Shown here: positions 1-64,000 of the stretch, piece by piece | Numbering within the stretch: position 1 is the stretch's first letter | Layout of the letters: every line of letters starts with the position of its first letter | Assembly (NCBI GenBank): GCA_027623325.1 | Contig: JAQBXY010000018.1 | Coordinates: forward strand, 1-64,000 | Length of the DNA: 64,000 nucleotides | Origin: Gemmatimonadota bacterium | GTDB taxonomy: Bacteria > Gemmatimonadota > Gemmatimonadetes > Longimicrobiales > Gaopeijiaceae | Direction of reading: 5' to 3' | Notes under the pieces: model-generated | What the model saw: only the letters and a program-made list of their open reading frames with translations | Told to the model about the DNA's origin: nothing | Databases searched by the model: none | Program-made: the position numbers and the translations under genes

Positions 1-325
1 CCTCGAGCGGACCGTGAGGATTCGAGGCGTGGATCTGACCGTGACCGAGGCGCTGCACCGATCGCTCGCCGTTCGAACTCACGGATGTCGAGATGTCGAG
101 GAAGGGGGTGGGGTGGGGGACGTCGTCGTGAAGAACCAAGATCCGACCCGCCTTTTCGACCACGAACAGGCGATCGTCTCCCGCTGCCGTGAGGAAGACC
201 GGGGAGCGCAGTCCTTCGACCACGAGCTCGAGGGCTTTGCCCGTGGGATCCGGGGCGACCGCCTCCGTGCAACCGCTCGCAATGACGGTCACCAGCGTGG
301 CGAGGGCCACCCGTCTGGGATCCAT
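1..325 (-). CDS. Lipoprotein, glucose/sorbosone dehydrogenase-like N-terminus (partial, runs off left edge)
   Basis: The reverse strand opens with an ATG at 325 and stays open to base 1. The first ~19 residues form a lipoprotein signal peptide ending in a lipobox (VIASGC), so the product should be a lipid-anchored exported protein. Residues ~33-85 read ELVVEGLRSPVFLTAAGDDR, then LFVVEKAGRI and TPFLDIS. This is the typical first blade of PQQ-dependent glucose/sorbosone dehydrogenase-type beta-propellers. After VSSNGERS the usual GLLGLAFHP-like continuation is absent, which could mean divergence, a frameshift or a truncated copy. The rest lies outside the window, so the enzyme activity cannot be judged. 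Confidence 0.6.
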   Translation of the reverse strand, partial: MDPRRVALATLVTVIASGCTEAVAPDPTGKALELVVEGLRSPVFLTAAGDDRLFVVEKAGRILVLHDDVPHPTPFLDISTSVSSNGERSVQRLGHGQIHASNPHGPLE

Positions 326-411
326 GTTCATTCCCCGGTTCGCGCCCTATCGTGTTGTAGCTTCAGGCTCAGCATGCCTTCAACATCCCTCCCGAACGAG
401 TTCTCGCCAAG

Positions 412-621
412 ATGGCCTCCATGTGGGAATACAAGCTTCTGACGTCGAAGGACGCCGAATCCGGTGGACTCCTGAGGGGAAGGGGACGCGAAGAGGTCGA
501 GGCTTACTTGAATCGACTCGGCGAAGAGGGATGGGAGATCATCGATATCGATTTCGTGTCGATGGAAGGTAGCATCGGGCTGACGTCCTTTTCTGGCCTG
601 GCGAAGCGCGCCCGGGAATAG
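412..621 (+). CDS. DUF4177-like small protein
   Basis: This 69-residue protein begins MASMWEYKLLT, has a central EEVEAYLNRLGEEGWEIIDIDF and ends GLAKRARE. The pattern of an N-terminal WEYK strand, a helix with LN.LG.EGWE and a final strand with a basic KR tail is the hallmark of the DUF4177 family of small alpha/beta proteins of unknown function. The length is normal. The start could be either ATG 412 or ATG 421; no strong ribosome-binding site separates them. The next spacer carries the first copy of the ~55 bp repeat. Its cellular role is unknown. Confidence 0.75.
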   Translation: MASMWEYKLLTSKDAESGGLLRGRGREEVEAYLNRLGEEGWEIIDIDFVSMEGSIGLTSFSGLAKRARE

Positions 622-690
622 CCGTTGGGCGCACTATGAAGTGAGTGGGATTCACTCTTCGGATTGATGCTCGCTCGGCTATCGGACCGC

Positions 691-748
691 CCGGCTCGTG
701 CCCCTTGTTGGCGAGTCGCCCGGGCAGCAGACTCGTGAGACATTGGCC
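691..748. repeat. Dispersed ~55 bp intergenic repeat, copy A
   Basis: Copy A lies in the spacer between the DUF4177 gene and the DinB gene. Shared core elements with copies B and C are GCCCCTTGTT, a GCCCG/GGCAGCAGA block and TCGTGAGA. About 43 of 54 positions match copy C by eye. It is in the same orientation as the other two copies. The 3-prime end lies about 25 bases before the DinB start. Confidence 0.6.
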
Positions 749-773
749 GCCCTGCAACGCGAGGGATTCGATC

Positions 774-1277
774 ATGCCTGAACCGTGGTTGCGAGGACCG
801 CTTCCGGGAATTCCAGCCCTCTTGCAGCCCGCAGGACACGCGTTGGTGATGGCCCAGGAGGAGGTGGAGCTCGCGCTCTCCGAGCTCACCGAGGAACAAC
901 TCTGGCTTCGACCTCAGGGAGTCACGTCCGTCGGTTTCCACGTGGCGCATCTCGCAGGGAGCACGGATCGACTCTTCACCTATGCTCGCGGAGAGGTCCT
1001 CTCGGAGGCTCAGCGGACCATATTGGAGCGCGAAGCGACTGTGGACGAGAGGCGCCCCTCGAAGGATGAGTTGTTGGGCGTCTGGCGGGAGACGGTTAGG
1101 GAGGCGCTCCGGCTACTCGGAGCCACCCCCGAGTCGACACTGACCGAGCCGAGACTCGTCGGTCGGGCGGGGCTCCCGTCCACCGTCCTCGGCCTGCTGT
1201 TCCACGGAGCCGAGCACGCCTCGAGGCATACCGGTCAGATTGTGACAACGGCCAAGCTCGTACGGGGTCTGCGCTGA
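774..1277 (+). CDS. DinB-family putative metal-dependent hydrolase/transferase
   Basis: This 167-residue protein matches the DinB/YfiT four-helix-bundle superfamily. The metal triad is visible: one His in FHVAHLAG early in the chain and the pair in HGAEHASRHTGQI near the C-terminus. The N-terminal helix (VMAQEEVELALSELTEEQLW) is also typical. Family members include thiol S-transferases such as bacillithiol and mycothiol transferases, but many have unknown substrates. ATG 774 is chosen because the conserved fold begins just after it; an upstream in-frame start at 645 would run through the repeat and encode low-complexity sequence. Flanked by repeat copies A and B. Confidence 0.8.
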   Translation: MPEPWLRGPLPGIPALLQPAGHALVMAQEEVELALSELTEEQLWLRPQGVTSVGFHVAHLAGSTDRLFTYARGEVLSEAQRTILEREATVDERRPSKDELLGVWRETVREALRLLGATPESTLTEPRLVGRAGLPSTVLGLLFHGAEHASRHTGQIVTTAKLVRGLR

Positions 1278-1345
1278 GGGTGGGTTCTAACGAGCGACTA
1301 CTTTTGACACGGATCGTTCCGCAGGGTGGGCGGGCCTCGCCTCCA

Positions 1346-1399
1346 GATCGCGCCCCTTATTAGCAGTAGGGCCGTGCAGCAGAGCCGCGTGACGTCGGC
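1346..1399. repeat. Dispersed ~55 bp intergenic repeat, copy B
   Basis: Copy B sits between the convergent DinB and metallo-beta-lactamase genes. It contains CGCGCCCCTTATTAGC, then GCCGTGCAGCAGAGCCGCGTGA, the most diverged of the three copies. It keeps the same strand orientation as copies A and C, even though the neighbouring gene is reversed. Confidence 0.55.
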
Positions 1400-1411
1400 G
1401 GCGCCGATCGA

Positions 1412-2320
1412 TCACTGACCTGAGACCCGGTCTAGATAGACCTTCTCGGCACGATCTACGAAGGATCGATAGCCCTCCGGATCGACGAAGGGGTCGGCAA
1501 CGTGCTCTGACTCGGCCTGAGCTCGGCGCTTCCGGTGAAGGTCGAACCAGCCCGTGTGGGAGGCCAGGAAGATGTCGGCTGGGAGGCTTCGCAGCGTCTT
1601 GAAGCTCCGTTCGTAGTCGGCCCGGATCTCGGGGTAGCGCGCGGAGTTGAGAGGCACGAACGGAAAGAGAGTGAGACTGCAAATGCTCACAGCCAAGAGG
1701 GTGTCCTGCTGGACAGCAACGGGGAAGGACCAGGACGTGCAACCGCGCGTATGGCCCGCAGTGACGTGGGCGGTGAGCTCGATGGGACCAAGCCGGATGG
1801 TGTCGCCGTCCACGAACGTGTGATCGACGCGGGGGGGTGAAAACCTCAATGCGCCCAGGAACCATAGGAACCGAGCGGGTCCGAGCGCGAGGTCTGCCCG
1901 ACCACCCGCAGACATGACATCAGCGTCCCCGCGACTCACCCATAGTTCGGCGCCGGACGCTTCCTGCAGTGCGCGGAGACTGCCCGCGTGATCTGAGTGC
2001 GGGTGAGAGTTGAGGAGGATCCGAACATCCGCAACGTCGAACCCAAGGCGGGATATACTCTCAACGATGAGCGGTCCGTGCTCGGGGTAGCCACCGTCTA
2101 TGAGGACATGTCCCTCGGGGCCGGTGAGCAGAAATGCCGCTACACCCGTGTGGCCTACATAGTAGAGGTTGCCCGCGATCTGAAACGGTTCGTCAGGGAT
2201 CGATCGGTTCCGCGTGATGGCAGCGCGCCATTGGGTGAACGCTACGGTGAACAGGACGAGGATCACGCCTAGAATGACAGGCCTGCGATGTGTGGTGAGC
2301 TTCTTGAGACGTTGAATCAT
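1412..2320 (-). CDS. Subclass B3-type metallo-beta-lactamase, membrane-anchored
   Basis: This 302-residue protein has a basic N-terminus and one hydrophobic segment (residues ~15-30, PVILGVILVLFTVAF), so it is probably exported and anchored or cleaved. The zinc ligands fit subclass B3: NSHPHSDHAG gives His106, His108, Asp110 and His111; TAGHTRGCTSW gives His190; ASHTGWFDLH gives His255. The DGGYPEHGPLIVESISRLGF stretch is also characteristic of B3 enzymes. Beta-lactam hydrolysis is plausible but unproven, since environmental homologues may have other substrates. It is the only reversed gene between the three repeat copies. Confidence 0.85.
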   Translation of the reverse strand: MIQRLKKLTTHRRPVILGVILVLFTVAFTQWRAAITRNRSIPDEPFQIAGNLYYVGHTGVAAFLLTGPEGHVLIDGGYPEHGPLIVESISRLGFDVADVRILLNSHPHSDHAGSLRALQEASGAELWVSRGDADVMSAGGRADLALGPARFLWFLGALRFSPPRVDHTFVDGDTIRLGPIELTAHVTAGHTRGCTSWSFPVAVQQDTLLAVSICSLTLFPFVPLNSARYPEIRADYERSFKTLRSLPADIFLASHTGWFDLHRKRRAQAESEHVADPFVDPEGYRSFVDRAEKVYLDRVSGQ

Positions 2321-2408
2321 GGCTTCGCGGGAGAAGTACTTTGTGCCGCAAAGTGACCGGTCGCCCTGTCATACGTCAAGCCGACCTCCAATCGCATGCG
2401 CGGCACGC

Positions 2409-2460
2409 GGTCGCGCCCCTTGTTTGCCGGTAGCCCGTGCAGCAGAATCGCGAGATGTTG
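2409..2460. repeat. Dispersed ~55 bp intergenic repeat, copy C
   Basis: Copy C lies between the metallo-beta-lactamase start and the creatininase-family gene. It holds GCGCCCCTTGTTTGCCGGT, CCCGTGCAGCAGAATCGCGA and GATGTTGG. It is the copy closest to the apparent consensus and carries short complementary TCGCG/CGCGA ends, although these are not conserved in copies A and B. Confidence 0.6.
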
Positions 2461-2503
2461 GGTATCGGGGTAACGATTCAGATTGCTTCCAAAGGGAATA
2501 CGA

Positions 2504-3292
2504 ATGGCGGGACGGCCCTATGTACTTTGCGAAGTCCCGCTCAAGGCCAGTCGGAGTGTCCAGTACGAGGTAGCCGTGCTTCCCTGGGGAGCGACAGAGC
2601 CTCACAATCTGCATCTGCCGTTCGGTACGGACTCCTTGCAGGTAGAAGCGGTTGCGATCGAGGCGTCGCGACTGGCGTGGGAGTCGAACACCAAGGTGGT
2701 GGTCCTACCCACGATCGCGCTGGGTGCGAACGCACAGCAACTCGACACGTCAATGACGCTCAACCTCCGTCCGAGTACCCAGGCCGCGATTCTCAGAGAC
2801 GTGGTCGAGAGTCTGGAATATCACGGGGTCCCGAAGCTCTTGGTCCTCAACGGGCACGGCGGGAACGACTTTCGGCAGATGATCCGAGAGCTACAGGCGG
2901 AAGCCGCCGTCTTCCTGTGCTCGTCCAACTGGTACGGAATCGCCGATTCCAGGGCGTTCTTCGAGGCCCCTGGAGACCATGCAGGGGAACTCGAAACCAG
3001 CGTGATGCTGCACCTTGTTCCCGAGCTCGTCCTTCCGTTGGACGAAGCCGGCTCGGGCGACGCGAACGTCTTCAGAGTGCGAGGCCTACGTGATGGCACC
3101 GCGTGGGCGCCGAGACAGTGGAGGCACGTAACGAAGGACACGGGAGTCGGAGATCCCCGCGCGGCGTCCGCAGAGAAGGGGCGCCGCTTCTTTGAAGCAG
3201 TGACTAGGACGCTGGGGGATTTTTTGGTGGACTTAGCTTCGGCCGACCTGAACGACATGTACGAGTCCGGGGCCACCGGGCCCGACATCTAG
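2504..3292 (+). CDS. Creatininase-family amidohydrolase
   Basis: This 262-residue protein belongs to the creatininase/ArfB/MftE superfamily of divalent-metal amidohydrolases. Metal-binding motifs are visible in order: ATEPHNLHLPFGTD (Glu, His and Asp ligands), LNGHGGND (His and Asn of the central loop) and GDHAGELETS (Glu ligand). The substrate cannot be deduced. ATG 2504 is preferred over an in-frame TTG at 2483, because AAAGGGA lies at a proper distance upstream of it. It stands alone, with a repeat copy upstream and a methyltransferase remnant downstream. Confidence 0.85.
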   Translation: MAGRPYVLCEVPLKASRSVQYEVAVLPWGATEPHNLHLPFGTDSLQVEAVAIEASRLAWESNTKVVVLPTIALGANAQQLDTSMTLNLRPSTQAAILRDVVESLEYHGVPKLLVLNGHGGNDFRQMIRELQAEAAVFLCSSNWYGIADSRAFFEAPGDHAGELETSVMLHLVPELVLPLDEAGSGDANVFRVRGLRDGTAWAPRQWRHVTKDTGVGDPRAASAEKGRRFFEAVTRTLGDFLVDLASADLNDMYESGATGPDI

Positions 3293-3355
3293 CGAGCGGG
3301 TGCTTCGGTCACGGCTTATCCGCAACGAGGGAGGGGCACGTATTGGGAGGGGGAC

Positions 3356-3598
3356 GTGACGTCCGTCGGCTTTGAGAACTGTTCACTCGTCCAACGCGAC
3401 GAGCGGAGCGTGGCCGCCGCCCCGGAGCTGGCAGCGATCGCATATTGCCTGGGCACGCCTCTACGTAATGAGATCTTGGCTCGTGATCCGGTGGGACTCG
3501 AACGGGCCACCGCGGCAGCGACAGAGGCGCTTCGTTCTCACTTCGGGACGGGCCCTATTGACGGCGGGATTAGCGGAGTGGTCGTCGTCGCTTCCTAA
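3356..3598 (+). pseudogene. C-terminal remnant of a SAM-dependent methyltransferase
   Basis: The 80-codon frame reads like the last third of a UbiE-type class I methyltransferase. It has an AGF-like start (SVGFENCSLVQRDE), AAIAYCLGTPLRNEI, LERATAAATEALRSHFG and the closing strand GPIDGGISGVVVVAS. The SAM-binding Rossmann half, with its GxGxG motif, is missing upstream, where only a 60-base spacer follows the creatininase stop. It is therefore read as a truncated gene; a short stand-alone protein started at GTG 3356 cannot be excluded. The next 276 bases (3599-3874) hold no convincing gene. Confidence 0.6.
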
Positions 3599-3874
3599 GA
3601 GACCCTTGCCCCCCGGTACGCCTGCGGTCTTCCCGAGCGATTGCTGCGGGCACAGGGTTGTCACGCAGTACGATTCGCTGGTCTGCATGGTGACAGTGCC
3701 ACGCATCGGTTGGGCTGCCGAGCTTTTTTGATCCGGGCGCGGCGGACGGGTCCTTGGCCGTTGTTGTAGCTTTACCGAGGGTCTTGAAGAGAGGCTCTTG
3801 ATTCGTCCGCGTGGAAATCGCCCGGCGGGTCTCGCAAAGAGCCGAATGCAGGCTCGCAACCCCTTGGAACAACT

Positions 3875-4138
3875 GTGCAGAACAACAGCAGCGCGAGGGT
3901 CAAGGTCGAAACCCTTAAGGTCTCCTCGATCGAATTAGACGGATGGGTCGCCTCGCCGGACCGCACGCCATCTGTTGGCGACTTCGTCCACTGTGTCGAT
4001 GGCAGGGCAGAGGTCGTAGGCGTGCACGGCCGAACGAGTTCAGGCAGCCGCCTGCTTGAACTGAAGGTGGACGGTTCCGAAGGGAAGGCCTATTTCGCGG
4101 CGGCCTCGAACGTCCTTCAGAAGGCCTTGGACGAGTAG
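3875..4138 (+). CDS. Small conserved hypothetical protein
   Basis: This 87-residue, probably cytosolic protein has no signal peptide or membrane segment. Its sequence is well structured: VETLKVSSIELDGWVASPDR, then TPSVGDFVHCVDGRAEVVGV, SRLLELKVDG and a final AYFAAASNVL. It looks like a small beta-rich fold. I believe similar proteins occur in related genomes, but I cannot name a family or function. The start is GTG 3875, taken because the regular beta pattern begins shortly after it. It is followed by a 145-base spacer before the secreted VPS10 protein. Confidence 0.6.
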   Translation: MQNNSSARVKVETLKVSSIELDGWVASPDRTPSVGDFVHCVDGRAEVVGVHGRTSSGSRLLELKVDGSEGKAYFAAASNVLQKALDE

Positions 4139-4283
4139 ACATCTGGCGAGAACCGGACGTCAGAATCTTCGGAAGCACTTGATTCTTCACCCGAGCGACT
4201 CCGGCCTCGACTACCCGCGAAGGGATAGCTAGGATGACATCTCGTTCGTTTCCGTCCTCCGTCGAGTATCTCGAGGTCCATCG

Positions 4284-7200
4284 ATGCAGCGTCGTTCTCT
4301 GCTCTCTGTCTTCACCCTTCTTGCGTTCACTCAGCAGGGCCTGATCGCCCAAACCACCGAACAGGTCGCGGCCGTCGCGAACGCGCTGGAGTGGCGCGAG
4401 GTGGGTCCGACGATCATGGGTGGTCGGGTGTCCGATTTGGCGGTCGTGGAATCCGACCCCTCCGTCTACTACGTGGGCACAGCCACAGCAGGCATCTGGA
4501 GAACCGCGAACGCGGGCATCACGTTCACGGCCCTGTTTCAGGACGAGGTCACATCCTCGATCGGCGATGTAACGGTGGCGCCCTCGAATCCGAACGTGCT
4601 GTGGGTGGGCACCGGTGAGCCGCAGAATCGACAGAGTTCCCCCTGGGGCAACGGGGTCTATCGGTCCACAGATGCGGGGCAGACGTTCACCCACCTGGGG
4701 CTCGCGAACACCCACCACATTTCGCGAATAGCAGTGCACCCCCGCGATCCTGACGTGGCCTATGTGGCCGCGATGGGTCACCTGTGGGGTCCCAACCCCG
4801 AGCGGGGCGTCTACAAGACCACGGACGGGGGACAAACGTGGCAACACGTTCTCTTCGTCGACGTCAACACCGGCGCCATCGATCTCGCGATGGACGCCAA
4901 CGATCCGCAGACCTTGTTCGTGGCGATGTATCAGCGCCAGCGTCGGGCCTGGGGCTACAACGGCGGTGGCCCGGGCAGCGGCATCCACCGGACCACGGAC
5001 GGCGGGCGTACGTGGGTCGAGCTTTCTGAGGGACTCCCGGCGGGAGACAAGGGCCGCATCGGGCTCGATATCTATCGCCGTGACGGCAACCTCTTGTGTG
5101 CACTGGTGGAGGCGGACCCGCGCGATCCGAACGCGAGTGGGGGCGGTGGCGGCGGGGGGAATCAAAACAGGTTGAACGGCGTGTACTGTTCTGCGGACCG
5201 TGGAGATACCTGGGAGCAGCGATCGACGACCAACAATCGCCCCATGTACTACTCCCAGATCCGCATCGATCCCAATGACCCTGAACGGATCTACCTAGGC
5301 GGATCGGACCTCTTCCGGAGCTCGGATGGTGGAAGGACGTTCACCAACGATGCGGCGGACGGGGTCCATCTCGATCACCATGCCCTCTGGATCGATCCGG
5401 CCAATTCGGATCACCTGATTCTCGGAAGTGACGGCGGCGTGTCCTTCAGTCGTGATCGCTCGGACAACTGGTACCAGCTCCTCAACCTTCCGCTGGCACA
5501 GCTCTATGAAGTCGCCTTCGACATGCGGGATCCCTACCACGTGTGCGGCGGACTTCAGGACAACGGGTCGTGGTGCGCTCCGTCCGACACCTGGTCGAAC
5601 CAGGGCATTCGGACGCGCGACTGGTACAATGTCGGCAGTGGGGATGGCTTCTTCGTTGTCACCCATCCGTCGAACACCCGGCTCATGTTCGCAGAGTCGC
5701 AGGGCGGGAACCTGACGAGGGTTGATGTTGAGACGGGCGAACGGGCTAGACTACGTCCGATCGGTCGGCCGGGGGAAGACGGTGAGCTGCCGGATCTGAG
5801 ATGGAACTGGAATAGCCCGGTTCTTCTGTCAGCGCACGATGAGAACACGATCTACATCGGCGCGAACATGCTCTTCAAGTCGACGGACCTCGGTCAGTCG
5901 TTCGCTCCGATCAGTCCCGATCTGTCTCACGCGATCGATCGTGGGACACTCGAGATCATGGGGGTCCTCGGGTCGGTCCCGCAGCTTTCCGTGAACGATG
6001 GTCAGAGCTCGTACGGCAATCTCACGGCGCTCGCGGAATCACCGAGCGATGCGGCTGTGCTGTACGCCGGCTCTGACGACGGTCGGCTCCATGTCACGAG
6101 AGATGGCGGCGCCATATGGACCGATGTCACGGGCAACATCCGAGACCTGCCCGCGACCACCTATGTGACCCGGATCGTCGCTTCCCACGGAGCGGCCGGG
6201 ACCGTGTTTGCCGCGTTTGACGCCCACCGTTCGGACGATTTCGCTCCGTACGTCTATGTGAGCGAGAACTTCGGTCAGGACTGGCGTCCGATCGTCGGCG
6301 GGCTGCCGATGACCTCGGTCAACGCACTGGCTCAGCACCCGGACAATGCGCGGCTTCTTTTTCTCGGCAACGAAGTCGGCGTATATGTGTCGACCAACGC
6401 TGGCCAAGACTGGGTTCGCATGAAATCCAATCTGCCGACGGTGCCGGTGGACGACATCAAGATCCACCCGCGGGACAACGATCTCATTCTCGGAACCCAT
6501 GGACGCGGGATCTGGATTCTCGAGGATGTGATGCCGCTCCAGCGGCTGACCGACGATGTCGTCGCGGCACCCGCATTCGTATTCCCAATTCGCCGCGCGA
6601 CCTCGTACAATCCCTACAATCCTCAGGGATGGACGCCGGGTATCTACGAGGCTCCAAACCCCGCCGCAGGCGCTCGGATTCGGTATCACCTCGCCGCGGC
6701 TGCGGACGATGTCGAACTGAAGATCACCGATGCGACGGGCGGATACATCCGGGACCTCTCGGCAACCGGGAGCGCTGGACTCAATGAAGTCATCTGGGAT
6801 CTGCGTCTGGTCGAGAAGAACACGGACGGAGAGCCTATGTCGCCCGGACCCCGGGTCATGCCAGGCACCTATCTCGTGGAACTCACGACCGGTGACCATG
6901 TGGTCCAGTCCGAGGTGACCGTTCGCCTCGACCCCCGCGTGGGCCTGAGCACGCGTGAAGCCATGGCCAGGCACCTGCCCATGCTCGAGTCCTACCGACT
7001 CTCTGGGCCGGTCGCCGACGCGCGAAGGGCACTCACCGACATGGGAACAACGTTGGACGACGTGGAGGACCTGGTCGATTCCGCGGCCGAGTCCTCGGAA
7101 TCGATTACGATGGAAATCGCGGATCTGCGCACGCAACTCGATGAACTCGGGGAAGCGCTCGGTGAGGCCTCCGGCGGCGCGAACGTGTGGGGACGCATTC

Positions 7201-7394
7201 AGGGAGCCAGCGTGCCGCCAACTGCGGACGACTTGTGGCAGATCGAGCGGTCGTGGGAAGCTGTGCCGACGATCATCGACCAGGTAAATCAACTCGTGAG
7301 GGTCCGACTGCCCGCGCTGCTGTCGCAGGTCTACACGGATGCCGGGAAGCCAGCCCCGGGGGACGCTGTCGCGACGCCGAGCAGGGGAGGGTGA
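4284..7394 (+). CDS. Secreted VPS10/sortilin-type BNR-repeat protein (glycosyl-hydrolase-like)
   Basis: This 1036-residue protein has a signal peptide (residues ~1-22, ending LIAQ). Many BNR/Asp-box-like repeats follow, such as STDAGQTFTHL, TTDGGQTWQHV, SADRGDTW, SSDGGRTF and VSTNAGQDW, over residues ~40-750, as in VPS10/sortilin or xyloglucanase-type beta-propellers. The C-terminal ~250 residues contain an immunoglobulin-like strand region (YHLAAAADDVELKITDATGG) and an alpha-helical tail. A Gly stretch near residue 285 is probably a loop. Such proteins are very common in Gemmatimonadota and are annotated as glycosyl hydrolases, but catalysis is rarely shown. It is likely periplasmic or secreted. 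Confidence 0.85.
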   Translation: MQRRSLLSVFTLLAFTQQGLIAQTTEQVAAVANALEWREVGPTIMGGRVSDLAVVESDPSVYYVGTATAGIWRTANAGITFTALFQDEVTSSIGDVTVAPSNPNVLWVGTGEPQNRQSSPWGNGVYRSTDAGQTFTHLGLANTHHISRIAVHPRDPDVAYVAAMGHLWGPNPERGVYKTTDGGQTWQHVLFVDVNTGAIDLAMDANDPQTLFVAMYQRQRRAWGYNGGGPGSGIHRTTDGGRTWVELSEGLPAGDKGRIGLDIYRRDGNLLCALVEADPRDPNASGGGGGGGNQNRLNGVYCSADRGDTWEQRSTTNNRPMYYSQIRIDPNDPERIYLGGSDLFRSSDGGRTFTNDAADGVHLDHHALWIDPANSDHLILGSDGGVSFSRDRSDNWYQLLNLPLAQLYEVAFDMRDPYHVCGGLQDNGSWCAPSDTWSNQGIRTRDWYNVGSGDGFFVVTHPSNTRLMFAESQGGNLTRVDVETGERARLRPIGRPGEDGELPDLRWNWNSPVLLSAHDENTIYIGANMLFKSTDLGQSFAPISPDLSHAIDRGTLEIMGVLGSVPQLSVNDGQSSYGNLTALAESPSDAAVLYAGSDDGRLHVTRDGGAIWTDVTGNIRDLPATTYVTRIVASHGAAGTVFAAFDAHRSDDFAPYVYVSENFGQDWRPIVGGLPMTSVNALAQHPDNARLLFLGNEVGVYVSTNAGQDWVRMKSNLPTVPVDDIKIHPRDNDLILGTHGRGIWILEDVMPLQRLTDDVVAAPAFVFPIRRATSYNPYNPQGWTPGIYEAPNPAAGARIRYHLAAAADDVELKITDATGGYIRDLSATGSAGLNEVIWDLRLVEKNTDGEPMSPGPRVMPGTYLVELTTGDHVVQSEVTVRLDPRVGLSTREAMARHLPMLESYRLSGPVADARRALTDMGTTLDDVEDLVDSAAESSESITMEIADLRTQLDELGEALGEASGGANVWGRIQGASVPPTADDLWQIERSWEAVPTIIDQVNQLVRVRLPALLSQVYTDAGKPAPGDAVATPSRGG

Positions 7395-7403
7395 CGAAGC
7401 GCG

Positions 7404-7595
7404 ATGCCGAAGAGCCGGTTCGTGGCCGCCAGCACGTTGAAGCCGTTGCTGATCTACACCGCTGCTGCGTTTCTCGTTGTGCTCATCGTGGGGACGCTCG
7501 TCCCTTCGGGGCGGGTGCGAGAAGTAGGCGTTCTGTTCTGGCTGGTCTGTTTCCCCCTAGGCGGTTGGCTGGTCTTTCGGCGGGCTGACCGGTGA
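7404..7595 (+). CDS. Small two-helix membrane protein
   Basis: The 63-residue product is almost entirely two hydrophobic helices: residues ~14-31 (LLIYTAAAFLVVLIVGTL) and ~40-57 (VGVLFWLVCFPLGGWLVF). It has a basic N-terminus and the C-terminal RRADR, consistent with a small inner-membrane hairpin protein. It lies 9 bases after the VPS10-type gene and is probably co-transcribed with it. I do not recognise a family. Confidence 0.5.
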   Translation: MPKSRFVAASTLKPLLIYTAAAFLVVLIVGTLVPSGRVREVGVLFWLVCFPLGGWLVFRRADR

Positions 7596-7683
7596 TCGGC
7601 ATCCTGACTGGGCGATCCGCGGAACGACTCTTGGCGGAAATCGAAGGCGCTCCAGCCCTGAGTTCGGGGGTCGTCGGCTCAGG

Positions 7684-7712
7684 TTGACCTCGATCTCGGG
7701 TCGCGCCATCCT
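7684..7712 (+). promoter_or_regulatory. Possible promoter for the thrS leader
   Basis: A TTGACC hexamer (7684-7689) is followed after 17 bases by CATCCT (7707-7712), a weak match to a sigma-70 promoter about 33 bases upstream of the leader peptide start. The minus-10 match is poor (3 of 6), so this is only a candidate. Confidence 0.3.
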
Positions 7713-7744
7713 TTCCTACGATCACTCAGCAGCGAGACGACTCC

Positions 7745-7819
7745 GTGCGAGCCTCCACGACGACCGCGACGACTACGAACGGCCCGACTACGGGTCGGGG
7801 GGCTGCGTGCGTCGGGTAG
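7745..7819 (+). CDS. Threonine-rich leader peptide upstream of thrS
   Basis: A 24-codon frame starting GTG 7745 and ending TAG 7817 encodes a peptide with eight threonines. They come as ACG ACG ACC, ACG ACT ACG and ACT ACG codon runs (MRASTTTATTTNGPTTG, then RGAACVG). It lies just upstream of a hairpin/terminator pair that precedes threonyl-tRNA synthetase. By analogy with classical leader-peptide attenuators, ribosome stalling at Thr codons when charged tRNA-Thr is scarce would switch the downstream RNA fold. The start has only a weak ribosome-binding site (GCGAGACGACTCC before GTG). Expression is inferred from composition and context. Confidence 0.7.
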   Translation: MRASTTTATTTNGPTTGRGAACVG

Positions 7820-7881
7820 ACTAGATATAGACCGGACGTCAGGCGCGGCCCCCGAGACACGGGCGCCGCGCTTCTTTTTTT
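7783..7881 (+). terminator. Transcription attenuator controlling thrS
   Basis: Three mutually exclusive RNA pairings can be drawn. Hairpin 1:2 pairs CCCGAC (7783-7788) with GTCGGG (7794-7799) and overlaps the last Thr codons of the leader peptide. The terminator pairs GCGCGGC (7843-7849) with GCCGCGC (7865-7871), is extended by CCC/GGG inside, and is followed by TTCTTTTTTT (7872-7881). The antiterminator pairs GGGGGCTGCG (7798-7807) with CGCGGCCCCC (7844-7853), 10 base pairs with one G-U, and would remove the 5-prime arm of the terminator. Together with the leader peptide this is a textbook attenuator layout. Confidence 0.75.
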
Positions 7882-7931
7882 GGTGGGCCGGCTGATTCTT
7901 GCTTCAACGAGACGGATACACAGGGACCGAC

Positions 7932-9854
7932 ATGCCAAACGACACGATCAAGATCACGCTCCCGAACGGGAACATCCTGGAGCTCGGGGCCGGCTCGAGC
8001 GCACGGGATGTGGCCGTCGCCATCGGGCCCGGCCTCGCGAAAGCCGCTGTCGCAGCGGTGGTCAACGGCGTGACCGTAGGCCTGATGGAGCCGATCGAGG
8101 AGGACGCCGCAGTCCAGATCCTGACCGAGAAGGATCCGGCCTCGCTCGCGGTCCTGCGCCACTCGGCCGCGCACATCCTCGCGACGGCCGTGCGGGCTCT
8201 GCGGCCAGGAGCGGGCATCGGCTTCGGCCCCTCGATCGCGGACGGCTTCTACTACGACTTCGAGGTGGATGCGCCGTTTTCGCCCGAGGACCTCGATGCC
8301 TTCGAGAGCGAGATGGCCAAGGTCGTGGGGGCCGATCAGCCTTTCGTTCGACGTCAGGTATCGAAGGACGAGGCGCGTGGGCTCTTTGGCGACGACCCGC
8401 TCAAGCTTGAACGGCTGGAGGAGTTCGACGACGAGGAAGTGATCACGGTCTACGAGAACGGTCCGTTCCTCGACCTCTGCAAGGGCCCCCACGTCCCGAC
8501 GACAGGCCACTTGAAGCATTTCAAGCTGCTTTCGGGAGCCGGGGCGTATTGGAGAGGAGACGAGAAGCGCCAAATGCTTCAGCGCATCTACGGAACGGCG
8601 TTCCACAAGCAAGCGGACCTGGACCAGCATTTGGAGCGCCTCGAAGAAGCGAAGCGGCGGGACCATCGAGTGCTCGGGAAAGAACTCGACCTCTTCAGCA
8701 TCCAGGAGGAAGTCGGCTCCGGCTTCATTCTTTGGCATCCGCGGGGCGGCATCATCCGTCATACGGTGGAGGAGTTTCTCAAGGGAACGCTCCTCTCGAA
8801 CGGCTACGAACTGGTGTACACGCCCCAGGTCGCCTCGGAAGAACTCTATCGCATCAGTGGGCACCTCGAAGTCTTCGAGGAGAACATGTTCCCGGCGATG
8901 GTGGACGAAGGAACGCGCTTCCGCATGAAGCCGATGAATTGCCCCCATCACTTCATGATCTACAAGACGCAGACGCGTTCGTACCGCGACTTACCGCTCC
9001 GGTTCGCCGAACTCGGAACGTGCTACCGATACGAGCGCTCGGGCACGCTGCATGGGATGCTGCGCGTGCGCGCCTTCACTCAGGACGACGCGCACATTTT
9101 CGTCCGGCCGGACCAGATCGGGGCGGAGTATGATCGCCTGCTGGACTTGGCAGATCACCTGCTCGAGGTCTTCGGTTACGAGTACAACGTCTCGCTCGGC
9201 ACTCGGCCCGAGAAAGCGATCGGAGATCCCGAGGTGTACGATCGGGCTACGGATGAACTCCGGAGTGTGCTCGAGCGCCGAGGTATGGCCTACGAGGAAG
9301 AAGAGGGCGGGGGAGCCTTCTATGGTCCGAAGATCGACGTGAACGTCGTCGATGCCATCGGGCGGCAGTGGCAAGGAGGTACGTTCCAACTCGATTTCCA
9401 GATGCCGGAACGCTTCGGGCTGGAATACATCGGGTCCGACAATCAGCCCCACAAGGCCGTTGTGATCCATCGTACTCTGCTCGGCTCCATGGAACGCTTC
9501 GTCGGGGGCTTGATCGAGCACTACGGCGGCGCCTTCCCCACGTGGTTGGCCCCTGAACAGGTTCGAGTCATGTCCGTGGGCGAACAGTGGAACGCGAGCG
9601 CTCAGGAGGTCGTGGACGCCCTCGTCACAGCGGGGATCCGTGCCACGCTGGAGTCCCGCGAGACCCTAGGGTACCGGATCCGTGAGGCGGAGACGCTGAA
9701 GATCCCATATATGGCCGTCGTCGGAGAGCGCGAAGCTGCCGATGGGACGGTGGCGGTCCGCAAGCGCGGGGCCGGCAAGAAGCAGGAAGTGATGGGCCGG
9801 GACGTCTTCATCGAAACGGTTGCCGAGGAGATCCGCACCCGGGCCCTATCGTAG
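7932..9854 (+). CDS. thrS: Threonyl-tRNA synthetase
   Basis: This class II aminoacyl-tRNA synthetase charges tRNA-Thr in the cytosol. The 640 residues show an N-terminal TGS domain (IKITLPNGNILELGAGSSAR), a second editing domain with LRHSAAHILATAV and CKGPHVP, and a catalytic core with MNCPHHFMIYK. Next come the RYERSGTLHGMLRVRAFTQD motif and a C-terminal anticodon-binding domain (PTWLAPEQVRVMSV). The length is normal. ATG 7932 is chosen because AGGGA lies 5 bases upstream and the TGS domain starts there; an upstream TTG at 7899 is unlikely. Expression is probably controlled by the Thr-leader attenuator. Confidence 0.97.
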   Translation: MPNDTIKITLPNGNILELGAGSSARDVAVAIGPGLAKAAVAAVVNGVTVGLMEPIEEDAAVQILTEKDPASLAVLRHSAAHILATAVRALRPGAGIGFGPSIADGFYYDFEVDAPFSPEDLDAFESEMAKVVGADQPFVRRQVSKDEARGLFGDDPLKLERLEEFDDEEVITVYENGPFLDLCKGPHVPTTGHLKHFKLLSGAGAYWRGDEKRQMLQRIYGTAFHKQADLDQHLERLEEAKRRDHRVLGKELDLFSIQEEVGSGFILWHPRGGIIRHTVEEFLKGTLLSNGYELVYTPQVASEELYRISGHLEVFEENMFPAMVDEGTRFRMKPMNCPHHFMIYKTQTRSYRDLPLRFAELGTCYRYERSGTLHGMLRVRAFTQDDAHIFVRPDQIGAEYDRLLDLADHLLEVFGYEYNVSLGTRPEKAIGDPEVYDRATDELRSVLERRGMAYEEEEGGGAFYGPKIDVNVVDAIGRQWQGGTFQLDFQMPERFGLEYIGSDNQPHKAVVIHRTLLGSMERFVGGLIEHYGGAFPTWLAPEQVRVMSVGEQWNASAQEVVDALVTAGIRATLESRETLGYRIREAETLKIPYMAVVGEREAADGTVAVRKRGAGKKQEVMGRDVFIETVAEEIRTRALS

Positions 9855-9965
9855 AGCGTCGGTGGGGCCAGAGCCGTTGACCTGCCACGGTTCTTGGAAC
9901 ATCTTTCGCCTCCACTCAACTAGGTGGACCGACAATTTGGAAGCGGACCGCACTGACCGGCGGTC

Positions 9966-10054
9966 TCACCTTCAGGGCTCTTCGGAGCTGGCGTGAGGGT
10001 CGCACGGGTCGATGCTCGGAGCGTTAGCTCCGTTCGTCTATATCCCCGGTCGCG
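9966..10054 (+). promoter_or_regulatory. Structured 5-prime leader of the infC operon
   Basis: Between thrS and infC the transcript can form at least two hairpins. One is TCAC...CAG.GCTC-TTCG-GAGC.TG...GTGA (9966-9996), with a stable TTCG loop. The other is CGGAGC-GTTA-GCTCCG (10017-10032), perfect over six pairs. A strong terminator follows directly. In other bacteria infC-rpmI-rplT is autoregulated by L20 binding to a leader, or through IF3; this leader may do the same job, but no rRNA-like L20 site was demonstrated. Confidence 0.5.
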
Positions 10055-10081
10055 GCCCGAGACTCATCTCGGGCTTTTTTT
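10055..10081 (+). terminator. Intrinsic terminator/attenuator before infC
   Basis: GCCCGAGA (10055-10062) pairs perfectly with TCTCGGGC (10067-10074) around a CTCA loop and is followed by seven T residues. It can end thrS transcription, or act as an attenuator inside the infC leader, since it lies 57 bases before the likely infC start. Confidence 0.85.
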
Positions 10082-10138
10082 GTGTACTGGATGAGAACCG
10101 ACTGGTTCTCACAAATGACTCCATCGGAGGTAGAGGAC

Positions 10139-10654
10139 ATCAGCGACAAACGAGCCCGCGTCAATGACCAGATCAGGATCAGTCCGGTTCGACTCATTCA
10201 GGACGACGGTGAGCAGATCGGCATCGTATCCATCGACGAGGCCCGCGAGAGGGCCGAAGCGCGAGGGATGGATCTGGTGGAGGTAGCGGCAGAAGCCCGG
10301 CCCCCTGTGGTCAAGATGATGGACTACGGCAAGTACAGGTACGAGGAGGCGAGGGCGACCCGCGAGGCGCGGAAAAAGCAGCACACGATCAAGGTCAAAG
10401 AGGTGAAGTTCCGGCCCGGGATCGAGGAGCATGACTACCAGTTCAAGGTGAATCATGCCAAACGGTTCCTGGACGAAGGGAACAAGGTGAAGCTGACGAT
10501 GATGTTCCGAGGACGTCAGATTACCCACCCGGAGATCGGGCTCGAGGTGTTGACCAGGGTCACGGCGGACCTGGAGGAGTTCGGGAAGGTGGAGTCGCAA
10601 CCGAATATGGAGGGCCGGATCATGTCGATGGTCGTCGGCCCTTTGAAGACCTGA
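10139..10654 (+). CDS. infC: Translation initiation factor IF-3 (probable AUC start)
   Basis: IF-3 binds the 30S subunit and checks start-codon pairing. The protein has the N-terminal domain motif [14 protein letters not shown], the linker rich in Lys/Arg ([20 protein letters not shown]) and the C-terminal domain ([20 protein letters not shown], then [16 protein letters not shown]). A strong GGAGG (10126-10130) sits 8 bases before an ATC at 10139, in frame. The alternative starts GTG 10082, ATG 10091 and ATG 10115 lie upstream of or over this site and lack good spacing. Known infC genes often begin at AUU or another rare codon for autoregulation, so ATC 10139 (171 residues) is preferred. Confidence 0.9.
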
Positions 10655-10703
10655 CAAACAGCGGCCCCAGTGCGGGACGGGGACCAACGGAGCAGTAGAT
10701 TCG

Positions 10704-10901
10704 ATGCCGAAAATGAAAACGCACCGCGGTGCAGCCAAGCGGGTCAGAAAGACCGGTACCGGCAAGCTCAAGCGGATGCGTGCCAATAAGAGCCACATCC
10801 TGACGAAGAAGACGCAGAAGCGTAAGCGGCGTCTCCGGAAACCCGATCTCGTCTCTGGCGGCGACGCCAAGCGGCTCCACAAACTTCTACCCTACGGGTA
10901 A
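10704..10901 (+). CDS. rpmI: 50S ribosomal protein L35
   Basis: The 65-residue, strongly basic protein begins [20 protein letters not shown] and contains [20 protein letters not shown], the signature of bL35. It follows infC by 49 bases and precedes rplT by 15, the conserved infC-rpmI-rplT order. Normal length for the family. Confidence 0.95.
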
Positions 10902-10916
10902 CAAGGAGGCAGAGTC

Positions 10917-11285
10917 ATGCCACGTTCAACCTCCGCCCCAGCGCGGAATCAGCGGAAGAGAAAGCTGTTCAAGGTTGCCAAAGGGTATTTCGGCGGCAGA
11001 AAGAAGCTGTATCGCACCGCGAAGGACGCGGTCGAAAAGGGGTGGGAGCACGCGTACCGCGACCGAAAGAAGAAGAAGCGGAATTTCCGGAGGCTGTGGA
11101 TCGCCAGGATCAACGCTGCCGTGCGCATGCACGACCTGTCGTACTCTCGGTTTATCAACGGTCTCAAGGAGGCCGGCATCGAGTTGGATCGCAAGGCGCT
11201 CGCCGACCTCGCGGTCCACAACCCGGACGCCTTTGGTGCCGTCGTGGTCAGGGCCAAAGAGGGACTGGCAGGGAAGGCTGCGTAG
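10917..11285 (+). CDS. rplT: 50S ribosomal protein L20
   Basis: This 122-residue basic protein carries the bL20 pattern: [20 protein letters not shown] near the N-terminus, then [39 protein letters not shown] and [13 protein letters not shown]20 is essential early in 50S assembly and represses the infC operon in several bacteria. AAGGAGG sits 7 bases upstream of the ATG. Confidence 0.96.
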
Positions 11286-11315
11286 CTCGCGAGCTCGCTC
11301 CTTCTCGCCAGCTCC

Positions 11316-11349
11316 GAAGGGCTCTGCGGCTGCAGCCGTGGGGCCCTTC
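11316..11349 (+). other. Hairpin in the rplT-pheS spacer
   Basis: GAAGGGC (11316-11322) pairs with GCCCTTC (11343-11349), enclosing a second small stem CGGC-TGCA-GCCG. No T-run follows, so it may be an RNA-processing or partial termination signal. No Phe-rich leader peptide was found near it. Confidence 0.4.
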
Positions 11350-11386
11350 TGCGTCAACGAACCCACCAGACTCTAGACTTTCCGCG

Positions 11387-12409
11387 ATGACTGACTCGAA
11401 TCCGATCGATGCGCTCCGAGCCCTCGAGGCCGAGGCCCTTGATGCGATCTCCGGTGCTCCCGACGAGGATGCCCTCGAAGACGCGCGCGTCGCGTTCCTG
11501 GGGCGAAGCGAGGGGCGGATTTCGGCCGTACTACGAGGCCTGGGGCAGCTGTCCGCCGACGAACGGCCGGCCGTGGGACAGGAGGCGAACCGGGTGAAAG
11601 CGGTCGTCACCGCGGCGCTGGAGACACGATCGGCGGCCCTGGGGCGACCCGCCGGAGCCTCTGGGTTGGACCTCACCCTTCCGAGTCGGAAGCCCTGGAA
11701 AGGGGGACTCCACCCCATCACGCAAGCCGTCGATGAGATCTGGCACATTTTCCGCGACTTGGGCTTTTCGCGAGCGAGGGGGCCCGAGGCCGATACCGAG
11801 TGGTACAACTTCGAGGCGTTGAACACACCCCTCGATCACCCAGCCGCGGACGAACAGGACACTCTGTACCTGGTCGATTCCGTGCTGCTTCGCAGCCACA
11901 CGTCTCCCGTTCAGATGCGGACGATGGAGCGACACGAGCCTCCGATTCGTATCATCGCCCCCGGCTGGGTCTACCGGCGTGACACGTACGACGCCACCCA
12001 CACGCCGGCGTTCATGCAGATCGAGGGCCTCGTTATCGATGAAGGTGTGACGTTTGTCGACTTCAAAGCGACGTTGGCCGAATTCGCGCGTCGTTACTGG
12101 GGCCCCGACACGGTGATCCGGCTGCGCCCGTCGTTCTTTCCCTTCACGGAGCCCAGTGCCGAAGTCGATGTGAAGAGGGTCATTACGAGGCCCGATGGTA
12201 CGCGTGAGGAGACGGATTGGCTCGAGATCATGGGGGCGGGTATGGTGGACCCCGCCGTGATCGAGAACGCAGGCTACGACTCCGAGCGATACACGGGTTG
12301 GGCGTTCGGTATGGGTCCGGCACGCATCGCGCTTCTGAAACATGGTGTGGACGACCTTCGCACCTTCTTCGAGAACGACGTCCGCTTCCTGGGGCAGTTC
12401 GCGAGATGA
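11387..12409 (+). CDS. pheS: Phenylalanyl-tRNA synthetase alpha subunit
   Basis: The catalytic subunit of the (alpha-beta)2 enzyme. Its 340 residues start with the helical coiled coil (RVAFLGRSEGRISAVLRGLG) and go on to class II motifs: HPITQAVDEIWHIFRDLGF, GPEADTEWYNFEALNTPLDH, the SHTSPVQMRTM motif 2 region with PGWVYRRDTYDATHTPAFMQ, and WLEIMGAGMVDPAV with the C-terminal GMGPARIALLKHG. ATG 11387 starts the family-typical N-terminus; earlier in-frame starts lie inside rplT. The stop overlaps the pheT start (ATGA). Confidence 0.96.
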   Translation: MTDSNPIDALRALEAEALDAISGAPDEDALEDARVAFLGRSEGRISAVLRGLGQLSADERPAVGQEANRVKAVVTAALETRSAALGRPAGASGLDLTLPSRKPWKGGLHPITQAVDEIWHIFRDLGFSRARGPEADTEWYNFEALNTPLDHPAADEQDTLYLVDSVLLRSHTSPVQMRTMERHEPPIRIIAPGWVYRRDTYDATHTPAFMQIEGLVIDEGVTFVDFKATLAEFARRYWGPDTVIRLRPSFFPFTEPSAEVDVKRVITRPDGTREETDWLEIMGAGMVDPAVIENAGYDSERYTGWAFGMGPARIALLKHGVDDLRTFFENDVRFLGQFAR

Positions 12410-14814
12410 ACGTATCCAAGCGTTGGCTCCACGATTTAGTCCCGGGGCTGCAGGCTACATCCGCAGAGCTCGCCGAGCACCTCGCGCTGCGCGGCGCGCC
12501 CGTCGACACGATTTCTTCCCCTGGGGAGGACATCGCCGACGTGGTCGTCGCCAAGGTCCTCTCGGCCCGTCAGCACCCGAACGCTGATCGGCTCTCCCTC
12601 TGTGAGGTCGACGGCGGAGACGGAGTCGTGCAAGTCGTCTGCGGGGCGCCCAACGTACGGGGAGGGACGTACTACCCCTTCGCCCCCGTCGGCGCAGTTC
12701 TGCCTGGGGACTTCCGGATCAAGAAGGCCAAGATTCGAGGCGAGCTATCGCAGGGTATGTTGTGCTCCTCCAAGGAATTAGGTCTTGGACGAGAGCATGA
12801 CGGAATCATGGAGTTGACCGGTGAGTTCACGCCGGGCGAGTCGTTCGTCACGGCGATGGGGCTCGACGACGCGACGCTCGACGTGGAGATCACGGCGAAC
12901 CGAGGTGACCTACTTTCTCACGCCGGCGTCGCCCGCGAATTGGCCTCGATCGGTGCCGGGTCGGTGGTCCTTCCCGAACTACCGGGGGATCCTGGCGTAT
13001 CGCTCGCATACGTCGAAGGGACCGGCGAAGTCGCCGCGGGTGGGGTCACGATCCGGATCGCTGATCCCGACCTCTGCTCACGATACATGGGGGCGATCAT
13101 CCGGGGCGTGAAGGTCGGGCCGTCCCCCGAGTGGCTACAGAAGCGCCTCCGTGGGGCCGGCGCGCGCCCCATCAGCAACGTGGTCGACGCCACAAATTAT
13201 GTGATGCTCGAGTTGGGTCAGCCACTTCACGCGTTCGACCTCGCCCGACTCGCGGGGCCAGGGATCGTGGTGCGCCGGTCGAGCCCGTCGGAGCCTCGCT
13301 TCACGACGCTCGACGGGGAGAGCCGAGCCCTGAACACCAACATGCTCATGATCTGCGATGCGGAGCGGCCCGTCGCCATTGGGGGTGTCATGGGTGGACT
13401 CGACTCGGAGGTCGAGGACGATACCACCGACGTCTTGCTCGAGTGTGCGCTCTTCGACCCGAAGTCCATCCGGGCGACGCGAAAGGCGCTCAACATGTCG
13501 ACGGATGCCTCGTATCGATTCGAGCGTGGCGTCGATCCGGATGGGCTCCGCACCGCGCTCGAGCGCTGCGTAGCTCTCATCGTTGCTACGGCGGGGGGCA
13601 CAGTCGACGCCCAGGCGTTGGACTGCTGTCCGGTGCGTTTCGCTCCGTCGCTTGTCGACCTCCGGCTCGCTCGAATCGAGAAACTTCTCGGGGTTGCCTT
13701 CGAGGCGGACTATGTCAACGAGCTCCTGCACCCGCTCGGTTTCGTGGTCGAAGGATCGACCGACGGCACGCTGCACGTCCGGGTACCGGGGTATCGTAGC
13801 TACGATGTGAAGAGGGAGGTCGACCTCATCGAGGAGATCGCGAGGACGCACGGTTACGACGCGTTTCCGTCGGACCTCGGACCGTCGCGTCCCGGCTCGG
13901 TGCCTGATCATCCGATGTTCCTGCTCGAGGACGAGCTGCGCGCGGCCATGGTCGGCCGTGGCCTGTTCGAGGCGCACACGCCCGCGTTCGCCCCTCCGGG
14001 TGAGGGGGACGTCGAGGTCGCCAATCCTCTAGCCTCGACCGAGCCGTTCATGCGGCGAAGTCTGGTTCCGGCGCTGCTTCGTCGTCTCGCGTACAATCTC
14101 GCGCGGGGCAATCGGGACGTGCGTCTCTTCGAAATCGGCACATCGTTCGCCAAAGCCGGTCCGGGATCGCCTCCTCACGAGGAGACGCGCCTCGCTGCGG
14201 TCCTGGTGGGCCGCCGGGAACCACCGCACTGGTCGGTCGCCGAAGAGGCGCTCGGTGTGTGGGACCTCAAGGCGTTGCTCGAGGACGTGGTCGGTCGCGC
14301 CTACCGAGGGTCGGCTGCGGTGGCTCCTGGGTCGGTTGCGGGTGACACCTTCGATGCGCAGACGACGTTCGTGGTGCACGACGCATCTGGAAACGCGGTC
14401 GGGCACGGCGGCCGGGTCCTGGGAACAGCGGTGGACACACCGGTCTGGGCCAGTCAGGTGTGGGCGCTCGAGGTCACGCTGCCCTCGAACGTGCTCGCTG
14501 CCCCGGTCGCCAGCTACTCGGCGCTGCCGACCGTGCCGGCGGTGGAGCGAGACCTCGCGCTAATCATTCCGGACGCAGTGGCTGCGGCCGTCGCGGCTGA
14601 CCTGATCCGGGGCTCCGCGGGTGAGGAGTTGGAGGCTCTCGAGCTCTTCGACCTGTACCGAGGCCCTGCGGTGCCCGAGGGCACGCGGTCCGTCGCATTC
14701 CGCTTGCGCTTCCGCTCGCCAGAGCGGACCCTGAAGGACAAGGAGGTCGACCGCAATGTGACGGTCGTGCTCAAACGGCTCGAGGAGGAGCTCGGTGTCA
14801 AAGTCCGCGGTTAA
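12406..14814 (+). CDS. pheT: Phenylalanyl-tRNA synthetase beta subunit
   Basis: The large 802-residue subunit. Domains in order are an N-terminal B1 region, the EMAP/OB tRNA-binding domain (VVAKVLSARQHPNADRLSLC), the B3/B4 editing domain (ISNVVDATNYVMLELGQPLH and TLDGESRAL), a B5 domain (PSLVDLRLARIEKLLG), the catalytic-like core (VDLIEEIARTHGYDAFP) and a C-terminal FDX-ACB anticodon-binding domain (SYSALPTVPAVERDLALIIP). ATG 12406 overlaps the pheS stop by 4 bases, which suggests translational coupling. Length is normal. Confidence 0.96.
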   Translation: MNVSKRWLHDLVPGLQATSAELAEHLALRGAPVDTISSPGEDIADVVVAKVLSARQHPNADRLSLCEVDGGDGVVQVVCGAPNVRGGTYYPFAPVGAVLPGDFRIKKAKIRGELSQGMLCSSKELGLGREHDGIMELTGEFTPGESFVTAMGLDDATLDVEITANRGDLLSHAGVARELASIGAGSVVLPELPGDPGVSLAYVEGTGEVAAGGVTIRIADPDLCSRYMGAIIRGVKVGPSPEWLQKRLRGAGARPISNVVDATNYVMLELGQPLHAFDLARLAGPGIVVRRSSPSEPRFTTLDGESRALNTNMLMICDAERPVAIGGVMGGLDSEVEDDTTDVLLECALFDPKSIRATRKALNMSTDASYRFERGVDPDGLRTALERCVALIVATAGGTVDAQALDCCPVRFAPSLVDLRLARIEKLLGVAFEADYVNELLHPLGFVVEGSTDGTLHVRVPGYRSYDVKREVDLIEEIARTHGYDAFPSDLGPSRPGSVPDHPMFLLEDELRAAMVGRGLFEAHTPAFAPPGEGDVEVANPLASTEPFMRRSLVPALLRRLAYNLARGNRDVRLFEIGTSFAKAGPGSPPHEETRLAAVLVGRREPPHWSVAEEALGVWDLKALLEDVVGRAYRGSAAVAPGSVAGDTFDAQTTFVVHDASGNAVGHGGRVLGTAVDTPVWASQVWALEVTLPSNVLAAPVASYSALPTVPAVERDLALIIPDAVAAAVAADLIRGSAGEELEALELFDLYRGPAVPEGTRSVAFRLRFRSPERTLKDKEVDRNVTVVLKRLEEELGVKVRG

Positions 14815-15106
14815 CGACGACGCCCCAGAACAGGCTGCTTTCGCGGCGTTGGAGGGGGTCGTCGGACAGGCGTTGGAGAGTCTGGCTGGCCTTTCCAAAC
14901 GGGCTCAGTCGGCCGAAGCGAAGAACGCTGAGCTTTCGGAACTCGTGAAGCGATTCACCGGTGATGACGCCGAGGCCGGACGGATGCTCAGTCGGCTCAA
15001 GCGCCTTGAGGAGGAGAATGCGGATCTCCGGCACCGCCTCCAGTTGGGGCGCGCCGGGGTCGAGCGCATGATCGCGAGAATCCGCTTTCTGGAGAACCAG
15101 GCATGA
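14795..15106 (+). CDS. Coiled-coil protein between pheT and zapA
   Basis: The 103-residue product is predicted to be mostly one long helix. Heptad-rich segments are FAALEGVVGQALESLAGLSK, AEAKNAELSELVKRFTG and SRLKRLEEENADLRHRLQLG, ending with RMIARIRFLENQA. No signal peptide or membrane segment is visible. It starts at GTG 14795, overlapping pheT by 20 bases, and its stop overlaps zapA (ATGA). The tight coupling to zapA suggests a cell-division accessory, perhaps working like ZapB, but there is no recognisable sequence motif to prove it. Confidence 0.7.
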   Translation: MSKSAVNDDAPEQAAFAALEGVVGQALESLAGLSKRAQSAEAKNAELSELVKRFTGDDAEAGRMLSRLKRLEEENADLRHRLQLGRAGVERMIARIRFLENQA

Positions 15107-15411
15107 CCGCGGGGAAGACCTCTGTTACCGTCCGCATCGCGGGCGAGGAACACACGATTCGGGCGAGCGCGGAGCCTGCGTACACGCGAAAGTGTGCTCA
15201 GCTCGTCGACGATCGTATCCATCAGATCCGTGTCCAAGCGGGGCTCATCGAGGGGCACAAGGCGGCGATCTTGGCGGCCCTCTCCATCGCGGACGAGTTC
15301 TTCCAAGCGAAGCAGGAAGTCGAACAGCTTCGTGCCGACCTGAGCGCCAGGGCCGTCAAGCTCACGGATCGGATCGAGCGGGCGCTTCCCAGGGCCGCCA
15401 ACAGCGGCTGA
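15103..15411 (+). CDS. zapA: Cell division protein ZapA
   Basis: A 102-residue protein of the ZapA family, which cross-links FtsZ filaments at the division ring. The N-terminal globular part is KTSVTVRIAGEEHTIRASAE, followed by CAQLVDDRIHQIRVQAG and IAALSIADEFF-type helices (ILAALSIADEFFQAKQEVEQ), then a coiled coil. The pheT, coiled-coil, zapA, rny order is a common bacterial arrangement around zapA. Starts at ATG 15103, overlapping the upstream gene by 4 bases. Confidence 0.9.
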   Translation: MTAGKTSVTVRIAGEEHTIRASAEPAYTRKCAQLVDDRIHQIRVQAGLIEGHKAAILAALSIADEFFQAKQEVEQLRADLSARAVKLTDRIERALPRAANSG

Positions 15412-15582
15412 GCCGGACAAGCGGCAGCCACCCCGCTGACAACTTGCGTGGGGCTTTGCCCGTAGCCTATTCTGACCCCGCTACATAGCGGTCTCGTTTC
15501 GATGTGTGCCTGTCATCCGTCGATCGTGGTCCGATAACGCTCACCATCGTCCGGCTCCGCCGGTCGATTAGGAGTTTGATAC
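15412..15582. other. zapA-rny spacer with hairpin, no gene seen
   Basis: The 171-base spacer contains the inverted repeat CCGCTA-CA-TAGCGG near 15478-15491 and AGGAG (15571-15575) for rny. In proteobacteria 6S RNA often follows zapA, but the 6S central bubble and flanking stems could not be drawn here, so no RNA gene is called. Confidence 0.4.
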
Positions 15583-17157
15583 ATGATCACCCCGCCTTAT
15601 GTACTGGCGGCGGCGGTCGGTCTCGTCTTGGGTGCATTGATCGGTTTCATCGTTGCACGAAATCGTGAGAGAGCACGGCAGGAGTTGGAGAAGAACAAAG
15701 GACTCGACGAGGCCTCCCGCATCCTCAAGCGGGCAGAGAGTGAAGCAGAGAATGCCCGAAAAGCCGGTGAACTTGCGGGGCGAGAGGAGGGATTCCGTCT
15801 CCGTGAAGCGTGGGAGAAAGAGGAGAACCGCCGCAGGGAAGAAGTAGAACGGTCTGAGCGACGCGCAGAGGAACGATCGGATGCCTTGGACAGGCAGTTC
15901 GATCGTCTCAACACGCGTGAAGAGGAACTCGACGGGCGTGCCGAAGAGCTTGGGACTGCTCGGCAAGAATCGGAACGTGCGGCTGAAGACGTCGCGAAGC
16001 GCGGGGCGGAGGCTCGCCAGCGCCTCGAGCAGCTCGCGGGCATGACCGCCGACGAGGCCAAGCGCGAGATGATGGACGCCCTTCGCGATACGGCTCAGGC
16101 GGAGGCCGCCAACTCCCTCCGTGAGATCAAGGACCAGGCTCAGCGCGAGGCAGAGCGCGAGGGCAAGAAGATCGTGGCGCTCGCCATCCAACGTATGGCC
16201 GCCGATCTGACGGCAGAGACGACAGTCTCCGTCGTACAGCTGCCCTCGGATGAGATGAAGGGTCGCATCATCGGTCGCGAGGGGCGGAACATCCGCGCCT
16301 TCGAGCAGGCGACGGGCGTCGACGTCATCATCGACGACACCCCGGAGGCTGTCGTCCTATCGGCCTTCGATCCGGTGAGGAGGGAAACGGCCCGGATCGC
16401 GCTGGAGCGTCTGGTGGAGGACGGTCGAATCCATCCCGGACGGATCGAGGAAATCGTCGAGAAGGCGGCGGAAGAGGTAGATCGTTCGATGGTGGTAGCT
16501 GCCGAGGAGGTCCTGTACGAGCTCGGGCTGCACAACGTTCACGCCGAGATCGTGAAGACCCTGGGCCGACTGCGGTTCCGGACGTCGTACGGCCAGAATC
16601 AGCTTCAGCACGCACGCGAGGTCGCGCTTCTGGCGGGCTCCATGGCGGCAGAGATGGGGCTCGACGTCCAGGGTACCAAGCGTGCGGCGATTCTCCACGA
16701 CGTGGGCAAGGGAATGACCCACGAGCACGAAGGGACCCACGTAGAGTTGGGCTACCGGCTGTGCAAGAAGCACAATGAGACTGAACTCGTGCTTAATGCG
16801 ATTCGTGCGCACCACGACGAGGAGCCCCATTTCTTCGCGGAGACCTTCCTCGTGACGGCGGCCGATGCGATCAGCGGGTCGCGGCCGGGCGCACGGCGTG
16901 AAATGATCGAAGGGTACGTCAAGCGCCTGGAGAAGCTCGAGGAACTCGCCATGGAACACCCTGGTGTCGCTCGCTGCTTCGCCATCCAGGCGGGACGGGA
17001 GCTTCGCGTCATGGTCGAGCCGGAAAAGGTTGGGGATGGAGAGATGGCTCAGATCTCGGAGGCCGTCGCGCGCAGAATCGAGAGCGAGCTGCAGTATCCG
17101 GGTCAGATCAAGGTGGTGGTCGTGCGCGAGACTCGAGCGATCGACTTCGCCCGCTAG
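15583..17157 (+). CDS. rny: Ribonuclease Y
   Basis: A membrane-anchored endoribonuclease that starts mRNA decay. The 524 residues show an N-terminal membrane helix (VLAAAVGLVLGALIGFIVAR), a long charged coiled coil (residues ~25-200), a KH domain with GRIIGREGRNIRAFE, and an HD domain with AAILHDVGKGMTHEHEGTHV and NAIRAHHDEEPHF. The length and domain order are standard. AGGAG lies 8 bases upstream of ATG 15583. Confidence 0.96.
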   Translation: MITPPYVLAAAVGLVLGALIGFIVARNRERARQELEKNKGLDEASRILKRAESEAENARKAGELAGREEGFRLREAWEKEENRRREEVERSERRAEERSDALDRQFDRLNTREEELDGRAEELGTARQESERAAEDVAKRGAEARQRLEQLAGMTADEAKREMMDALRDTAQAEAANSLREIKDQAQREAEREGKKIVALAIQRMAADLTAETTVSVVQLPSDEMKGRIIGREGRNIRAFEQATGVDVIIDDTPEAVVLSAFDPVRRETARIALERLVEDGRIHPGRIEEIVEKAAEEVDRSMVVAAEEVLYELGLHNVHAEIVKTLGRLRFRTSYGQNQLQHAREVALLAGSMAAEMGLDVQGTKRAAILHDVGKGMTHEHEGTHVELGYRLCKKHNETELVLNAIRAHHDEEPHFFAETFLVTAADAISGSRPGARREMIEGYVKRLEKLEELAMEHPGVARCFAIQAGRELRVMVEPEKVGDGEMAQISEAVARRIESELQYPGQIKVVVVRETRAIDFAR

Positions 17158-17252
17158 TCGGAGAGTTCAGGTAACGTCGGGCGGTCGTCAGAAGGAGCGA
17201 TCGGGTTAGATTCGTGGCCCCCAAACGATTCACGCAAGAAGACCGACATTCG

Positions 17253-18149
17253 ATGAGCACTCAGATCATTTCCGGCCGCGACATTGCTGAAGAAATCCGC
17301 GGCGAACTCACGGAACGGGTTGCAGCGCTCAAAGCGGAATCCGGGATCGTGCCCGGGCTGGCCACGGTCCTCGTGGGTAGCGACCCGGCCTCGGAGATGT
17401 ACGTCGGCATGAAGAACAAGGCCGCGGCCGCCATGGGCATCCACTCCCGGCAGATCACGCTTCCGGCCGCGACCACCGAGTCGGAACTCCTTGGCGTGGT
17501 CGATGGGCTGAACGCTGACCCAGCGGTGCATGGCATCCTCGTCCAACTGCCGCTGCCTAACCATATCGACGAGGGCAAGATCATCGAGGCGATCGATCCC
17601 TCGAAGGACGTGGATGGCTTCCACCCGGTAAGCGTTGGGCGTCTGGCGACGGATTCCGGCGAGTTCTTCGCGCCGTGCACGCCGGCGGGAGTCGTCGAAA
17701 TGCTTGTACGCAGCGGGAACGATCCGAACGGAAAGCACGTTGTCGTGGTGGGACGTTCCAACATCGTGGGGCGCCCGCTCGCATCTCTGCTTCTGCGAAA
17801 AGGGGCGGGGGGAAACGCGACGGTGACCGTGGCGCACTCACGAACGCCCGATCTGGGCGCGGTCACTCGCACGGCCGATATTCTGGTCGTTGCCATGGGG
17901 CGACCCGAGATGATTACCGCCGACATGGTCCGCCCCGGGACGGTCGTCATCGACGTGGGGACCAACCGAGTCGACGATCCGACCCGCGAGAAGGGCTACC
18001 GCGTATGCGGGGACGTGCTCTTCGACGAGGTGAAGGAGGTCGCATCCGCCATTTCGCCGGTGCCCGGCGGAGTCGGGCCCATGACGATCACGATGTTGCT
18101 CGCCAACACCGTGAAGTCGGCAGCCCTCGCGTCCGGCTCCAAAGTCTGA
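17253..18149 (+). CDS. folD: Bifunctional methylenetetrahydrofolate dehydrogenase/cyclohydrolase
   Basis: FolD interconverts 5,10-methylene- and 10-formyl-tetrahydrofolate using NADP in the cytosol. Its 298 residues contain the catalytic Lys in EMYVGMKNKAAAAMGIHS, HGILVQLPLPNHID, DVDGFHPVSVGRLA, FFAPCTPAGVVEML, the nucleotide-binding GRSNIVGRPLASLL, and SAISPVPGGVGPMTITMLLA. ATG 17253 begins the usual N-terminus; an in-frame GTG at 17214 would add an atypical basic extension. Four bases separate it from xseA. Confidence 0.96.
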   Translation: MSTQIISGRDIAEEIRGELTERVAALKAESGIVPGLATVLVGSDPASEMYVGMKNKAAAAMGIHSRQITLPAATTESELLGVVDGLNADPAVHGILVQLPLPNHIDEGKIIEAIDPSKDVDGFHPVSVGRLATDSGEFFAPCTPAGVVEMLVRSGNDPNGKHVVVVGRSNIVGRPLASLLLRKGAGGNATVTVAHSRTPDLGAVTRTADILVVAMGRPEMITADMVRPGTVVIDVGTNRVDDPTREKGYRVCGDVLFDEVKEVASAISPVPGGVGPMTITMLLANTVKSAALASGSKV

Positions 18150-18153
18150 TTCG

Positions 18154-19455
18154 TTGACGGACGACGCGAGTCTCGACCTGTTCGCGGAGCACGACGAGCC
18201 GCACGGAGCCGAAGCTCCAGCCCCTGAGGTGATCGGTCCGGAACCCAAGGTCTGGTCGGTGTCACAGGTCAACCGGGCCGTACGCGGATTGCTGGAGGAC
18301 AGCGTCGAGCCGCTCTGGGTCGGAGGTGAGGTTGGAAGCTGGACGCGGTCCAGGGCCGGCCACTGCTACTTCACGCTAAAGGATGACAAGGCCCAACTAC
18401 GGGCGGTCATGTTTGGACGGGATGCCCAGCTTCTCCCCACGGATCCCGACGAGGGCATGAAGGTGCGTGCCTTCGGTGACCTCACGCTCTACGAAGCACG
18501 CGGGGAGTACCAGATGGTGGTACGCCGCCTGGAGGCCGAGGGCGCCGAAGGACTGTGGCGCCTCGCGTTCGAGAAGCTCCGGGTCCAGTTGGAAGCCGAG
18601 GGGCTCCTGGCGCCCGAGCGGAAACAGCCGCTGCCGCAGTACCCGGCGTGCGTAGGCGTGGTGACGTCCCCAACCGGTGCGGCACTCGAAGACATCACGG
18701 CCGTCTTGGGTCGGCGTGCACCGTGGGTTCGAATCGTTCTGGCGGGGACCCGCGTACAGGGGGAGGGCGCCGCAGTCGAAATCGCGTCAGCGATCGATCG
18801 CCTTGCTGCGTCCGGCCTTCCCGACGTGATCATCGTCGGGCGCGGAGGCGGATCCGTCGAAGACCTTTGGGCGTTCAATGAGGAGCCGGTCGCCCGCGCC
18901 ATCGCGCGATGCCAAATCCCGGTCGTTTCGGCGGTCGGCCATGAGATCGACGTAACGATCGCCGACTTGGTGGCTGACGTCCGAGCCCCAACGCCTTCGG
19001 CCGCCGCAGAGACCGTGGTACCCGACGGCGCCGCGCTTCTCCACCAGCTTCGCCGCACGCCGGAGCGACTGGGCCGTAGCCTGCGGAACGTGTCCACTCG
19101 GCGCCGAACGAGAGTGGAGGAACGCCTGAACCGCCTCGTGCGAGCGGTCGATCGGAAGTTGGCGCCGGTGCGGCAGGCGCTCGATCGTGGGGAGGGACGC
19201 CTCGAACGCCGCGTCGGTGCATTGGCGGAGCTGCGTCGCGCTCAACTGTCTGGCTTGGCCGGGCGCCTCGAAGCCCTCTCGCCGCTGGCGACGCTGGGGC
19301 GCGGCTATTCGGTCGCACGGACTCAGGACGGTCGGGTCCTCCGCACGGTCGGGGACTTCGACGTCGGTCTCCGGTTCTTGCTGAGGGTCAACGACGGCAC
19401 CGTTGCGGCCGAGTCACTGGGAGCAGAAGAATCGCCTACCGCGGGGACGAAATGA
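18154..19455 (+). CDS. xseA: Exodeoxyribonuclease VII large subunit
   Basis: The catalytic subunit of ExoVII, which degrades single-stranded DNA. The 433 residues have an N-terminal OB-fold (VWSVSQVNRAVRGLLED, WVGGEVGSWTRSRAGHCYF), then the catalytic region with GVVTSPTGAALEDI, VIIVGRGGGSVEDLWAFNEE and PVVSAVGHEIDVTIADLVAD, and a helical C-terminal coiled coil ending in LGRGYSVAR. The start is TTG 18154, five bases after the folD stop; the stop overlaps xseB (ATGA). Confidence 0.94.
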   Translation: MTDDASLDLFAEHDEPHGAEAPAPEVIGPEPKVWSVSQVNRAVRGLLEDSVEPLWVGGEVGSWTRSRAGHCYFTLKDDKAQLRAVMFGRDAQLLPTDPDEGMKVRAFGDLTLYEARGEYQMVVRRLEAEGAEGLWRLAFEKLRVQLEAEGLLAPERKQPLPQYPACVGVVTSPTGAALEDITAVLGRRAPWVRIVLAGTRVQGEGAAVEIASAIDRLAASGLPDVIIVGRGGGSVEDLWAFNEEPVARAIARCQIPVVSAVGHEIDVTIADLVADVRAPTPSAAAETVVPDGAALLHQLRRTPERLGRSLRNVSTRRRTRVEERLNRLVRAVDRKLAPVRQALDRGEGRLERRVGALAELRRAQLSGLAGRLEALSPLATLGRGYSVARTQDGRVLRTVGDFDVGLRFLLRVNDGTVAAESLGAEESPTAGTK

Positions 19456-19685
19456 GCAAGCACGAAGAGAGCGAACCGACACTCGAACGACGGCTCACGC
19501 GTCTCGAGGAGATTCTCTCCCGCATGGAGTCGGACGATGTGGCTCTGGAAGAGGCACTACGACTTTTTGAGGAGGGCGTGGGACACGTACGTGCCGCCGA
19601 ACAGGTGCTATCGGCGACCGAGCTCAGGGTTGAGGAGCTACTTGCCGGCGGTGGCACGCGCCCGATCGACCCCGACGGCGCGTGA
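19452..19685 (+). CDS. xseB: Exodeoxyribonuclease VII small subunit
   Basis: The 77-residue partner of XseA. The typical pattern is SFE-like LERRLTRLEEILSRMESDDV, then ALEEALRLFEEGVGHVRAAE, followed by a helix. The extended C-terminus (LLAGGGTRPIDPDGA) is short and poorly conserved, as in the family. It overlaps both xseA and ispA by 4 bases. Confidence 0.92.
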   Translation: MSKHEESEPTLERRLTRLEEILSRMESDDVALEEALRLFEEGVGHVRAAEQVLSATELRVEELLAGGGTRPIDPDGA

Positions 19686-20596
19686 CCGAACTCGGGGAGC
19701 CTGGCCAATTTTCGGCCTATATGGTCGAGGAGGCCGCACGGGTCGAGTTGGCGCTCGAGAGGGCCGTGGAACGTCTCGACTCGAGTCTGAAGGCGGATGT
19801 GGCGGCCGCGGTGAGGCACGGGGTCATGGGAGGTGGCAAGCGGCTGCGCCCGATCCTTTGTGTATCCGCATATGGCGCGTGCGGAGGCAGCCGCACCGAG
19901 GGGGCGTACGATCTGGGCGCGTCGTTGGAAATGATCCACGCCTACTCGCTCATGCACGACGATTTGCCGTGCATGGACGACGCTGAACTCCGCCGAGGCC
20001 GCCCGACCACACATCGAACGCACGGGGAGGCGATCACCATTCGGGCGGGCGCCGTTCTCATTCCGGCTGCGGCGCTACAGGCCCTGTACGCCTGCCGCCA
20101 TCTCGGCTGCGGCCCGGAGCAAACCCGGGCGGTCGTGCAGGAGCTCATGAGCGCCGCGGGGGCGGGTGGGATGGTAGGAGGACAATGGCTCGACCTCTTG
20201 GGCGAGGGACGATCGCTAGGCGCGGCGGAGCTGGACGGACTCCACCGCCGAAAGACGGGAGCTCTCCTCGCCGCCTCGCTGACGATGGGCGCTCTGGCGG
20301 CAGGTGCGGAGGACAGGGTCGCGGAGGCGCTCCAGTCGTATGGCCGTGCGGTTGGCCTCGCGTTTCAGATCGCTGACGACATTCTCGACGCCACGGAGTC
20401 GGCCGCCACGCTGGGGAAGAACCCCAGTGACGCCGACTTGGGCAAATCTACGTACGTATCGCTGTATGGACTGGATGAGGCGAAGCGGAGGGCCGCGGAG
20501 CAGGTGGCTCGGGCGCTCGACGAACTCGGGAGATCGGGGGTGGACGCGCCCCACTTGGAAGCGCTGGCCCGCTATGTGGTAGCACGCGAGAAGTAG
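19682..20596 (+). CDS. ispA: Geranylgeranyl/farnesyl diphosphate synthase (polyprenyl synthetase)
   Basis: Condenses IPP with allylic diphosphates, probably to farnesyl or geranylgeranyl diphosphate. The 304-residue all-helical protein has the first Asp-rich motif (MIHAYSLMHDDLPCMDDAEL, then RRGRPTTHR), GGQWLDL, HRRKTGALLAA and the second Asp-rich motif FQIADDILDATESAATLGKN. It is coupled to xseB by a GTGA overlap and lies 78 bases before dxs, the classical xseB-ispA-dxs order. Chain length cannot be fixed from the sequence alone. Confidence 0.93.
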   Translation: MTELGEPGQFSAYMVEEAARVELALERAVERLDSSLKADVAAAVRHGVMGGGKRLRPILCVSAYGACGGSRTEGAYDLGASLEMIHAYSLMHDDLPCMDDAELRRGRPTTHRTHGEAITIRAGAVLIPAAALQALYACRHLGCGPEQTRAVVQELMSAAGAGGMVGGQWLDLLGEGRSLGAAELDGLHRRKTGALLAASLTMGALAAGAEDRVAEALQSYGRAVGLAFQIADDILDATESAATLGKNPSDADLGKSTYVSLYGLDEAKRRAAEQVARALDELGRSGVDAPHLEALARYVVAREK

Positions 20597-20674
20597 AGAC
20601 GTCGCACTGTTCGGCACGGTCCATGCCAGTATCTTTCTTCGGCAGTCCCAGAATCAAGCAAGGAGTGGGTCCGG

Positions 20675-22585
20675 GTGTCCCTACTGGATCAGATCAAGTA
20701 TCCGGCAGATCTCCGCCGATTGAAGCCGCAAGAGCTGCGACAATTGGCCGATGAGGTCCGTGAGCGTCATATCGACGTCGTTTCGGAGAAGGGAGGACAC
20801 TTCGGCGCGAGTCTGGGTGTCACCGAACTGACCGTAGCCCTGCACTATGCGTTCGATACCCCGCGCGACCAACTCGTGTGGGACACGGGCCATCAAGCCT
20901 ACATCCACAAGATCCTGACGGGCCGCAACGACGACCTCCCGTCCATTCGGACGCGCCATGGGCTAGCACCGTTCTTGAGGCGGGACGAATCGGAGTACGA
21001 CGCCTTCGGTGCGGGTCATGCAGCGACGTCGATCTCGGCGGCGTGGGGTATGGCGGTGGGTCGCGATCTCAACGGCCATGACTTCGACGTCGTCGCGATC
21101 ATCGGTGACGGTGCAATGGGCTGCGGCTTGGCGTACGAAGCCCTCAACAACGCGGGTCACACCGGCCGCGACTTCATCGTGGTGTTGAACGACAACGACA
21201 TGTCGATCGCGCCCGCCGTCGGTGCGATGAACAAGTACCTCACCGGCATGATTACCAACCCGGCCTACAACAAGATGCGGGGCCTGGTCAAAGAAGTACT
21301 CCACCGGACGCCGACCGGGGTGGGCGACGTGATGGAGGAACTCGCTGGCCGGATGGAAGAGAGCCTGAAGCACCTCCTGACCCCCGGCCTCATCTTCGAA
21401 GAACTCGGGTTCAAGTACGTGGGTCCGATCGACGGACACGACGTGAGCACCCTCGTCGACACGTTCAAGAGGGTCCAAAAGATGAAGGGCCCGATTCTGG
21501 TTCATGCGTTGACTCAGAAGGGACGCGGCTTCGTGCCTGCCGAAGACGACCCCTGGACGTGGCACGCAGCCAGTCCGTTCGACAAGGTGACCGGAAAGGG
21601 CACGAAGAAGCCTGCTGTTGGGCTGCCACGCTACCAGAACGTGTTCGGTAAGGGCCTGATCGAACTCGCCGACGCCGACCCGCGTGTGGTCGCGATCACG
21701 GCTGCCATGCCGGACGGGACGTCGACCGACCTCTTCCAGAAGGCACACCCCGATCGGTACTTCGACGTCGGCATCGCCGAGGGGCACGGCGTCACGTTCG
21801 CCGCCGGCCTCGCCACGCAGGGCGTCAAGCCGATCGTGGCGATCTACTCGACGTTTCTCCAACGGGCGTTCGACAACATCGTCCACGACGTTGCCCTCCA
21901 GGGGCTGCCCGTCGTGTTCGGGATGGACCGGGCCGGCATTGCCGGTGAAGATGGCCCCACCCACCATGGCACGCTGGACATTTCGTATATGCTGTCGGTT
22001 CCCGGCATGACGGTCACCGCTCCGAAGGATGGCAGCGAGATGCTGGCACTCCTGCGGCTCGCCACGGAGTCGAAGGATGGGCCGTGGAGTGTACGTTGGC
22101 CTCGTGCGGCGGTCCCCGCCGAGGTCCCTCACCTGAGTGAGATCGCACCGATTGAGCCGTTCACCTGGGAGATCCTGCGAAACGGCGCAGATGCGGTGAT
22201 CCTCGCGACGGGCACGATGGTTCTGGCGGCCGTGGACGCCGCTGAGAAGCTGGCTGCAGGCGGGATCCGCTGTACGGTGGTCAATTGTCGGTTCCTCAAG
22301 CCCTACGATCGTGCGGTCTTCGGCGAGATGGTGCGGAGTCATCCGCTCGTCGTGACGGTAGAGGAAGGGCAGGTATCGAACGGCTTCGGAGCGTTCATGG
22401 CGCGAGAGATCGACGACCTAGATCTGACGCCGCGGCCGCGGGTGGCGGCCCTCGGCATCCCCGATTCGTTCATCGAGCACGGCGCGCGTGACGGCCTCCT
22501 ACGTGAACTCGGTCTCGATCCCGAAGGCATCGCGGCTCGGGTCGAGGCACTCGTCGCCCGAAAGGCGGAACTGGAGACAGTTTGA
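20675..22585 (+). CDS. dxs: 1-deoxy-D-xylulose-5-phosphate synthase
   Basis: The first enzyme of the MEP isoprenoid pathway; it joins pyruvate and glyceraldehyde-3-phosphate using thiamine diphosphate. The 636 residues show SEKGGHFGASLGVTELTVAL, WDTGHQAYIHKILTGR, the ThDP motif IIGDGAMGCGLAYEALNNAG, RYFDVGIAEGHGVTFAAGLA and the catalytic Glu/His region DRAGIAGEDGPTHHG. The GTG start at 20675 is preceded by AAGGAG. The stop overlaps nadK. Confidence 0.96.
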   Translation: MSLLDQIKYPADLRRLKPQELRQLADEVRERHIDVVSEKGGHFGASLGVTELTVALHYAFDTPRDQLVWDTGHQAYIHKILTGRNDDLPSIRTRHGLAPFLRRDESEYDAFGAGHAATSISAAWGMAVGRDLNGHDFDVVAIIGDGAMGCGLAYEALNNAGHTGRDFIVVLNDNDMSIAPAVGAMNKYLTGMITNPAYNKMRGLVKEVLHRTPTGVGDVMEELAGRMEESLKHLLTPGLIFEELGFKYVGPIDGHDVSTLVDTFKRVQKMKGPILVHALTQKGRGFVPAEDDPWTWHAASPFDKVTGKGTKKPAVGLPRYQNVFGKGLIELADADPRVVAITAAMPDGTSTDLFQKAHPDRYFDVGIAEGHGVTFAAGLATQGVKPIVAIYSTFLQRAFDNIVHDVALQGLPVVFGMDRAGIAGEDGPTHHGTLDISYMLSVPGMTVTAPKDGSEMLALLRLATESKDGPWSVRWPRAAVPAEVPHLSEIAPIEPFTWEILRNGADAVILATGTMVLAAVDAAEKLAAGGIRCTVVNCRFLKPYDRAVFGEMVRSHPLVVTVEEGQVSNGFGAFMAREIDDLDLTPRPRVAALGIPDSFIEHGARDGLLRELGLDPEGIAARVEALVARKAELETV

Positions 22586-23490
22586 CCGACGCTAGCACGT
22601 CCCGCCTCGAGGGTCCGATCCGAAGCATCGGGGTCGTATACCGCGAGCATACGCCCGAGGCGCTCGCCGTTATCGAACGACTGCGAGTGTGGGGTGTCGA
22701 GCACGAGGTGGCCGTCACGGTGGAAGAAGACGCGGGGAGAGGGCCGGGTCCCTCCCTCGACCTGAGTGAGAATCCGGTGGATCTGGTCGTGGCGTTGGGC
22801 GGAGACGGCACCTTCCTTCGAGCCAGTCGCATCGTCGTCGGCACGGACGTCCCGGTCCTGGGGGTGAATCTCGGACGGCTCGGTTTCCTCACCGCGATTC
22901 CGGACTCATATCTGGAGGGCGGGCTCCATCAGGTGCTTTCCGGGACCGCCGTGGTCGACCACAGGTTCTGGCTTCGCGCGGTGATCGAGACGAAGGATGG
23001 TGTTCGGGGGCAGAGCTTCTTCGCGCTCAACGATGTCGTGGTTCACACGCTGGGCGCCGCGCGCGTCACTCCGCTCACGCTCTCGGTGGGTGGTGATGGG
23101 GACATGGAAGAGGTCGGCAGTTTCGCTGCCGACGGCGTGATCCTCTCGACTCCCACCGGTTCGACCGCGTATTCAATGTCCGCCGGGGGGCCGATCATTG
23201 CGCCCGAAGTCGAAGCGGTGGTGATCACCCCGATCTGCCCTCACTCGCTCGCTGTGCGTCCTCTTGTCGTATCGGCGCAGCGGGTAATCTGCGTGGCGTC
23301 TCTCGATCCTGACGCGGACCATCAGGTGACGATCGACGGACAGGTGGTCCACCACTTGGAGCCCGGTGAAAAGGTCATCGTGGCCCGCGAGGAGCGTCCG
23401 CTCGCCCTGGTTCGCCTGCCCGGCCAGTCGTTCTTCATGACACTGCGCCGCAAGCTGAACTGGGCTGCTCGACCGCCCGAGCGGACGTAG
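22582..23490 (+). CDS. nadK: NAD kinase
   Basis: Makes NADP from NAD and ATP. This 302-residue protein has the ATP-NAD kinase signatures VALGGDGTFLRASR, LGVNLGRLGFLT, FFALNDVVVHTLGAARVTPL, SFAADGVILSTPTGSTAYSM and SAGGPI, followed by the C-terminal beta sandwich. It starts at TTG 22582, overlapping the dxs stop by 4 bases, so translational coupling is likely. Confidence 0.94.
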   Translation: MTDASTSRLEGPIRSIGVVYREHTPEALAVIERLRVWGVEHEVAVTVEEDAGRGPGPSLDLSENPVDLVVALGGDGTFLRASRIVVGTDVPVLGVNLGRLGFLTAIPDSYLEGGLHQVLSGTAVVDHRFWLRAVIETKDGVRGQSFFALNDVVVHTLGAARVTPLTLSVGGDGDMEEVGSFAADGVILSTPTGSTAYSMSAGGPIIAPEVEAVVITPICPHSLAVRPLVVSAQRVICVASLDPDADHQVTIDGQVVHHLEPGEKVIVAREERPLALVRLPGQSFFMTLRRKLNWAARPPERT

Positions 23491-23541
23491 GGACCCGAGC
23501 GGCCATTGTAGCGCCCGGACCCTTCGGCCTACTTTCCCGCC

Positions 23542-25212
23542 ATGCTCGTCGAACTCCGCATTCGTGACTACGCAGTCGTTGAGGACCTGACGCTCGAACT
23601 AGGCCCGGGTCTGAACGCCCTGACCGGCGAAACCGGAGCAGGGAAGTCCATCATCGTGGGAGCCCTTTCACTGCTGCTCGGGGAACGGGCGTCGGCCGGC
23701 GTGGTTCGGACGGGTGCGAAGCGAGCAACGGTCGAGGCGGTGTTCGACGTCGAGGGAATCGCGAATGTGCGCCGACTGCTGGACGAACACGGATTTCGAC
23801 TTGAGGACGGGCTGCTGATCCTGCGCCGTGAGGTTGCGGCGGCCGGCCGGAACCGAGCTTGGGTCGGTGGTTCTCCCGCCACGGCAGGGATCGTCGGCGA
23901 GCTGGGGACCGCCCTCGTAGATCTCCATGGGCAGCATGAACACCAGACTCTGCTTCGCCAGCGCGACCAGCGGAGCATTCTGGATGCGTATGGTGGAGCC
24001 CACGATATCGCGCTTGAAGTCTCAGAGCGCTACACGACGCTCCAGGCGCTCCGGGTCTCACTCGAGGAACGGGAGGAGCGGATCCGAGAGGTCGAGAGTC
24101 GCGCAGACTTCTTGCGCTTTCAGCTATCCGAAATCGACGACGCCGACCTATCACCCGGTGAGGATGATGCGTTGGAGTCTGAGGTCGGCAGGCACGAGCA
24201 CGGAGAGGAGCTGACCCGCGGTGCGAGTGAAGTTCATGCGCACCTCTACGACGGTGACGACTCGGTTGCAGATCGCCTGGCCGCAGTACGTCACACACTC
24301 GAGCGCCTTGCCGAATTCGATCCCGAACTCCGAGGAGATCTGGATCGGCTCACGGAAGCATTCCACCTGGTGAGCGATGTCGGCCGGCGGGTCGGTGACT
24401 ACGCGAGCGGTATCGACCATGATCCGGAGCGACTCGAAGAGATTCGGGATCGCCTCGATCGTATCTTCCGCCTGAAGAGGAAGTACGGGCCAGAATTGGC
24501 CGATGTCCTATCCGCTGCGCAGCGGGTGCGGACGGAGCTCGGGGCCTTGGACGACGCGGACCAGGACCTCGGTCGTCTCCGGGCCGAGATCACGGAAGCC
24601 GAATCGTCACTTCGGGCGTGTGCCTCCCGGCTCAGCGACCTTCGGCGCTCCGCCGCGTCCCGGCTCGGCTCTGCGGTTGGCGACATTCTGCCGGACTTGG
24701 GTTTAGCCGGCGCAACGTTCGAGATCCGCATCATTTCGCACGAGGCCATCTCCGCGGGCGGCGCCGAGAGCGTTGAGTTTCTGGTCGCGACCAATCGGGG
24801 ATTCGAACCCATGCCCCTCGCGCGGATCGCGAGCGGAGGAGAGCTGTCCCGTGTCATGCTGGCGTTGAAGTCGATCCTCGCAGAGGTCGACCAAGTACCC
24901 GTTCTGGTATTCGACGAGATCGACGCTGGGGTAGGGGGTGTGGTTGCCACGGCGGTGGCTCAGAAGCTGGCCCAGGTCGCGAGCCGGCATCAAGTGTTCG
25001 TTGTCACTCATCTGCCCCAGGTGGCTTCGCGGGCGGCCAGTCACCTCCTCGTCGAGAAGGGGGATGAGGGTGACGTGACGACGACGTCGGTATTCCGACT
25101 CGAGGGCGAGGCCCGTGTCGCCGAGGTGGCGAGAATGCTGGGCGGTGATCCGGAGTCCTCGACCTCGCGTGAGCACGCGCGGGAGTTGTTGGGGGCCGCG
25201 CGGGCGGGCTAG
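23542..25212 (+). CDS. recN: DNA repair protein RecN
   Basis: An SMC-like ATPase for double-strand break repair. The 556 residues show an N-terminal Walker A (LNALTGETGAGKSIIVGALS), WVGGSPATAGIVGELG, DLHGQHEHQTLLR, two coiled coils, and the C-terminal signature ASGGELSRVMLALKSILAE with Walker B VLVFDEIDAGVGGVVATAVA and THLPQVASRA. The nadK-recN neighbourhood is common in bacteria. 51 bases separate it from nadK. Confidence 0.95.
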   Translation: MLVELRIRDYAVVEDLTLELGPGLNALTGETGAGKSIIVGALSLLLGERASAGVVRTGAKRATVEAVFDVEGIANVRRLLDEHGFRLEDGLLILRREVAAAGRNRAWVGGSPATAGIVGELGTALVDLHGQHEHQTLLRQRDQRSILDAYGGAHDIALEVSERYTTLQALRVSLEEREERIREVESRADFLRFQLSEIDDADLSPGEDDALESEVGRHEHGEELTRGASEVHAHLYDGDDSVADRLAAVRHTLERLAEFDPELRGDLDRLTEAFHLVSDVGRRVGDYASGIDHDPERLEEIRDRLDRIFRLKRKYGPELADVLSAAQRVRTELGALDDADQDLGRLRAEITEAESSLRACASRLSDLRRSAASRLGSAVGDILPDLGLAGATFEIRIISHEAISAGGAESVEFLVATNRGFEPMPLARIASGGELSRVMLALKSILAEVDQVPVLVFDEIDAGVGGVVATAVAQKLAQVASRHQVFVVTHLPQVASRAASHLLVEKGDEGDVTTTSVFRLEGEARVAEVARMLGGDPESSTSREHARELLGAARAG

Positions 25213-25261
25213 GGAACTACTGCGTACGGTTCTCCCGGGCGGAGGCCGGAGCACCGGTGGG

Positions 25262-26839
25262 TCAGTAGCGGGGTCCCCAGACCCTCTTGAACAGCCGGAT
25301 CCCGGCCTCGACCCGAGTTGTGGCGGGTGTAGCGCCCCCACTCCCGTGCACCGTCCGCAGCACGCGCAGGTGAAACTCGAGGGGTCGGGTCGTCTCTCCG
25401 GCGAGCCATCGGTCGACCGTTTGGTATCGAATCCCTCCACCGATCTGATGCGCTTTCAGTCTCGAGGCCATATCGAGTAGAGTCGGGTCGAGACCGGACG
25501 ATGCATCCACGAGCCCGAAGGCGTCGCTTCCCTTGCGGAAGAATCGGTATTCCCCCGTTAGAGCGAGTTCGTCGCTGAGCCGAAGCGCAGGCCTGATATC
25601 GATCGCCAGGTACGACCCCGGCTTCCACGTCACTTCCTGAAGGGTTTCGATCGGGGCCAGGACGAGGGCGACCGGGGCGACGCGCTTCACGACTACGGTC
25701 GCGTCCTGGATCCCGTAGCGAATCCCGGCATCGAGACCGAGCCGCTCGCCGAGGGTCAACGACCCGATCAGTCGGCCTTCTTTGTCCGTCTGGCCGTCTC
25801 CGATTCCGATGTCGAAGAGCACGTTCGGGTCCTCGGGCAGACCCGTGGGCAATCGGACGATCAAGCCCCCGATGAATCGATAACCGAAGTGTGGGCGCTT
25901 CTTTTCAGGATCGGGCGTAAGGTTGTCGATGAGGCGGACGAGGGCCGACACCTCAACGTCGCCCACGCTCCAAAGCCCTTTGCGTGACTGGAGTGGGGTC
26001 GCCTCGATGCCGGCGCCGGCCACCCCTGGCAGCAGAGGGAAATCCGCTGGCATCAGCCACTCTGTGGCGAGCAGCATCGGCAGCGGGAGACCCACGAGGC
26101 CCGCTGCGAGCAGATCTGCGTGCAGGGCCGCAGCGGTCAGCAGAATCGCATCAGCGGTCGACGAGCCCGACCTCGGGAAGAAGGGGGAAGCCTCATAGGC
26201 TCCAGTCGAGAATGCCTCGAAGCCGCGTGCCCGATCGGCAAGGCCTTGAGCCGAGGTGCATGCACCACCAGGACCCGCCCCGCAGATCGTAGCTGCGTAC
26301 CCCTGGGCGGCGGCCGACGCCGTACCGGTCGACGCGATGAAGGCGTCGACGCCAGTCCTGTTTGCCAGGCGGGGGTTCAACCCGAGGTCGCCGTTCACGG
26401 TGTCCGGCGAGAAGAGCGCGTCGACAGTGGTCCGGCCCCGTGCCCATGGCACGATGACCCCGATCGTGAGCCAGTCCTGGACACCGAAATGGCCGCCGAG
26501 GTCGACCTGAGTCACTTCCTGCCGGATCCTCCCTTCCGATGAACCCAGAACCGGGGTGTAGCCTGGCGCGCCGAGCAGGTCCCCGACAAGGCTCGAAAGA
26601 GTGCTGATGCCCGGGAACAGCGTTAGGGCGGTTGGATCTGTCAGATCTAGGCCAAGCGGCTGCTCCCCGATCGTCCCGTCCGCGAGGCGTGCGTAACGGC
26701 TGTCCCACGACGTCGAGTGAGGGTGTGCCTGGAGCCGGAGGTACCCTCGGGGGGCGAGGGTCTGATCAATGAACTGGGCATCGATCGATTGACCGGCAAC
26801 CAGAGTCGCGATGAGCGCGGAGATCAGACTACGACGCAT
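25262..26839 (-). CDS. Outer-membrane beta-barrel protein, unknown function
   Basis: The 525-residue protein has a signal peptide (MRRSLISALIATLVAGQSID, cleavage near AQF). Many alternating strands follow, such as QEVTQVDLGGHFGVQDWLTI, RPHFGYRFIGGLIVRLPTG and RLGLDAGIRYGIQDATVVV, and the protein ends in an aromatic residue (RVWGPRY), as barrels do. It resembles putative transporters or meta-pathway-type barrels common in this group. It is transcribed against recN. The substrate is unknown. Confidence 0.65.
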   Translation of the reverse strand: MRRSLISALIATLVAGQSIDAQFIDQTLAPRGYLRLQAHPHSTSWDSRYARLADGTIGEQPLGLDLTDPTALTLFPGISTLSSLVGDLLGAPGYTPVLGSSEGRIRQEVTQVDLGGHFGVQDWLTIGVIVPWARGRTTVDALFSPDTVNGDLGLNPRLANRTGVDAFIASTGTASAAAQGYAATICGAGPGGACTSAQGLADRARGFEAFSTGAYEASPFFPRSGSSTADAILLTAAALHADLLAAGLVGLPLPMLLATEWLMPADFPLLPGVAGAGIEATPLQSRKGLWSVGDVEVSALVRLIDNLTPDPEKKRPHFGYRFIGGLIVRLPTGLPEDPNVLFDIGIGDGQTDKEGRLIGSLTLGERLGLDAGIRYGIQDATVVVKRVAPVALVLAPIETLQEVTWKPGSYLAIDIRPALRLSDELALTGEYRFFRKGSDAFGLVDASSGLDPTLLDMASRLKAHQIGGGIRYQTVDRWLAGETTRPLEFHLRVLRTVHGSGGATPATTRVEAGIRLFKRVWGPRY

Positions 26840-27022
26840 GCATTACCCGAAGGAAAACGGTCCGATCCGAGGCAGATAAACTCATGTTTCCGTGAAGCGC
26901 CGACCGAGCGATCGGCCGCACAACATAAGGGCTTACGGGAATCCGAGGAACTCGGTTCCCGCCTCAGAAAAGCCATTGACCGTCTCGGAGCATTGGTCTA
27001 GCTTCGTAACCGCATCACCCAT

Positions 27023-27095
27023 GCGGGAATAGCTCAGTTGGTAGAGCACAACCTTGCCAAGGTTGGGGTCGCCGGTTCGAGTCCGGTTTCCCGCT
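27023..27095 (+). tRNA. tRNA-Gly (GCC)
   Basis: A complete cloverleaf can be drawn. The acceptor stem GCGGGAA pairs with TTCCCGC, the D-arm is GCTC..GAGC, the anticodon stem CAACC/GGTTG has loop TTGCCAA (anticodon GCC), and the T-arm is GCCGG-TTCGAGT-CCGGT. CCA is not encoded. A strong terminator follows. Confidence 0.95.
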
Positions 27096-27107
27096 CTGGT
27101 GCAGGTA

Positions 27108-27147
27108 GAAGCCCTCCAGGTCTCACGACCCGGGGGGCTTCTTTTTT
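27108..27147 (+). terminator. Intrinsic terminator after tRNA-Gly
   Basis: GAAGCCCTCC (27108-27117) pairs with GGGGGGCTTC (27132-27141) over ten pairs with one G-U, followed by six T residues. Confidence 0.85.
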
Positions 27148-27219
27148 GTTCGAGGCTACTCCACCCGCCGAAGCGTCGTGACCCTCGTTTCTGCCTCCGC
27201 CAAGGAGGTGCGCGTGACC

Positions 27220-27345
27220 ACGAGCCTGCACGCTGTAGTGTTGTTCCGTGAACACGTAGAGTCCCGGCTCGGGCGTTCCGTTCACCCACGAGGAGTCTCC
27301 ACGTTCATACGACCGCTCCACGACCTCCCACACCGTGCCCGCCAT
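27220..27345 (-). pseudogene. Truncated lipocalin-like gene (5-prime fragment)
   Basis: On the reverse strand, ATG 27345 opens a frame that reads GTVWEVVERSYERGDSSWVN, then PEPGLYVFTEQHYSVQ. This matches the first strands of lipocalin-like domains (GTW...PGLYIFT.KHYS). The similarity stops after about 40 residues, and the frame then runs antisense through a terminator and tRNA-Gly. The rest of the gene is absent, probably removed by rearrangement at the tRNA locus. Confidence 0.5.
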
Positions 27346-27487
27346 TTGGCGTGTCCTTGTCAGGAGGCGCTCCGAAGCAGGACAAGTGGCCCGAGAAGGC
27401 CAGGGCGCACAAGAGTTCGCGCCTTCCAGTTCATCGGCCTCCGGTATTGTGGCATCATCCGCAGAAGTTAGGTTTCAGCCCTGTTGA

Positions 27488-27521
27488 GAGGGGGCGTCAG
27501 CCTGCGAGCCTACGCCCCCTC
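27488..27521. other. Perfect 10 bp inverted repeat upstream of tRNA-Cys
   Basis: GAGGGGGCGT (27488-27497) pairs with ACGCCCCCTC (27512-27521) around a 14-base loop, ending 9 bases before tRNA-Cys. There is no T-run. It could be a processing stem or protein-binding site. The rest of 27149-27530, apart from the lipocalin fragment, shows no gene. Confidence 0.5.
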
Positions 27522-27530
27522 GATACGTTC

Positions 27531-27601
27531 GGCGCCGTGGCCAAGTGGTAAGGCGGAGGACTGCAAATCCTCTATCCCCGGTTCGAATCCGGGCGGCGCC
27601 T
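27531..27601 (+). tRNA. tRNA-Cys (GCA)
   Basis: The cloverleaf is complete. The acceptor stem GGCGCCG pairs with CGGCGCC, with a short D-arm (GCC..GGC), anticodon stem GAGGA/TCCTC with loop CTGCAAA (anticodon GCA), and T-arm CCCGG-TTCGAAT-CCGGG. Its 3-prime part is repeated exactly 6.36 kb downstream, so it is the integration site of the island. Confidence 0.95.
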
Positions 27602-27609
27602 CTGGGTTT
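27559..27609 (+). repeat. attL: 3-prime part of tRNA-Cys, 51 bp direct repeat
   Basis: This 51-base segment runs from GACTGCAAATCC in the anticodon arm to CTCTGGGTTT past the tRNA end. It is identical to 33916-33966. Integration kept the tRNA gene intact. The tyrosine recombinase gene begins about 300 bases inside the repeat. Confidence 0.9.
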
Positions 27610-27676
27610 GTGAAGGTTCGGACCCTCAGATTGTGCCGCCATTGTGCCGTAACCGTCCCGTGCTTCTAATTAGGAC

Positions 27677-27912
27677 ATGAGCAAGACACGGGAGGACGCG
27701 ATGCGGCAGGCGCTAGATTTGGCTCCGCTTTCCGTGCTCGCGCTGGCCACCGAGGCCGGCGTCTCGGCATGATCCAGAGCGGCGAGCGCTCGGCGACTGT
27801 CGCCACCACGAAGGCGGTGGCCGACGCGCTCGAGCGGCTCTCTGGCCGGCATGACGAGGCCGCCCGCGTTCTCCGCGACGCACTCGAGGCGACGGAGGGC
27901 GACGATGCCTAG
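27677..27912 (+). pseudogene. Small HTH regulator split by a frameshift
   Basis: Two overlapping frames, 27677-27772 (31 residues) and 27769-27912 (47 residues), together read as one helix-turn-helix protein: LAPLSVLALATEAGVS, then MIQSGERSATVATTKAVADA and LERLSGRHDEAARVLRDALE. The frames meet at an ATGA, so one base appears lost in the HTH turn. Either the gene is broken or the two pieces are translationally coupled. A DNA-binding protein just upstream of an integrase would fit a directionality or regulatory factor. Confidence 0.6.
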
Positions 27913-29116
27913 GACGGGAACCGGCAGGATCTACAGGCGCAGCATCTTCGTGGACGTGGACGGGAGCCCCTGCAAGAAGTCCGACCCGGGCGCCGTTGCG
28001 CGAGAGCTTCCGACGTGGTGGATCGACTACAGCTTCCGCGGCAAGCGCTACCGGGAGTCGAGCGAGTCGGAGAAGAAGAAGGACGCGACCGACCTCCTCC
28101 GGAAGCGCATGGCCGAGGTGGGCAGCGGTACGCTCATCGGCCCCACGGAGGAGAAGGTCACCTTCGAGGATCTCGCCGACATGATCGAGACCGATTACAC
28201 GGTCAACGGCCGGCGCTCGGGTGGCCGGCTCAAGACGTCGCTGACCCACCTCCGCGGCGTGTTCGGCACCTCACGCGCTATCGACATCACGAGCGACCGC
28301 GTGAACCGCTACATCGCGGCCCGCCAGAAAGAGGGCGCGGCGAACGCGTCCATCCAGAAGGAGCTGGCCGCGCTCAAGCGCGCCTTCAACCTCGCGGTCC
28401 AGGCGCGGCGCCTGAGCACGAGGCCGTACATCCCGGGCGTGAAGGTCGACAACGCGCGCCAGGGCTTCTTCGAGTGGGCCGAGTTGGAGAAGGTGGTCGC
28501 CGAGCTGCCCGAGGCGCTCCGGCCCGTCGTGCGCTTCGCGGCGCTCACCGGCTGGAGGAAGGCGGAGTGTCTATCCCTCCAGTGGTCCCAGGTCGACTTC
28601 AAGGCGGGCGAGGTGCGGCTCTGGACGTCCAAGAATGACGAGGGCCGCTCGTTCCCCTTCCGCTCGCTACCGCCGCTCGAGGCGCTCCTCGAAGAGCAGC
28701 GCGAGCGCACCCGCGCACTGGAGCGCGACGCGGGCGAGATCATCACGCACGTCTTCCACCGGCACCACCGGACCAAGGAAGGGCGCGTCGCCTGGGTGCG
28801 GCCCATCCGGACGTTTCAGAAGGCTTGGGACGAAGCGTGCGACCGCGCCGGGCTCACTGGCTGGCTCTTCCATGACCTGCGACGGACCGCCGTTCGCGGT
28901 CTTGAGCGCGCCGGCGTACCCCGCTCTGTCGCCATGAAGCTGACGGGCCACAAGACTGAGGCAGTCTATCGCCGCTATGCGATCGCGGACGCGAAGTCAC
29001 TCGAGGAGGGCGTCGAGAAGCTCGCCCGGCTGCACGCATCCGACGCGACGAAGCGCAGCAAGGTGGTGCGGATGCGCAAGTCCGCACGGCAGGGGCTTCT
29101 CGCGCCCGGTCATTGA
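27905..29116 (+). CDS. Tyrosine recombinase (integrase) of the tRNA-Cys island
   Basis: Catalyses site-specific integration and excision. The 403 residues include an N-terminal arm-type and SAM-like core-binding region (FEDLADMIETDYTVNGR, ALKRAFNLAVQARRLS) and the catalytic domain: Arg in AALTGWRKAECLSLQWSQVD, Lys in TSKNDEGRSFPF, HDLRRT in WLFHDLRRTAVRGLERAGV, and KLTGHKTEAVYRRYAI with the second His and the nucleophile Tyr. ATG 27905 overlaps the HTH gene end. It lies beside attL at tRNA-Cys, as expected for the cognate recombinase. Confidence 0.93.
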   Translation: MPRTGTGRIYRRSIFVDVDGSPCKKSDPGAVARELPTWWIDYSFRGKRYRESSESEKKKDATDLLRKRMAEVGSGTLIGPTEEKVTFEDLADMIETDYTVNGRRSGGRLKTSLTHLRGVFGTSRAIDITSDRVNRYIAARQKEGAANASIQKELAALKRAFNLAVQARRLSTRPYIPGVKVDNARQGFFEWAELEKVVAELPEALRPVVRFAALTGWRKAECLSLQWSQVDFKAGEVRLWTSKNDEGRSFPFRSLPPLEALLEEQRERTRALERDAGEIITHVFHRHHRTKEGRVAWVRPIRTFQKAWDEACDRAGLTGWLFHDLRRTAVRGLERAGVPRSVAMKLTGHKTEAVYRRYAIADAKSLEEGVEKLARLHASDATKRSKVVRMRKSARQGLLAPGH

Positions 29117-29196
29117 AGAGTGCCCAGCCTTGGACGTGCGTTGGCTCGCACGGCGGCTCGGCCTGGATGTGACACTCGAGCCGTTGAAGCGCCCCT

Positions 29197-30069
29197 TCAG
29201 GACGGCGGACGCGGCACGAGCACCGGGGTCGAGGCCTTGTAGGCCTCGTAGCCCGGGTCCCCACCCCACTTCTCATCGGCCCTCTGCTCCAGCAGGGGAA
29301 TGCCGCTCACCTTCGTGAGCAGCAGGGTCACGAAGACGGGTGAGATCAGCGTGACGTACTGCCAGCCCTGGAGTGCGGGCGCGGCGATGACGGCGACCCC
29401 TATCCAGAGAAGGATCTCCCCGAAGTAGTTCGGGTGCCGGGACCAGGCCCACAGGCCGGAGTCGATGAACCTGCCCTTGTTCTCGGGCTGGGCGCGGAAG
29501 CTGCCCTTCTGACGATCCGCAACGACCTCGATGCCGAACCCCGCGATCCAGAGGGCCAGGCCCGCCCACGCGAAGAAGCCGAGCGGGACCGAACGTTGGG
29601 ACGCGATAGCTGCGAGGGCGGCACCCATCGTGAAGCAGACCCATACGCCCTGAATGGTCCACACGCCGAAGAAACGTATGGGGGAGGTCTTGATCTCGTC
29701 GAAGCGGCGGTCGGAACCGGCCTTCTGGATCCGTCCGAAGAGGAAGACGCCGAGCCGCGCGGCCCAGACGGCGACGAGTACGGCGAGTAGGCCGGAACGG
29801 GCGTCGGCCGGGGGGCCGACCCCAATGGCGACCCCGATGACCGTCAGATAAGTCAGGCTGCCCGTCAGGTCGAAGAAGTGCTCCGTGCGCATGAGGTAGG
29901 CGGGCACGAAAGCGACCCACTGAATCGCGACGGCCAAAGCCACGCACAGCGAGAAGAGGGGAATCGTCCCGACGACGGCTCCGCCCTGGCTCCCGGCGTA
30001 GGCGAGGCCCGCTACGAGCGCGAGTGCGATGGGCAGCGCAATGAAGCGCTTCGTTTCGGCTTCTGTCAT
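29197..30069 (-). CDS. DUF1295 family membrane protein (steroid 5-alpha-reductase-like)
   Basis: A 290-residue protein with about seven hydrophobic helices and the family hallmark SGLWAWSRHPNYFGEILLWI (residues ~207-226), shared with steroid 5-alpha-reductase and isoprenylcysteine-methyltransferase-like membrane enzymes. Family members may act on lipids with NADPH or SAM, but their function is unproven. DUF1295 genes frequently accompany light-responsive CarH/LitR regulators with FAD oxidoreductases and fatty-acid cyclopropanation genes, which matches this island. Confidence 0.8.
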   Translation of the reverse strand: MTEAETKRFIALPIALALVAGLAYAGSQGGAVVGTIPLFSLCVALAVAIQWVAFVPAYLMRTEHFFDLTGSLTYLTVIGVAIGVGPPADARSGLLAVLVAVWAARLGVFLFGRIQKAGSDRRFDEIKTSPIRFFGVWTIQGVWVCFTMGAALAAIASQRSVPLGFFAWAGLALWIAGFGIEVVADRQKGSFRAQPENKGRFIDSGLWAWSRHPNYFGEILLWIGVAVIAAPALQGWQYVTLISPVFVTLLLTKVSGIPLLEQRADEKWGGDPGYEAYKASTPVLVPRPPS

Positions 30070-30117
30070 ATGCCCGCCTCGGCGGAATCGGTTGTCGGCA
30101 CGTTAGGAGTCGTCCGC

Positions 30118-30909
30118 CTACCAGCGCCAGACGACGGACGCCACTGCGTAGTGCAGCCAGGCGAAAGAATAGACGGGATCTACGTCGGCGCCGCCTTCGA
30201 GGGTGCGGTACCCGGCTCGGATCGACCAACGATGATCCAGGTCGTAACCCAACTTCAACGACGCGTCGACCGCTCGCCCCGGGCCACCGGCGAGCGCGTC
30301 CGCGTCGAAGGAGACGCTCCACCGAGAGCCAGGCCGCCAATCACCGGCCAGGTGGAGCAGGGGGACGAACCCCAGGTCGTCCTTGCGACTGGTGGTGGAG
30401 CCCTGAACCAATCGGATGGACGCATCGCGCACCTTGGCCGTGAGCCCCAACCAGGCCGTCGTCCGATCACCGGAGTGAAAGCGCCACCGGTACGACAGGC
30501 GGTAGGAGTTGAAGGTGTAGGTCGCGTCGAGAGGCGCGCCGCCGGTGTAGGACGCTCCAGCAAAGCTCAGTGGTCCGGCGGCCGCACCCGTTTCCGTGAG
30601 GGAAAAGGGGGCGAGCAGCAGGCGCACCCCGTGGCGTTCGGAGAGATGCCACGTGACGTACACTCTGCCGGCGGCCCAGGGGCCTGCGCCGGCGAGATCG
30701 GAGAGGGAGAAGCGCGTGGCGGTGCCGTCGTTCGGAATCTCGACATCGTTGTAGCTCTGCCAGGCGGCTCCGCCCTCCAGCTCGACTTCCAGTGGAGAGT
30801 TCTGTGCAGTGACGGCACCCGAGAAGCCCGCCGCTGCCGCCCAAGTGAGGGCGAGGGCGCTCCCGCGACGCACCCGCGACGCCCGTCCCCTCCTCGCCGA
30901 ACCCATCAT
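30118..30909 (-). CDS. Outer-membrane beta-barrel-like exported protein
   Basis: This 263-residue protein has a signal peptide (basic start, SALALTWAAAAGFSGAV, cleavage near TAQ). Repeated amphipathic strands follow: TWHLSERHGVRLLLAPFSL, YTFNSYRLSYRWRFHSG, WLGLTAKVRDASIRLV and WSIRAGYRTLEGG, ending in an aromatic residue (VVWRW). It starts at 30909, overlapping the stop of the upstream membrane gene (ATGA), so the two are an operon. Function unknown. Confidence 0.7.
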   Translation of the reverse strand: MMGSARRGRASRVRRGSALALTWAAAAGFSGAVTAQNSPLEVELEGGAAWQSYNDVEIPNDGTATRFSLSDLAGAGPWAAGRVYVTWHLSERHGVRLLLAPFSLTETGAAAGPLSFAGASYTGGAPLDATYTFNSYRLSYRWRFHSGDRTTAWLGLTAKVRDASIRLVQGSTTSRKDDLGFVPLLHLAGDWRPGSRWSVSFDADALAGGPGRAVDASLKLGYDLDHRWSIRAGYRTLEGGADVDPVYSFAWLHYAVASVVWRW

Positions 30910-31433
30910 GCCTCCTCCACGATCATCTGATTCTCGTGATGGAATGTGGATCCGACGAAGCGGACGAAGATGAAGCCGGCCTGACAGATGTTTGCGATCA
31001 ACGCGGTCACGTAGAGAGCGGCGGCGTTGCCGAAGGAGAACCCGAGCACCACCGCGAGGAGGCTGATCTGCTCCAGTGCCTCGAGCACCGAGAACAGGCT
31101 CACCGCGAGACGATCCGGCTCGAAAGCCCCCTTCACAGGGGCATAGGCACGGACGAACGAGACGATGATCCCGTTGTCGAAGATCAGAAAGGCGAAGGCG
31201 GCCAGCCGCCAAGCGAGCTCAGTCTCCATGCCAAAGCCCGCGATGCCGATCGGAATCAGCGCCGCGGCTACACCCGAGACGCTGCTCGAGATCACGAGCC
31301 GGAGGCGGAGAAGATCGTGCAACGCATCCGTGGGTCGGCCGCTCTTCCTGCGAAGGGCGCTGACCAGCGCGGCGAAGCCCGCGAACGCCGCACAGATCTC
31401 GGCGAGCGATAGGAGCGTCTCAGTGTTCGGCAT
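30906..31433 (-). CDS. Four-to-five-helix membrane protein, unknown
   Basis: The 175-residue protein has hydrophobic segments at about residues 8-26 (LSLAEICAAFAGFAALVSA), 48-66, 76-95, 116-133 and 137-158. The N-terminal LLSLAEICAAFAGFAALVSA motif recurs in a group of unnamed bacterial membrane proteins. The start ATG 31433 faces the divergent SDR stub across a 123-base regulatory spacer. It is translationally coupled to the outer-membrane gene that follows. Confidence 0.65.
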   Translation of the reverse strand: MPNTETLLSLAEICAAFAGFAALVSALRRKSGRPTDALHDLLRLRLVISSSVSGVAAALIPIGIAGFGMETELAWRLAAFAFLIFDNGIIVSFVRAYAPVKGAFEPDRLAVSLFSVLEALEQISLLAVVLGFSFGNAAALYVTALIANICQAGFIFVRFVGSTFHHENQMIVEEA

Positions 31434-31477
31434 CTTCGTTCCTGGGTCCGGGCCTTTGTAAGTGTTGGACAAAAGTA

Positions 31478-31495
31478 CTACAAAGGCTGTACGCG
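31478..31495. promoter_or_regulatory. Putative CarH-like operator upstream of the SDR stub and membrane gene
   Basis: ACAAAGGCTGTAC (31480-31492) matches ACACAGGCTGTAC (32531-32543) in the regulator promoter at 12 of 13 bases. MerR-type CarH/LitR regulators bind sites containing GTAC/TACA half-sites. It sits in the divergent spacer 31434-31556, next to TTGGAC (31465-31470). Confidence 0.45.
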
Positions 31496-31556
31496 AACAA
31501 GTGCTACGTATACAATTACGGCATCTACTTGAACACCTCCTATACAAGCTGGGATC

Positions 31557-31664
31557 ATGACCGCTGAAGCCTCCGATCGCGCGCCCCATGCATCGCCTCT
31601 GATTCTCGTGACCGGCGCGACCGGGTACGTTGGAGGCCGTCTGGTGGAGCGTTGTATACGATGA
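31557..31664 (+). pseudogene. Truncated NAD(P)-binding SDR/NmrA-like gene (N-terminal stub)
   Basis: ATG 31557 opens a frame reading ASPLILVTGATGYVGGRLVE, the Rossmann GxTGxxG motif of atypical short-chain dehydrogenases. It breaks off at ~31651 and meets a stop at 31662. The sequence runs directly into the tail-less end of the opposing FAD oxidoreductase stub, so a deletion has removed the rest of both genes. Confidence 0.7.
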
Positions 31665-31833
31665 AGCCCGTGTCGACCGCCTGAGGGTGTCCGGCGTCGT
31701 CGACGAGATCGATGGTGTTGGCGTGCCCTCCGATCCTGTCGCGGGCCTCGAACACCGTGACCTAGTGCGTGCGGTGCAGGAGGTGAGCGGCGACGAGCCC
31801 GGATACGCCACTACCTATGATCGCGATGCGCAT
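31655..31833 (-). pseudogene. Truncated FAD-dependent amine-oxidase-like gene (N-terminal stub)
   Basis: From ATG 31833 on the reverse strand the frame gives MRIAIIGSGVSGLVAAHLLH, an internal TAG stop, then VTVFEARDRIGGHANTIDLV and VDTGFIVYN. This is the FAD-binding GxGxxG plus ExRxRxGG region of NAD(P)/FAD-dependent amine-oxidase-type proteins. It carries both a nonsense codon and a loss of everything after residue ~60. Such oxidoreductases usually stand next to CarH/LitR genes. Confidence 0.7.
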
Positions 31834-31942
31834 GACCTGGCCTCGGTGTCGGGGAGCGAAGTGGGTGGCGGGGGCGGACAGGTGCGGCGGCCGACCGTGG
31901 TCGACCGCCGCGTCTCATTACAGCGCAGCATCGATAGCTCGC

Positions 31943-32431
31943 TTACATCCCCGGCGGGAGCATGACCGTATCGATGATGTGGATGACGCCGTTCGATGCG
32001 GCGACGTCCGCGGTGGTGACCTTGGATCCGCCGACGTAGACGCTCCCCATCCTCACCTCGATCGGCGCATCGATTCCGGCCAAGGTCATGGCCCTCGAGA
32101 GGTCTACCACTGCGTCGGCCATCACCCGGCCCGAAACCACGTGGTAGGTCAGGACGCGGGTCAGTGCTTCCTTATCCGCCAGAAGCGCCTCGACCGTGCC
32201 CGCGGGGAGCTTGGCGAACGCCTCGTCCGTGGGCGCAAACACCGTGAACGGCCCGGCGCCCTGGAGCACGCCGATGAGGTCGGCCGCTTCGAGCGCCGCG
32301 GCAAGGGTGGTGAAAGCGCCCGCTTCGACGGCGGTGGCCACGATGTCCATATCGGTACTCTGGGCGTCCGCAGCGCTAGGGGCCAACGCGAGCGCGGTTA
32401 CCGCCGCTGCAACTGTGATTTTCCGGATCAT
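31943..32431 (-). CDS. Secreted fasciclin-domain protein
   Basis: This 162-residue protein has a signal peptide (MIRKITVAAAVTALALAPSA, cleavage near ADAQ). One FAS1 domain follows, with FTTLAAALEAADLIGVLQGA, GPFTVFAPTDEAFAKLPAGT and LTYHVVSGRVM, and it closes with ASNGVIHIIDTVMLPPGM. FAS1 proteins are extracellular adhesion or matrix proteins. It is divergent from the CarH-like regulator across a 132-base spacer, so light control is likely. Confidence 0.93.
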   Translation of the reverse strand: MIRKITVAAAVTALALAPSAADAQSTDMDIVATAVEAGAFTTLAAALEAADLIGVLQGAGPFTVFAPTDEAFAKLPAGTVEALLADKEALTRVLTYHVVSGRVMADAVVDLSRAMTLAGIDAPIEVRMGSVYVGGSKVTTADVAASNGVIHIIDTVMLPPGM

Positions 32432-32527
32432 GTCTAGAACCGCCTGTCTCTTGAGTCGTGTGTAGAACGATTGTCCAGTAATCCTACGTCGTGTGACTGT
32501 GTTGTCAAGGTAATGACGCGCAAAGAT

Positions 32528-32556
32528 TTGACACAGGCTGTACATCGCTGCATTCT
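32528..32556 (+). promoter_or_regulatory. Promoter of the CarH-like gene with embedded operator
   Basis: TTGACA (32528-32533) and CATTCT (32551-32556) are separated by 17 bases, and the shared ACACAGGCTGTAC motif overlaps the minus-35 and spacer. Only 7 bases separate the minus-10 from ATG 32564, so the transcript would be nearly leaderless. Operator placement within the promoter is typical of MerR-family autoregulation. Confidence 0.5.
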
Positions 32557-32563
32557 CGAGCTC

Positions 32564-33475
32564 ATGAACGCATCTAATTCAGCACCCCGCCATCCGATCC
32601 GGGTCGTCGCCCAGCGCACCGGGCTCACCCCAGCCACCATCCGCGCGTGGGAACGACGCTACGCCGCCGTGTCACCGAGTCGCTCGGATGGCGGGCGGCG
32701 CCTCTACTCCGACCGCGAGGTCGAGCGACTCGGGATGCTCCGCCAACTGACGGAGGCCGGTCGCCCCATCAGCATGGTGGCGCCCCTGTCCGACGACGCG
32801 GCGCGCGAGCTGCTCTTGGAGGACCGAACTTCGGCTCCAGCGCCAGCCACGCCGGAGAACGGAGCTCGGCCCTCGAGTGTCGTCGATCGTGCCTACGCCC
32901 AGATGCTCGAGCGCGATGCGGGGGGCCTGGAGCGGACGCTCTGGCTCGCCGCCGTTTCGTCTGGCAGCAAGGTCTTCTTGGACGAGATCGTCCGTCCGTT
33001 GCTGGTTCGCATGGGTGAGGCCTGGGCTTCCGGCAACGTGGACCCCGGTCGCGAACACCTCGCGAGCGATGTCATCGACGGGGTCCTGGCTCGTATTGCC
33101 GGGCCCTCCCGGGCAAGCGAAGGTCCGGGCCTCGTGGTGGCCACGCTTCCCGGGGAGCGGCATGGTCTCGGCGCCCGCCTGCTGTCGGCGGCCGCGACCG
33201 TGGAGGGATGGAGAGTCTCCTACTTGGGTACGGATCTTCCCGCGACTGATATCGCCACGATGGCCGTCGGCGTCGGAGCGAGGGCGGTCGCGATCAGTGT
33301 CGTGGGAGATGAGCGTCTCGCGGAGACCCTCCACTCCTTGGCCGCGCTTCGCGAACTTCTTGCTCCCAACGTGGAGATCTGGGTCGGGGGCCGGAGCGCA
33401 GATCTCCTCGACGTCGAACGGCTTCCGCGCGGTGTGAGGGTCCTGAACGGGCTCGAGCACCTCCGTCTCGCCTAG
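32564..33475 (+). CDS. CarH/LitR-like MerR-family regulator with B12-binding domain
   Basis: The 303-residue protein has an N-terminal MerR helix-turn-helix (VAQRTGLTPATIRAWERRYA, then GGRRLYSDREVERLGMLRQL), a helical B12-cap domain and a C-terminal cobalamin-binding Rossmann domain. Diagnostic residues are present: Trp154 followed after nine residues by Glu164-His165 (AWASGNVDPGREH), the W-x9-EH adenosylcobalamin cap motif, and E-x-H-x-x-G (ERHGLG, His200), the lower axial ligand. In CarH, dark AdoCbl-bound tetramers repress and light breaks the Co-C bond. ATG 32564 is chosen; the upstream frame covers the promoter. Confidence 0.88.
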   Translation: MNASNSAPRHPIRVVAQRTGLTPATIRAWERRYAAVSPSRSDGGRRLYSDREVERLGMLRQLTEAGRPISMVAPLSDDAARELLLEDRTSAPAPATPENGARPSSVVDRAYAQMLERDAGGLERTLWLAAVSSGSKVFLDEIVRPLLVRMGEAWASGNVDPGREHLASDVIDGVLARIAGPSRASEGPGLVVATLPGERHGLGARLLSAAATVEGWRVSYLGTDLPATDIATMAVGVGARAVAISVVGDERLAETLHSLAALRELLAPNVEIWVGGRSADLLDVERLPRGVRVLNGLEHLRLA

Positions 33476-33915
33476 GCACTTCTCGCCCAATCGGCTCATC
33501 GCGGAGGGAGCGTGACGTTCCGCTCGTGGGGGATCAAACCACCGACCGCTGCTCGCAAAGCGTCGTGGCCAGGCGAACGAAGGACTTGGAATGACTTACT
33601 CATTCGTACCCTACTGACCGCCTTCGTGGGGTGCGGCCCTCCAACCCGGTACGCTTGGCGGCTTACGAGTTCCGGTTACCCCTTGGGGTTGGGTACCCAG
33701 GGCCCGGAATCGCACCCCACGGCGTAGAGGCAGGGGAATGGGGCCCCCTGGAGGCGTCCCCCCGGGAAACCAAGCGGACCTGGTCACAAATTGTAAACAC
33801 GGCCCTGCAGAAGTCTGCAAATCCATGCAGTTCCGCGGAGGTGGGGCAGGGGGTGAAGCCGCGTCAGGGGTGAGGCTTTCGAACAGTTAGCAAGACTCTC
33901 CAGATTCTCCGACAC
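33476..33915. other. Gene-free right end of the island
   Basis: No frame in these 440 bases has a convincing start, codon pattern or motif. The stretch GGTTACCCCTTGGGGTTGGG near 33675 and clusters of CTGCA near 33815-33830 could be protein-binding sites for the recombinase, but nothing is certain. Confidence 0.5.
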
Positions 33916-33966
33916 GACTGCAAATCCTCTATCCCCGGTTCGAATCCGGGCGGCGCCTCTGGGTTT
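33916..33966 (+). repeat. attR: partial copy of tRNA-Cys
   Basis: Identical over 51 bases to 27559-27609 and lacking the 5-prime half of the tRNA, so it is not a second tRNA gene. It marks the right end of the integrated element. Confidence 0.9.
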
Positions 33967-34044
33967 TCGGAGTTAGGGGGGTTGGTGCATGGCTCCTGAT
34001 CTAGGTTTCGTTGTGATGCGAAGCCCCCGACCTGGAGTCAGCCC

Positions 34045-34245
34045 GTGAAGTATCCGAAGCGAAGCCAATACAAGCACGCGAAGTCCCAGGATCGGGTACG
34101 GAATTGGCAAGCGTACGAGGTCGGCCTCCAGAAGCGTGGCGACGTGACCGTCTGGCTTTCGGATACTGCGCTCGATGCCTGGCGCGCTCCGGCCAGTGGC
34201 AAGCCCGGCGACGCGGACCTAGCCATGACGCTTGCCGGTGCCTGC
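34045..34245 (+). pseudogene. 5-prime fragment of an IS5-type transposase
   Basis: From GTG 34045 the frame reads KYPKRSQYKHAKSQDRVRNW, then GLQKRGDVTVWLSDTALDAW and PASGKPG. This is the conserved N-terminus of IS5-group transposases (VRNW..Y...L..RG..T.W). After ~60 residues the similarity ends, and the DDE domain is missing. The rest of 33967-34319 shows no gene. The fragment lies 80 bases beyond attR and just before the biosynthetic cluster, marking old insertion activity at the border. Confidence 0.7.
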
Positions 34246-34319
34246 CGGTCGCGGGATGTTGACCGCTCCTCCGACCCTCGCCGGGCCCCATCTGATGTCC
34301 GATACCGTCAAACGGCTCG

Positions 34320-35213
34320 ATGCCTGAACCCGACGGACGTCACGCGGGCGTGGCCCGCTATTACGACCGCAACACCCGACGCTTCCTCCTGGTCGGGGGC
34401 GGGCGAGGCTCGCATTCGATCCACCGAGAACTCTGGGGCCCGGGCGTCTCCTCCGCGCGAGACGCTGTCCGCCACATCGATCGCCTCATCGCGGACGAGA
34501 TCGGTGCACTGGCCGCGCAGCCACCGCCGGCCCTCGTCGACTTCGGGTGTGGTGTGGGCGGGACCCTCCTTCAACTGGCGGAACGATTTCCGGACGCCCG
34601 CCTCCACGGTGTGACGATCAGCGCCGTGCAAGTCGAAAGCGCGAAGCAACTCGCGCGTCGGGCCGGGGTCGCCGACCGATGCACGTTCACACATGGCGAC
34701 TACTGTGCGGTCGATCTCGGAGTCCGTGCGACAGCGGTGGTGGCGATCGAGTCGATGGCGCACGGCGCCGACATCGACGCCTTCCTGGGGAACGCAGCGC
34801 GACATCTCGGACCGAGAGGCGCCCTGATCGTCGTCGATGACTTTCTCGCAGCCCCTCTCAGTTCACTCGGCGAGGCCGGGCGAAGGCGAGTCGATCAGTT
34901 GCGGGCAGGCTGGCAGCTGCACGGACTCTGTACGGCGGAGCATGTCGTGGCGGAGGCCGCCCGCCATCGACTCTCCCTCCGGAAGGACCTCGATCTCTCA
35001 GGATACACGCGCCCGGGCAGCCGTGTGCGGGATCACCTGGTGGCGCTCGCGAGCCCCGTGCTCGACCGTCTTGGGCTGTCCCGCGTGCCTTTCTTCGGCA
35101 ACATGATCGGGGGAAACGCCCTGCAGATCGGCCTCGAAAACGGCTACATCCGCTACAAGATGCTGGTGTTCGAAGCGGCGGCCGGCTCCGAGGCGGAGGC
35201 CGCCCCAGGCTGA
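34320..35213 (+). CDS. Class I SAM methyltransferase (tocopherol/GPP-methyltransferase-like)
   Basis: The 297-residue protein begins with HAGVARYYDRNTRRFLLVGG, an N-terminal motif shared with gamma-tocopherol- and geranyl-diphosphate-type C-methyltransferases. The SAM-binding motif is LVDFGCGVGGTLLQLAERFP, followed by HGVTISAVQVESAKQLA, VVAIESMAHGAD and the GALIVVDDFL region. Its 3-prime end overlaps the 3-prime end of the convergent CDP-alcohol phosphotransferase gene by 61 bases. It is the leftmost gene of the cluster; the substrate is unknown, possibly a prenyl or lipid moiety. Confidence 0.8.
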   Translation: MPEPDGRHAGVARYYDRNTRRFLLVGGGRGSHSIHRELWGPGVSSARDAVRHIDRLIADEIGALAAQPPPALVDFGCGVGGTLLQLAERFPDARLHGVTISAVQVESAKQLARRAGVADRCTFTHGDYCAVDLGVRATAVVAIESMAHGADIDAFLGNAARHLGPRGALIVVDDFLAAPLSSLGEAGRRRVDQLRAGWQLHGLCTAEHVVAEAARHRLSLRKDLDLSGYTRPGSRVRDHLVALASPVLDRLGLSRVPFFGNMIGGNALQIGLENGYIRYKMLVFEAAAGSEAEAAPG

Positions 35214-35935
35214 CCCGCGGCCGCGGCGACGGCCCAGCGCACGTCGACGCCGAACGAGTAGACGAGGGCCGCGAGGCTCGCACCGACTACGGCCACGGCC
35301 ATCCTGTCTGGGAGCCCGAGCGCGACGAGCAGCGCGACGCCCTGGACGACGCAGACGGTCTGTCGGCGTGTGCTCGGAGGCAGCTCAGCGCGGAGGGCAG
35401 ACCAGATCCAGCTCGCCGCCACGAAGAGGTAGCGCATGCCGCCGATGAGCAGAACCCAGGCGCCGACCTTGTCGCTCTGCCAGACGATCGCGGACAGCGT
35501 CAGAATCACGGCGGCGTCGACCTCCATGTCGAAGCGTGCGCCGAATCGGGTCTGGGTCCCGGTGCGTCGGGCGACCTTTCCGTCGAAGATGTCGAGCACG
35601 AGCACCACGGTCGAAAGCCCGATGACCCACCAGAGCGCGCCGGTCCCGAGCGGTTCGGGGCGAAGGGCCAGCGCGAGGACCGGCACCGCGAGCGCCGCAC
35701 GACCGAGCGTGATCCGGTTCGCGGGCCCTAGACCCGGTCCGGGCGCGCCCTTCGGAATCCGGATCCAGATGAACGTTGCCAGGGTCGCGTACAGCCCGGC
35801 CGTCAGCAGCAGGTAGCTGGTTGCCTGGCCGGTGACCCACCACGTTATACCGCCCGAGAGGAGGGCGACCGCGAACCCGGCCGTCAGGTCCGCCGCTCGC
35901 GAATCAGGCATGTAGCGGGTTGCTGCCATCGTCAT
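35153..35935 (-). CDS. CDP-alcohol phosphatidyltransferase family membrane protein
   Basis: The 260-residue multi-helix protein contains the complete catalytic signature DGx2ARx8Gx3Dx3D (residues around DIFDGKVARR and FGARFDMEVD). Such enzymes transfer a phosphoalcohol from CDP-linked donors or accept an alcohol such as inositol, glycerol phosphate or serine. Surrounding helices are GFAVALLSGGITWWV, YLLLTAGLYATLATFIWI and WVLLIGGMRYLFVA. ATG 35935 is chosen; upstream starts collide with the divergent dehydrogenase. It suggests a lipid-linked step in the cluster. Confidence 0.85.
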   Translation of the reverse strand: MTMAATRYMPDSRAADLTAGFAVALLSGGITWWVTGQATSYLLLTAGLYATLATFIWIRIPKGAPGPGLGPANRITLGRAALAVPVLALALRPEPLGTGALWWVIGLSTVVLVLDIFDGKVARRTGTQTRFGARFDMEVDAAVILTLSAIVWQSDKVGAWVLLIGGMRYLFVAASWIWSALRAELPPSTRRQTVCVVQGVALLVALGLPDRMAVAVVGASLAALVYSFGVDVRWAVAAAAGQPGAASASEPAAASNTSIL

Positions 35936-35963
35936 CGTTGAGCCACGAGGGAAAGGAACGCCT

Positions 35964-36953
35964 TTGGACACCCGAACCGCCCGTCAGTTCTGGATTCGTG
36001 AGCCGGGTCTCGGAGAGATCGTGAGCAGGGAGCTCGGTCCGAGGCAAGGGCACGAGGTACTGGTGCGTGCTCACTATTCCGGGATCAGCCGGGGCACCGA
36101 GTCACTGGTCTTTCGGGGTGAGGTGCCCGTGTCCCAGTACGCCACGATGCGCGCTCCCTTCCAGGAAGGCGACTTCCCGGGCCCGGTGAAGTACGGGTAT
36201 GCGAGCGTGGGCGAGGTGCTCCAGGGCCCGGCAGGGCTGCAGGGGCGGACCGTCTTCTGCCTCCATCCGCATCAGGATCTCTACCACGTTCCCGCCGCTG
36301 CCGTGGTGCCGCTGCCTGACGGAGTGCCCCCGGCGAGGGCCGTGTTGGCGGCGAACGTCGAGACCGCGCTGAACGCCGTCTGGGACGCCGAGCCCGTGAG
36401 TGCCGAGCAGGTCGTTGTCATCGGAGCTGGTGTGGTCGGGCTGCTCACGGCGTGGCTGCTCCAAGAACAGACCAACATGGCGGTGACCGCATTCGACGTC
36501 GATTCAAGACGGGCGCCGGTGGCCGAGGCGTTGGGTGTGCCGTTCACGACGGACTCTCCCGAGGGCAGATACGCAGGACTGGTCGTCCACGCGAGCGGCA
36601 GTGAGCAGGGGCTCAGGACCGCACTCGCGACCGCCGGCATCGAGGCGACCATCCTGGAGTTGAGCTGGTACGGCGACCGGAACGTGTCTCTTCCTCTTGG
36701 CGAGGCGTTTCACTCCCGCCGCCTGACCCTCCGGAGCAGCCAGGTGGGCCGCATCCCCCCCCACCGGGCGGAGAGTTGGGACCACCGGCGGCGGTTGGAG
36801 GCCGCGGTCCGCCTCCTCGAGGACGACCGACTCGACGCCCTCATCAGCGGGGAGAGCGCGTTCGACGAGCTGCCCGAGACGATGAGGCGTCTCAGCCAGG
36901 AAGCCTCGGGTGCGCTATGTCACCGAATCCGTTATCTGAACGAACTCCCCTGA
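35964..36953 (+). CDS. MDR-type (zinc alcohol dehydrogenase-like) oxidoreductase
   Basis: This 329-residue medium-chain dehydrogenase/reductase has an N-terminal GroES-like part (GHEVLVRAHYSGISRGTESL, then GPVKYGYASVGEVLQG) and a nucleotide-binding part with VVVIGAGVVGLLTAWLLQ. The usual catalytic-zinc Cys (CGICGTD-type) is replaced by SGISRGTE, and no four-Cys structural zinc loop is seen, so the enzyme may be zinc-free. It lies 15 bases before the PTPS-like gene and is probably the first gene of the rightward operon. It may oxidise or reduce a side chain of the pterin or pyrimidine intermediate. Confidence 0.8.
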   Translation: MDTRTARQFWIREPGLGEIVSRELGPRQGHEVLVRAHYSGISRGTESLVFRGEVPVSQYATMRAPFQEGDFPGPVKYGYASVGEVLQGPAGLQGRTVFCLHPHQDLYHVPAAAVVPLPDGVPPARAVLAANVETALNAVWDAEPVSAEQVVVIGAGVVGLLTAWLLQEQTNMAVTAFDVDSRRAPVAEALGVPFTTDSPEGRYAGLVVHASGSEQGLRTALATAGIEATILELSWYGDRNVSLPLGEAFHSRRLTLRSSQVGRIPPHRAESWDHRRRLEAAVRLLEDDRLDALISGESAFDELPETMRRLSQEASGALCHRIRYLNELP

Positions 36954-36968
36954 CGCGAAGACCAGCCC

Positions 36969-37367
36969 ATGTACAGCCTGAACGTGAGAAGCCATTTCAT
37001 GATCGCCCACAGCTTCGAGGGCGAGGTCTTCGGTCCGGCCCAGCGCCTGCACGGCGCGACCTATGTGGTCGATGCCACCTTCCGCCGCTCCGAGTTGGAC
37101 GCCAACGGCCTGGTGGTCGACATCGGCCTCGCCAGCGAGGTGCTGGGCGAGATTCTCGGCGCGATGAACTACCGCAATCTGGACGACGATCCGTCGTTCA
37201 CCGGCAAGAACACCACGACGGAGTTCCTCGCCCGCGAGATCTGGGACAGGCTCGTCGCCGCGGTGCGAGCCGGGAAGCTCGGCGACGGGGCGGGTGACCT
37301 GTCGGCGATCGGCGTGACGCTCAACGAGTCCCACGTCGCATGGGGCGGCTACGAAGCGGCGCTGTGA
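36969..37367 (+). CDS. 6-pyruvoyl-tetrahydropterin synthase/QueD-like protein lacking a zinc ligand
   Basis: The 132-residue T-fold protein has family features: [79 protein letters not shown] and [12 protein letters not shown] (pterin-anchoring Glu). The zinc site needs three His. His14 and His28 are present, but the usual HGH is HGA (Ala30), so metal-dependent PTPS chemistry is unlikely. I recall that a Streptomyces coelicolor homologue (SCO6650) also lacks the zinc and PTPS activity while keeping a pterin-like site. Its stop overlaps the next gene (GTGA). Confidence 0.85.
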
Positions 37368-38422
37368 CTTCGCGGGATCTCCATCTGATCATCCCGGGGC
37401 CGCTGGAGCAGCGGACCGGAGGGTACGTCTACGATCGACGGATCGTCGAGGGGCTGCGCAGGCTCGGGTGGACCGTCCATGTCCATGGCCTGGAGGGCGC
37501 ATTTCCCGATCCCGACCCGACGGCAGTGGCGGCCATGCGTGCCGCTCTGGAATCCATCCCCGCCGGAGCCATCGTCGTCATCGACGGACTCGCGATGGGC
37601 GGTCTGCCCGAGCCCGTACGGGACCACGCCCAGAGGCTGCGCGTGATCGCGCTGATCCACCATCCGCTCGCGGATGAGACCGGCCTCTCTGTGGAGGACC
37701 AGAACCGGCTCCGTTGCTCCGAACGAGCCGCGCTCGGCCCGTGCAGCGGTGTGATCGTGACGAGCGCGTTCACCGCCGGTGTGGTGGCCGCTTACGACGT
37801 GCCGCCGGACCGCATCGTGGTCGTACCGCCGGGAACGGAGCCCGCCCCGGCTGCGGCGGGTCCTGGCGAGGGTCGGCCGCCGGCGCTGCTCTGTGTCGCT
37901 ACCGTGACGCCTCGGAAGGGACACGACGTGCTCGTGGATGCGCTCGAGCGGCTGCGCGACCTGCCGTGGAGCTGCACCTACGTCGGAAGTCTCGATCGTA
38001 CACCGGACTTCGCGCGCGCCGTGCAGGAGAAGATCTCCCGCGCGGATCTGGATGACCGCGTCCACCTGGTGGGTGAGCGGACGGACATCGAACTGGCTGA
38101 ACTCTACCACGGGGCGTCCCTGTTCGTGCTGGCAAGTCACTACGAGGGGTACGGCATGGTCCTCATGGAGGCGATCGCGCGTGGGCTCCCCGTGGTGTCC
38201 ACCACGGGAGGCGCGATCCCGTTCACGGTGCCATCCGAGGCGGCGATCCTGGTGCCGCCTGGGGACGGGAAGGCGCTGGCCGACGCGCTGCGCCACCTTT
38301 TGACCGACGACGCGCATCGCGCCGGCATCGCCGCCGCCGCGCGGCGCCACGCGGACGAGATCGCGGACTGGGACGTGACCGCTCGCTCGTTCGCTGCAGC
38401 TGTCGACGTTCTGACCTCGTGA
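37364..38422 (+). CDS. Glycosyltransferase family 4-type enzyme
   Basis: The 352-residue GT-B protein begins [20 protein letters not shown]. The C-terminal domain contains [60 protein letters not shown] (the E-x7-E donor motif) and [11 protein letters not shown]. It probably transfers a sugar from a nucleotide-sugar donor to the cluster product or a lipid carrier. The GTG start overlaps the PTPS-like stop by 4 bases, and the stop overlaps the following methyltransferase. Confidence 0.88.
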
Positions 38423-39234
38423 GCCTCGAGACTTTCGACGCGGACTGGCTCGCGCTCCGCGAGAGCGCCGACCACCGGTCGCGGGCCGGAGGGATGCTCA
38501 CGCCACTCCGGGACTGGTGGAGCGAGCCCGGGCGCACACGTGTGCTCGATCTCGGAGCCGGCGCGGGCTCCAATCTCCGCTATCTCGCTCCGGAGCTTTC
38601 GGGCCCGCAGGAGTGGACGCTCGTCGATCACGACCAGGGGCTCATGTCCCGCGCCAGGCCACCGGTCCCGGAGCTGGCCGTATCGACCCATTGCCAGGAC
38701 CTGCGCGAGGGGGTCGGCGCGCTCGTCGGGAGGGCCGATCTCGTGACCGCCTCGGCGCTTCTGGACCTGGTCTCCGAAGCGTGGCTCTCTGCATTGGCCG
38801 ACGTGTGCTCGGAGGCGCGCGCAGGGGCGCTCTTCGCCCTGAGCTACGACGGCCGCGTTGAATGGTCGGGCGAAGCGGACCCGGCAGACGCCGCGGTGCT
38901 GACTGCCGTCAACCGCCACCAACGAGGCGACAAGGGCTTCGGAGCGGCGCTCGGCCCCTCCGCGGGACCCGCCGCCGACGAGGCGTTTCGAGCGCATGGC
39001 TACCGGACGTGGCTACTGCCGAGCCCGTGGGTGCTCGAGTCGGCCGATACGGAACTGGTCCGCGCCCTGGTGGACGGCTGGGCCGACGTGGCGATGGAGC
39101 GCCTTCCGGGCGAGCGGGCGCGTGTGCGTGAATGGGCCGACGCCCGCTCGGAGGACATCGCGGAAGGGCGCGTGCGCCTCACCGTAGGCCATTGGGATCT
39201 GCTCGCGTTGCCGCCGGACGAGGGTGGGCCTTGA
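38419..39234 (+). CDS. Class I SAM-dependent methyltransferase
   Basis: The 271-residue protein has a SAM motif TRVLDLGAGAGSNLRYLAPE, an acidic second strand WTLVDHDQGLMSRAR and DLVTASALLDLVSEAWL. Strand 5 and the C-terminal region are ALFALSYDGRVEW and HGYRTWLLPSPW. Translation is coupled to the genes on both sides by 4-base overlaps. The acceptor is unknown. Confidence 0.75.
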   Translation: MSLETFDADWLALRESADHRSRAGGMLTPLRDWWSEPGRTRVLDLGAGAGSNLRYLAPELSGPQEWTLVDHDQGLMSRARPPVPELAVSTHCQDLREGVGALVGRADLVTASALLDLVSEAWLSALADVCSEARAGALFALSYDGRVEWSGEADPADAAVLTAVNRHQRGDKGFGAALGPSAGPAADEAFRAHGYRTWLLPSPWVLESADTELVRALVDGWADVAMERLPGERARVREWADARSEDIAEGRVRLTVGHWDLLALPPDEGGP

Positions 39235-40139
39235 TCAGGACCGTGGCCCGTCTCGCCGTCAGCATCGTGCTGCTCCTCGTCGTCTCCCGCTTCGTCGACG
39301 TCGGCGACGTGTTCGCGCGCCTGGCCGGGCTGCACAAGGGGTGGGTTGCGCTCGGACTGGCACTCTCGGTGCTGCAGCTGCTGGGCCTCGCCTGGCGGTG
39401 GGTCTACACGGCTCGGCAGCTGGGCATCGAGCTGCCGTGGAGGAAGGCCGTGGCGGAGTACTACCTGGGCGTACTCCTCAACCAGCTTCTCCCGGGGGGC
39501 GTCACAGGCGATGTCTCTCGGGCATGGCGCCATGCCCGGTCCTCTGCGCCGGGTGGCCCGGTCGTGACGGCCGTGGTCCTTGAACGCGCGTCCGGACAGG
39601 TCATGATGACGACCATGGCCATCGTCTCGCTGCTCTCGCTGCCCTGGGCGCCAGTGGCAACGCGTCGGATGCTGGCCGTCGTTCTGGCCGCCCTCGCGGT
39701 GCTGTCGGTGCGGAGCCTGAGTCGAGAGCCGCAGGACCCGCACGCGGGTGGCGTCCGGCAGGACGCGCGTAAAGTGCTGCTCGCGAAGGACGCCGCTGCC
39801 GTGCAGTGGCTGACCGCGGGGTTGGCGGCGGCCTCCTACGTCGTGGTCTTTCTCGTCGCGGCGCGCGCGGTGGGTGTGGAGACACCCATGCTGCGACTGC
39901 TCCCTCTCGTCGCTCCGGTCCTCATGACCATGTTGATTCCGGTATCCGTGGCGGGTTGGGGAATCCGCGAGGCCGCCGCGGCCGGCCTCTGGGGGCTCGT
40001 CGGGCTCACCCCCGCAGACGGCGCCGCGATTTCCGTGGCCTACGGTCTGCTCGTTCTCGTGTCGAGCCTGCCGGGTGTCCTCACGCTCATGCTCCCGCCC
40101 GCAGATCGAGATCGAAGAGGACGTCCCTCCCAAGCTTGA
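39231..40139 (+). CDS. LPG-synthase transmembrane-domain (UPF0104) membrane protein
   Basis: The 302-residue protein has about eight helices, beginning RLAVSIVLLLVVSRFVDVG. Family motifs are YYLGVLLNQLLPGGVTGDVS and PVSVAGWGIREAAAAGLWGL. The family covers the flippase/membrane half of lysyl-phosphatidylglycerol synthases and polyprenol-related membrane proteins, often next to glycosyltransferases. TTG 39231 overlaps the methyltransferase stop. The last 53 bases overlap the 3-prime end of the convergent reductase gene. Confidence 0.8.
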   Translation: MIRTVARLAVSIVLLLVVSRFVDVGDVFARLAGLHKGWVALGLALSVLQLLGLAWRWVYTARQLGIELPWRKAVAEYYLGVLLNQLLPGGVTGDVSRAWRHARSSAPGGPVVTAVVLERASGQVMMTTMAIVSLLSLPWAPVATRRMLAVVLAALAVLSVRSLSREPQDPHAGGVRQDARKVLLAKDAAAVQWLTAGLAAASYVVVFLVAARAVGVETPMLRLLPLVAPVLMTMLIPVSVAGWGIREAAAAGLWGLVGLTPADGAAISVAYGLLVLVSSLPGVLTLMLPPADRDRRGRPSQA

Positions 40140-40932
40140 AGGTCCGACAGGCGGGCCGGATGGCCTCGTCGAGAGTCTGGATCGGCTCGAGGATCACCGA
40201 CGGGCGGCCCGAGCCGATGAGGAGTGGCGCGACCGTCATGTGCAGCCGGTCGAGGAGGGATGCCTCGAGGAAGCGCGAAACGGTCACGCCACCCCCCTCG
40301 ACCAGTACGCGTGTGAGACCCTGTGCCCGGAGCACGCGCAGGAGGGCGGTCAGGTCCAGCTGTCCACCGTCGGTCGCAGGCACATGGATCTCGTCCCCGC
40401 GGACTTCCGGGTCGACCACTCCCCGGCCCGCTCGCCGCACGAACAGCGTCCGCGAAGCGCCGTCTGACCGAACCCCGGCTCCGGCATCGACACGGCCGGA
40501 GGGGTCGATGATGACGCGCACGGGGTTCTCGCCGTCCACGTGCCGCACGGTCAACTGGGGATCATCGGATACGACCGTCGTCGCTCCGACGATGACCACG
40601 TCGACGAGTGCCCGCAGACGGTGGAGCCGCTGGATGTCCTCGGGGCCCGTGACGAAGTGAGACGCGCCGCTCTCGGTGGCGATGCGCCCGTCGAGGCTTT
40701 GCCCCATCTGGCCGACGACCAGCTCCGCGGGTGTCCGGAGCGGCAGATAAAGGTCGAGCAGGTCGCGGGCGTCGTCGTCTGCCGGCGCGGAGGTGCTCCA
40801 CCGACCGGCAGAGTCGACGTCGATCGTGACACCCTTGGCCTCGACCTGCACCCGTCCGGGCCCCTTGGTCGAACCCGGACGCACGGCACGTACGAGAGCC
40901 CAAGCGGCGTTCGAGTCGATCCGTTTCGTCAC
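40087..40932 (-). CDS. RibD-type pyrimidine reductase (dihydrofolate-reductase-like)
   Basis: The 281-residue protein is a RibD C-terminal-domain reductase. Motifs are GQMGQSLDGRIATESGASHF, DIQRLHRLRALVDVVIVGA, TVVSDDPQLTVR, GENPVRVIIDPSGRV, RVLVEGGGVTVSRFLEASLL and DRLHMTVAPLLIGSGRPSV. In riboflavin synthesis such enzymes reduce the ribosyl side chain of the GTP cyclohydrolase II product with NADPH. The deaminase half of RibD is absent. GTG 40932 overlaps the creatininase-like stop by 4 bases. The N-terminal ~90 residues are an extension of unknown role. Confidence 0.87.
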   Translation of the reverse strand: MTKRIDSNAAWALVRAVRPGSTKGPGRVQVEAKGVTIDVDSAGRWSTSAPADDDARDLLDLYLPLRTPAELVVGQMGQSLDGRIATESGASHFVTGPEDIQRLHRLRALVDVVIVGATTVVSDDPQLTVRHVDGENPVRVIIDPSGRVDAGAGVRSDGASRTLFVRRAGRGVVDPEVRGDEIHVPATDGGQLDLTALLRVLRAQGLTRVLVEGGGVTVSRFLEASLLDRLHMTVAPLLIGSGRPSVILEPIQTLDEAIRPACRTFKLGRDVLFDLDLRAGA

Positions 40933-41744
40933 GAGCTCGCCAACTCGGTTCGGAGCCGCTGGAGCGGGAAGCGCTTCGCGTCGGCGATCACTTCGGCGAG
41001 CACGCGAGCGTAGTGCTGCACCAGGCGGGCACCCACCTCGGGGCTCGCCAGCCGGGCGTCGCCCACGACGCCCGATGGGTTCAGGTCTTCGGCGAGCCAG
41101 GCGAAAGAGGCCTGCCCTTCGGGACCGACGCGGCGGAGTGTGGCCTCGAGCTCGGCACCGAACGAGGGGAAGTCGGCCACCGCGTCGGCCTTCACCCGGT
41201 CGGGTCGGAGGTGCATCATCAGGGCGGTCTCGACGGCCCCGCCATGGAGCCCGTGGCGCCACTCCGCCCCGGGCAACCCGACCTCTGGCCGCGCGAAGCG
41301 AAAGTAGCTCGCCTTCACGACGAGCATCGCATGCTCCCGTCGGAGTTTGATTCCCGCCACCTCCATCGCGTGACGGTTGCCGCCGTGGCTGTTGCTGAGT
41401 ACGAGGCGTCGGACCCCCGCTTCCGCCAGCCGGCCTCCCGTCTCACAGATCAGGCGTGTAAGCTCCTCGCTGGACACGCTCTTCGTGCCGCTGAAGCTCA
41501 GGTGCTCGTCGCTCGCCCCTGTGGTCACAGGTGGAAGCGCCCAGGCCTCGCCGTCGCTCGAGAGGTTGCGGAAGGCTGCGTCGAGGAGCCCCTGACCGAT
41601 GTCGATGTCGGTCGTGACCGGCAGGTGGGGCCCGTGTTGCTCCGTCGCTGCGAGCGGGAGTACGACCACGGGGTCCCGCGCAATCGCCGCGGCGGTCTCC
41701 TCCTCGTTGAGCGACGTCCACAGGCGGCTGCGGAGCTCAAGCAT
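40929..41744 (-). CDS. Creatininase-family hydrolase of the cluster
   Basis: The 271-residue metalloenzyme shows VLPLAATEQHGPHLPVTTDI (Glu, His, Asp ligands), LSNSHGGNRHAMEVAG and GLHGGAVETALMMHLRP. The superfamily includes MftE of mycofactocin and ArfB, the deformylase acting on the formamidopyrimidine made by archaeal GTP cyclohydrolase III. Beside GTP cyclohydrolase II and RibD-like genes, a deformylase or other amide hydrolase of a pyrimidine intermediate is the natural guess. It is distinct from the stand-alone homologue at 2504-3292. It overlaps FkbM by 8 bases. Confidence 0.85.
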   Translation of the reverse strand: MLELRSRLWTSLNEEETAAAIARDPVVVLPLAATEQHGPHLPVTTDIDIGQGLLDAAFRNLSSDGEAWALPPVTTGASDEHLSFSGTKSVSSEELTRLICETGGRLAEAGVRRLVLSNSHGGNRHAMEVAGIKLRREHAMLVVKASYFRFARPEVGLPGAEWRHGLHGGAVETALMMHLRPDRVKADAVADFPSFGAELEATLRRVGPEGQASFAWLAEDLNPSGVVGDARLASPEVGARLVQHYARVLAEVIADAKRFPLQRLRTELASS

Positions 41745-42507
41745 GGGGCGCCTCCACCCGTCGGGCGTAGAGGTCGCCGGAGGAGGCGCCCCCGGCGCCG
41801 CCCTCCAGCCACTCGAGCGTCGCTTCCGCGGTGAGCCACTCGTCGAAGAGAAAGCTGCGCTTCTCGCCGAGGATCACGTTGAAGTCGTACTGACCCAGAA
41901 GCTGGATCCGACGGAGGCAGGCTCGGGCCGTGTCCAGCTGGCCCGCCACGAACTCCACGGAGAGCCCGGCCAGGGGCTGGCTCAGCCCGGCGAGAACCTC
42001 GGCCTCGTAGCCCTCGACGTCGATCTTGCAAAAGCTCGGCACACCGTAGGACTCGATGAGGCCGTCCAGCGTCACCACGGGAACCTCGACCTCGACCCCC
42101 CAGCGCACCGATCGGAAGCCGGGGTTCCCTAGCACGACGCCCACCCGCCAGGACTCGGACATCGTGGATACCGTCGGAGTCAGATTGCTGACCGCGAGCC
42201 GGCCCACCCCGGGGCGTGCACCCACGGCTTCGGCCCGGACCACGACGCGGGCGTTTCGGCCCACGGTACGACGAAGCCACCCCGCCAGACGCGGGTGGGG
42301 TTCGAGCGCCACGACGCGCGCACCGAGGGCGGCGAAAGCCATCGAGCGATCTCCGACATGGGCGCCGACATCGAATACGAGGTCGCCTTCGAGCACGAAT
42401 TGACCGTAGAGGCGCCGCAGGCCGCGCTGGCGGCCGGGGCGCCAGTACACGACGACGGAGCGCATGAGCCCGATCAACTCGGAGACTCCGGGGAGTGGAA
42501 GTCGCAT
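41737..42507 (-). CDS. FkbM-family methyltransferase
   Basis: The 256-residue protein has the FkbM pattern: LEGDLVFDVGAHVGDRSMAF (SAM motif), VVALEPHPRLAGWLRR, VPVVTLDGLIESYGVPSFCK and IDVEGYEAEVLAGL. FkbM enzymes typically O-methylate sugars or polyketides. ATG 42507 is selected because the conserved part begins shortly after; the longer frame is shadow coding. It probably decorates a sugar added by the cluster glycosyltransferases. Confidence 0.85.
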   Translation of the reverse strand: MRLPLPGVSELIGLMRSVVVYWRPGRQRGLRRLYGQFVLEGDLVFDVGAHVGDRSMAFAALGARVVALEPHPRLAGWLRRTVGRNARVVVRAEAVGARPGVGRLAVSNLTPTVSTMSESWRVGVVLGNPGFRSVRWGVEVEVPVVTLDGLIESYGVPSFCKIDVEGYEAEVLAGLSQPLAGLSVEFVAGQLDTARACLRRIQLLGQYDFNVILGEKRSFLFDEWLTAEATLEWLEGGAGGASSGDLYARRVEAPHA

Positions 42508-42527
42508 GCCGGAGTGCCGTGCCGCCT

Positions 42528-43439
42528 TCAGCGCGGCCGCACCCAGAGTGTCGCCAGAACTGGGTAGTGGTCGGAGGGATAGCGGCCAGCCACGCTGTGC
42601 ACGATGGTCGAGGCAGCGGGCACAACGATCGGGCCGCCCACCAGGATCCAGTCGATTCTCTGCTCCCACCCCAGTGGGGGAGGCCCGAATCCATTGGACG
42701 TCACCGCGGGCCCGGTCCGCTCGGTGGCGATGGTCCAGGCGTCCCGAAGCCCCCGACTCGTCGCGACCCGCCACGTCTCACTCGTTCCCGCCGCTGCGTT
42801 GAAGTCGCCCATGGCAATGACTGCAGTGCCCTCGGGCAGCGTCGCGATGTGCTCGTTGATCCGGTCGGCGGAGTCGATCTGTCGCTGGCCTTCCCGAATG
42901 GTGAAATGCGTGTTGTAGACGTAGACCTGTCGTGACGTCTCGAGGTGATGGAATCGGGCCCAGGTCACGATGCGGGAGCCACCGCGGCGCATGGAGCGAC
43001 CGTTCGGCGGCTCTCCCAGCCAGAACGTGCCGGACTCGATCGGGATCAGCTCCTCGTACCGGTAGAAGATGGGCGTCGCTTCGCTCAACCCCCTGCCACC
43101 ATTGAGGCCGCGATCGACGCCGAGCCAACGGTACTGTGGGAGCGCGCCTGCGAGATACTCGATCTGTTCGGCCAGGGCCTCCTGGAGCCCTACCAGGTCG
43201 GGATTCGAGCGGCCGATCGTCTCGGCCACGAGCTCCTTCCGAAACGACCAGTTTTTGTCTCCATCGCGTCCCGCGGACGTCCGGATATTGAACGTCATCA
43301 CGTCGAGCCGCAGCGCGTCCGGCTCCGGCTCCCGATCCTGCGCTTCCGCGGCGCCCGACCCGGAGCCGACGGCTGTGAGCACGAGGAGGAGGCGTGGAAG
43401 AGTCACGTGGGGCGCCTGCGAAGGGGAGTGTCTGCGCAT
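42528..43439 (-). CDS. Exported endonuclease/exonuclease/phosphatase-superfamily protein
   Basis: The 303-residue protein has a signal peptide ([20 protein letters not shown]). The EEP superfamily motifs are LDVMTFNIRTSAGRDGDKNW, NPDLVGLQEALAEQIEYLAG, YNTHF, VIAMGDFNAAAG, RIDWILVGGPI and the catalytic SDHYPVLATLW. Extracytoplasmic members hydrolyse phosphodiesters or phosphate from lipids, sugars or nucleotides. In this cluster it may trim an exported phosphorylated product. It is separated by ~20-35 bases from its neighbours. Confidence 0.85.
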   Translation of the reverse strand: MRRHSPSQAPHVTLPRLLLVLTAVGSGSGAAEAQDREPEPDALRLDVMTFNIRTSAGRDGDKNWSFRKELVAETIGRSNPDLVGLQEALAEQIEYLAGALPQYRWLGVDRGLNGGRGLSEATPIFYRYEELIPIESGTFWLGEPPNGRSMRRGGSRIVTWARFHHLETSRQVYVYNTHFTIREGQRQIDSADRINEHIATLPEGTAVIAMGDFNAAAGTSETWRVATSRGLRDAWTIATERTGPAVTSNGFGPPPLGWEQRIDWILVGGPIVVPAASTIVHSVAGRYPSDHYPVLATLWVRPR

Positions 43440-43473
43440 CGTAAGGTCCGGGGCACGGCCGCGTCTACCACGG

Positions 43474-44733
43474 TCAGCAATACCCGACCGGTGCGTCGAT
43501 GAGGACGCGTCGCTTTCGCAGCTCCGGGTAGTCGGCACCGAACATGGGCCTCGTGATCGGGCCCGTGAGATCCGCGTTGATGGTGACCCGGTCCGGCAGA
43601 TACCGCCTGCAATCGCCGAATTCCTCCTCGTACTCGGGCGTGGGGAAGGCGAGTGACAGGACGGACGCATCGCCCTCGAGCTGGACCCGGTACAACGGGT
43701 TCACGGTCAGCACGTCCGTGACCTCGGTGGTGTCCGGGACCTCGTAGCGTCGAAACAAGTCGGCGCGCGTGCTGGCGACGAGCGTGACCGCAGCTTCGTC
43801 GCCGAGTTCCTCCGGCGACATGTCGCGGGTCAGGTCGACGACCCTGTGCTCGAGCACGTCGTCGAACATGCGAGCGTCACTGAACAGGCGCGGCTGAACC
43901 TGGCCGAAGAGCTCACGGTAGGCTGCGGGAGTGAGCGTGTTGCCGGCCGAGAAGTTGTCGCCCAATGCACTGTGGAGGTGAGGCATCACGACCACTCCGT
44001 CTTCGCCCGTGAGCCGCATCATCTCTTCGGCGAGCAGCCGCTTGTGCCAGATGTAGGGAAACGCGTCAGCGAGAAGGACCGTCGAAAACGCGTCTCGCGC
44101 GAAGGGGAGAGGGTGGTTCGCGTCGCAGCAGACGGGTGCCGAGGCCGGCTCTGTGAACCGGCTGGCGAGCCACAGTTTCCAGAAGTAGACGTCGGCGAGG
44201 ACCGTGGCCGACGCGGGCTCGTTCTCCGCCGGGCGGAGCGCCGAGAGGATCCTCGTCAGGTGCCCCGACCCGCCGCACAGATCCAGAGTGCGCCGCTGGA
44301 AGGGCCACTCCGCCTGGGCGATTGCCCCGAGGAGGGCCTCCATGGTCAGGTACGTGGGGTCCGTGAACCGGTACAGGAAGCAAACGCCCTCCGCGTCCTC
44401 ACAAAGCAGCTCCAGCGCCTCCCGATACGTGGCGTCGGGCCGTCGCATGAGTCGGAGGAAGTCCTCCCGGCGCGCTCCCGGGTCGGAGACACCCAGCAGC
44501 TGAAGCAGCGCCTCGTCGCTCTGCCCCGCCTCGAGCGTGTGGAGGGCACGCCGAGTATCGTCCGATGCGATGAGCACCGGGATGCCGGCTACCACAGGGT
44601 AGGCGCAGCACTGGCAACCCAGCACGCCTTCCAGGAGGTGAGGTCCGTCGACGACGAGTGCCTGGTTCTCGACGATCGTGAGCTCCGTACCGCAGTACGG
44701 GCAGCGTAGTATTCCCAGCAGATCAGTGTGCAT
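43474..44733 (-). CDS. SAM methyltransferase with N-terminal zinc ribbon (Trm112-like)
   Basis: This 419-residue protein starts with a Trm112-like zinc ribbon: LLGILRCPYCGTELTIVENQ, then LEGVLGCQCCAYPVVAGIPV (Cys pairs). A methyltransferase domain follows with RRTLDLCGGSGHLTRILSAL, ADVYFWKLWLASRFT, VCCDANHPLPFARDAFSTVL and ADAFPYIWHKRLLAEEMMRL. The fused C-terminal ~150 residues are not recognised. Similar Zn-ribbon methyltransferases occur in glycan and natural-product clusters. It ends 34 bases before the EEP gene. Confidence 0.78.
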   Translation of the reverse strand: MHTDLLGILRCPYCGTELTIVENQALVVDGPHLLEGVLGCQCCAYPVVAGIPVLIASDDTRRALHTLEAGQSDEALLQLLGVSDPGARREDFLRLMRRPDATYREALELLCEDAEGVCFLYRFTDPTYLTMEALLGAIAQAEWPFQRRTLDLCGGSGHLTRILSALRPAENEPASATVLADVYFWKLWLASRFTEPASAPVCCDANHPLPFARDAFSTVLLADAFPYIWHKRLLAEEMMRLTGEDGVVVMPHLHSALGDNFSAGNTLTPAAYRELFGQVQPRLFSDARMFDDVLEHRVVDLTRDMSPEELGDEAAVTLVASTRADLFRRYEVPDTTEVTDVLTVNPLYRVQLEGDASVLSLAFPTPEYEEEFGDCRRYLPDRVTINADLTGPITRPMFGADYPELRKRRVLIDAPVGYC

Positions 44734-44740
44734 GTCGGGC

Positions 44741-45553
44741 TCAGGTCTGGCGGCGGCTGGCCGCAACGGGGGTGGCGAGGCAGTCCGAGAAGGCTGTGCC
44801 GGTGGCGCCGACCTTGGCGCGTCGGTAGTGCTCGGTTCCGAGGAGGCGTGCCGCGAGCGACTCGTCGAGGCAGTCGAGCGCGGTTCCTGCGACCTGGCTT
44901 CGGTGGCTTCTGAGCGCGGTCACTTTTCGCGCAGCGCAGGAGCCGGCCTCTACGATCAGATCCGGCGCGGGCGCACCAGATCCAAAGGCGTCTGCGTCCT
45001 CGATCCCGAGGATCGGAGCTGAGCGAGAACCGTGGCATCCGGCGTCGTGGGCCGCGGCCTCCACCACGTCGCGCATGACGCCTTCCGGCACGCTGACGTA
45101 ACGAAGGGCCGGCGCGGCGGCGCCGAGCCCGGCCACGACGGATGTGACTCGGTCGTGCAGGGTGACGTGGTCGGGGTGCCAGTACAGGCCGTCCTCATCG
45201 AAGGTGACGACGACGTCGGGTTCGAACCGCTGGATCGCGTCGCGGATGTCCCTCTCGAGGGTCGCGGGATCGATCCACGGGAGCATACCGTCCTCGTGCT
45301 CGAGCAGTACGACGTCCTGAATGCCAAGCACACGGGCGGCCTCCTGCAGCTCGCGTGGGCGCGCATCGATCAGCCGCTCGCGGTCGGGCCCGGGACCGTG
45401 CTCGCCTCGGGTGAAGCAGAGCAGCGCGACCCTGGCGCCCTGTTCGGAGCAGCGGGCGAGCAGGCCTCCGCACGCCAGCGACTCGTCGTCGGGGTGCGCG
45501 AAGACCGCCAGCAGCGAGTGTCCGCTCAGGTCGGGGGTGAACTCCGCGTGCAC
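44741..45553 (-). CDS. PIG-L/LmbE-family N-deacetylase
   Basis: The 270-residue protein carries the zinc-binding AHPDDE motif (SLLAVFAHPDDESLACGGLL), an early strand VALLCFTRGEHG and HPDH in DGLYWHPDHVTLHDRVTSVV. PIG-L proteins remove acetyl groups from N-acetylglucosamine conjugates, as MshB and BshB do in thiol synthesis. With a GT4 gene directly upstream (1-base gap), it probably deacetylates a freshly added GlcNAc. It resembles the BshA/BshB pairing but has no other thiol genes nearby. Confidence 0.9.
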   Translation of the reverse strand: MHAEFTPDLSGHSLLAVFAHPDDESLACGGLLARCSEQGARVALLCFTRGEHGPGPDRERLIDARPRELQEAARVLGIQDVVLLEHEDGMLPWIDPATLERDIRDAIQRFEPDVVVTFDEDGLYWHPDHVTLHDRVTSVVAGLGAAAPALRYVSVPEGVMRDVVEAAAHDAGCHGSRSAPILGIEDADAFGSGAPAPDLIVEAGSCAARKVTALRSHRSQVAGTALDCLDESLAARLLGTEHYRRAKVGATGTAFSDCLATPVAASRRQT

Positions 45554-45554
45554 T

Positions 45555-46595
45555 TCACGCGATCCGTTCGAAGTCGTCGTGCTGCTCGATCGCGTGCGCG
45601 TACACGTCCAGGTGCGCCTGGACCATCCGGTCCGGCCCGAAGCGCTCGAGCGCGCGCGCCCGCACCGCCGACCGGTCGAGCCCCATCACTGTCGGGAGAC
45701 CCTCGACGAGGTCGTCCAGCGATTCGAAGACGCTCCCGGTGACGCCGTCCTCCACGATCTCGTCCACGGCACCGCGCCGCAGCGCGGCGACCGGTGTCCC
45801 GCACGCCATGGCCTCCGCCATGACCAGGCCGAACGGCTCGCTGGCCTGCACCGGGTACAGCAACGCCCGCGCTCCCCCCAGGAGCGAGGCCCGGTCGGCA
45901 GGGCCCACCTCGCCGGCGTAGACGATGCGTGAGCCGTCGACCAACGGTGCAACCACGTCGCGGTAGTACTCGTTCTCTGCCGCGGCGAGCACCAGGCGCA
46001 GACCGGTTCGCCGGGCGACATCGATCGCTTCCAGTACCCCTTTCCCTTCGGTGAAACGGCCCAGGAAAGCGAGGTAGTCGTCAGGGTCGCGACGCAGGGG
46101 AAACGCAGCCGAGTCGATGGCGTGATGGACGGTGCCTACGACGTTGAGGCCCGCGAGGAGCCGCTCCTGTGCCAGCGAGACCGCGACGAAAGGTGCCCGA
46201 GCCCAGCGCGACCACAACGCGACCTCCGTTGCCGTCGGTGCATGGTGCACGGTGACGAGCACGGGTGTGGGTGTCAGGCGCGTGAACGCCAGCGATATGG
46301 GCGTATACTCCGCCTGGTAGTGGATGACGTCGAAGTCCGCGGCCCGCTCCACGGCGGCCGCGAGGTTCAGCAGCTCACAGAGCTCCCAGGGCCACATCTC
46401 GGAATCCTCGTGGTACCCCCGCGGGAAGGTAGCGTGGAGCCGCGCCGTGGTCTGGGACGATTCGGTGGCGAACAGAGTGACCGCATGGCCCCTCGCCACG
46501 AGGCCTGACGCAAGCAGTGCCGTGACACTCTCGACCGACCCGGATCGCTTCGGCGGAATCGACTGAGCGACGGGTCCGACAATGGCGATCCTCAT
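45555..46595 (-). CDS. Glycosyltransferase family 4-type enzyme
   Basis: The 346-residue GT-B enzyme has the N-terminal glycine loop MRIAIVGPVAQSIPPKRSGS and FDVIHYQAEYTPIS. The C-terminal donor site is LAFLGRFTEGKGVLEAIDVA, SIVYAG-like SRIVYAGEVGPADRASLLGG and LLYPVQASEPFGLVMAEAMA, with the GTP-type CGTPVAALRRGAVDEIV. It probably uses UDP-GlcNAc or a related donor, given the adjacent PIG-L deacetylase. The ATG overlaps the previous gene stop (ATGA). Confidence 0.9.
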   Translation of the reverse strand: MRIAIVGPVAQSIPPKRSGSVESVTALLASGLVARGHAVTLFATESSQTTARLHATFPRGYHEDSEMWPWELCELLNLAAAVERAADFDVIHYQAEYTPISLAFTRLTPTPVLVTVHHAPTATEVALWSRWARAPFVAVSLAQERLLAGLNVVGTVHHAIDSAAFPLRRDPDDYLAFLGRFTEGKGVLEAIDVARRTGLRLVLAAAENEYYRDVVAPLVDGSRIVYAGEVGPADRASLLGGARALLYPVQASEPFGLVMAEAMACGTPVAALRRGAVDEIVEDGVTGSVFESLDDLVEGLPTVMGLDRSAVRARALERFGPDRMVQAHLDVYAHAIEQHDDFERIA

Positions 46596-47716
46596 CGTCC
46601 GAACGCCTCGCCCAGCAGCTGGGTCAGGACCAGAGGCGCGTCGAAGAACTCCCTGGCGATCTCCGACGCACGACGGGCGTGGAGGGCATAGTCGCAGTCG
46701 ATGCGCCGGAGACCGTCGACCGCCTCTTCGAGGGTTGAGAATGCCAGGAGGCCGGTACCCGACGGGAGGTGCTCGCTCCATCCTGTGTCCTGCACGAGCG
46801 CCGGACGACCGGCGGCGAGGTAGCACTCCGTCCGGTCGCTGAACCAACCCGATCGCCGAGATACGTAGGCGTGCTTCGCCACTCCGAACTCGGCCTTCGA
46901 CTCTTGGATGAAATCGCGGTAGTCCCACAGCGATCGGGAGACGCCCATCGCCTCGATCGGCGACCAGCCGTGTGCCGCGAGCAGCTCCATAGGGCCGTTC
47001 ACGGCGAGTGCAAAGCGCGCCGGCGTGCGAGACGGTAGATCGATGAATCGGAAGAACTCACGGTCCTTGTTCCCGTCGACGTCCTGGAAGCTCTCGGTCT
47101 TCCATGTCATCACGGTCGTGAAGCGATCACGCAAAGGGGACTCTGACGTCTGCCAGAGTTCGGTCGTGACGGGCTGGCGCGTCGGGTGCCAATCTAGACC
47201 GCTGGTCGGCACGTCGCACCGATCCGTCCCGATGTTGGTCCCGAACGTGAAAAGGCGGTCGAAGCCGTGGAAGAAGTCCACGTACCATGGCTCACCCTTC
47301 GCGATCGCGAGCTGCGTGAACACCGGATCCGAGTCGATGAACACGCGCATCGGAATCGCGGCGTACTCATCGCGCCAGAACCACGAGCCACCCGAGAGGT
47401 TGATAAAGAGGTCTGCGTCGGCGCAAAAAGCACGCACGGACTCCTTCGAGAGACCGTGATACGAACCGTCGTAGTTGACGAAGGACCATCGATCTCCGAG
47501 ACCGAACGGCTCGAGAGCGGCATGGATGTAGCGCGTGCCGTACGCGGGATCGATGGTGATCTCGTCGCGCTCCGGGTCGTACACGCACTCGCCGGTGTCC
47601 TCGATGTACAGCACCTCGTGGCCGAGTCCGCGAAGGCCGAGCAGATACATGAGCGAACACCATGTGACGCCGCCGAACGGATAACGAGCGACGATGCCGG
47701 CGACGACGATCCTCAC
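46592..47716 (-). CDS. GT1-like glycosyltransferase (divergent GT-B)
   Basis: The 374-residue protein starts MRIVVAGIVARYPFGGVTWC and has LGLRGLGHEVLYIEDTGECV, DADLFINLSGGSWFWRD and a late segment AKHAYVSRRSGWFSDRTECY. LAAGRPALVQDTGW and SGTGLLAFSTLEEAVDGLRR then match the donor-binding half of GT-B enzymes that lack strong motifs. The substrate is unknown. It overlaps both neighbours by 4 bases, so it belongs to the leftward operon. Confidence 0.7.
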   Translation of the reverse strand: MRIVVAGIVARYPFGGVTWCSLMYLLGLRGLGHEVLYIEDTGECVYDPERDEITIDPAYGTRYIHAALEPFGLGDRWSFVNYDGSYHGLSKESVRAFCADADLFINLSGGSWFWRDEYAAIPMRVFIDSDPVFTQLAIAKGEPWYVDFFHGFDRLFTFGTNIGTDRCDVPTSGLDWHPTRQPVTTELWQTSESPLRDRFTTVMTWKTESFQDVDGNKDREFFRFIDLPSRTPARFALAVNGPMELLAAHGWSPIEAMGVSRSLWDYRDFIQESKAEFGVAKHAYVSRRSGWFSDRTECYLAAGRPALVQDTGWSEHLPSGTGLLAFSTLEEAVDGLRRIDCDYALHARRASEIAREFFDAPLVLTQLLGEAFGR

Positions 47717-49536
47717 GGTGTGGCCCGCAGCAGCTCATCGACCGGTGATTCGTCTTCGAGCGACCGGCCGACCGAGAGCCGTGCGCTCATCTGACGGTAC
47801 AGATCGGACGTCCGGATCAATTCGTCGTGCGATCCCTGAGCGACGATGCGGCCACCGTCCAGCACGAGGATACGGGTGGCGTCGCGCACGGTGGACAGTC
47901 GATGCGCGATGACGAGCATCGTGTGGCTGGGACGGAGCGCGCGCAGGATGTCGAAAATCGCGCCCTCGGAGACCGGGTCGATTGCCGACGTCGGCTCGTC
48001 GAGAATCAGGATCGGAGCTGCCTTGAGCAACGCCCTGGCGATGCCGATGCGTTGGCGCTCACCGCCCGAGAGCGTGGCGCCGCCTTCGTGGACCGGGGTC
48101 CCGTACCCCTTTGGCAGCTTGGCCACGAAGTCGTGGATGCCGGCGCTCCGCGCGGCCGCCTCTACGGACGCGTCCGATGCGTCGAGCCGTCCGTAGCGGA
48201 TGTTGTCGGCGATCGTCCCGGTGAAGATCACGGGGTGCTGCGGCACGAGCGCGATCTGTTCGCGGAGGGACTTCAGCCCGTACCGGGCGACGGCAACATC
48301 ATCGATGAGCACCCGCCCCGCGAGCGGCTCGTAGAACCTCGGGATCAGATCCGCGATGGTCGTCTTGCCGGCCCCCGTGAGGCCGACCAGGGCGACGAGC
48401 TCTCCAGGGTGAGCCTCGAAGCTGACCGAATCCAGAACTGTTCGTCCATCCCTGTACGCGAAGCGCACCTCTTCGAACCGGATCCGCCCCGTGATGCCGG
48501 AGGCGTCGATCCCGGCGGGGTCGTCCAGGATCTCCGGCGTAATCGCAAAGATGTCGCGGACCCGGCGAGCACTCGCGACCGCCTGCTGTAGCGACCCGGT
48601 CGAGTAGGCGATCGCGGAGAGCGGGTCGTAGACGGCCGCGAGGTACGCAATGACAACCAGCAGACTGCCGAGCGTGAGGGTGCCGTCGAGCACGTGCAGT
48701 CCGCCCACGATGAGGACGAGGGCGGTTCCGGCGAGCGTGATGGCGGTGACGGCGACCGAGAAGAGCGACTCCTGCCACGTCAGACTCAGGCGGGCGCGCA
48801 TCGTGTCGTCACCGGAGCGAGAGAAACGCGCGAGCTCGTGGCGTTCGCGCGTGAAGCTCTTCACGGCGGCAACGGACGACAGGATTTCGAACGCGCGCTC
48901 GATGAGCGTCGCTTCCAGCGCCTTCATCTGCTCGGCGCGCTCGAGCATCGTGTGCGAATAGAAGCGGAGGCATAGGAAGAGGAACGGCGCCACGGCGAGC
49001 GAGAGCAGGGCGAGCGTCGGGTCGACGTAGAGGAGAACGACGAACATCACGCTGAGGTTCAGCGCGGCCATGGCCAGTGGAAAAACCCCACCGATGATCA
49101 GGTCGTCGACGCAATGCGCGTCGGCGTCGAGCCGGTACACGGAATCGGCCGTGGGCGTCAGGACGTGGTGTTGCAGGGGGAGCGCCTGGAGGTGCTCCAG
49201 GAGTTCCGCGCGCAGCGTGTAGACCACGCGCTGGGCGATGCTCACCTGCACCTGTGTGTGAACCGCCCTTGCGACCTCCGATGCGACCTGAATGACAAGG
49301 CCGATCACCACAACGGTGACCAGGAGCGCGACCGCGCTACCCGCGACCGCCGACGGGGTGATACGGGCGAGGGCCTCCGGGAGCGCGAGCCCGCTCAGTA
49401 CATAGTCCACGATCACTTTGAGCGGCCAGGGGGCGAGTGCCGAGAGGCCGATCTCGGCGACCGACAGCGCGACGATCGCGATCGTCTGTCGCCGATACGG
49501 TCGCAGGAATCCGAGTGTCCAGCGGACGACGCTCAT
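47713..49536 (-). CDS. ABC exporter (fused permease and ATPase)
   Basis: The 607-residue half-transporter of the MsbA/type IV exporter class. Six helices span residues ~15-300 (IVALSVAEIGLSALAPWPLK, AVALLVTVVVIGLVIQVA). The ATPase has Walker A GLTGAGKTTIADLIPRFYEP, signature TLSGGERQRIGIARALLKAA and Walker B ILILDEPTSAIDPVSEG, with the H-loop IAHRLST. It likely works as a homodimer in the inner membrane, moving the lipid- or sugar-linked product outward. It overlaps the genes on both sides by 4 bases. Confidence 0.92.
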   Translation of the reverse strand: MSVVRWTLGFLRPYRRQTIAIVALSVAEIGLSALAPWPLKVIVDYVLSGLALPEALARITPSAVAGSAVALLVTVVVIGLVIQVASEVARAVHTQVQVSIAQRVVYTLRAELLEHLQALPLQHHVLTPTADSVYRLDADAHCVDDLIIGGVFPLAMAALNLSVMFVVLLYVDPTLALLSLAVAPFLFLCLRFYSHTMLERAEQMKALEATLIERAFEILSSVAAVKSFTRERHELARFSRSGDDTMRARLSLTWQESLFSVAVTAITLAGTALVLIVGGLHVLDGTLTLGSLLVVIAYLAAVYDPLSAIAYSTGSLQQAVASARRVRDIFAITPEILDDPAGIDASGITGRIRFEEVRFAYRDGRTVLDSVSFEAHPGELVALVGLTGAGKTTIADLIPRFYEPLAGRVLIDDVAVARYGLKSLREQIALVPQHPVIFTGTIADNIRYGRLDASDASVEAAARSAGIHDFVAKLPKGYGTPVHEGGATLSGGERQRIGIARALLKAAPILILDEPTSAIDPVSEGAIFDILRALRPSHTMLVIAHRLSTVRDATRILVLDGGRIVAQGSHDELIRTSDLYRQMSARLSVGRSLEDESPVDELLRATP

Positions 49537-52223
49537 CGCCGTGCCTCGACGTGCTCGAGGCTCGGTACCGGCCTCGGTTCCGTCGACCCGGCCTTGCTCG
49601 CGACCGGAAGCGTGAACATTCCGGAGCTGGCGGTCACCCGCGCCAGGGCGCGGTCCAGGATGGTCGCGCTGCGTATCGCCTGCCAGGCCGCACGGGCTCC
49701 GATACCCACGATGGCGAGCGTGGAGACGAACAGTGTGACCGAGAGGTCGTAGATGAACACGGACGCGCTCGCGCCGCCGGCGACCACGACGGCGAGCGTC
49801 GCGCCTCGCAGGGTACCCATGAAGCTCGGGCGCAGGCGGGTTCGCGTCCGCAGGAGGCACGCCCCGTTCTCGTGCTCCTCCACGACACTCCGCAGGTGCA
49901 GCCATCCCCACTTCCCGACTGCCACGCTCAGGTCTCGGTCGGGGTGCCATCCCTCGTCGACCTCCACGACCTGAGCGGGCCGTGCTGCTCGCAGCGACCC
50001 GACCAGCTCCGTCAGGAGGGAGGCCGGCGAAACCCACCGCTCACTCCAGAACGAGCGCTCCATGCCCTTCAGCGTCACCAGCCGCGCGGAAGCCACGAAG
50101 TCGCGGAGTGTCGGCCTCGGGGGCTTCCACGGGTGCCCCGTCATGTGCCGAGCCGCGACCGCGTGCCGTGCGGATTGGCCGCGCAGCCAGCCCCTCAGCC
50201 GAGCCAGAGGTTGGAGCAGGTGAAGCCAGGCGATCAGCATCCGATACCGGAAGCGGCTCCGGCGCACCGAGAGGCTGCCGATCCGGGGAAGGCCATCCAG
50301 GTTGGAGCGCCAGGCGCACTGGAGGCATCGAGCGAGCGTGGCAGCTCCGCCGAGCGACCCGGCGATCAGAGGAAGCCACGCCGCGTCCATGCCCGCCAGG
50401 GGACCCCAGAAGCCGATGTTGAACAGGACGAAGGACAGTGCCATCCACGCGGGCGAGTGCGGCAGGTAACGCCACCCGTGCCCAATCGCGCTGTAGATCG
50501 ACGGAAACGCCGCGGTGCCCCAGACCCCGGTATTGACCCGCCGCTCGGCGGAGGAGCGCAGGAAGGGGAGGGGGCTGTATACGCTGCCACGCCAGCTCAG
50601 TCGACCGCCGAGGAACTTCTCCGGGTGATGCGCGTCGAGCCACGCCTCCCCCTCGCCGTACCCGACCTGCTGTCGCCAGTACGCGCGGACGCTCGAGCGA
50701 TGATGGTGCCAGACCAGCCCCGCTGGTGCGAAGCCGATCTTCAGCTTCCTGGCGTGGAGGCGCCAACAGATGTCGACGTCGTCGCCGGCACGCGTGTACA
50801 CGGGATTGAAGCCGTCGATCTCGATGAGCGCGTCCTTCCTGAACGCCATGTTGCAGCCCGGGACATGCTCGGCGATGCGGTCGTCGAGCATGACGTGGGT
50901 CGGCGCACCGGGAGCGCGAGCTACACACTGGGCCACCCACGGGTCGTCGTTCGGGACGACGTTCGGACCACCGACACCGACGACATCGGAAGTGAGCAGC
51001 GGTTGGACGAGGTACGTCAGCCAGTCCGGATCGACGCGCACGTCGGCGTCCGTGTACGCGACGATCTCCCCCGTCGCCGCGGCGAGGCCGGTGTTTCGCG
51101 CTGCGCTCAAGCCGCCGTTCTCCACGTTGATGACGCGGACGCCCGGGTATCGACTCGCGATGTCGCCGGTGCCGTCGCGCGAACCGTCGTTGACGACGAT
51201 CACTTCGACGTCAGGGTACCTGAGCCGCTCGAGCGACGTCAGGCAATCGGCGATGGTGTCGGCCGCGTCGTATGCGCAGACCACCACGGAGACCCTGGGC
51301 CACCGGGCCGCCTCGCTCGCCGGGAAGGGGGCGTCCCGCAGGACTCGCTCGACCGCGGCGAGTGCGGGCTTCGGCTGCCGGTTGCTGTCCACCAGGCCGA
51401 AGGCCCAGTCGTCGACCGCCGTGCCACCCCGCCACCACTCGTCTGTCCAGGAGAACACGACCGCACCGCACGCGCCCTCGTCGAACGCGGCGCGCACGTG
51501 CGTGGCGGTGATGAGCGCCTGGTCCTCCGGGCCTTCTCTGATGCTGTCGGCGCCGGCTTCGGCGAGGAGCAGCGGGCGCGGACCCGCGAGGTGTTGCAGG
51601 CGGGCGAGGTACCCGCGGAGATCACGCTCTTCGTGGAGGTAGACGTTGTAGGCGAAGACGTCGAATACGTCGAGATCCAGGTGCTCGGTCGGCGGGAAAT
51701 TCGCGTACGTCAACAAGCTGTGTGTGGCGCTCGACTTCACCTCGTGGTAGAGGTCCGCAAGGAACCGGTCGATCCGTTTATGACCGTGCCACCGCACGAT
51801 ACCCGCGGGAATCTCGTTTCCCAGCACGAAGAGGAGCGCAGCGGGGTGCGTCGCGATCCTGCACACCGTCTCGACTGCGTCGCGTCGTATGCGGCGTGTG
51901 AGCGCCCGATCGTCGAGGAACGGGATGTGCTGCGGCCACGCGAGTCCGACCATGAGGCGCAGATCGTGCCGCAGCGCCGCGTCGAGGACGGCGGGAGGCG
52001 GAGGCGTATACGTACGCACCGTATTGAATCCCACGGCTGCCATGCCCGCGAAGTCCTGCTCGACGCGTTCTGCGGAAGGGAAGTGTGCGCCCGACGCGTC
52101 CGGTGCGAAGGTGCCGTACGTGACCCCTTTGACGAGGAAGCGCCGCCCCTCGACCTCCAGGAACTTTCCCTCGACTCGCGGTCCACGCTCCCCGCGTCCG
52201 CCCGGCTCATTGCGCGCGTTCAT
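49533..52223 (-). CDS. Glycoside-hydrolase domain fused to GT2 glycosyltransferase with membrane C-terminus
   Basis: The 896-residue protein has two enzymes in one chain. Residues ~15-295 are a clan-A TIM-barrel glycoside hydrolase related to GH2/GH5, with RFLVKGVTYGTFAPDASGAH, ALLFVLGNEIPAG (acid/base Glu) and RPLLLAEAGADS (nucleophile Glu). Residues ~310-560 are a GT-A/GT2 domain with RVSVVVCAYDAADTIADCLT, VIVVNDGSRDGTG, the DxD in IVAYTDADVRVD, GCNMAFRKDA and DDVDICWRLHA. Several hydrophobic segments follow (~610-660, ~810-860), so it is membrane-bound. No N-terminal signal is seen. Confidence 0.85.
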   Translation of the reverse strand: MNARNEPGGRGERGPRVEGKFLEVEGRRFLVKGVTYGTFAPDASGAHFPSAERVEQDFAGMAAVGFNTVRTYTPPPPAVLDAALRHDLRLMVGLAWPQHIPFLDDRALTRRIRRDAVETVCRIATHPAALLFVLGNEIPAGIVRWHGHKRIDRFLADLYHEVKSSATHSLLTYANFPPTEHLDLDVFDVFAYNVYLHEERDLRGYLARLQHLAGPRPLLLAEAGADSIREGPEDQALITATHVRAAFDEGACGAVVFSWTDEWWRGGTAVDDWAFGLVDSNRQPKPALAAVERVLRDAPFPASEAARWPRVSVVVCAYDAADTIADCLTSLERLRYPDVEVIVVNDGSRDGTGDIASRYPGVRVINVENGGLSAARNTGLAAATGEIVAYTDADVRVDPDWLTYLVQPLLTSDVVGVGGPNVVPNDDPWVAQCVARAPGAPTHVMLDDRIAEHVPGCNMAFRKDALIEIDGFNPVYTRAGDDVDICWRLHARKLKIGFAPAGLVWHHHRSSVRAYWRQQVGYGEGEAWLDAHHPEKFLGGRLSWRGSVYSPLPFLRSSAERRVNTGVWGTAAFPSIYSAIGHGWRYLPHSPAWMALSFVLFNIGFWGPLAGMDAAWLPLIAGSLGGAATLARCLQCAWRSNLDGLPRIGSLSVRRSRFRYRMLIAWLHLLQPLARLRGWLRGQSARHAVAARHMTGHPWKPPRPTLRDFVASARLVTLKGMERSFWSERWVSPASLLTELVGSLRAARPAQVVEVDEGWHPDRDLSVAVGKWGWLHLRSVVEEHENGACLLRTRTRLRPSFMGTLRGATLAVVVAGGASASVFIYDLSVTLFVSTLAIVGIGARAAWQAIRSATILDRALARVTASSGMFTLPVASKAGSTEPRPVPSLEHVEARR

Positions 52224-52236
52224 GGGGTGCCCGCCC

Positions 52237-53364
52237 TCAATCGGCCGGGACGCCCTGCGAGATCATGTCCATCAGCCAGTGGCCAGAGCGGTCCACCTTG
52301 GCTCGGACGTATCGGATGTTGTGTCGGTTGACCCCACCGTAGATCGGCATCCGCCCCACGACCTCGATGCCGCCAGCCTCCACGGCCCCCACCTTCTGGG
52401 GGTTGTTCGTGAGGAGCTCGACCCGAGCGATGCCGAGGTTACGGAGGATCTCCACGGCCGTGTCATAGCTTCGCTCGTCGGCGCCGAACCCAAGCACTCC
52501 GTCGGCGTCCACGGTATCGAGCCCGGCCTCCTGCAGCCGGTAGGCGCGCATCTTGTTGCCCAGGCCGATCCCACGCCCCTCCTGAGCCAGGTACACGAGT
52601 ACCCCGCCGCCCACTTCCTTGAAGTATTCGAGGCTCCCTCGAAGTTGCTCCCCGCAGTCGCAGCGCATGCTGCCGAAGAGGTCTCCCGTGAGGCATGCCG
52701 AGTGGATCCGAACCGGAACCGGGTCGGGCCAGCTTTCGCGCGGGTCGATCAGAACGGCTACGTGCTCGAGGAAGCCACCTCCCTCCCGGAAGAACACGAA
52801 GCGCGCGTGCTCCGCGCCCGCGAGCGGCACTGCCGCCTCGGTCACGCTCGTGATCTCGATCCCGGACCGCGCCACCGTGTGCTCGACTTCTTCGCTGGAG
52901 ACGTCCAGAACCCTTCCGTCGTCGATCCACTGTTTGAGTACGGGCTGTTCCCGGTCCACTTCCACGGCCACGAGAGCCGGGAGGAGGTGTCCGAGTCGTG
53001 TGAGGGCGATGCCCGCCGACGCTGAGCGGGTGGCCGGACGCGCGCCCGAGAGGAGGGCGGGTCTCGACCTGGCCGTCCGCGGGTCGGTGGCCAGTTCCAG
53101 GACCGTGTCGGGGGTCTCGTCCGCGTCGAGCGTGAGGCAGAGATCCACCCCGTCTTCGTGCGGATCGAGCCCCATCACGCGCCCCCGATGCGCCGTCACC
53201 ACGAGCCGGATCGGCCCACCGAGAGAGCGGAGCTGATCCAGGCTCTCCGCGTCGAGCGCCTCGACCGCCGCAGCGAGCGTCCAGGTGTCACCGCTCACGT
53301 CGGTGACGCAGAGGATGCGACCCTGCTTGAGCTCGAAGACTCCTCGTTCCGTTTTGCGCGACAT
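52237..53364 (-). CDS. GTP cyclohydrolase II (RibA-type) with a degenerate N-terminal extension
   Basis: Opens the GTP purine ring to a 2,5-diamino-6-ribosylamino-pyrimidinone phosphate. In the 375-residue product the catalytic domain starts near residue 185. HSACLTGDLF then GSMRCDCGEQ give zinc Cys224, Cys235 and Cys237; VLVYLAQEGRGIGLGNKMRA and ADERSYDTAVEILRNLG follow, then LLTNNPQKVGAVEAGG. The Tyr of KMRAY (Tyr275), equivalent to E. coli RibA Tyr105, is kept. The first ~180 residues loosely resemble a decayed DHBP-synthase domain. Lies at the upstream end of the leftward operon; the only such gene in this window. Confidence 0.9.
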   Translation of the reverse strand: MSRKTERGVFELKQGRILCVTDVSGDTWTLAAAVEALDAESLDQLRSLGGPIRLVVTAHRGRVMGLDPHEDGVDLCLTLDADETPDTVLELATDPRTARSRPALLSGARPATRSASAGIALTRLGHLLPALVAVEVDREQPVLKQWIDDGRVLDVSSEEVEHTVARSGIEITSVTEAAVPLAGAEHARFVFFREGGGFLEHVAVLIDPRESWPDPVPVRIHSACLTGDLFGSMRCDCGEQLRGSLEYFKEVGGGVLVYLAQEGRGIGLGNKMRAYRLQEAGLDTVDADGVLGFGADERSYDTAVEILRNLGIARVELLTNNPQKVGAVEAGGIEVVGRMPIYGGVNRHNIRYVRAKVDRSGHWLMDMISQGVPAD

Positions 53365-53509
53365 TCCGGTCGGTAGTATCGTCGGCCCGGTAGCCTCACG
53401 ACCGGGCGTCACGGGACGGCCAGCCACTTCGGCTCGTCGTCCCCGACCGGTTCACGGACTGGCGCTAAACGAGCGCCCGCGGGCCTCTGGCCAATGAGGT
53501 ACTTAGAGG

Positions 53510-55105
53510 ATGCTCAGGCTCGTGGCCGCATGGGTGGTTGTCAATGGGCTGCTCATGACGCCCCGATGGGTGTCTGCGGCCGTTATCGAAGGCCCTACCG
53601 TGCCGTGGCTTTCCCTCGAAGCAGCGCTCATCGTCGGCGGAATGGCTCTTCTTCCGCCGAGGCGTTGGAGCCGGATCCTGGCCCGGGGCGTGGCTGTGAG
53701 CGTGGTCCTGTTGGCCACAGCCGCTCTCGCCGACCTCGTATTCCGGGTCAGCCTCGGTCGCTCGCTCAACCTCTCCGTGGACCTCTACCTGCTCGAGTCC
53801 GTCTACCGCCTCGCGGTCGGGAACGTCGGCTTCCTGCGGGCGGTGCTGGGAATCGGAGCCATTGCGGTCCTCATGACGGGCTCGGTCCTGGCGACCGCCT
53901 GGCTACTCGAGCCGCGGGAGGCCGCAGACGAGCGACGACGGCGGGACGTCCCGAGACTCGCGGTGGCGATGATCGCGTGCGCATCGCTGCTCGGGCTCAT
54001 CGGAATGCTCGTGGACGCCGTCGGACACCGATTCGTGACCCCATCGGCCTCGCTGTTGTCCGAACAGGCGGCGCTGTGGGGGGCAACGCGTGGCGAGCGG
54101 GCGTCTTTCGCGGCCGATCTGCGGGCGCAGCCCAGCGGCTTCGCGGATCTCCCCGGACTGTTCTCTGCGCTCAAGGGGCGAAACGTCGTCGTGGCGTACA
54201 TCGAATCCTATGGGATGGCGGCGCTGGAGGACCCCGACTTCGCGGCTGTCGTCGGTCCGCGCCTGCGGGCGGCTCGAGCCCGCCTCGATACCGTCGGCTT
54301 CCATCTCGCGACCGGCAGGTTCACGTCTCCCACCGTGGGTGGGCAGTCCTGGTACGCGCACGGGACGGTCCTCAGCGGACTCTGGCTCGAGAATCAGATC
54401 CGTTACGAGCTCCTGCTCGCGAGCGAGCATGAGACTCTGGTGGACGACTTCCGTCACGCGGGATACCGCACCGCGACCGTCATGCCCGCCATCACGACGA
54501 CCTGGCCCGCGGCGATCCGCCTCGGCTACGACGACGTCTTCACGGCACAGAACATCCCCTACGCCGGGCCGCCGATGTACTGGGTGACGATGCCCGATCA
54601 GTTCACGTGGTCGTTCGTGGAGGGCGTGTTGAACGAGGCGACCGGACCGCATTTCGTCGAGGTGGGGATGGTCAGCAGTCACGCCCCATGGACGCCTGTC
54701 TTACCGATCCTCGATTGGGAGGCTCTTGGGGACGGAACGGTCTTCGAGCCTTACCGCCGGGTCGGAACCCCTCCCGAGGAGATCTGGTGGGACGTCGATG
54801 TCCTGCGGGATGCGTACGCGATGTCGCTCGACTACTCCATTCAGGCGATGGCTGAATTCGCCGAGAAGTTACTGGGCGACGGGACGCTTCTGATCGTGAT
54901 CGGGGACCACCAGGCGGCTCCCTGGGTGACCGGGGCGAGCGGCTCCGATGTTCCGGTGCACGTCATTGCCCGCGACCCCGTTCTGCTGGAGCCCTTCCTG
55001 GATTGGGGCTTTGGCGAGGGGGCGTTCCCGGACCCGCAGAGCGCTGTTCGGCGCCTGTCTGAATTCCGGCGGTGGTTCGTCGAGGCGTTCAGCGGGACGG
55101 GGTGA
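53510..55105 (+). CDS. LtaS/sulfatase-fold membrane phosphotransferase-like protein
   Basis: The 531-residue protein has four or five N-terminal helices (residues ~1-165, for example ALIVGGMALLPP, VAVSVVLLATAALADLVFRV, AVLMTGSVLATAWLL). A periplasmic alkaline-phosphatase-superfamily domain follows with the metal Glu in NVVVAYIESYGM, TVGGQSWYAHGTVLSG (nucleophile Thr/Ser region), EVGMVSSHAPWTP and LLIVIGDHQAAPWV (Asp-His metal ligands). LtaS and OpgB relatives transfer phosphoglycerol. It is divergent from the GTP cyclohydrolase gene and may modify the exported glycan. Confidence 0.82.
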   Translation: MLRLVAAWVVVNGLLMTPRWVSAAVIEGPTVPWLSLEAALIVGGMALLPPRRWSRILARGVAVSVVLLATAALADLVFRVSLGRSLNLSVDLYLLESVYRLAVGNVGFLRAVLGIGAIAVLMTGSVLATAWLLEPREAADERRRRDVPRLAVAMIACASLLGLIGMLVDAVGHRFVTPSASLLSEQAALWGATRGERASFAADLRAQPSGFADLPGLFSALKGRNVVVAYIESYGMAALEDPDFAAVVGPRLRAARARLDTVGFHLATGRFTSPTVGGQSWYAHGTVLSGLWLENQIRYELLLASEHETLVDDFRHAGYRTATVMPAITTTWPAAIRLGYDDVFTAQNIPYAGPPMYWVTMPDQFTWSFVEGVLNEATGPHFVEVGMVSSHAPWTPVLPILDWEALGDGTVFEPYRRVGTPPEEIWWDVDVLRDAYAMSLDYSIQAMAEFAEKLLGDGTLLIVIGDHQAAPWVTGASGSDVPVHVIARDPVLLEPFLDWGFGEGAFPDPQSAVRRLSEFRRWFVEAFSGTG

Positions 55106-56185
55106 GATGGTAGGGATAGGAAATCCAAACGCCCTCCTAGAACGGAAAGGCAAGGGTAGGGCGGGGGTTGCAGGCTGTGCAAGCAACCGGGGATGGGGTG
55201 AGGGAGAGGAGACCGGGGAGCTGGGGGTGCCGTCGTTGACCGAACGGACGGGGCGTGGAAATCGCCACTCGCCGATTTCCCAAAAGGGCCTCTGTTTTAC
55301 CTATCCCCTGCAACGCGGGCGTTTTTTTTGCGCTGCATTTGAGATAGGCACAACATCGTCCCCGTGCGATGGAGAGTCCCATGACCACGCCTTCACAAAA
55401 AACATGGACCCATCCCGTCCTTGCATTTTTTGCCATCGCCTATGCGTCGTCGCGGGGGATGCTTCTGCCTTTTGTGCTGCTCGGCGGCGATTGGGGCTCA
55501 GCGGCGTCGTTGCCTGTTGGCGTGCGGTTTACTGGCATGGTGGCGTCAACGAGAACGCGGCCCAGCAACAAATTTGTGAGTCGTCGAGGGCGTGGTGGCG
55601 ATTTCAAATGCTCACCAAATCCGGGTTACCGACGAGCCCCAGCCACGTGCAGAAACGTTGCACATGCAGAAACCAGGCGCGTCCAGCAACTAGCCGCTTG
55701 GGTTCAACCGCCCTGCGAGAGCCCGCTCAATGCTGAGCAACGAGACCTCACCCGTCCGCACCAAGTGGGGCAGCTCGTCGCTCACATCTACCACCGTCGA
55801 CCACACCTGGCCACCCATCGGGCAGCCTACTTGGACTGAGGGACGCTGGGGGAGCCCCATGTAGTGTCGCGTCAACGTCCAAGAGCGATTGTCGGTTCGC
55901 CAGCAGCGGTCTTTCGTTGCCCCTGATCCTTTCGGCGGATTGCCAAGGTGTGGTCTCAACGGGCGCTCGGCGTGCCACCCGCCTGGGCGCATGGTGAAGC
56001 TCCTTGCGGGTGCGTGGGGCGGGTACACCGGCCAGCACGCAGGTCGGCCGGGTGCATCGAACCGTGGAAAATACCCCGTGAGTCGTTCCTGCGTAGCTCC
56101 CGGGTGGAGTTGCGACCCTCGGACAGTGAACCTATGAATTCGTCCACCGCAGACCTTCGCGAAGACCACCCAATCGAGCCAACAA
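55106..56185. other. Low-coding junction region with decayed gene pieces
   Basis: Apart from the CPBP stub at 55381-55545, this 1.08 kb has no convincing gene. It contains an inverted repeat GGTTGC/GCAACC near 55167-55190 and a weak stem with T-run (AACG-CGGG-CGTTTTTTTT, near 55312-55330). It also has locally A/T-richer patches unlike the flanks. A reverse frame ending at 55690 reads SVQVGCPMGGQVWSTVVDVS near its end but has no identifiable start or family. Confidence 0.5.
55381..55545 (+). pseudogene. N-terminal stub of a CPBP-type membrane protease
   Basis: ATG 55381 opens MTTPSQKTWTHPVLAFFAIA, then YASSRGMLLPFVLLGGDW, which resembles the first membrane helix of CPBP (CAAX-protease-like) intramembrane metalloproteases (HPVLAFFAIAYAISW-type). 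After ~50 residues the frame turns into non-membrane, Arg-rich sequence, and the EExxR and HxxxN motifs are missing. It is judged a decayed gene start. Confidence 0.5.
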
Positions 56186-57550
56186 ATGCGACGATACATG
56201 GCCACCCTCTGCTTCCTCCTGCTGGGCACTGCGACCGCGCCGGTGGCCGGCCAGTCCGGGAACGCTCCGCTGCGGAACGGGGAGGTTCGTCTCACCTACC
56301 TGGGGAACGCCGGCTGGGAGATCACCGACGGAAGGACCGTGGTCCTGGTCGATCCATTCCTGACCCAGTTCGCCCGCTGGCCCGCGGCCGGCGCGCCGCC
56401 GGCGCGCGTGGTGGGGCCCGATTCACTCTACCATCCCGATACGACCCGGATCGACCGCCATATCCAGCGCGCCGACTACATCCTGGTCACCCACGGCCAC
56501 TCCGACCACGCCCTCGACGCGCCGTACATCGCCCGCCGCACCGGTGCGGCGATCATCGGCACCGAGACGATCGCCAACCTGGCGCGCGCCTCCAATGTGC
56601 CGGAGGCATCCCTGATCACCGCGATCGGCGGCGAGGACTACGACTTCGAGACCTTCTCGGTGCGCGTCATCCCGAGCATCCACAGCGCGCTGGATGACAA
56701 GCGCTACTTCAGCAACGGCCGCGGTATCGCGGGAACCGCGCCGAGGGGCCTCCGGGCCCCCCTGCGGCGGGTGGACTACCAGGAGGGCGGCAGTCTGGCC
56801 TACCTGGTGCGGATCGGCGGGCACGAGATCCTGGTCATGGGGTCGATGAACTTCCTTGAGCGGGAGATGGAGGGACTGCGGCCGGACATTGCCCTGGTGG
56901 GATCCAACAGCCAGCGGCTCGAGATCTTCGACTTCACCGGCCGGCTCATGCGGGCCCTGGGACACCCGGCGCTGGTGATGCCCACGCATGGGGATTCGTA
57001 TGGCGACCCGAATCCGTCACCGGCGGTGGTTGCGGACCGGGAGCTGTTTCGCCGGGAGGTTCTGGCCGCCTCGCCGGGGAGTCGCTTCCACCAGCCGGTC
57101 TGGTTCGAGCCGATCGTGGTGCCGGCTCGAGTGAACGGGGGCGCTGGGGCCGGGGCAGACCGGCGGGTCATCAATCCACCGGGGATCTCGCCACTCGTCC
57201 CCGCGTACTCGGTGGCCATCCGCGACGGCGACATGGTGTTCGTGTCCGGCATGACCGGGTTTGTCCCGGGCTCGCAGGAAATCATCGGGGGCGGGATCAC
57301 TGCGCAGACGCGGCAGACCCTCCAGAACATCAGGACCTCCGTGGAGGCGGCCGGCGCCCGAATGACGGACGTAGGGGAGTGCACGGTCTACCTCAGGGAC
57401 ATGGCCGATTACGCCGCCATGAACGCCGTCTACCTTGAGTTCTTCCCGGTCGATCCCCCCGCGCGGGCCACCTTGGCCGTCACCGCCTTCCCGCGGCCGG
57501 CAGCGCTGGTGGAGATCAAGTGCAGCGCGCGGGTTCGGGTGGGACGGTAG
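56186..57550 (+). CDS. Exported metallo-beta-lactamase-fold domain fused to RidA (YjgF) domain
   Basis: The 454-residue protein has a signal peptide (LCFLLLGTATAPVAGQSG). Residues ~30-310 are an MBL fold of the UlaG-like type: VRLTYLGNAGWEITDGRTVV, ILVTHGHSDHALDAPYIA (His/Asp zinc ligands), RVIPSIHSALDD, ILVMGSMNFLEREMEG and VMPTHGDSYG. Residues ~325-454 are a RidA domain: YSVAIRDGDMVFVSGMTGFV, QTRQTLQNIRTSVEAAGARM and PPARATLAVTAF with the catalytic Arg, ending in EIKCSARV. RidA normally hydrolyses reactive imines in the cytosol; here it would be exported. Confidence 0.88.
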   Translation: MRRYMATLCFLLLGTATAPVAGQSGNAPLRNGEVRLTYLGNAGWEITDGRTVVLVDPFLTQFARWPAAGAPPARVVGPDSLYHPDTTRIDRHIQRADYILVTHGHSDHALDAPYIARRTGAAIIGTETIANLARASNVPEASLITAIGGEDYDFETFSVRVIPSIHSALDDKRYFSNGRGIAGTAPRGLRAPLRRVDYQEGGSLAYLVRIGGHEILVMGSMNFLEREMEGLRPDIALVGSNSQRLEIFDFTGRLMRALGHPALVMPTHGDSYGDPNPSPAVVADRELFRREVLAASPGSRFHQPVWFEPIVVPARVNGGAGAGADRRVINPPGISPLVPAYSVAIRDGDMVFVSGMTGFVPGSQEIIGGGITAQTRQTLQNIRTSVEAAGARMTDVGECTVYLRDMADYAAMNAVYLEFFPVDPPARATLAVTAFPRPAALVEIKCSARVRVGR

Positions 57551-57582
57551 TGGGGAAGGGAAGCGGGCCGGGTGGCTGCCTC

Positions 57583-57740
57583 ATGAGGAGGCGCCTGGGG
57601 ATGGTACTCTCCCTCTTCGCGACGGTCCCGCTGACCGCGGGTGCCAGGCGGTGAGCGAGCGGCAGGTCGAGGTGACGCGCGTCGAAGGCATCGTGTTCGA
57701 GGATCGCAACGGGGACGGACAGCGCCAGTCAGGGGTGGCT
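57583..57740 (+). pseudogene. Frameshifted 5-prime fragment of an exported calcineurin-like phosphoesterase
   Basis: ATG 57583 gives a signal-peptide-like start (RRRLGMVLSLFATVPLTAGA) that stops at 57652. In the next frame GTG 57651 continues SERQVEVTRVEGIVFEDRNG, then DGQRQSG. The RGxVFxDxNGxGxRDxGE pattern is the N-terminal SdrB-like domain of many secreted phosphoesterases. A one-base shift and early loss of the rest make it a pseudogene. Confidence 0.5.
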
Positions 57741-57910
57741 CTCCGCTGTCCGTTGAGGGCCGTGATGAGCCGAATCCGGAGAAGCTGCCCACCGCATACT
57801 CTGAGGTCGTGTCGAATGCGTACTTCGACCTGCTCGGGATCCCGACTATCCAGGGACGGGTCTTCGACACCCGTGACGCGGCGGACGCGAGCGCTGTGGC
57901 GGTTTCTCCC
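57741..57910 (+). pseudogene. Internal fragment of a MacB/ADOP-type ABC permease
   Basis: The frame reads EPNPEKLPTAYSEVVSNAYF, DLLGIPTIQGRVFDTRDAAD and ASAVAVS. This is the periplasmic core of ADOP-type FtsX permeases (VSPGYF..MGIP.L.GR.F...D). Neither end of the gene is present. It joins the phosphoesterase fragment almost directly, so the two were brought together by deletion. Confidence 0.55.
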
Positions 57911-57969
57911 CGGCTCTGCCTCGTCACCTCGTACCCCATCCCACCTCGCTTCCAGCCACGAAAGGCCCT

Positions 57970-58800
57970 TTGAAGTTCCTATCCGTCCCGAAGGTCCTCG
58001 TCGTAGTGCGAATCATCGGGTTGGCGCTGCTGGGCTACGCGGCGCTCATTTTCGGGGTGCAGCGATGGTTGGCGTTCCCGGGAACCTTCCGCGACTCGCC
58101 TCGCTCGACGCCTGGGGCGCCGAACGGCGTCGAACAGCTCTGGCTCGAGACCTCCTTCGGCCGCGTCGAGGCCTGGTACTTCCGATCCGAAGGAAGTGAG
58201 TCGGCGCCGACGGTGATCTTCGCTCACGGCAACGGCGAACTGATCGACGACTGGCAGGTCGAGATGGAGCAGCTCGGTGGGGCAGGGGTCAACGCATTGA
58301 TCGTCGAGTATCCGGGCTACGGGCACTCGGAAGGAAAGCCGACCCGCGCGACGCTGCGCGAGGCCTACGGCGTGGCCTTCGATTGGTTGGTCGAGCCTGC
58401 AGATGTGGACGCGGCCAGGATCGTCGCGTGGGGCCGGTCGATGGGCGGTGGCGCTGCCGGCGACTTGGCCATGGACCGGCCCGTCCGCGCGCTCATTCTG
58501 CAGTCCACGTTCAGCTCGGCGATGGCGATGGCGAGAGAAAGCCTCGTTCCCGGATTTCTCGTTCGGGACCGCTTCGACAATCACCGCGTCGTCCAGGACT
58601 TCGCGGGCCCGATCCTGCTCATGCACGGACTCGACGATGACGTCATTGGCTACGGCCACGCGACCGCCCTGGCCGGAGCACGGCCGGGTCTGGTGGTTAC
58701 CCCGATTGACTGCGCCCACAACGACTGTGGGCGAGTCTGGCCACAGATCGCGGGCGAGGTGACGACCTTCCTTCGAGAGGTGGGCCTACTCGAGGGCTGA
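57970..58800 (+). CDS. Membrane-anchored alpha/beta hydrolase
   Basis: The 276-residue protein has an N-terminal hydrophobic helix (VVVRIIGLALLGYAALIFGV). The alpha/beta-hydrolase pattern follows: VIFAHGNGELIDDWQVEMEQ (oxyanion HGNxE), YPGYGHSEGKPT, nucleophile elbow VAWGRSMGGGAAGDLAM (Ser in GRSMGG), LMHGLDDDV (Asp) and IDCAHNDC (His). It resembles BEM46/YfhR-type hydrolases. The start is TTG 57970, immediately after the permease fragment. The substrate is unknown. Confidence 0.82.
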   Translation: MKFLSVPKVLVVVRIIGLALLGYAALIFGVQRWLAFPGTFRDSPRSTPGAPNGVEQLWLETSFGRVEAWYFRSEGSESAPTVIFAHGNGELIDDWQVEMEQLGGAGVNALIVEYPGYGHSEGKPTRATLREAYGVAFDWLVEPADVDAARIVAWGRSMGGGAAGDLAMDRPVRALILQSTFSSAMAMARESLVPGFLVRDRFDNHRVVQDFAGPILLMHGLDDDVIGYGHATALAGARPGLVVTPIDCAHNDCGRVWPQIAGEVTTFLREVGLLEG

Positions 58801-58820
58801 ACGGACGAGGAGGCTCCCGG

Positions 58821-61481
58821 TCATCCGCCCGCGCACTGCAGCCCCCCGCTGAGCGGCAACCCATCGGTCGACGCACCCCAAAGGGCGTTGAAGAGCAGTT
58901 TGAATGTGTTCCGTGGCTGGCCACGGAAGTGCGGAGTGAAACCGAAGAGCACCACCTGGCCCGAACCGTACGAGACTTGAGCCGCTGCGGTCTGACCGGC
59001 CAGATAGCGGTCACCACCCAGGGTCCATCCACTCACGAGGTAGTCATTCGCCGGAAAGCAGACCGGAGTCGAAACCCCTTGGCGCCGGATGACCGGCTCC
59101 AGGACCTGGCTGCCAGCGAAGAGCGTCACGGCATCCGAGGCCATCCCGTATCCCAGCGGATGATTCGGATCGACATCGAGTCGGACGATCGATCCCGGAA
59201 GGAAGAAGTCCTGAGAGGAGACGCCCCGGGTCCGGTTCCTGATGGGTAGTGAGAACGTACTGATCGCGTAGTCGACAGAGGCATCGAAGGCCACGAGCCA
59301 GCCACCTTCTCGCACGAAGGAGCGCAGTGCCGTTGCACCTTCGGATCCGAGCCCCCCTGTGTACTGCACGGGCATGGATCCGACCGCGTTTCCGTTGCGA
59401 ATACCATTCTCACTCTGGTCCGGCAGGATCACCACATCGAAGTCGGCGAGTCGGCCGGCGCGTACATCCGCGTCCCACACGTTTTCCCATGCGATCCCGT
59501 ACTGATCGAGGACCCAGCGCGTCCACCCCTCGGGCATGGGCGCGCCCCACGACCGGTAGATCGCGACACGCGGGGGTCGCGTAGCGCCCATCGCCGCGGC
59601 AGGCGGAGCGCTCGTCAGGCCGGTGAGAGTGAGCCCGAAGTCATCGGCGAGCCCTCGTGCCTGGCCCGGACTGAGCCCCGGAAGCCAGAAGGCGCCGGCG
59701 GCTACGGGTCCATCGCCTGTCGTGACCGCGGTCCGCGTGCGGAAGAGCGAACCTCCACCCTCGAGGTAGCCCCCCAACGCCCTATAGAGCCAGTTGGAAT
59801 TGCCGTGCACCAGGTACCCGGCGGTTCCCTCTCCGCTAACGGTGCCCGCTGCGGAGCCGACGGCTCCCCAGACACCGGCGGGCATGGCGAACGGCTCATC
59901 GATGTTGACCGCCTCGAGCCCCATTTGGAACCGAAGTTCGTATCCCGTCATGTCGTACGGTGGAATGGGCGGGCCACCGGGGAACTGGCGACGATCGGGG
60001 AATTGTTTCGCTTCCATGAGGTCGACGACGTAGGGACGAAACGCCTGCGGTGGAATCACGTACGAGCCCGCCGCGAAGGTTTGGCCACCGGCCGAAAAGT
60101 CCGCACTCGCACGGATGAACTCGATCCCCGACTGGGCCATCAAATCCATGAACTCGAACACCGTACTCGGATCGTGCGACGCCCGCGGATCGAGGACGTA
60201 GGCGAAGGGTCCGCCCTGGGCCGCCATGCCCCGCTCGATCTGGCGTCTCCCCATCCAATAGTGGTTGAACAGGTACTCTGCCTTGAGGGTCGCACCCGTT
60301 GCGGCCACCGCCTTCGCGGCCGTCATCATGTAGTCCATGGCGTCGCGGAGGTGCCAACAGCCACCCAGCCAAGGGTTGTTGTAGCTGGTCGAGGGCGTGA
60401 GCGCCGGGAGGTTCAGACCGCGCGCTCCGAAGGTCTCGGGGATGTCGTCGTAGCACGCCGGCGTCGCGTACCCGGCGCCCGCGGTCTCCGTCAGGAAGCC
60501 GAGCATGTTGTGGTAGTCGGGGCCGCCGCGCATCGAGCCGTTCCACCACAGGTCGAACACGATCCCGCTGTTCACGCCGGGTTTGTTCTCGACGTCGAAG
60601 CGTTTGCGCATCGAGTGACCCATCTGGTTCAACGAACTCACCAGGAGTGGGTCGAGATTCGGATTGACCGGATCCGCGAACGGGGGCATCCAGATGCGTC
60701 CGGGGAAGGGACTGCTCTGATGCTGATTGTAGACGATTTGGGGGAACCAGTTGTGGTACAGTTGCCGTGTGACGGCCTGAGTCTCGACCTGGGTCAGCAT
60801 GTACCAGTCGCGATTGTTGTCATGGCCCACGTAATGGTGGTACAACTCCGGAACCCGGGCCATTTCGAACTCGGTGCCGACGTTCGACATGTACCAGTCC
60901 GCCACGATGTTTAGACCATCTGGATTCATGTTGACCATCAGCAGCAGAATCGTGTTCTCGCGGATGGCGCGGGTCTCCGCCGACTCGTCGGTCACGAAGT
61001 GATAGGCCATCTCGGGCATGACCTGTCCATGTGCGACCTCGGTCGCATGGAGGCCGCCATCGATCCAGACGATCGCCTTGCCCTCCTGTGCCAAGGCACG
61101 AGCCTCCTCCTCGCCGAGGATCGTCCCGTACCCGCCCTCCGGGTCCCGCGCATAAGCCAACGTGCGGGTGATCTCTTTGTAGCGCTCGAGGCGGGCCAGG
61201 TTGGCCGGGGTGGAGATGGCGGCGAGGTAGAGCGGCTCGCCCCGCGTGCTCTCACCGATTTGCTCCAGCACCATGCGGTCGGTCGACGCCGCGAGCATCT
61301 CGAAATACTCGGCGATGGGTCCGTATCCGGAGAGCTTGAAATCCTCTCCCGGGGTGAAGCCGATGACCTCTGAGGGGAGGGGCGGCCGGGACTCGCCGAA
61401 CGCACAGGCCTGCACGATGAGGAGGACCGCCAGCAGGGCCGGTCGTGGGAGTCTGGACAGCACCGGGGAGTGCACGAGCAT
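58821..61481 (-). CDS. M14-family zinc carboxypeptidase lipoprotein
   Basis: The 886-residue protein begins with a lipoprotein signal (ALLAVLLIVQAC, Cys as the lipidation site). An N-terminal M14 peptidase domain includes WIDGGLHATEVAHGQVMPEM (HxxE zinc ligands), VNMNPDGLNIVADWYM, YHHYVGHDNNRDWYMLTQVE (third zinc His region) and MLGFLTETAGAGY (catalytic Glu). A long C-terminal part with class-I glutamine-amidotransferase-like strands (FDVVILPDQSENG) follows. ATG 61481 is chosen for the signal peptide. It is divergent from another M14 gene. Confidence 0.88.
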   Translation of the reverse strand: MLVHSPVLSRLPRPALLAVLLIVQACAFGESRPPLPSEVIGFTPGEDFKLSGYGPIAEYFEMLAASTDRMVLEQIGESTRGEPLYLAAISTPANLARLERYKEITRTLAYARDPEGGYGTILGEEEARALAQEGKAIVWIDGGLHATEVAHGQVMPEMAYHFVTDESAETRAIRENTILLLMVNMNPDGLNIVADWYMSNVGTEFEMARVPELYHHYVGHDNNRDWYMLTQVETQAVTRQLYHNWFPQIVYNQHQSSPFPGRIWMPPFADPVNPNLDPLLVSSLNQMGHSMRKRFDVENKPGVNSGIVFDLWWNGSMRGGPDYHNMLGFLTETAGAGYATPACYDDIPETFGARGLNLPALTPSTSYNNPWLGGCWHLRDAMDYMMTAAKAVAATGATLKAEYLFNHYWMGRRQIERGMAAQGGPFAYVLDPRASHDPSTVFEFMDLMAQSGIEFIRASADFSAGGQTFAAGSYVIPPQAFRPYVVDLMEAKQFPDRRQFPGGPPIPPYDMTGYELRFQMGLEAVNIDEPFAMPAGVWGAVGSAAGTVSGEGTAGYLVHGNSNWLYRALGGYLEGGGSLFRTRTAVTTGDGPVAAGAFWLPGLSPGQARGLADDFGLTLTGLTSAPPAAAMGATRPPRVAIYRSWGAPMPEGWTRWVLDQYGIAWENVWDADVRAGRLADFDVVILPDQSENGIRNGNAVGSMPVQYTGGLGSEGATALRSFVREGGWLVAFDASVDYAISTFSLPIRNRTRGVSSQDFFLPGSIVRLDVDPNHPLGYGMASDAVTLFAGSQVLEPVIRRQGVSTPVCFPANDYLVSGWTLGGDRYLAGQTAAAQVSYGSGQVVLFGFTPHFRGQPRNTFKLLFNALWGASTDGLPLSGGLQCAGG

Positions 61482-61652
61482 GCGAACGTCTCCTGACACG
61501 AGCGGGCAGAAGGTGCAGAGTAGACGCCCCGGTGGAGACCGGCAAGGCATCACGGGTGACGTCCTGAGCCGCTAGCCGCGTTTCGGGACCAGGTCTACAT
61601 TGACCGCCCTCGTCGACGGGAGCTGCAGCTCCCCGCACGGTAGAGCGACATC

Positions 61653-64000
61653 ATGACCAACCTTCGGGCCGTCTCGATTCCAACCCTTTTCGCGGCTGGA
61701 CTCCTGCTGGTCGCTGCCCCGACTCTGAGGGCACAGAACGTCACGACTCCGATGTCCCAGTTCGGTCACAACATCGGGGACGACTATTGGCTGGCGACGT
61801 ACACGCAGTTGACGGAGCACTGGAAAAAGCTCGCGACGGAGTCGCCCCGGATGCTGCTCGACACGATCGGGTACACGGCGGAGGGTCGCCCACACCTCAT
61901 GGCGATCATTTCCTCCCCCGCGAATCTGGCGAACCTCGAGGTGCACAAGAGGAATGCCCGACGGCTGGCGCTGGCCAACGACCTGAGTGAGGCCGAGGCG
62001 AGGGAGCTGTCGCGCACGGCGAAGTCCGTGGTCTGGATCGACGGTGGGCTCCACGCAACCGAGGTGCTGGGAGCCGCGCAGCTCATGGAAATGGCGTACC
62101 AGATGGTGAGCCTCAACGACACCGAAACCCTGCGGTTTCTCGACGAAGCGATCACCCTACTCGTGCACGCCAACCCCGATGGAATGGAGTTGGTATCGAG
62201 CTGGTATATGCGTGAAGCGGATCCCCTGCAGAGAAGCACCGGGGGCATCCCGCGCCTGTACCAAAAGTACGTCGGGCACGACAACAATCGTGACTCGTAC
62301 ATGGTGACCCAGCCGGAAACCGAGAACATCTCCCGGATCATGTTCCGCGAGTGGTATCCGCAGATCATGTACAACCACCACCAGACGGGTCCGTCGGGAA
62401 CCGTACTCTTCGCGCCTCCCTTCCGGGATCCCCCGAACCACAACGTGCACCCGCTGGTCACCTTGGGCATTCAGGCGGTCGGCACCGCCATGCACCAGCG
62501 CCTCGTGGGTGAGGGAAAACCTGGGTCGACCATGCGGCAGGGCGCCAACTACTCCGCGTGGTTCAACGGAAACCTTCGCACCACGAGCTACTTCCACAAC
62601 ATGATCGGGATTCTGACCGAGACGCAGGGCAACCCGACGCCGATGCGAATCCAGTTCGAGCCCGATCGCCTGCTGGCGGTCAATGACCTTCCCGCGCCGA
62701 TCGAACCACAGGAATGGCGCTTCCGGCAGTCGGTTGATTACTCGATTACGAACAACCGGGCGATTCTGGACTACGCCACGCGTTACCGCGAAGTCGTGCT
62801 GTACAATCGGTACAAGATGGGCCGCGATGCGATCGAGCGGGGTGGCATGGACTCGTGGACGATCAGGCCCAAGTTCGTCGCAGCGGTCTCTGCCGAGCTT
62901 CGCGCTGCTGCTCCTGCGGGGCGGGGCGGGCGCGGGGGTGGTTTCGGCCGCGGTGGACTCCCGCCCGAGGGTTTCGAGCGCTTCCGTGAGCCCGACATGC
63001 GCGACCCGCGCGCGTACATCCTGCCCGCGGATCAACCGGACTTTCCGACGGCTGTGAAGTTCGTGAACACGCTCGAAAAGAACGGCGTTACGATTCACCG
63101 GGCGACCTCGGCGTTCGCCGTGGGCGGCACCCGTTACCCGGCCAATTCACTCGTCATCCGAACCGATCAGGCGTACGCTCCCCATGTGTACGACATGTTC
63201 GAGCCCCAGGACCACCCGAACGACTTCGAGTACGAGGGCGGCCCACCCGTGCCTCCCTACGACAACGCCGGCTACACACTCGCGCTTCAGATGGGTGTGT
63301 CGTTCGATCGAGTCCTCGATGCGTTCGATGCCCCCCTCGAAGTTGTTCAGGGATTCTCTTCCCCGCCGGCTGGCCGAGTCACGAACGCTGCGGGCGCCGC
63401 GGGGTTCCTCGTGAGCCATGCGGTCAACGACGCGGCCATCGCGACGAACCGTCTCCTGGCGGCCAATCAGGAGGTCTTCTGGCTCTCGGCTCCGGTGACG
63501 GCGGCCGAACAGAGTTGGCCCGCCGGCACGCTCTGGATTCCCGCGACGGCAGAGAGTCGAAGGATGGCCACGGCGATGGCGACGGACCTCGGACTCGACT
63601 TCGTGGGTGCCGCATCGACTCCCTCGGTGGATGCGCTCAAACTGAGTCCTGTGACCCTAGGGCTTTGGGATGAATACGGCGGATCCATGTCATCAGGTTG
63701 GACTCGGTGGATGTTCGAGCAGTACGAGTTTCCCTATGAGGTCGTCTACCCACAGACGCTCGATGCGGCCGGCCTCGAGAACAACTTCGATGTGCTCGTC
63801 TTCGAGGACGGGGGGATTCCCGGCGAAGGCGGAGGTTTCGGGGGTTTCGGGGGAGGCGCCCCGGGGAACGTTCCAGCGGAGTACCAAGCGACGCTCGGGC
63901 AGGTCACGGCCGAACGGACCATCCCGAATCTCCTCAACTTCGTCGAAAGGGGAGGAACGCTTCTGGCCATCGGGTCATCCACGAGCATCGCCCAACACGC
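61653..64000 (+). CDS. M14-family zinc carboxypeptidase, partial (runs off right edge)
   Basis: ATG 61653 opens a frame of 782 codons with no stop before the window end. It has a signal peptide (SIPTLFAAGLLLVAAPTLRA, cleavage near QN). M14 motifs are VWIDGGLHATEVLGAAQLME, LLVHANPDGMELVSSWYM, YQKYVGHDNNRDSYMVTQPE and MIGILTETQGNPTPM. A Gly/Arg-rich loop (AGRGGRGGGFGRGG) and a second Gly-rich segment (GEGGGFGGFGGGAPG) interrupt the C-terminal part. It is a paralogue of the divergent 58821-61481 gene and lacks its lipobox, so it is periplasmic or secreted. Confidence 0.9.
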   Translation, partial: MTNLRAVSIPTLFAAGLLLVAAPTLRAQNVTTPMSQFGHNIGDDYWLATYTQLTEHWKKLATESPRMLLDTIGYTAEGRPHLMAIISSPANLANLEVHKRNARRLALANDLSEAEARELSRTAKSVVWIDGGLHATEVLGAAQLMEMAYQMVSLNDTETLRFLDEAITLLVHANPDGMELVSSWYMREADPLQRSTGGIPRLYQKYVGHDNNRDSYMVTQPETENISRIMFREWYPQIMYNHHQTGPSGTVLFAPPFRDPPNHNVHPLVTLGIQAVGTAMHQRLVGEGKPGSTMRQGANYSAWFNGNLRTTSYFHNMIGILTETQGNPTPMRIQFEPDRLLAVNDLPAPIEPQEWRFRQSVDYSITNNRAILDYATRYREVVLYNRYKMGRDAIERGGMDSWTIRPKFVAAVSAELRAAAPAGRGGRGGGFGRGGLPPEGFERFREPDMRDPRAYILPADQPDFPTAVKFVNTLEKNGVTIHRATSAFAVGGTRYPANSLVIRTDQAYAPHVYDMFEPQDHPNDFEYEGGPPVPPYDNAGYTLALQMGVSFDRVLDAFDAPLEVVQGFSSPPAGRVTNAAGAAGFLVSHAVNDAAIATNRLLAANQEVFWLSAPVTAAEQSWPAGTLWIPATAESRRMATAMATDLGLDFVGAASTPSVDALKLSPVTLGLWDEYGGSMSSGWTRWMFEQYEFPYEVVYPQTLDAAGLENNFDVLVFEDGGIPGEGGGFGGFGGGAPGNVPAEYQATLGQVTAERTIPNLLNFVERGGTLLAIGSSTSIAQH

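Follow-up and report, generated by a model that had tools for sequence, protein, structure and literature searches.

How thrS is controlled in a Gemmatimonadota genome is the question raised by a short, threonine-rich reading frame that lies directly upstream of the gene in the window (the whole 64-kb stretch of DNA analysed here). Elsewhere, thrS is known to be under T-box control in Firmicutes and under ThrRS autoregulation in E. coli. An earlier, sequence-only reading of this DNA had proposed a ribosome-stalling attenuator for the gene, and that proposal is supported by the conservation, covariation, promoter and footprint folding described below. We consider it very likely that the region between the promoter and thrS acts as a classical ribosome-mediated transcription attenuator that would sense the charging of Thr-tRNA. 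The parts of the element are listed in Table 1.

Table 1. Computed features of the thrS attenuator region in the window
Feature	Start	End	Strand	Details
Promoter, sigma-70-like	7684	7712	+	TTGACC 7684–7689, 17-nt spacer, CATCCT 7707–7712
Leader ORF	7745	7819	+	GTG at 7745, 24 codons, then TAG 7817–7819
Hairpin 1	7780	7797	+	arms 7780–7786/7791–7797, 7 bp, loop 7787–7790
Antiterminator	7798	7853	+	7798–7808/7843–7853 plus inner helix 7809–7813/7835–7839
Intrinsic terminator	7841	7881	+	stem 7841–7849/7865–7873 and 7851–7854/7860–7863, T-tract to 7881
thrS, threonine--tRNA ligase, regulated gene	7932	9854	+	TIGR00418 657.5 bits, cut-off 383.65

The leader reading frame is present as the sequence-only reading had described it. 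Its translation is MRASTTTATTTNGPTTGRGAACVG, and 8 of the 24 residues are threonine, encoded at 7757, 7760, 7763, 7769, 7772, 7775, 7787 and 7790. Given the local composition, the probability that a single ORF would contain at least 8 Thr among 24 residues is 3e-5, and a scan of both strands identified this as the sole instance of a Thr leader plus terminator in the window. The frame begins with GTG, and no clear Shine–Dalgarno sequence was found upstream of this start. The sequence-only reading would fall if transcription began downstream of 7819; the promoter in Table 1, recognised by its consensus and its conservation, instead places the predicted start at ∼7719–7721, so that the transcript would begin ∼25 nt upstream of the leader. 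Counterparts of this promoter are found upstream of 21 of the 22 thrS leaders described below (shuffled rate 0.4%); a strict sigma-70 scan did not pick it up. Downstream of thrS, reading frames resembling infC, rplT and pheST follow in the same direction. Between thrS and infC, positions 9930–10082 of the window contain a conserved structured leader with a terminator at 10054–10080 that can be aligned across several genera. The sole Rfam match to this second leader is weak and sub-threshold (SorY, 34 versus 111 bits), and it is perhaps an L20/infC attenuator.

The computed structures of the leader RNA agree in large part with those first drawn for it. The 10-bp antiterminator proposed at 7798–7807/7844–7853 is exact and is extended by one further pair (7808/7843) and by the inner helix; folded as 7798–7856, it has an energy of −37.6 kcal/mol (z −5.7). 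The GC-rich terminator and T-tract claimed to lie between the leader and the gene are likewise borne out (−25 kcal/mol, z −4.5). Residues 7843–7853 are common to both structures, which are therefore mutually exclusive, and this is the only exclusive pair in the element. Hairpin 1 (−10.9 kcal/mol, z −3.5) is where the two descriptions part. The 6-bp hairpin 7783–7788/7794–7799 of the sequence-only reading can be drawn, but the conserved and covarying register is the 7-bp hairpin of Table 1, whose loop falls on the last two Thr codons of the leader. Because the last base of hairpin 1 in this register (7797) lies directly next to the first base of the antiterminator (7798), the two abut, and the competition that had been claimed between them is unsupported. 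Hairpin 1 is thus not a 1:2 protector hairpin excluding the antiterminator, a part that is accessory rather than defining for an attenuator; a putative pairing of region 2 with the 5′ end of the leader can be drawn for the window RNA. Since hairpin 1 adjoins the antiterminator, it would be the position of the ribosome, stalled on Thr codons or arrived at the stop, that picks antiterminator or terminator. In our model, the protector job is done by the footprint of the ribosome at the stop codon. Hairpin 1 is a probable pause or spacer hairpin, which would either pause the polymerase or stack on the antiterminator.

The consequences of ribosome position were computed with a footprint model, which folds the RNA that remains accessible when a ribosome is placed at each codon in turn. 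With the ribosome at Thr codons 5–11 of the window leader, the 5′ arm of the terminator is held upstream with a probability of 0.99–1.0 before the 3′ arm has been made. A ribosome that has reached the stop codon sits over region 2, and the terminator then forms with a probability of 1.0. In these computations, the antiterminator thus becomes available when the ribosome stalls at the control codons, and it excludes the terminator. By the last Thr codon (16), the ribosome footprint already lies over part of region 2, and the first six Thr codons should therefore do most of the sensing. Across the 22 loci, the energy of the antiterminator is −23 to −40 kcal/mol versus −0.5 to −10 kcal/mol for the RNA that is free when the ribosome is at the stop codon. 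At equilibrium, the complete RNA of many relatives favours the terminator even when the ribosome is stalled, which means that the switch must be kinetic in these cases and depend on the order of synthesis. Two folds of the window RNA with different 5′ ends disagree on whether termination occurs in the absence of translation.

From this model we infer a response to charging in two directions. When Thr-tRNA is well charged, a ribosome translating the leader would reach the stop codon and cover the 5′ strand of the antiterminator, the terminator would form, and transcription would end near 7880. Under a shortage of Thr-tRNA, the ribosome would stall at the first six Thr codons (7757–7777) and the antiterminator would form first; by holding the 5′ arm of the terminator, it would allow the polymerase to read into thrS. 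These steps give simple reporter and RNA-seq predictions.

For comparison, regions upstream of thrS were gathered across the order to which the window's genome belongs, 129 in all, and scanned uniformly for a Thr-rich short ORF plus a terminator. Of 23 loci found, one (G098) was spurious and was dropped; the remaining 22 of 129 represent three families and about 12 genera. The distance from the leader stop to the T-tract is 50–63 nt in all 22, and the homologous leaders in the 21 other genomes are 19–30 aa in length with 4–10 Thr. The enrichment is specific to Thr: with every amino acid counted, leaders with at least six Thr occur at 19 loci versus 0.05 expected, compared with 6 loci versus 1.0 expected for Arg and 0–2 loci for the remainder. 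In an 11-genome alignment, 97% of the pairs of hairpin 1 and the terminator are kept (93.5% of cells for hairpin 1 and 99% for the terminator), with 14 two-sided changes versus 4.8 in shuffles. None of the 500 shuffles had as many two-sided changes, four of the seven hairpin 1 pairs have such changes, and on four of five measures the covariation of the two stems exceeds that of every shuffle. No covariation was found for the outer antiterminator helix in the alignment of relatives, nor can this helix show any, because it is almost invariant. The antiterminator nevertheless beats shuffles of its own 5′ strand, with a negative z in 19 of 22 genomes (mean z −2.5). Conserved Thr codons and covarying stems were what the sequence-only reading had offered as its test; both the codons and the stems are kept not only in close relatives but also outside the genus. 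Conservation of the same arrangement in 21 related genomes indicates that the attenuator is real. Strong matches to a covariance model of the element are confined to the order; matches in another family of the class were rejected as ordinary terminators without leaders.

Control of thrS by other means must be weighed against this interpretation. The element might be T-box-like or bind a protein, as in ThrRS autoregulation, with the Thr codons arising as a by-product of RNA structure; such control of thrS is established in Bacillus and E. coli. We regard this as improbable here. The Thr codons are mostly upstream of hairpin 1 and are a mixture of ACG, ACC and ACT, Thr persists while the flanking leader residues diverge, and a reading frame with a stop at a fixed distance is retained. 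An Rfam search of the element gave no match to a T-box (RF00230) or to any other plausible family even at E ≤ 10, and Thr_leader (RF00506) was likewise below its gathering threshold and unmatched at E ≤ 10; RF00230 was also not matched at thrS loci of Firmicutes and other controls, so that the Rfam negative has no thrS positive control. A real Thr leader could also act mainly on the translation or stability of thrS mRNA, by reinitiation or coupling, with the terminator serving as a weak or processing hairpin. A general role of leader peptides in ribosome reinitiation has been proposed (PMC4833913), but at this locus the leader stop is ∼110 nt upstream of the thrS start, the GC-rich stem and T-tract are kept in the thrS leaders scored, and the antiterminator and terminator are mutually exclusive, making such a role quite unlikely as the main one. 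Finally, ACG and ACC codons are common in GC-rich sequence, but the chance occurrence of a Thr-rich frame next to the terminator of the upstream gene is refuted to near certainty by conservation, because only 4 of 2520 dinucleotide shuffles were positive (0.16%, none with at least six Thr) versus 17% of thrS loci, and the geometry, promoter and covariation are all conserved.

The attenuator that we favour is found in various states among close relatives. Within the window's genus, it is intact in G103 (10 Thr), weakened in G097 and G100 (6 and 5 Thr, respectively, with antiterminator mismatches), reduced in G095, G096 and G098 to a terminator with a ruined leader, and absent from G106; the close relatives G090–G094 do not have the element either. 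Three thrS loci of this genus (L035, L037 and L038) retain both promoter and terminator before thrS, with the frame of the Thr leader ruined. Such natural variants in one genus, intact, partly decayed and lost, could be used to study the origin and decay of a switch. Mapping the attenuator onto a ThrS tree takes 13 changes, and the element precedes the genes of two deep ThrS lineages (A and B). The G035 leader is 73–76% identical to those of G104, G088 and G089 in lineage A, whereas its ThrS is 85–88% identical to lineage B and only 62–66% identical to A. This discordance between attenuator and thrS histories (L051/L109 against L003, L005, L007 and L034) implies that leader and coding sequence recombined or that one thrS took the place of another behind an existing leader.

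The window's genome, which is rated 100% complete, has no match to homoserine dehydrogenase, HisG or prephenate dehydratase, with controls matched in 13–14 of 14. Homoserine dehydrogenase is found in 0 of 14 genomes of this genus; a thrC-like protein is present despite the missing enzyme. These absences suggest several amino acid auxotrophies, and the missing homoserine dehydrogenase implies that threonine may be taken up. A link between the attenuator and loss of homoserine dehydrogenase was considered across the order and rejected, as the enzyme is present in 7 of 22 genomes with the attenuator versus 39 of 97 without it (Fisher p 0.63) and independent pairs are not significant.

The same covariance model also matched other candidate leader attenuators in sister genomes, which adds support to the reading proposed for thrS. 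His-run leaders (e.g. MRNLATLRRHHHHHHRVPAGPVVEGVCA) with terminators precede hisG at L116, L119, L134, L155 and L156 in related Gemmatimonadota. Thr-rich leaders with terminators are found before an aspartokinase gene (thrA type) or, with Ile codons, before the homoserine kinase gene thrB (L121, L125, L127 and L122), and Phe/Tyr-rich leaders before the genes for DAHP synthase (aroF) and prephenate dehydratase (pheA) (L124, L128 and L126). We lean slightly towards the view that this order of Gemmatimonadota has a so far unrecorded set of leader attenuators (thrS, hisG, aspartokinase/homoserine dehydrogenase, thrB, aroF and pheA). On this view, the gene for the charging enzyme would be the only one to have kept a Thr version in the window's genus, in which no homoserine dehydrogenase is seen, and its attenuator would signal how much scavenged, as opposed to self-made, threonine is available.

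The mechanism proposed here is textbook leader-peptide attenuation as in E. coli. The claim that a stalling attenuator of thrS in Gemmatimonadota is a new case stands within the open-access literature, where no earlier leader-peptide attenuator was found for this target or in this phylum. With it, attenuation would reach a phylum that has received little study and a gene otherwise controlled by T-boxes or ThrRS. Those two systems also tune thrS to the supply of Thr-tRNA, but do so via uncharged tRNA or ThrRS binding and without a leader peptide. A close parallel in design is thrL, the thr operon leader of E. coli (Rfam Thr_leader, RF00506), which likewise combines a Thr-rich leader peptide with an antiterminator/terminator switch and whose peptide, like the leader here, ends in a TTGNGAG-like motif. 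However, thrL controls biosynthesis (thrABC) and senses Thr and Ile, whereas the element here would act on the synthetase gene and shows enrichment of Thr only. Among the aminoacyl-tRNA synthetase operons of E. coli, pheM-pheST is known to be attenuated through a leader peptide; it uses Phe codons and resembles the thrS element in mechanism and not in sequence. Outside the Proteobacteria, classical leader attenuators have been predicted before the synthetase genes trpS2 and leuS of Streptomyces, in a study that did not find a conserved structure for threonine (PMC1262725); these share the position before a synthetase gene, but for other amino acids and in another phylum. A His-leader before hisS/hisZ in bacilli (PMC2965389) similarly places such a leader on a synthetase-family gene outside both Proteobacteria and Actinobacteria, but there the amino acid is His and the phylum is Firmicutes, whereas in the window the leader is read for Thr and the gene is thrS.
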